A stretch of DNA of 20,630 bases, taken from NCBI GenBank assembly GCA_004000155.1, contig RCSS01000356.1, positions 1-20,630 on the forward strand, given 5' to 3'. A program made the translations under genes and the position numbers. The notes under the pieces are model-generated. The model was given only the letters and a program-made list of their open reading frames with translations. It searched no databases and was not told the DNA's origin. Position 1 is the first letter of the stretch, and every line of letters starts with the position of its first letter. Source of the stretch: Tubulinosema ratisbonensis (Eukaryota > Microsporidia > Tubulinosematidae). Shown here in pieces: positions 1-20,630 of this stretch.

Positions 1-5
1 TTTTT

Positions 6-12
6 TTTACCC
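6..12 (+). promoter_or_regulatory. CCC-like start-site motif of MAD1
   Basis: TTTACCC lies immediately before the ATG at 13. The same heptamer or a close variant precedes several other genes in the window. CCC-like motifs just upstream of start codons are known in microsporidia and mark very short 5' UTRs. This one argues that the 213-aa reading is the full MAD1 protein. Confidence 0.65.
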
Positions 13-654
13 ATGGCTAATTCAGAATATAAAATACTCTTAGAAAAATATACCAAATTATACGAAGAAAATATAAAATTAAAACTTAGAAACACAGAAT
101 TAGAAGAAAAAACATTAATTTACAAAGAAAACACAGACAAATCATTACCAAATTTTATTAAAACAGAAGAGTTTAAGGCAATTTTAGAAGAAAATGTCAG
201 GTTAAAAGAAAGAATCTTACAATTAGAAAGTATTCCTAAAGANAACATAAACTTATCAATCCAAACAAAACCAATTGATAACAGTGAAAATGAAACTAAA
301 ATAAGAATTTTAACTGACAATAATTCATATTTAAACAATAAAATTGGTGAATTAGAATCAGAGATTAAGTGTTTAAAGGAAAGAATCAATAATTTTAAAA
401 AGATTTCTATTGGTTTGTTTGGGTACACAATTAAATATGAAGGAAATGTTTACAGACTGACATCAGCTTATGCTTTTGATGATGAGGATGAGATTGTTAT
501 TGAGTTGATTGATAAGAAGTGTAATGTGCAAGCCAATGCATTTTTTAACCAGTGGAAGGACCAGTTTAAAGAATTTGTGCTTAAAAAGAATTCTTGGTCT
601 GCTTTTTTTGCTCATGTGACTCTTTCTTTGTTTAATCAAAAGACTTTTGGATAA
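13..654 (+). CDS. MAD1: Spindle assembly checkpoint protein MAD1 (miniature)
   Basis: MAD1 anchors MAD2 at unattached kinetochores and nuclear pores. In this 213-aa protein, residues 1-75 and 95-130 are heptad-rich coiled coil. Residues 67-75 (RILQLESIP) fit the Mad2-interacting motif, basic-hydrophobic-hydrophobic-x-hydrophobic-x3-Pro. Residues 118-213 match the MAD1 C-terminal domain: an LKER helix, LFGYTIKY, the hallmark RLTSAYAF at 148-155, then SAFFAHVTLSLF and NQKTFG at the end. The usual RLK triad before the domain reads CLK at 120-122. Fungal and animal MAD1 is roughly 700-750 aa, so most of the N-terminal coiled coil is missing. The start is chosen because TTTACCC directly abuts the ATG, as at other genes here; an upstream extension cannot be fully excluded because the window begins 12 nt before it. 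Residue 77 is unresolved (N at 243). The family call is from recognisable motifs, not from a search. Confidence 0.85.
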   Translation: MANSEYKILLEKYTKLYEENIKLKLRNTELEEKTLIYKENTDKSLPNFIKTEEFKAILEENVRLKERILQLESIPKXNINLSIQTKPIDNSENETKIRILTDNNSYLNNKIGELESEIKCLKERINNFKKISIGLFGYTIKYEGNVYRLTSAYAFDDEDEIVIELIDKKCNVQANAFFNQWKDQFKEFVLKKNSWSAFFAHVTLSLFNQKTFG

Positions 655-737
655 AATTGCCAAGTAAATTAAATAATATGTTTAAANATTAATTATTAAA
701 ATAATTATAAATTTTTTAATTATTTATATAAATAATC

Positions 738-845
738 TTAAAAAAAATATTTAAAAAAATGTATTTAAAAATGTATTTAAAAATTTATTTAAAAAATATA
801 ATTTAAAAATATTTAAAAAAATATTTAAAAAAATATTTAAAAAGT
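738..845. repeat. Imperfect A/T tandem repeat (TATTTAAAAAA-like unit)
   Basis: About eight to nine head-to-tail copies of a roughly 11-13 nt unit, a run of A followed by TATTT, with length slippage between copies. It occupies most of the space between MAD1 and the Merlin element. It looks like a simple-sequence expansion; no coding potential or stable hairpin is evident. Confidence 0.6.
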
Positions 846-865
846 ATAATAAAGGATGGTTAGCT

Positions 866-873
866 TTTTATTG
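866..873. repeat. Target-site duplication, left copy
   Basis: TTTTATTG directly precedes the left inverted repeat and recurs exactly at 2013-2020 after the right one. An 8-bp duplication fits the 8-9 bp duplications known for Merlin elements and fixes the element's ends. Confidence 0.85.
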
Positions 874-925
874 GGTACTTTTGTGCTTCGCCCCCACAGG
901 GTTAGAAAAATAAAAATTAATAAAT
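874..925 (+). repeat. Left terminal inverted repeat of the Merlin element
   Basis: 52 nt that match the reverse complement of 1962-2012 apart from one additional C in the C-run at 891-895. It starts GGTACTTTTG and ends in an A/T tail. Confidence 0.9.
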
Positions 926-1024
926 AATTAAATTTTAATTAAATTAAACCAAATAAAAATAAAAATTAAAAAAAAATAAAAAAAAATAATTTTATTAAAT
1001 TAATAATTACATTAATTAATTAAA

Positions 1025-1030
1025 TTTACC
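1025..1030 (+). promoter_or_regulatory. Host-like TTTACC motif before the transposase start
   Basis: TTTACC is followed by TTA and then the decayed start codon ATA at 1034. Spacing and sequence copy the arrangement at the host gene DOP1 (TTTACC-TT-ATG). This suggests the element was expressed with a microsporidian-type start signal; the link is inferred from the match alone. Confidence 0.45.
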
Positions 1031-1033
1031 TTA

Positions 1034-1928
1034 ATAAACGAAGAACTCTTTACAGTGATAAATGAAAAATATATTATTCTTCACACGTTAGATGTAGAAA
1101 GTACTATATATTTTTGCAAAGAGCTTGGTCTGTTGGCTCAAAGCAGAAATTGTCCAGTTTGTGGAAGCCAGATGCGTGAAAGCAAAGGTGGAAACACTGT
1201 TATAAATTTAAGGTGGCGTTGCTACAGACCATGTAGCAAAGAACTAAGTTACTTAAAGGGGAGCTTTTTTGAAGGTTGCTCGGCTCCTTTAGATAAATTG
1301 TTATGTTTATCTATTTGTGAGCATGGGAGGACCTAAATTTTAAAAAATGTAAGCGATAACTGGGGTATAGTGAACATTTTTTTGTTGATTAGAGGTCTTT
1401 CTTACGTGAAGTATGCTTTTTAACTCTCATTAATGAGACTAATAATCAAATTGGTGGAGAAGGAGTTATTGTACAAATAGACGAAAGTTTATTTGTCAAG
1501 AGAAAGTATCAAGTGAAAAGAATAACTTCAATCAACAGTGGGTATTAGGTGGTATTGACTGCAATACTCATGAAATATTTATGGTTCCTGTCCAAAACAG
1601 AAAAGCGAGCACCCTTGAAACAGCTATTTTACGTTACGTAAGACAAGGGTCCCTTATTATTATAGAAAAGTGGGCTGAATATAGCAGATTATCTAATTTA
1701 GGATATTTACACTTGACTGTAAATCATTCTGAAAATTTTATTGACCCTGAAACCGGTGCAAATACACAACTCATCGAAAATACTTGGATGAGAGTGAAAA
1801 AGAGAAGTAAAAAAGACTGTGGTACAAAAGAGTCAATGTTAGAAAGTTATCTTATCTTGGTGAATTTGCTTGGAGACAGAAATATGGAAAACCCCCCTTT
1901 TTATTTTATTATTAAGCATATTTGCTAA
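1034..1928 (+). pseudogene. Broken Merlin (IS1595/ISXO2-like) transposase
   Basis: Family features are spread over three frames. An N-terminal zinc-binding segment (CPVCG, then WRC and C) is followed by KGSFFEG at about 1055-1336. A middle part reads RSFLREVCFLTLINE and then VIVQIDESLF, with the first catalytic Asp at 1480-1482. The C-terminal part at 1581-1928 has GYLHLTVNHSENFIDPETGA and the third acidic residue at 1776-1778 (LIENTW). Lesions seen: the likely start codon reads ATA (1034-1036); the frame is lost after about 1320; a base seems missing near 1372; a Trp codon of the VDW motif reads TAG (1390-1392); another shift lies around 1515-1525. The second catalytic Asp is Glu (1665-1667, IIIEKWAEY). 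The copy should not produce active enzyme. Confidence 0.88.
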
Positions 1929-1961
1929 ATTTACCGTTTTATTTTTATTTTATTTTATTTA

Positions 1962-2012
1962 ATTTATTAATTTTTATTTTTCTAACCCTGTGGGGCGAAG
2001 CACAAAAGTACC
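1962..2012 (-). repeat. Right terminal inverted repeat of the Merlin element
   Basis: 51 nt, the inverted partner of 874-925, ending in GTACC at 2012. It starts about 34 nt after the transposase stop, so the element carries almost no non-coding sequence. Confidence 0.9.
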
Positions 2013-2020
2013 TTTTATTG
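2013..2020. repeat. Target-site duplication, right copy
   Basis: TTTTATTG, identical to 866-873. Confidence 0.85.
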
Positions 2021-2838
2021 TTTAATTAATTTAATAAAATCTTATAAATTAAAATTTATAAGAAATAGTTTAAATATTTTATTATTGAAAATAATGAAAA
2101 AATATTTTGACAATAATTTAAATTTTAAAATATTTTTATATTTTTTTTTAAATCAAAGATACATTTTTTTCTCTAACCTCATTTCGCAGTGCATTTGATT
2201 AATAAACTTCAATCAAATTCCTATTATTTTTTCCTATTAAAAATTTAATGACATAAAAACATATTTTTATTAAATAAATTTTATCTTCTAATTAATATAC
2301 GTATAAAGAATATATTTTTTATTAAATTTTTAAAAGAAATTTGTTTTTAAAGATATAAAGATTTCTTCTTATTAAATATAATGCATTTCTTATTAAATGT
2401 ATCTTCATTAATCAAATTGAAATCTACTTAGTTTATTTAAAGACTTTTTAATTTATTCTACAAGATTGTGCAAAAATATTTTAAAGTCATAATTTTATTA
2501 TATTTCAAAGACCTCTTCTTTATTATATTTGTGGCTGTAAAGAAAAATGTACAAAGAAGTTTACGGTTCTAATAAGATATTTATATTTTAACTTTGCAAA
2601 AAATACCATTAATTTCATCTAACTAGTATAAGAATATCAAAATAATTCTTCTATTTGTAAATTGATTAGTTTAAAGTTTTTTTAAAAAATTTATATTTTT
2701 TACTGTTAACTATTTCCATTCTAGTTTTACATTTGGTAAAGGTGCTTTAGCATATTAAGAAAAGTATTTGTAAATTAATTAATTTTTCTAAAAAAAACAA
2801 TTTTTAAATTAAAATTTAAAATATTATTTTTTATTTAA
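2021..2838. other. AT-rich intergenic region, nothing recognised
   Basis: About 820 nt between the transposon and the end of the SUN gene. TTATTAAAT-like words recur between roughly 2230 and 2410. A slightly GC-richer stretch at about 2172-2198 (TCTAACCTCATTTCGC) weakly resembles the Merlin repeat core, but too poorly to call a relic. No open frame of useful length or RNA gene was seen. Confidence 0.5.
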
Positions 2839-3591
2839 TTACATTTCATAACCAATAAGAAATATCCTATAAATCACTGTATATTCTTTTCNACCATAAT
2901 TANTTAAAATATCAAAAATAAACTTATCACTCATCAAATCACATTCATAAAAAGACAAAGTATCATTTAAAAAAGTAAAAGGAACATTATTTACAGTAAA
3001 ATTTTTGATAGCAGAAGAAGTATTTTTAGTTTTAGGATGGAATATTCCTATTTTGGTAATTTTGACAGGGTTAGGAAAAGTAAAAGTAATTTTGCCTGTG
3101 CTGCCATAAAATGAAAAACATTTTGAATTATCCAGTAAAACACAATGAGGATCAATAGATTGAAGTGAAAAAAAGCCAAATTTGTAAGGTAAGGATGTAC
3201 AATCATACAAAACTTTACACTGTTTCTCCAATGAACAAAGGTTTTCTGTCTTATTTTTTAACAAACTAAGCTCTTCTTTTATTTTTTCATAATCTTCAGG
3301 TACATTTTTTACTTCTCTGATCACTTCATTTATCACAGGTACACTCTTTTTTACGTAAAAATTGGTAAAAAGTAAAACAAATATCAGAGAAACAATCACA
3401 AATTTGTAAAAAAAAGTGGTAAATTGGTAACTTTTTTCTTCTTCGACTGAGGCTGTCTCCATTTCTGTTAGTGAACTGTTTTTGATTGTTGAGCTGTCGT
3501 GTTCTTTTGTCTTTGGGGTTTGAAATATGTTTTCTTTGTTGAAGTATTTGTCTATTGGTTTGTTAATTTGTAATTTGTATTTTCTATCCAT
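2839..3591 (-). CDS. SUN-domain inner nuclear membrane protein
   Basis: SUN proteins sit in the inner nuclear membrane and grip KASH partners across the perinuclear space, linking the spindle pole or chromosomes to the envelope. This 250-aa protein has a polar nucleoplasmic N-terminus (1-58), one membrane segment at about 60-79 (FVIVSLIFVLLFTNF core), a short coiled coil at about 84-118 and a C-terminal SUN domain at about 145-249. The domain shows CFSFYGSTGKITFTF (equivalent to the C/W-x-F-x-G-x-G segment), KITKIGIFHP, IKNFTV, and the family-ending NYG-x-KEYTVIYRIFLIGY. It is much shorter than animal SUN1/2 and closer to minimal fungal forms. The start is supported by TTTACCC ending 4 nt upstream. 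Two residues (230, 234) are unresolved by Ns. The family assignment is firm; the subfamily is not resolvable. Confidence 0.82.
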   Translation of the reverse strand: MDRKYKLQINKPIDKYFNKENIFQTPKTKEHDSSTIKNSSLTEMETASVEEEKSYQFTTFFYKFVIVSLIFVLLFTNFYVKKSVPVINEVIREVKNVPEDYEKIKEELSLLKNKTENLCSLEKQCKVLYDCTSLPYKFGFFSLQSIDPHCVLLDNSKCFSFYGSTGKITFTFPNPVKITKIGIFHPKTKNTSSAIKNFTVNNVPFTFLNDTLSFYECDLMSDKFIFDILXNYGXKEYTVIYRIFLIGYEM

Positions 3592-3595
3592 AGAA

Positions 3596-3602
3596 GGGTA
3601 AA
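3596..3602 (-). promoter_or_regulatory. CCC-like start-site motif of the SUN gene
   Basis: On the minus strand TTTACCC followed by TTCT leads to the ATG at 3591. It is the same heptamer as at MAD1, NOP58 and RPN7. Confidence 0.6.
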
Positions 3603-3678
3603 TTGGATTTTTTAAAAAAAATAATATTTTATATTTTAATTTAAGTAAAATTTATATTATATTTCTAATTTAAAAATA

Positions 3679-3761
3679 CGTCAGCAGCAGGATTTGAACC
3701 TACGCACGATTACTCGTAACAGATTTCAAATCTGGCGCCTTAACCACTCGGCCATACTGAC
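3679..3761 (-). tRNA. tRNA-Ser (anticodon UGA)
   Basis: An 83-nt class II tRNA. The acceptor GTCAGTA pairs with TGCTGAC (one G-T). The D-arm carries GGCCGAGTGGTTAAGGC, typical of eukaryotic Ser tRNAs. The anticodon loop TTTGAAA gives UGA, reading UCA codons. A long variable arm (ACGA/TCGT stem) identifies Ser, and the T-arm contains GGTTCAAATCC. The first anticodon-stem pair is a C-U mismatch. There is no intron. It lies on the same strand as its neighbours SUN and KSH1. Confidence 0.93.
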
Positions 3762-3823
3762 TTAAAAAATCATAACCATAGCTATAAATAAAGCCTAACT
3801 AATAATGACTAATTTTAATTTAT

Positions 3824-4045
3824 TCAAAAGAAAATAGATTTAAGTTTTAACAATCCAAAATAAAAACACAAAATGGCTACGTATGGTGACAATCTTTCAC
3901 CAACAATACTGGCTTTATAGCTAATGGTCCCTAATTTACCATCCTTGTTTACCATCGAAGGAAACTTTTTCTTTAAAAACGTGGCTGTACAGATTACCAA
4001 AACTATTGTTCTTAACAGGGCAGTAAAGTTAAACAGAGCAGACAT
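3824..4045 (-). CDS. KSH1: KSH1 / Kish (TMEM167) early secretory pathway protein
   Basis: Kish proteins are tiny, conserved two-pass membrane proteins of the ER-Golgi secretory route. The 73-aa protein begins MSALFNFTALLRTIVLVICT, which follows the family pattern MSA-x-FNF-x-SLL, and contains the hallmark IVGERLSPYVA at 47-57, followed by the second membrane segment. The frame stays open upstream to 4144, but those 33 residues are a low-complexity Phe/Tyr/Leu run from AT-rich DNA. The start at 4045 is preferred because it gives the family's usual length of about 72 aa and is preceded by TTTATCC, a CCC-like variant, four bases before the ATG. It is divergently arranged with NOP58, with 93 nt between the start codons. 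Confidence 0.88.
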   Translation of the reverse strand: MSALFNFTALLRTIVLVICTATFLKKKFPSMVNKDGKLGTISYKASIVGERLSPYVAILCFYFGLLKLKSIFF

Positions 4046-4049
4046 TAAA

Positions 4050-4056
4050 GGATAAA
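4050..4056 (-). promoter_or_regulatory. CCC-like motif variant before KSH1
   Basis: On the minus strand TTTATCC, then TTTA, then the ATG at 4045. It is a one-base variant of the TTTACCC motif and helps reject the longer reading of this gene. Confidence 0.45.
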
Positions 4057-4127
4057 AAAAATAAAAATTAAAATATAAAATATAAAAAATAAAAAATAAA
4101 ATAAAAAGATTAATTAAAAAAAAGAAT

Positions 4128-4134
4128 TTTACCC
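4128..4134 (+). promoter_or_regulatory. CCC-like start-site motif of NOP58
   Basis: TTTACCC followed by ATAA and the ATG at 4139. It faces away from the KSH1 signal, so a 71-nt A/T stretch between the two motifs serves as a shared divergent promoter region. Confidence 0.65.
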
Positions 4135-4138
4135 ATAA

Positions 4139-5341
4139 ATGCAAGTATTTTATGAAACACCATTACGCTTCTTTATTCTAGAAGTAACAGATGAAACCAT
4201 AGAAATAAAAGCAGAATACAACCTTAAAGACCCATTTGAATCTATGGACAACATTATAAAGCTACAAGAAGGTAAACTACCATCAGAACTAAAATCTTTT
4301 CTAGAATCAAACACCCAAACAAAAGTTTATTTGACAGATGCTAATTTGGTAAAAGAATTAAGAAAGATTTTTAAGGAGAAAGAATTTTTATTTGATTTAA
4401 ATTTGGTAAGAAAAATCAAAGAAAATTTTAACAAATTTGTTGACATAGAAAAATATTCAAAAGAAGTGCTCAGTGTCTCACACAAATTAGCAAATAACAA
4501 ACTAAACGATAAAGAAAAGATGGACGTACTTGTCACTGAAACACTTTCTTTGATAGATAATTTAGAAAAGGATATCAATTTACATGTCATGAGAATAAAA
4601 GAATGGTATTCCAACCATTTTCCTGAGTTACAAGATTTGATAGGAAGTAATTATGATTATTTGGTATCAGTTATTGTTATACAAAGAAGAAGTGACTTTT
4701 TAAAGATGAACGAAGAAGATTTTATGAATGAAATTGAAGAATTGAGTCAGAAAAAAGAGAATGGAGCTAAAAGATTAAAAAATGATTGGAAAGAAAAGTA
4801 TTTAGAAATTAAGAAAATGGCTGAATCTTCTATGGGCACTGATTTAACTGAGGATGACATTAACAAAATAGTGGATGAATGTAAAAGTGTGCTTCATTCT
4901 TTTGATCATAAAGAAAATTTGACAGGGTATTTGGAAGAGAGGGTTAGGATTTTAGCACCAAACTTTGTAAATCTGATTGGACCATTAGTTTCATGCAGAA
5001 TGATTCATGCATGTGGCAGTTTAATGAATTTGTCAAAGAAACCAAGCTCTACTTTACAAATCTTAGGAGCAGAAAAGACTTTCTTTGAAGCAGTGAAGAA
5101 TCAAGAAAACACACCTAAGTATGGTTATATTTATAATTCACCATTGGTTTCACAAGCACCACCACAGTTTAAAGGAAAGATTGCTCGTACGTTGGCAGCC
5201 AAGGCTGCTTTAGCANCTAAGATTGATGTATTTGGTGGTGATGAGTCAGGTATTATGGGTAAGAATGCAGCAGAAAGTATTCTTAAGAGGATTGAATCAT
5301 TAAAAATAGTAAAAAAGAAGAAAAAGAACAATAAAAAATAA
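4139..5341 (+). CDS. NOP58: NOP58 (NOP5) box C/D snoRNP core protein
   Basis: NOP58 pairs with NOP56 in nucleolar box C/D snoRNPs that guide rRNA 2'-O-methylation and pre-rRNA processing. The 400-aa protein starts MQVFYETPLRFFILEV, like the NOP5 N-terminal domain. It has a central coiled coil and the segment DINLHVMRIKEWYSNHFPEL at 145-164. The RNA-binding Nop domain (about 255-387) includes GPLVSCRMIHACGSLMNLSK, QILGAEK, NTPKYGYIYNSPLV and GKIARTLAAKAALA. NOP58 is favoured over NOP56 or PRP31 by the N-terminus, the LAAK wording and the VFGGDES-x-MG tail. The C-terminus ends in a short Lys/Asn run, not the long KKE/D tail of larger eukaryotes. Residue 360 is unresolved. It converges on DOP1, with 90 nt between the stop codons. 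Confidence 0.93.
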   Translation: MQVFYETPLRFFILEVTDETIEIKAEYNLKDPFESMDNIIKLQEGKLPSELKSFLESNTQTKVYLTDANLVKELRKIFKEKEFLFDLNLVRKIKENFNKFVDIEKYSKEVLSVSHKLANNKLNDKEKMDVLVTETLSLIDNLEKDINLHVMRIKEWYSNHFPELQDLIGSNYDYLVSVIVIQRRSDFLKMNEEDFMNEIEELSQKKENGAKRLKNDWKEKYLEIKKMAESSMGTDLTEDDINKIVDECKSVLHSFDHKENLTGYLEERVRILAPNFVNLIGPLVSCRMIHACGSLMNLSKKPSSTLQILGAEKTFFEAVKNQENTPKYGYIYNSPLVSQAPPQFKGKIARTLAAKAALAXKIDVFGGDESGIMGKNAAESILKRIESLKIVKKKKKNNKK

Positions 5342-5431
5342 TTTAAATAAATTTAATTTAAATAATTTTAAGGACAAGCCTTCCTACAAATAAATTATAT
5401 TTAGAAAATAATTTTAAAATTTAATATTATT

Positions 5432-8400
5432 TTATTCTTCGTCAAATTCTACCAAAATACTCTGTAAAAAATTTTCATCATCAATTTCTATTGAGTATTC
5501 ATCCAAATGTTTGTAATAATAACATACATAAGTCAAATATTCTTTAATATCATTTTCTTTCAAATTTTTCTTGACAGGTAAAAATGATTTTCTTTTTGGT
5601 GGTATTGGTATAAAATCTTTGATTTCTTTTAAATCATTCTTAAACTTAAGCTTACTAAAAATAGAATCATCTTCAAAAGTGTCTGGTTCATTTGTTATTA
5701 ATCCAATACCTTCATAATAAATTTTTTTATAATTTTTCTTTACAAAGAATTTTGACTGAAATTCTTTTGTTTCTCCTGAATTTATTAAAAATAAAGTGTC
5801 CATAAATTTGAATATCTCATTTGATTTTATATCAATAAATTTAAAAATTTCATTAAAAAGAGAGGGCCATAAATTACTTAATTTTGAATGATTATTTTTT
5901 ACTACCAGTACTCTTAGCAATAAAAAGAATATTTTTCTAATTGAAGGATCAATGTTGATTAGTTCTATTAATTTTTCAAGAATTTTAGGAAAATAACTCA
6001 TAAATTGGTTTACCTCTCCTGCTAGCATAAAAAATGCTGCTCTTTTCAATGCTTGGTACTTGTTTTGTAATTCTGATTCTTTTGTCAAGAAGAATCCTTG
6101 GTCTATTTTTGCTAAAAGTTCACCAAACCTGGCAGACTCATTTTTTACATAATTTTTTATTAATTTATGTTTTAAATCAATTTTACCATAAAAAAAGTCA
6201 GAAGATAAAAAATAATCCCAAATTTGCTTAAAATTAATTTCATTCGATAAATCATAAATTATTTCTAAATTAATTTCCTTTAATTCTTTTTCCTTTTCAT
6301 TTAACAAAGTAAATAAAATTGAATGAAAAAGGGTAGGGTTATAGTTGATTTTTTTATATCCTTTTATTACAATATCATAAATTTTTATTATTTCTCTATT
6401 TCTATAACCAATACTTTTTTGTATGTAATTTAATAAATTATTAAAAATTTTAGAAATATTTTCTTCTTTTTCTCTTTTAGCTTTTAAGTATAAATCAATG
6501 ATGAACCTGTAATGGTAAAAATCAAGTGATTTTCTATTTAATAACCAAATTTCTTCAATGGTTGATTTATTATCTAAAATTACTGATTTTAACGTATCTT
6601 TTGTTAAATTTCTGTTTAATTCAAAAAGGAAACTTAAACTTTTATTGTCTCCCAGCACTCTTTTCAGTATTAAATCATAAATTTTTGATTTTATCTTAAA
6701 CTTATGAATCATTAAATTTGTATTTAATACACTGTCAATCACAATTTTAGTAAACTTATTAAGTAAAATACTTAAAATTTTATCTGAGTAATAAAAGAAA
6801 AATGAAAAACGAGGATCATTTTCCTCCTCTTTTTGTAAAAAATCTTTTTGTATTGACAAAAAAATAATGTTAATATTATTGATAAGAGTGTTAATCAGTG
6901 ATTCTAAGTCATCTTTGTTGTAAAATTGATTGTATTCTACCACAAATTTGATAATTTTATAAATTAAATAAATATTTTCTTTGTCTCTGAAATTTACAAT
7001 TTTAGAAAATAATCCAAACTGAGAAATTTTGTTCTCCATTTTAAAAATGACTCTAAATAAAATGTCAATGTTGTTTAAATTAGCATTTACCACTTCTAAA
7101 GCAGAATATTCTGTCTTTTTAAAACCATTTACAGAAATTTCTAAAAGGGTTGTAATTTTTATAAGCAAAAAAGGGTTTTTAGAATTCACCACAAATTCAA
7201 ATAACTTTGATAAATCAAAACTAATTATTTCTTTTCTTGCTACTATCCCATTAAAATACAACAAATTTATCAAATCAAGTGATAAAATTGTAATATCATA
7301 ATTTACCTCTTTTAATTCTAAATCATAATTTACGGTAATTCCTAACAAAATATCCAATAAACTCAGTGTAACTGATGTAATACTACTTTCCTTACTCAAA
7401 TACTCACAAAAAGAAGTGGAATATTTGATAAAACATTTAAGAACATTCAAAATTCCCAAAATTTTTCTGCTATTTTTAATTTTATTATTTTTTCTGTTTA
7501 ATTCTAAATGGTTGATTATTAAATTAATTATCACTTTGTTATTGTAAATGTTGTAAAACAATTCTATAATTTTTGTTTTAACTTCTAAACTTTTTGTTTC
7601 GTTTATTTCTTGTGTTTTAAAATTGTGATTTTCAGGTAATTTAGAATTAAAATTAGAAATATTTTCTAATTTATAAGAGAAACAAACTAACACATCAAAA
7701 AAACTTTCATCTGAAATATCTAAATAATTGTATAAATAATAAAAAAATAGGTTTACTTTTTCAATAATTTGTTCATCCAAATCACTGATATAATTCAAAA
7801 AAAGAATTTCTAATTGTTTTTCAAATACAAAATTATAATTGTAAAAATATTTGACTGAATTTTCTTCTATTTGTGAAATAAAATTATCAAAAAATATTTT
7901 TAAATCAAATATTTCTAAAATGTTTGATTTGTGTTCTTCGTTTTGTAAAATTAAATTAAAAAGAGGAATTAATTTTTGTTTCTTTGTGGGTGAAAGTTTG
8001 ATAAATTTTTTATAAAAAGTTTGCCAGAAATTTTCATCAAAATCTTTTAAAAAAGAAAAGTGTTTGATAAAAATTTCTAAAAGTGTACAAAATGCTAAAA
8101 AATCTTCTATGCTAATCAATTTTCTAAATGAATATGATAGTTCAAGATTATTTATGTTCATTTTATATTTATCAAAGAAATGTAAAAGTGTGATTATTTC
8201 AAATTTTTGATAATTTTGACAAATTTTTATTAGTAAATTAGGAATAAATTCTGATTTAATATCATCATTAATTAATTTGTACCTGTCAAAAATAAAAATT
8301 AAAAGTTCTAAAAATTCATCAGTTGATCGAGTGATAAAAGTTTGTTTGTTGTGATCTTCAGACATATCCTCTGATATGTATTTTTCTTTTTCTTCTTCTA

Positions 8401-9958
8401 AATTGGATTTATTGAATTCTATTTCCTTTTCTTCTTCAGTGTCAAAAAAATCTTTTTTTATTTCATTTTTATCAAATTTTTCTTCGTTCATTTTATCATT
8501 TTCTTCTTTGTTTTTTAAATAAGAAAAGGCGTCCTTGTCAGACTCATTCAATTTTTCATCACTAAGATTTGAAACCTCTTTTGCTTGTAAAGATTCTTCT
8601 GACTTTTTAATAGTTAATTCATTTTCTTCCTCTATGCTTTTATCATCTGATAAAATTAAATTTTCTTGTTCTTTTTTCTCAAATTCTTTTTCAATCAAAT
8701 CTTGTTCTCTCAATTTATCTTTAATTTTTTTAATATCTTTGTCAATTTCTTCAATTTCTTCTTCATTTATTATCTCTGATTCTTTTTCTGATTTTTTTCC
8801 TCCTTTAATTCCATCACTAAAATTCTCTTCTAACACGTATATTAAATTTTTTTCAACACTCTTCCAGAAAATCTTTCTATCTAAATTTTCAAAAAATATT
8901 TCTGCGTACTTAAAATAATCATTTTTTTCTTCTTTTTGAAAATAAAATTCTTCAATTTCTCTTTTTTTATCGCCTTGTTTGATTTGAAAAAGAGATTTTA
9001 ACACCAATTTATCAACCAAATAATTAAAAAGTAATTCGTTATCAACCAAAATAATCATAATTCTAAAAAACAACGACAATTCCTCTTGTAAAATATTTTT
9101 CATGCTTTTGTAAATAAGCTCAAAATTTTTTTCATTTTTCAAATCAATCCATGATAAAATTCTTTTGTTTATAGAAAGATCTCTGAGTAAAAATAATTTA
9201 AGCACCGGTGAGAGTATTTTTATTATTTCTGATTGGTTGTTTATTTCTTTAATAGGAAAGAATGTGTTTAAAATGTCTAAAGATCCTCTTAAAACATTAA
9301 TTTGTTTATCTTGGAGAGAAGAACAAATAGCTAAGGTTACTTTGTTTTTTCTATCTAAATCACTTATACAATGATCTTCTTTAAATAAATAATTGATAAT
9401 TGATATCCTTAAGTGAGAATTAACAGTAAAAATATCCCAAAGTGATTCATAAAAAATAATTTTGTCAATAGAATTTTTAAATTTATCAAGTAAAACCAAA
9501 GTTTCATTAAAAAATTCATTTCCTTCAATTTCTATGAAAGGTAATAAACCAATCAAAACATTCTCAGAATATTTTTCTATTTCTTTGCCTAATGGCACAA
9601 TATTATCAGTCAAAATATTAAAATAATTTGATAAAGCCATTGTTTTGAGATTAGAAGCAGAAGTGAAAAAATTGAAGGTAATTGAATCAAATTTCTCTGC
9701 AAGATATTCTTTACTAAATTTATTAAATACTATTTGGTATGTTTCTAAACACTTTGTGTGTACACCAGCAGGCAATGCTGGGCTTAAACACTGAGTAAGC
9801 CTTTTTACCAATAAATCTAGATCGTAAATTTTATCAGGTTTGTATGAATTTAGAGTTCTATCCAATGAAGAGAGAAGTGAAATAAAATCTGACCATTCTT
9901 TTGCTGATTTAAATGCATCCAATTTCTTCTTTAGTTCCAATTTAAATTTTTCTTCCAT
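5432..9958 (-). CDS. DOP1: DOP1 (Dopey) membrane-trafficking scaffold
   Basis: Dopey proteins are very large peripheral scaffolds that work with MON2 and the flippase NEO1 in endosome-Golgi recycling. The N-terminal 290 residues match the Dopey N-terminal domain, for example WSDFISLLSSLDRTL, RLTQCLSPALPAGVHTKCLE, and a following stretch with PLGKEI and LLPFIEIEGNEFFNETLVLL. Residues about 380-540 are an acidic, Glu/Lys/Asp/Ser-rich low-complexity insert, probably disordered. The remaining roughly 970 residues are a leucine/isoleucine-rich helical array without motifs I can name. At 1508 aa it is close to the fungal length (about 1700) and strikingly long for a microsporidian protein. TTTACC then TT precedes the ATG. 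It is transcribed toward NOP58. Confidence 0.88.
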   Translation of the reverse strand: MEEKFKLELKKKLDAFKSAKEWSDFISLLSSLDRTLNSYKPDKIYDLDLLVKRLTQCLSPALPAGVHTKCLETYQIVFNKFSKEYLAEKFDSITFNFFTSASNLKTMALSNYFNILTDNIVPLGKEIEKYSENVLIGLLPFIEIEGNEFFNETLVLLDKFKNSIDKIIFYESLWDIFTVNSHLRISIINYLFKEDHCISDLDRKNKVTLAICSSLQDKQINVLRGSLDILNTFFPIKEINNQSEIIKILSPVLKLFLLRDLSINKRILSWIDLKNEKNFELIYKSMKNILQEELSLFFRIMIILVDNELLFNYLVDKLVLKSLFQIKQGDKKREIEEFYFQKEEKNDYFKYAEIFFENLDRKIFWKSVEKNLIYVLEENFSDGIKGGKKSEKESEIINEEEIEEIDKDIKKIKDKLREQDLIEKEFEKKEQENLILSDDKSIEEENELTIKKSEESLQAKEVSNLSDEKLNESDKDAFSYLKNKEENDKMNEEKFDKNEIKKDFFDTEEEKEIEFNKSNLEEEKEKYISEDMSEDHNKQTFITRSTDEFLELLIFIFDRYKLINDDIKSEFIPNLLIKICQNYQKFEIITLLHFFDKYKMNINNLELSYSFRKLISIEDFLAFCTLLEIFIKHFSFLKDFDENFWQTFYKKFIKLSPTKKQKLIPLFNLILQNEEHKSNILEIFDLKIFFDNFISQIEENSVKYFYNYNFVFEKQLEILFLNYISDLDEQIIEKVNLFFYYLYNYLDISDESFFDVLVCFSYKLENISNFNSKLPENHNFKTQEINETKSLEVKTKIIELFYNIYNNKVIINLIINHLELNRKNNKIKNSRKILGILNVLKCFIKYSTSFCEYLSKESSITSVTLSLLDILLGITVNYDLELKEVNYDITILSLDLINLLYFNGIVARKEIISFDLSKLFEFVVNSKNPFLLIKITTLLEISVNGFKKTEYSALEVVNANLNNIDILFRVIFKMENKISQFGLFSKIVNFRDKENIYLIYKIIKFVVEYNQFYNKDDLESLINTLINNINIIFLSIQKDFLQKEEENDPRFSFFFYYSDKILSILLNKFTKIVIDSVLNTNLMIHKFKIKSKIYDLILKRVLGDNKSLSFLFELNRNLTKDTLKSVILDNKSTIEEIWLLNRKSLDFYHYRFIIDLYLKAKREKEENISKIFNNLLNYIQKSIGYRNREIIKIYDIVIKGYKKINYNPTLFHSILFTLLNEKEKELKEINLEIIYDLSNEINFKQIWDYFLSSDFFYGKIDLKHKLIKNYVKNESARFGELLAKIDQGFFLTKESELQNKYQALKRAAFFMLAGEVNQFMSYFPKILEKLIELINIDPSIRKIFFLLLRVLVVKNNHSKLSNLWPSLFNEIFKFIDIKSNEIFKFMDTLFLINSGETKEFQSKFFVKKNYKKIYYEGIGLITNEPDTFEDDSIFSKLKFKNDLKEIKDFIPIPPKRKSFLPVKKNLKENDIKEYLTYVCYYYKHLDEYSIEIDDENFLQSILVEFDEE

Positions 9959-9960
9959 AA

Positions 9961-9966
9961 GGTAAA
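9961..9966 (-). promoter_or_regulatory. CCC-like start-site motif of DOP1
   Basis: On the minus strand TTTACC-TT-ATG. It is a shorter version of the heptamer, with two C residues. Confidence 0.5.
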
Positions 9967-10200
9967 TAAAGATATTTTATTTATAAAAAAACTAACCAAT
10001 TAAATTTGTGAAAATTAATTATTTATTTTAAGGAGCTTAACAAATTAATAGGTTAAATATAAAGATAATAAAAATTTTTATAAAATTACCAATAAAATAA
10101 GTTTATTTGTAAATGACAGAGTAACAAAATTTATAATTCGTTAGAATTTGGTATATTTCTATAATATCTATCTTATCATAAATTCTTTTAATTTTTGCCT

Positions 10201-10258
10201 GAAGATAGGAAATCCATAAGAAGATCTACTATATGTATTTATATATAAAATAGAAATA
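10201..10258 (+). repeat. Dispersed repeat, copy A
   Basis: Contains GGAAATCCATAAGAAGATCT followed by an A/T tail. It shares the AAATCC-x-TA-xx-AA-x-ATCT core with copies at 10861 and 16911. Boundaries are approximate; similarity between A and B extends over about 60 nt at roughly two-thirds identity by eye. Confidence 0.4.
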
Positions 10259-10312
10259 TCTAGTATAAGAAACATGAGCTAAAATAACTTTCTACATAAT
10301 TAGGTATAGCAC

Positions 10313-10429
10313 ATGATATTGATAGCCTTTTCCCCAGCCAAAACCCTCCTACGCACATTCTATTTACTGCCTAAGTCTATCTTTTTGCTGGCTGTCGTTA
10401 TAAAATTTGTCATTTTTTATGATTTTTAA
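10313..10429 (+). other. GC-richer island with a 38-codon open frame
   Basis: Within an otherwise A/T desert, about 10325-10395 is markedly richer in C and G. It is open from ATG 10313 to TAA 10427-10429, giving a hydrophobic peptide beginning MILIAFSPAKTLLRTF. The same stretch holds CAGCCA (10335-10340) and its inverse TGGCTG (10389-10394), so a structured RNA is an alternative. There is no CCC-like motif upstream and no family is recognised. It may be a small gene, an RNA gene or a fossil. Confidence 0.2.
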
Positions 10430-10860
10430 AGAATAAATAATGTAATTTTATTCATTAGCATTTGTTGTAGACTTGAGGGTAACTGTCTAAAAATAGAAGG
10501 TGTAAGCAAATTGATTAGAAATTTTTAGTTTTTAATTAATTTATCAATTTTCACTGTGGGTGATAAGGTATATGGTAGGTATTTTTATAATATTTATATG
10601 GAATAAAATAATATCTTCTTTAATTATTTGTACATATTACCTGTGCGTAATACGTTTATAACAGAAATTTAAAAATTTAGAATCTTCTAATGTTATTAAT
10701 AGTAATGTTTTAATTAATACTGTATTTTGAGAGTTTAAAGTAAATGAACTTTTTCCTTATAATTTTAGTTAATTTTAAAAATTTGGTTTCTAACATTTAG
10801 GATAGTAATTTACATTTTTTTCTAAAATTGTTGTTATAATAGTATTTTTTTTTGTTGTCA

Positions 10861-10920
10861 AAGAATGATAAATCCATATTAAAATCTTCTTTTATACATT
10901 TTATATAAAATAAAAATTAT
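10861..10920 (+). repeat. Dispersed repeat, copy B
   Basis: Begins AAGAATGATAAATCCATATT and continues with AAAATCTTCT. It matches copy C in the leading AAGAATG and copy A through the A/T tail (TTATATAAAATA). Confidence 0.4.
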
Positions 10921-11781
10921 AATAGTGAAATGTTTGTACATTAAAACTACAGAATACTTAGATTTTTAGATTGAAAAATTAATCAAATTTACTAAATAGG
11001 ATTAAATCCTATAAAGACGATATTTTTAAATTACTTTGTATTCAATCAATTATCATATAAAATCAAAAGTAATATTTCTTTAAATATCATTGAATAGAAG
11101 TAAATAAATAGTTTTTACAATTTTTATAGTTTCGAGAATTAATTTAAAAATGAAAATTTTTTATACGTAGAATTCTTAAAAGAAATAATATTATTAATAC
11201 AACCAAAATATTTTTAAAATCAAATGAAAAAGAATTTTTAGAAATTAGAGTATAAAAATAAGATATTATCATTCAAAAAAATAAATCAAATAGAATTTAT
11301 TGAATCACTTGATTTTTTAAAAATATAAAAGAATTAAAAATTATTCTACAATAAAAAACACTATTTTATTTAAAAGAGTTAGGTATTTAAATAGAATATT
11401 TAAACATTTATTATGATTAAAGAGAACAAAAAAAAATTTAAAAAAACACACACATTTCTTGAATTTTACAGACAATTTATACAACAAAATCTTTTCTCTA
11501 TAATCAGAATGTTAATATAGTTATCTAATCAAAACTTTTTTCTACAAACAAAGATATTAAAAATTATAAAAAGGTGATATTTTATAAGTTAAGTTCACTT
11601 TTTTTAAAAAGAATTGTTTTTTCTTAATTTACACCTAAAAATTAAAATTTCTTTGTTTTTTTATAGTAAATGCATTAATAGAAAAATTTTGTAATGTTTG
11701 CTAAAAATTTTCTTATTTTTTTTATATTTTAGTAAAACAAAATCAAATAATTTTTAAAAAATGAACACTTTACTACGTAAT

Positions 11782-12891
11782 TTAATGAAGTTTCTTTTTA
11801 ATACTCCTTAAAACATCATCCCCCTTTTCTACCAGCACATTCACATAATCATAAGACTCTTCTACAACACTAACAGTCATAGCCACTCTGTCTATTTTAC
11901 AATTCAATTTGTCAATGTAAATAAAATAAATCAACTCATCTTCTAAAACTTTAACATCAATATTAAAAATATCAGCCATGGTTTGTAAGGAAAGTGTTTT
12001 ATAACTGGATAATAATTGTTGATAAGCTCTGACTAAAATTTCTCTTAAAAAGATATTTACATATCTTTTTNAGTGTAATTCTTCATTCAGGTAAAATACA
12101 AACATATACAAATTTTCTAATATGTTTGAGTAATCACAGTTGTAAAGTGATTCTGCTAATCTTATTCCTACTTCTAATCTTTCTCTTTCTTCTAAAATAC
12201 TACTTGAAGTAAGAATCTTTTCATAAATTTCGTTTCTTTTGTAAGAAAGTAAACCTGTAAAGATTGTGTATAAACACAATTTGTTAAAAGAAAATAACTC
12301 TTTAGAATCAAAAGTTGTCAAAGATTCATGAAATAAAATGGATGCTCTTTTAAAATCTCCTTTTTTTAAACAAAAAATTCCTTCGTAAACCTTAAATTTG
12401 TTTTTTCTATCCCAGTCACACCCACTTTCACACAATTCCTTTGCTAAAATGATAGAATTTTCTAACAAATGAACATTTTTTAAAATTAAAGCCATTCTTA
12501 TTTTACAAAGTAAAACATCCATGTTCAAAGAAACTGAAGGATTTATAGAAGTAATTTTTTTCATAAAATGTTCACTATTTTCTAAATCAAGGATTTTTGC
12601 ATAAAATTCTGCTAATTCTCTTTCTTTTTCATAAATAATTGCTTCGTTATCACTGTTCTCTTCTATTTCTTTCTTTAGTTGGCTTATTTTTGCTTGGTTC
12701 TTCTCTTTTAATGCATTATATTCATTTTTATCAAAAGAGATTAAATCTTCTTCGTAAAATTTCTCGTACAAACTAACCATTCCTTCTTCTACAACAAATT
12801 TCTTAAGTTCTTCTGACTTAGTTTTGTTTAACTTTGCTTTATGCACCAAATTTAATATTTCAAGGCTCGGTTTTTTAAATTCTAATTCCAT
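11782..12891 (-). CDS. RPN7: RPN7 (PSMD6) 26S proteasome lid subunit
   Basis: RPN7 is a PCI-domain scaffold of the proteasome regulatory particle lid. The 369-aa protein (family about 390-430) has an N-terminal helical repeat region, the diagnostic GCDWDRKNKFKVYEGIFCL at 157-175 followed by GDFKRASILFHESLTTF, and a C-terminal PCI domain at about 225-345 with a winged-helix part (LSLQTMADIFNIDVKVLEDE). The frame is open further upstream to 12948, but the extra 19 residues are low-complexity and would overlap the divergent neighbour's start. The ATG at 12891 is chosen because TTTACCC abuts it exactly, as at MAD1. One residue (274) is unresolved. It is head-to-head with the FY-rich gene. Confidence 0.92.
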   Translation of the reverse strand: MELEFKKPSLEILNLVHKAKLNKTKSEELKKFVVEEGMVSLYEKFYEEDLISFDKNEYNALKEKNQAKISQLKKEIEENSDNEAIIYEKERELAEFYAKILDLENSEHFMKKITSINPSVSLNMDVLLCKIRMALILKNVHLLENSIILAKELCESGCDWDRKNKFKVYEGIFCLKKGDFKRASILFHESLTTFDSKELFSFNKLCLYTIFTGLLSYKRNEIYEKILTSSSILEERERLEVGIRLAESLYNCDYSNILENLYMFVFYLNEELHXKRYVNIFLREILVRAYQQLLSSYKTLSLQTMADIFNIDVKVLEDELIYFIYIDKLNCKIDRVAMTVSVVEESYDYVNVLVEKGDDVLRSIKKKLH

Positions 12892-12898
12892 GGGTAAA
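12892..12898 (-). promoter_or_regulatory. CCC-like start-site motif of RPN7
   Basis: TTTACCC directly adjoins the ATG on the minus strand. The whole gap to the divergent FY-rich gene is 45 nt (12892-12936), nearly pure A/T beyond this motif, so both promoters must fit in it or in the neighbouring coding sequence. Confidence 0.65.
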
Positions 12899-12936
12899 TA
12901 AAAAAAAATAAAAAAAATATTTTTTTTTAAAAAAGC

Positions 12937-13557
12937 ATGAATGATCAAACAAAAAGCACAGAAAAAAAATATGAAAAAATAAATGACATGATTAATTTAA
13001 GAGAGAGCCTTAAACTTAAAAATTTTGAGTTGGATGAAGAAAGTAAAGATACTTTGGCTAGTAATTTATGCATGTATGACTTAATTTTGTTAAACAACAG
13101 TATTTTAAACAAAGAAAGCATTACCACTGACATTACATCAGGGATAAAAGACAATTATGAACTGACAACTTTAGCTAAACCTTTTATTTGCATTGGTAAA
13201 AAATCTTTGATTGTGGTAATAAATTTTGGCATAAAACCAAAGGACAACCAAGGAAATTTTATAAAAGCAAATTATTTTATTCCCATAAATTATAAAGCTA
13301 AAAGATTATTCGATAAACACAATAAGATTGGAGAGCCAGGAAATATGTTTTACACTTGTAAAGTTACAGCTAAAAAGAATATTCCTGTGTATTCTATTGT
13401 AACAGATGATGGATTAAGGTTTATAGGTGGTAAAGAGATTTTTAAAGAATTTTCTGGACTGTTTGGCAGTAATTTTGATTTTAAGAACATTGATGACTTT
13501 TTTGGTATCACTGAAGTGGGGATACAAAAGAAATTGGAAGCTAGAGAATTTGAATAA
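12937..13557 (+). CDS. FY-rich (FYRN/FYRC) domain protein
   Basis: FYRN and FYRC are paired halves of one fold found in chromatin proteins such as MLL/trithorax, plant JmjC demethylases and TBRG1. This 206-aa protein has a polar N-terminus (1-80). An FYRN-like part at about 88-128 includes KSLIVVINFG and YFIPINYKAKRLF, equivalent to the family's Y-x-x-P-x-GYxSxR pattern. An FYRC-like part at about 137-202 includes MFYTCKV, PVYSIVTDDG, a glycine-aromatic stretch and FFGITEVGIQKKLE, the family's FGL-x-x-P-x-V ending. No SET, PHD or JmjC domain is present, so it resembles a stand-alone adaptor of the TBRG1 kind. A nuclear role is inferred from the domain only. No CCC-like motif precedes the start; the context is AAAGCATG, as at the haspin gene. 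Confidence 0.72.
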   Translation: MNDQTKSTEKKYEKINDMINLRESLKLKNFELDEESKDTLASNLCMYDLILLNNSILNKESITTDITSGIKDNYELTTLAKPFICIGKKSLIVVINFGIKPKDNQGNFIKANYFIPINYKAKRLFDKHNKIGEPGNMFYTCKVTAKKNIPVYSIVTDDGLRFIGGKEIFKEFSGLFGSNFDFKNIDDFFGITEVGIQKKLEAREFE

Positions 13558-13691
13558 ACTGTTTTTTTAAAATTTACGCATAAAATGTTAAATTTTTTTT
13601 ATAGACAGGATAAAGTTTGCTGTCAAAATATAAAATTTTAATATTTTTTTTAAAATAAAGAATTTAAATTCTTTTCATTTAAAAAATAAAA

Positions 13692-14978
13692 ATGAATTTT
13701 AAAAAAACCCTAAGAATGCAAGCAGAAAGATCTCATCAGTTGCTTAGAAAGTACTGTTCATACACCTTCTTTAACCTTTTGTTTATAGCAGCCATAGCAA
13801 ATATGTTCTCTAAGAATTTATTTAATACCCTCAACAAGCCACTTTACTACATCCACAGAGTCAAAAACATAGAATACATTTTCTTTCTGGCATCATTCAC
13901 AATGGTACTATACTTACAGTATGAAAAGTATGTTCAGAATATCTCTAAAAAGAAACTCTTTATTTTAACATTTCTTTCCAGAATGATTTTTTATTCTACT
14001 TTTAAAATTGTGCTTTATTTTGGTTTTGGATTGTCAGTCAATTATTACAGAAATTTTGTTTTATTTATTATTTTNAATTTGTGGTTTGCTTTGTTTGACT
14101 TGTTTTATTATTTTAGTGGCAAAGTAAATATTAAGACTTACAAGCCAGAAGGGGTTATAATTTTATTTTTTAAAAAATCATGGACATTTTTAAAAGAGAG
14201 CCATAAAACAATGATTTTACCTTTTATTTTATCATTTATAACTTATAAATCACTCAGAACTATTTGTTTTAATTACATTTTAAAGAAAGAAAATTCATTT
14301 TTTAAAGAAATTTTTCATTATTTTATTTCTTTTTTGGTGTGTTATATTTCTTCTTTCTTTTTCAACTTTCTTCATAATTTAACTATTTTTTCTTATGATT
14401 ATAACATAAGCAACGTAGATAATTGTATTTTTAATGATGTTAAGTTTGAAGAATTAGAAGTTCATCCTTTATTCTTTAATAAATTAATGAGTTGTTTTGA
14501 AGAAATGAACACAAAAATAAAAATAGTAAAAACCAAGGCAGTGGTAAATTATTTAAAAAAATGTATGTTTTTAGAAGTAGAAAAGATAAAAGAAATACTT
14601 AAAAAATTAGAAGAACTTTATTGGAATGTACAAAGTACAAAATATTTTCTTTTCACTGAGTGTAGAGTAGTAAAGAAAAACCAGCCTGATCCTGTTTTTA
14701 AAAGGTTACCAACTTATAATTATATAGAAATTTTTAAAGAAGAANNCAAAGCATTTTTTATAAAAAAATTTTATAAATTTGCTTTGAATAATTCATTTGA
14801 ATATTTAAAAGAAATGTATTCTTTTATGGAGGATGCTGATAAACAAGATGGATTATTTAAATTAATAGATGATGTAAATTATGCAGTAAAAAAAGATTTA
14901 AACAACTTAAAAGAAAAGGGTGTAGACTTAGAAAGAAAATTAGGGCTCTTCTTATGGAAGGATGTATTATCTCAATAA
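13692..14978 (+). CDS. Six-pass membrane protein, candidate nucleoporin NDC1
   Basis: I do not recognise this by sequence motifs. The 428-aa protein has about six hydrophobic segments in the first 230 residues (approximately 24-40, 58-77, 88-112, 119-142, 173-190 and 205-230). A soluble C-terminal half of about 200 residues follows, mostly charged helix (for example EVEKIKEILKKLEELYWN). Short basic N-terminus, six membrane passes and a cytosolic tail is the layout of NDC1, the nuclear-pore and spindle-pole-body anchor, and the size would be a reduced version. Other multi-pass envelope proteins would fit equally well. Two unresolved residues come from Ns at about 14075 and 14745-14746. It ends 39 nt before the convergent ARV1 stop. 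Confidence 0.5.
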   Translation: MNFKKTLRMQAERSHQLLRKYCSYTFFNLLFIAAIANMFSKNLFNTLNKPLYYIHRVKNIEYIFFLASFTMVLYLQYEKYVQNISKKKLFILTFLSRMIFYSTFKIVLYFGFGLSVNYYRNFVLFIIXNLWFALFDLFYYFSGKVNIKTYKPEGVIILFFKKSWTFLKESHKTMILPFILSFITYKSLRTICFNYILKKENSFFKEIFHYFISFLVCYISSFFFNFLHNLTIFSYDYNISNVDNCIFNDVKFEELEVHPLFFNKLMSCFEEMNTKIKIVKTKAVVNYLKKCMFLEVEKIKEILKKLEELYWNVQSTKYFLFTECRVVKKNQPDPVFKRLPTYNYIEIFKEEXKAFFIKKFYKFALNNSFEYLKEMYSFMEDADKQDGLFKLIDDVNYAVKKDLNNLKEKGVDLERKLGLFLWKDVLSQ

Positions 14979-15017
14979 AAAATGCATAAAAAATATTTAA
15001 TTTTATAAAAAAAACAT

Positions 15018-15654
15018 TTAATTTTTAATGAATAATATTTCACAAATAAAATAAGAAATAATTTTTGATAGTAAAATTAGAAAGAGTGCTTTAAAAAAAG
15101 AGATTCTTTTCATTAACTTAACCACTTTAACATTTACAATTAAATTAATAAAATTTAACACATATTCATATTCACTCTTACTTTCATAATCCCAAAGTAT
15201 AAACAGGAATTTAATAGACAATAAATATTCACTAAAAATTAATGCCCATGTTAACTTAAAGAAATTTTCTGACATAAACAAACTAAGAATACTTGCATAA
15301 AATAAGAAATGAAATAAAATTTTAACAAATGCATAAAAAACCAAAGAATAAACAAAATTCTTAGCACTTTCTTTACAAAACAACATAACTTCTATCCAAA
15401 TATTAAACATTTTAAATAAAAACAGCTTCTTTCTGTCTAAATGATTGTTATATATAAAATGTATCAACACTTTATTTTTAAAAAGTAATAATTCTATTAC
15501 CTTTACTGTTTCTGATAATTCAAAGTATTTGTCTACGTATTTTTTGCAGAATTTCTAATTAAGTTTTACTTACGCATTTTGTTAATTGAATGTAATTTTG
15601 TCTTTCTCTAAATATTCTTTTTGCTTTGTTATTGCATTCTACGCACCTGTTCAT
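15018..15654 (-). CDS. ARV1: ARV1 lipid-homeostasis ER protein, two exons
   Basis: ARV1 is an ER membrane protein needed for sterol and GPI-precursor distribution. Exon 1 (15574-15654) encodes 27 residues with CVEC (Cys4, Cys7) and ends in Cys27; a 19-nt intron (15555-15573) follows. Exon 2 (15018-15554) opens with KFC, completing the second zinc pair CKFC (27-30), then YVDKYFEL and VIELLLFKNKVLIHFIYNNH, which is the ARV1 homology domain order (CxxC-x19-CxxC-DKYIE-LLLxKxxVYRHLxxN). About four membrane segments lie in the last 115 residues. The spliced protein is 205 aa. Without splicing, the exon 1 frame stops four codons after Cys27, and exon 2 alone lacks the zinc ribbon. No CCC-like motif is seen before the ATG. 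Confidence 0.87.
15555..15573 (-). other. 19-nt spliceosomal intron in ARV1
   Basis: The minus-strand sequence is GTAAGTAAAACTTAATTAG. It has a perfect GTAAGT donor, a branch-point-like ACTTAAT merged with the acceptor TAG, and sits near the 5' end in phase 0, as microsporidian introns usually do. Removing it joins Cys27 to KFC and restores the zinc ribbon. Length is not a multiple of three and contains an in-frame TAA. The next downstream AG would put exon 2 in the wrong frame. Confidence 0.85.
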
Positions 15655-16107
15655 AAAAAATAAATAATAAATTAATAAAAATTTTATTTTTTTTTATGCA
15701 AATAATCATTTTTATTTAACTTAAAAATTAAAATTTTTTTGCTATTTAAGGAATAATACGTAGACTTAAAATTATACCTTCTTTAATATTATTAAGTTTA
15801 TTTACTTAATTAAATTAAGTTATATTTCAAAATTGTTGAATAGTAAATTTATTTAAAAAATATGATTGGTTAATTTTATATTCATGTTAAATAAAAATGA
15901 ACTAATTATTTTTAAAAATACCTAAAATATCTTTTTTAATAACAATCAATCAATTATGTTTTTAATAAACTTTTAATTTTGTTTGTGCTGTCAAAGTCAA
16001 AAAATATAAAATTTATTGCTTAAAAATTTGTAAATAAACAAAAAAATTGAAAACATTCTGTATTTATACATAAAAGAAAAACAATTTTAAAACAATTTAT
16101 TTATTCT
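15655..16107. other. AT-rich intergenic region, nothing recognised
   Basis: About 450 nt upstream of ARV1 and downstream of the small basic gene. It consists of A/T-biased sequence with frequent stops; no RNA gene or repeat was seen. Confidence 0.5.
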
Positions 16108-16171
16108 TCAATAAAAATATGCTGATTCCATGTTAAATTCATTTTCACCAAAATCAAATGACAGTGCAAAA

Positions 16172-16399
16172 TTATAAAAATATCAGACCAGCAAAAACAT
16201 CATCATTCGAATGGTAAGTGCTATTTTGAATATCAATAGGAGGTATATTGTTATTAATATTCATTAAAGTGTAAGAATCTGGCATATCTTTATTTTTAAG
16301 AAGTGCTTTTTTACGTTCTATGCTCTTCTGTGCTGCTAATCTTCTCTTTATTCTTATTTTTTGTTTTGAGTAATCTTCTTCTATGATTGGTCTTTTCAT
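16172..16399 (-). CDS. Small basic protein of unknown function, probably frameshifted
   Basis: No family recognised. The 75-aa reading starts MKRPIIEEDYSKQKIRIKRR and is strongly basic over residues 1-37, then polar. ACCC directly before the ATG supports it as a real gene. The reading stops at 16172 just after a run of five T (minus strand; 16176-16180). One base fewer in that run would let the frame continue about 21 codons to a stop at 16108-16110, with plausible coding sequence (FALSFDFGENEF). The full protein would then be about 96 aa. The shift may be a homopolymer sequencing error or a true lesion. There is a GTAAGT on the opposite strand inside the gene, but no open spliced product follows from it. 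Confidence 0.55.
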   Translation of the reverse strand: MKRPIIEEDYSKQKIRIKRRLAAQKSIERKKALLKNKDMPDSYTLMNINNNIPPIDIQNSTYHSNDDVFAGLIFL

Positions 16400-16406
16400 G
16401 GGTTAT
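16400..16406 (-). promoter_or_regulatory. CCC-like start-site motif of the small basic gene
   Basis: On the minus strand ATAACCC abuts the ATG at 16399, differing from TTTACCC in the first three bases only. It is the best evidence that this short frame is expressed. Confidence 0.5.
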
Positions 16407-16592
16407 TTTTTTTCTTTTTTTAAATTCATTTTTTCTAATTCGCATTTATGCTATTTTAAGAAACTTACATCAGTTAATTAAAATTGATTATTAAAGAATG
16501 ACATTTATTTATGATTTAATTGAAACTTATTTGCTTTTTTCTTTTGTGTTAGTTAATGCTAAAAAATTTTTCATGTTTATGCTTTTTTCCTG

Positions 16593-16624
16593 ATAAGAGA
16601 TAAAAAAATTTTTTTATCTCTTAT
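16593..16624. repeat. Perfect 32-bp palindrome
   Basis: Two 16-nt arms without spacer: ATAAGAGATAAAAAAA and its exact reverse complement. It lies in the 580-nt gap between the small basic gene and the end of the eIF4E gene, which otherwise shows only A/T sequence and repeat copy C. It could form a hairpin or cruciform; it has no obvious role as a promoter element. Confidence 0.75.
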
Positions 16625-16910
16625 TAGTTTATTTATTATCTATTTACTTTTTTGAAATAATTAAAAGAATCTTTAATATTTAAAAAAGAATTTTATATTT
16701 TATTTTAATTAAAAAAATTATAAAGGATGTTTGAATAAATTACTTGTTTAAATAAATATTTTATTAATTTATTTAAAAATTAAAAAAATAAATTAATTCT
16801 ATAAATAAATTTAAATATTGAGTTTTAATGAAATCTAAAATTATTTTACATTAATAATTTAAAAATTATAAATTCTTGACAGAAACGTTATGAATTTTTA
16901 TTTGTTTTTT

Positions 16911-16975
16911 AAGAATGCCAAATCCGTACGAAGATCTATTGCCTTATTTTCAATTAATAAAAGAAATAAAAATAA
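16911..16975 (+). repeat. Dispersed repeat, copy C
   Basis: Starts AAGAATGCCAAATCCGTACG and continues AAGATCTATT. Its core matches copy A (AAATCC-x-TA-x-GAAGATCTA) and its lead matches copy B (AAGAATG). It ends just before the eIF4E stop codon. Confidence 0.4.
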
Positions 16976-16980
16976 TTTAA

Positions 16981-17541
16981 TTATTCAAGAGAATAAATAT
17001 TCTTAGTCCAATATTGTCCTCCTTCTAAATTATCCTGGTGTGACCTGAAAAAATAGGAAGGATAGTTTTCTAAATTAACCAATTCTCTCCACTGCTTTCC
17101 TATATCCAAAACACTACTATCCTTTAAATTGGTCCAAATAGCAAATCTATTAACATACTTCCTAGCAGAAAACACTGCACCACAGATCAATTCTTCAGGA
17201 ATACATTCAGAAGCGCAGAATAAAACTGTTTTCTTCCACACTTGTTGTAAGTCAACACCTTCATCTCCTTTCATTATTTCAAATACCCATTTTCCACCGC
17301 CAATGTTATATTTATCCTCCCAGGCAGGTTGGATATCATCTCTAAAAAAGTGAATGTTGGAAGAGACTGGCCAGTCAGCAAGTGGTTCTATGTTTTCTAC
17401 CGCGTAAAGCATGGTTGGTACGTCTGTTACTGTTACTACTTTATGTAAATTGTTTTGCCATTCTTCAGTGCTAGCATTTTTCTTTGCTTTACAGTCATAC
17501 CAAATGGTCCAAGGTGTTTGTAAGAGGTATTGGCTTTCCAT
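16981..17541 (-). CDS. eIF4E-family mRNA cap-binding protein
   Basis: eIF4E binds the m7G cap and, through eIF4G, recruits ribosomes. The 186-aa protein begins with the strand segment LLQTPWTIWYDC. Cap-stacking Trp28 (EEWQNNL) and Trp74-Glu75 (IQPAWEDKYN) are present, as are GGGKWVFE, the ICGAVFSAR core and the phosphate-binding basics Arg127 and Arg132, then FAIWT. The dorsal Trp that contacts eIF4G and 4E-BP (Trp73 in human, in VEDFW) is Leu45 here (VPTML), which is unusual. A start 12 nt upstream (17553, adding MPCS) is open, but a CCC motif lies inside that stretch, so the ATG at 17541 is preferred. Codon choice is noticeably less A/T-biased than in neighbouring genes. Confidence 0.88.
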   Translation of the reverse strand: MESQYLLQTPWTIWYDCKAKKNASTEEWQNNLHKVVTVTDVPTMLYAVENIEPLADWPVSSNIHFFRDDIQPAWEDKYNIGGGKWVFEIMKGDEGVDLQQVWKKTVLFCASECIPEELICGAVFSARKYVNRFAIWTNLKDSSVLDIGKQWRELVNLENYPSYFFRSHQDNLEGGQYWTKNIYSLE

Positions 17542-17547
17542 AGAGCA

Positions 17548-17554
17548 GGGCATA
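17548..17554 (-). promoter_or_regulatory. CCC-like motif that decides the eIF4E start
   Basis: On the minus strand TATGCCC, then TGCTCT, then the ATG at 17541. The first ATG (17553) lies inside this motif, so transcripts starting at or after the motif would lack it. Confidence 0.4.
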
Positions 17555-17634
17555 TTTTTTTATAAATATTTTTTAAAACTTATAAATAATTTGTTGTAAA
17601 ATGAAATTTTAATTTATTAATTAATTTATTTATT

Positions 17635-18300
17635 TTACCATTTATTGTAATATTTACAATAAAATTTAACATTACATTCCTTACAATTTGGTTTTACAGG
17701 TCTACAAATAGTCTGACCAAATCCAACAAATAAATTATTAATCAAATACCAATCATCTTTTAAAAAAATATTTTCTAATTTTTCTCTTGTTTGTTTGGTA
17801 GATTTACTTTTAACNAATCCTATTCTATTACTAACCCTATGTACGTGTGTATCCACACTTATCCCTAACACTTTATTCTCTGCATGTTGCATGTACAAAT
17901 AAGCCATTTTTTCTCCTACACCAGGTAATTTAATTAATCCTTCAAAAGTGTTTGGTAACCCTGTGATTAAACATTCTTCCGCTATNTTTTTTAAAAAAAC
18001 ACTCTTTTTATTATGAAATCCTACACTTTTAATAAGTTTGTTTATTTCTTCTAAAGAAGTGTCATAGATACTTTGTAGTGTCAATCCATTCTTTAAATTA
18101 TTTTCTAAAATTTTTACAGAATTATAAGTCACTTCATCTCTTGTTTGAGAGGATAGAAGGATTGCAATAAATATTTTAAGTTTGTTATCCTTTCCAATTG
18201 CTTTACATCCAAATAAATCTACTGGTGCATTTCTATCTTCTCTGTGTAATTTTATGCAATTTAATATTTTATAAGCTAAGTTGTTTTGAATGATTGGCAT
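17635..18300 (-). CDS. NTH1: Endonuclease III homolog NTH1 (base-excision repair glycosylase/AP lyase)
   Basis: It removes oxidised pyrimidines and cleaves the abasic site. The 221-aa protein carries SSQTRDEV at 50-57, the helix-hairpin-helix LPGVGEKMAYL at 125-135 with catalytic Lys131, catalytic Asp150 in VDTHVHRVSNRIG, and a 4Fe-4S loop with Cys199-x6-Cys206-x2-Cys209-x5-Cys215 near the end. All catalytic and cluster residues are intact, and the length is close to bacterial Nth (211 aa), with almost no N-terminal extension, so nuclear or mitosomal targeting signals are not apparent. Residues 105 and 162 are unresolved by Ns. The start has no CCC-like motif. It runs in the same direction as eIF4E, 81-93 nt from it. 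Confidence 0.94.
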   Translation of the reverse strand: MPIIQNNLAYKILNCIKLHREDRNAPVDLFGCKAIGKDNKLKIFIAILLSSQTRDEVTYNSVKILENNLKNGLTLQSIYDTSLEEINKLIKSVGFHNKKSVFLKXIAEECLITGLPNTFEGLIKLPGVGEKMAYLYMQHAENKVLGISVDTHVHRVSNRIGXVKSKSTKQTREKLENIFLKDDWYLINNLFVGFGQTICRPVKPNCKECNVKFYCKYYNKW

Positions 18301-18471
18301 AAATAAAATTTTATTATTTATGTTTAATTAAATTTCAATTTTATTTACTTTAATTATATTTTTATTTATTAAATTTATTTTTTAATATTTTTCCAATAAA
18401 ATGTGCTAAAAAATTATTTGATAGTTTTTTAAAATATAAAACATAAAATAAATTATACACAAGCATAAAGC

Positions 18472-19755
18472 ATGAAAAGAAGTATGCCATTTTTTAACGA
18501 TTCATTTTCTAAACAGAAAAACAAATTCACAGCACTGAAAAATAAATTAACCAACAAGAAAGAAGAAATAAAGGAGGAAAATTCATTTTTAAAAAGCCTT
18601 AAAAAGGATTATAACATACTAATTAAAGAAGAAAAAAAAGAACCAGAATTAGCACAGCTTTTATTAAAAAAGGTGAATAGATTGGGAAAGAAGAATGTTT
18701 TAGAAAAGCGTCCTTTTGTGAAAGAAGATTTCTCCTTTTTAGATGAATCATTCAATTCTGTCCAATTAATAGAAAATTCTCTTAAAAATGAAAATTTAAT
18801 TAATTTTAATTCAATTTTTAATAAAAAATTGGGAGAAAAAGACAAAATTAAAAGATTAAAGAAAGTTTCCATNCCTTTAAAAGAACAATGTTCTTTTTTA
18901 GATTTAGCTTTAGAAGTAAAAATAGAAAAAATAAAATTTTCTGAGCTAAAATTAAAAGGAATTAAAAAAATAGCAGAAGCTTCTTTTTCAGACGTATATT
19001 TACATGACAGTGTAATTTATAAGGTTATCCCATTAGATGTTGGGGATAAACCTAATTTGGATGATTTTATAAAAGAAACTTACATTCATCAAACAATTTC
19101 TAAAGAAAAAGGTGTGTGTAAACTAAAAAAAGTGTATTTGGCCAAAGGAAAATACTCTTCTTACTTTCTCAAAGCATGGGAAGAATTCAAAAAAGAAAAA
19201 GGGACTGACAACCAAAATCCAATTGAATACCCAAAAAATAATTTATTTGGCATTTTTGTTTTAGAAGAATGTGGCATTGATTTAGAAAAGTATGTTTTTA
19301 AAAGTAAAGAAGAAGTATTTTGCATTTTAAACCAAATTTTCAGAACAATAAGCCATTTAGAAAAGGTGTATGAATTCGAACATAGAGATTTGCATTGGGG
19401 AAATATTTTAATAAAAGATTCACAGATAAAAATCATTGATTTCTCATTGGCAAGGATTACAAAGAAAAAAGTGATTTTTATTGATTTAAAAAATAAAGAA
19501 TGGCTATTTTCTGGGAATGAGAAAACTGATGAACAATTTGGCATTTATAAAAAAATGAAAATTTTGACAGATGATGATTGGATGATTCATACACCTAAAA
19601 ATAATGTGCTTTGGTTGGTGTATTTGATTAATAAAATAATTTTACTAACCAATAATAAATTAAGGGTTAGTACCTTTCTTAACAAAATTAAGTCTTTGGT
19701 TAAGAATTGTAAAAGTGCTTTAGATGCTTATGAAGTATTAAGGAATGTTCTATGA
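18472..19755 (+). CDS. Haspin-like histone H3 Thr3 kinase
   Basis: Haspin phosphorylates histone H3 Thr3 at mitosis and so positions the chromosomal passenger complex. The 427-aa protein has a Lys/Glu-rich N-terminus (1-155) and a divergent kinase domain. It shows a degenerate glycine loop (AEASFSDVYL), Lys184 in VIYKVIPLD, Glu202 in FIKETYIHQ, LEECGIDLEKY in the hinge region, the catalytic loop HRDLHWGNILI with Asp306 and Asn311, and IIDFSLARI in place of the usual haspin DYT. The family hallmark DDDW-x-IHTPKNNVLWLVYL at 367-384 is clear and separates it from other kinases; there is no APE motif, as in haspin. Residue 134 is unresolved. The start context is AAAGCATG with no CCC motif. Confidence 0.9.
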   Translation: MKRSMPFFNDSFSKQKNKFTALKNKLTNKKEEIKEENSFLKSLKKDYNILIKEEKKEPELAQLLLKKVNRLGKKNVLEKRPFVKEDFSFLDESFNSVQLIENSLKNENLINFNSIFNKKLGEKDKIKRLKKVSXPLKEQCSFLDLALEVKIEKIKFSELKLKGIKKIAEASFSDVYLHDSVIYKVIPLDVGDKPNLDDFIKETYIHQTISKEKGVCKLKKVYLAKGKYSSYFLKAWEEFKKEKGTDNQNPIEYPKNNLFGIFVLEECGIDLEKYVFKSKEEVFCILNQIFRTISHLEKVYEFEHRDLHWGNILIKDSQIKIIDFSLARITKKKVIFIDLKNKEWLFSGNEKTDEQFGIYKKMKILTDDDWMIHTPKNNVLWLVYLINKIILLTNNKLRVSTFLNKIKSLVKNCKSALDAYEVLRNVL

Positions 19756-20630
19756 ATAAATTTATAATCATATGAAAGAGGAATAATATTTAAAAAAATT
19801 TATATATTTTGGTACACAGAAGATTATTTTTTGATTTTTTATTAAAAAACATTTTTATTGTAATATTTAGGACTCAAATAATTTTATTTATCAAAGGTGG
19901 TTTTAAGCTTTTGAAGTTTATAATATTCTTTAAAATATTATACAGTGCATTGAGATTAAGGTTATAAGCCGATTTACGTATTTATAGTAATATTAATCTA
20001 ATAATCTAAATTATTAACATTTCATGTATATAATTTTTATGAGAGTAGGGAAAGAATTAAATCTGTTTATGTATAAGAAAAATCATTCGTTGAATACAAA
20101 AATGTAATAAGCAAGTAGTTCAAGGCACCCTCGTCTTCTAAAATAACTTGCTTAATAAAAAATTCTCATACATTTACTATATTTTTATGCATATTACAGC
20201 AACATACACAATCAAAATATTTTTATCTTGTTAATGTTTTGAATTATATTTCTTAAAGCGATACTGTTTCTTGATTGTACTTCTCAATATTTAAAAAAAT
20301 ATTAATTAATGTTTCAATACAAATGTATAAATACAATAAATAAGTCACACAAAAAGAAAGTGCCATATTTACTTATTAATTTAATTGTTTTATTTGATAA
20401 AAAAATATCGGAATAAAGCTAAAAATGATCTAATCATTAAACGATAAAAAAACATTTTGCTATTAGGCTAAATTAAAATTTTTAAAATTGTTTTACATAT
20501 ATATACTTTTAACCTATTTTGTTCTGCTTTACATGCAAGAAATTACAGATTTTTTACACGTTATATTTTCTTTTTTTAAATATTACATAGATAACTCTTT
20601 GAAATATGAAAAGGATAATCACTATCATTC
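19756..20630. other. AT-rich intergenic region to window end
   Basis: No gene recognised on either strand. The only distinct item is a small GC-richer hairpin-forming stretch at 20108-20154. A minus-strand frame of about 28 codons crosses it but has no start codon and no family match. Confidence 0.5.
20108..20154. other. Hairpin with GC-richer loop, possible RNA or relic
   Basis: TAAGCAAGT (20108-20116) and ACTTGCTTA (20146-20154) are perfect 9-nt inverted arms around a 29-nt loop that contains GGCACCCTCG, unusually GC-rich for this region. It could be a small RNA gene or the remains of a mobile element. No known RNA family is recognised. Confidence 0.25.

Follow-up and report, generated by a model that had tools for sequence, protein, structure and literature searches.

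Published intron sizes in microsporidia include 22-76 nt (PMC3629993) or 23-52 nt (PMC2784321) in E. cuniculi, 24-33 nt in O. bayeri (PMC2784321) and a mean of 28 nt in H. tvaerminnensis (PMC10542269), while the 36-306 nt given for E. bieneusi are unvalidated predictions (PMC2607024). In E. cuniculi and O. bayeri the introns have GT-AG ends, with strict donor and branch motifs in E. cuniculi (PMC3629993, PMC2784321), and both species have introns within or close to the start codon in ribosomal protein genes, among them those for L37a (= RPL43) and L39 (PMC2784321). The intron motif of Trachipleistophora hominis has been written as GTA[AG]GT...TAATT{0,4}AG, an expression that sets no length (PMC3486916). 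Introns of equal or smaller size occur elsewhere in eukaryotes, at 15-16 nt in heterotrich ciliates, 16-17 nt in mikrocytids and 18-21 nt in nucleomorphs (PMC10245619).

Tubulinosema ratisbonensis is a microsporidian parasite of Drosophila for which a draft genome (7,555,974 nt, 952 contigs, 23.2% GC) and RNA-seq from infected S2R+ cells have been published (PMC6675976). The word intron is absent from the genome announcement, and no report of introns in this species appeared in the titles and abstract openings that were searched. The window analyzed here is one entire contig (C136 in our numbering; 20,630 nt), in which an ARV1 gene on the minus strand (15654-15018) is interrupted by 19 nt that fit the T. 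hominis motif exactly. This insert is very probably a genuine U2-type spliceosomal intron, and one of a uniform class of 19-20 nt, a reading drawn from the sequence of the gene and of the searched genome.

The ARV1 gene and its 19-nt insert

Exon 1 of the gene (15574..15654, minus strand; MNRCVECNNKAKRIFRERQNYIQLTKC) consists of 27 codons and holds the first CxxC pair together with the first Cys of the second. The insert, GTAAGTAAAACTTAATTAG (15555..15573, minus strand), lies in phase 0, after the Cys of codon 27 and ahead of the Lys of codon 28, and is followed by an exon 2 of 178 codons and a stop (15018..15554, minus strand) that starts with KFCKKYVDKYFE and continues into hydrophobic stretches. 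The insert has GT-AG ends and opens with the donor consensus GTAAGT (15568..15573, minus strand), in which +4A, +5G and +6T proved complementary to the ACU of U6 in a pairing check, and it closes with TTAATTAG (15555..15562, minus strand), whose TTAAT is presumed to be the branch element; the branch A would then lie 2 nt ahead of the acceptor AG. This branch assignment follows the published microsporidian motif (PMC3486916) and has that motif as its basis. The perfect GTAAGT donor and the branch-like element at the acceptor that were described in the original prediction are thus both present, the branch as a motif match.

When the 19 nt are kept, the first frame reads MNR...LTKCVSKT and stops, four residues beyond exon 1, and when the frame of exon 2 is read backwards an in-frame TAG stands immediately upstream of it, so that neither frame spans the insert. 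When they are removed, 205 codons without a stop encode a 205-aa product in which C4, C7, C27 and C30 form the two CxxC pairs of a zinc ribbon. Checked in the sequence, the insert, its coordinates, length and phase, and the 205-aa spliced product are all as first proposed; the description of exon 2 alone as a 150-aa protein has to be corrected, as the open reading frame (ORF) from its first ATG encodes 130 aa. Eight GT-AG excisions open at least 150 aa from the ARV1 ATG when 10-120 nt are removed with donors in the first 200 nt and acceptors in the first 300 nt, and among these only the 19-nt excision keeps the complete ribbon of two CxxC pairs along with the YVDKYFE segment. The window has a single match to the motif GTAAGT-N(0-28)-YTAATT-N(0-1)-AG, at the break in the ARV1 frame; in 100 shuffles of the window the mean was 0.08, with one site in each of eight shuffles.

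The identity of the gene is provided by the Pfam Arv1 profile (PF04161, cut-off 20 bits), which the joined product matches at 55.3 bits with residues 3-86 on profile positions 1-92 of 202. Taken separately, exon 1 plus its four-residue read-through covers positions 1-27 at 18.4 bits, which is under the cut-off, while exon 2 covers positions 28-93 at 26.4 bits, its match starting at the second residue, so the two pieces adjoin on the profile without a gap. Excision therefore restores the homology as anticipated, with 55.3 bits for the joined product against 18.4 and 26.4 bits for its parts, and the 130-aa ORF from the first ATG of exon 2 obtained no Pfam score. A search of the unspliced genome sequence with the Arv1 profile gave no match, nor did the family match any control genome. 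The protein search proposed at the outset succeeded as far as the Pfam match of the spliced product is concerned. A search for ARV1 relatives returned the 130-aa ORF of the window itself and nothing else, and a literature search for Arv1 in microsporidia found no papers. ARV1 proteins act in lipid and sterol homeostasis at the endoplasmic reticulum, and the T. ratisbonensis protein presumably has a similar role, judged by its homology.

Several neighbors of ARV1 could be assigned to families. They include RPN7 (11782-12891, minus strand), eIF4E (16981-17553, minus strand), an HhH-GPD base-excision enzyme (17635-18300, minus strand) and a haspin-like kinase (18472-19755, plus strand), neighbors that are expected on a eukaryotic contig. 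The window also contains a fragment of an IS1595/ISXO2-type transposase (1581-1928, plus strand; 47.7 bits), a SUN-domain protein (2839-3591, minus strand; Sad1_UNC, 38.2 bits), a small DUF1242 protein (3824-4045, minus strand) and a protein of 206 aa (12937-13557, plus strand) whose FYRN match, at 23.3 bits, stays under the cut-off of 24. The gene adjoining ARV1 (13692-14978, plus strand) encodes a 428-aa protein with hydrophobic stretches and no Pfam match, which may resemble an NDC1-type nucleoporin.

Candidate introns of 19-20 nt in the genome sequence

The genome sequence searched for similar introns comprised 4,116,903 bases in 236 contigs, approximately 54% of the published assembly size. 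A scan for GTAAGT-N(0-28)-YTAATT-N(0-1)-AG returned 18 sites, compared with 15 in a reversed control and 17.6 expected from a first-order background, and a scan for GTAAGT-N(0-24)-TAAYTAG returned 24, compared with 22 in the control. The loose motif is thus not enriched, and the argument is carried by length and gene context. At fixed spacing, the exact form GTAAGT-N5-YTAATTAG was observed three times and its N6 counterpart six times, where the first-order background predicts 0.27 per genome for each. Scans that permitted one mismatch gave 19 sites for the 19-nt form (control 2) and 17 for the 20-nt form (control 11). The exact patterns covered lengths of 13-43 nt and the one-mismatch patterns lengths of 19 or 20 nt, a design that longer introns with altered motifs could escape.

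Together the scans yielded 51 distinct intron-like sites, L033 having been removed beforehand because it overlaps L003, and at each of them the reading frames were compared with the stretch kept and with it removed. Frame support was obtained at 13 of the 51, and all 13 stretches are 19 nt (n = 3) or 20 nt (n = 10) long, have a GTAAGT donor and have a length that is no multiple of three; the 38 unsupported sites span 17-43 nt. Support was gained by three of the 26 sites that were new in the one-mismatch scans, by none of the nine with an altered donor, and by none of the seven further sites from the GTAAGT-N(0-24)-TAAYTAG scan. The boundary between supported and unsupported sites is partly a matter of judgement, since excision also produces short Met frames at three sites that were not counted (L013, 1+22 aa; L036, 8+27 aa, ending AT; L084, 5+24 aa).

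Four of the supported introns are backed by conserved families, namely ARV1 (19 nt), RPL43 (20 nt), RPS3A (20 nt) and RPL39 (19 nt), and seven of the 13 fall in one family of membrane-protein genes. At the last two sites the open frame provides the support: L003 (8+74 aa) belongs to no family, and L018 (65+44 aa) has a LIM match below its cut-off. A separate scan for ATGGTAAGT returned 40 sites, 30 of which were excised and inspected; the spliced frame exceeded 50 aa in six of the 30, two of these being the RPL43 and RPS3A introns, and the RPL39 site, which lay outside the 30, was recovered by the GTAAGT-N(0-28) scan. The remaining four of the six (L050, L052, L053 and L061) were rejected as their frames are already open without excision, among them L050, a would-be 14-nt intron in an LSm gene.

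In RPL43, RPS3A and RPL39 the GTAAGT of the intron directly follows the ATG, and a CCC stands a few bases upstream of it, which is a start signal described for microsporidia (PMC2803860). The ARV1 start codon, unlike those of these three intron-bearing ribosomal genes, has no upstream CCC. The closest entry in the Protein Data Bank is 6zu5, presumably of Paranosema locustae, for both eL43 and eS1, and for eL39 6zu5 comes second to 9i1w. Compared with E. cuniculi and O. bayeri, the candidate introns of T. ratisbonensis measure 19-20 nt and lie also inside ARV1 and the membrane-protein family.

The membrane-protein family (L005/L004, L023/L007, L025/L016 and L021) has introns of 19-20 nt, two per complete copy. 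In all three complete two-intron copies exon 1 is 435 nt and exon 2 is 269 nt long; a fourth copy, with ambiguous bases upstream, was assigned by eye. Exon DNA is 48-56% identical in two distant pairs and 74-79% in a close pair, and the introns are 85-95% identical, a value that reflects how large a share of each intron is motif and A/T. Exon 1 of the copy on contig C95 (13,948 bases) matches the deposited TUBRATIS_10050 at 100% and TUBRATIS_19960 at 80%, and a paralogue sits on contig C165 (25,748 bases). Both deposited proteins continue beyond exon 1 and end within the first intron or shortly past it. Two proteins of relatives, P0124 and P0125 (source tag lgn), are 65-67% identical to this exon 1. 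P0124 continues beyond the end of exon 1 as VSKILIRLDI, which a retained intron of this build could encode; only 3 of 300,000 random 7-residue tails qualified as intron read-through in the same way. Judged by these protein letters, the tail is possibly the read-through of a similar intron in a relative; P0125 ends in VSKF, which is compatible with a retained intron and too short to weigh.

Introns of 19-20 nt would accordingly constitute a nearly uniform length class in the searched genome sequence of T. ratisbonensis. A narrow range at the short extreme is likewise seen in chlorarachniophyte nucleomorphs, mikrocytids and heterotrich ciliates, which are unrelated lineages; introns number over 800 in the nucleomorph and 224 in M. 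mackini (PMC10245619), versus 13 supported ones here. The original prediction had placed the 19-nt intron among the shortest known; it is very short but holds no record, given the lengths of 15-16, 16-17 and 18-21 nt reported for these groups (PMC10245619). A length below the microsporidian minimum, also predicted, agrees with the ranges compared, such as the 22-76 nt of E. cuniculi and the 24-33 nt of O. bayeri.

Spliceosome components and the U6 ACUGAGA box

A U6 snRNA was found on the minus strand of contig C15 (L001:1501-1598) at 57.9 bits, above the gathering score of 44, with flanks of 21% and 25% GC and a T run shortly after the match. The U6-binding domain of Prp8 is present on contig C7 at 111.2 bits within an open frame of 1381 codons. 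In the approximately 4.12 Mb searched, the N-terminal Prp8 domain PRO8NT had no match, and it matched no control genome either; U2 was returned neither by RF00004, a model that matched no control genome, nor by a 21-nt pattern with three mismatches in this approximately 54% of the assembly. U6 and a Prp8 domain agree with the expectation that this lineage keeps a spliceosome; U2 and PRO8NT were not found in the approximately 54% of the assembly searched.

This U6 reads ACUGAGA, in contrast to the family consensus ACAGAGA, and its ACU can pair fully with the AGU at donor positions +4 to +6 in all 13 introns, which come from scans that demanded GTAAGT or allowed one mismatch overall, so that donors with more changes would escape. 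The central base of ACAGAGA faces donor +4, and in human U6 it carries an m6A, placed by METTL16, that makes a non-Watson-Crick contact with +4A (PMC10581693). ACAGA is conserved in 100% of the 240 species of one study (PMC10581693). The one precedent found is Cyanidioschyzon merolae, in which the central A of ACAGA is likewise changed to U, as cited in PMC10581693; C. merolae is a red alga, and the present case is a microsporidian without a METTL16-family match in the searched sequence. The METTL16 domain family (PF05971) gave no match in the approximately 4.12 Mb, and it matched 5 of 14 control genomes, four of them over the cut-off. A literature search on microsporidia with U6 snRNA and METTL16 found nothing.

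The ACUGAGA box is thus suggestive of a Watson-Crick pair between U6 and the +4A of GTAAGT. A broader proposal, to which we give an even chance, is that the remaining introns of Tubulinosema were driven to a floor of 19-20 nt alongside a co-adapted spliceosome, in which U6 ACUGAGA pairs with the fixed +4A and replaces the METTL16-supported contact between methylated A and A, as a second and independent origin after Cyanidioschyzon.

Proposed splicing of ARV1, rival explanations and meaning

If the ARV1 insert is spliced, U6 would pair with the GTAAGT donor. Across the class, the putative branch A within TAAT would be separated from the donor by 14-15 nt and from the acceptor AG by 2-3 nt, so that branch site and acceptor would form one compact 3' element. 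Excision by the spliceosome would then unite the zinc ribbon of ARV1, which is split between the exons. As a stop is met four residues into the retained intron, unspliced transcripts would give just a 31-aa peptide.

That 19 is not divisible by three and that retention halts translation would also be seen in an ARV1 pseudogene, in which a 19-bp insertion or a frameshift resembles an intron by chance. We regard this as very improbable, as the insert has a donor, a branch-like element and an acceptor of the form seen at 12 other supported sites, its removal scores above both pieces on the Arv1 profile, and the resulting 205 codons are free of stops. An error of assembly or sequencing, by which the 19 nt would not exist in the genome or a base would be miscalled, seems remoter still. 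The draft does combine 454, Illumina and RNA-seq contigs (PMC6675976), and the window contains 12 ambiguous bases; however, no N is close to 15555-15573, other contigs carry inserts that are built alike, and a single-base error by itself would not account for the surplus residues between LTKC and KFC.

A further alternative refines the intron reading rather than replacing it, and holds that a real intron stays in most transcripts, whether as a relic or as a switch, so that these carry the stop and yield no ARV1. Median splicing is 25.3% in V. culicis (PMC4435813), splicing ranges from 7.5 to 92.3% in H. tvaerminnensis (PMC10542269), and six of eight candidates in S. lophii are unspliced, the two that are spliced being much longer (PMC3749934), which together with the very short length of the ARV1 intron lends this alternative some weight. 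The two spliced introns of S. lophii, however, also break the frame and lie further from the start codon, at 89 and 152 nt (PMC3749934), and the ARV1 intron likewise breaks the frame, at 81 nt from its start codon, so we consider predominant retention unlikely. A genuine, spliced 19-nt intron in ARV1 is the reading we prefer, and, incomplete splicing being frequent in microsporidia, the amount of ARV1 made may vary with how efficiently the intron is removed.

Short-read aligners whose default minimum intron is near 20 nt would miss the 19-20-nt class. Since TUBRATIS_10050 and TUBRATIS_19960 run into an intron, other gene models of T. ratisbonensis may be shortened in the same way. The U6 change would offer a natural experiment on the recognition of +4A donors in a genome in which no METTL16-family gene is seen. 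A genuine intron in ARV1 would lower the smallest microsporidian intron size, among the published ranges compared, from 22 to 19 nt.
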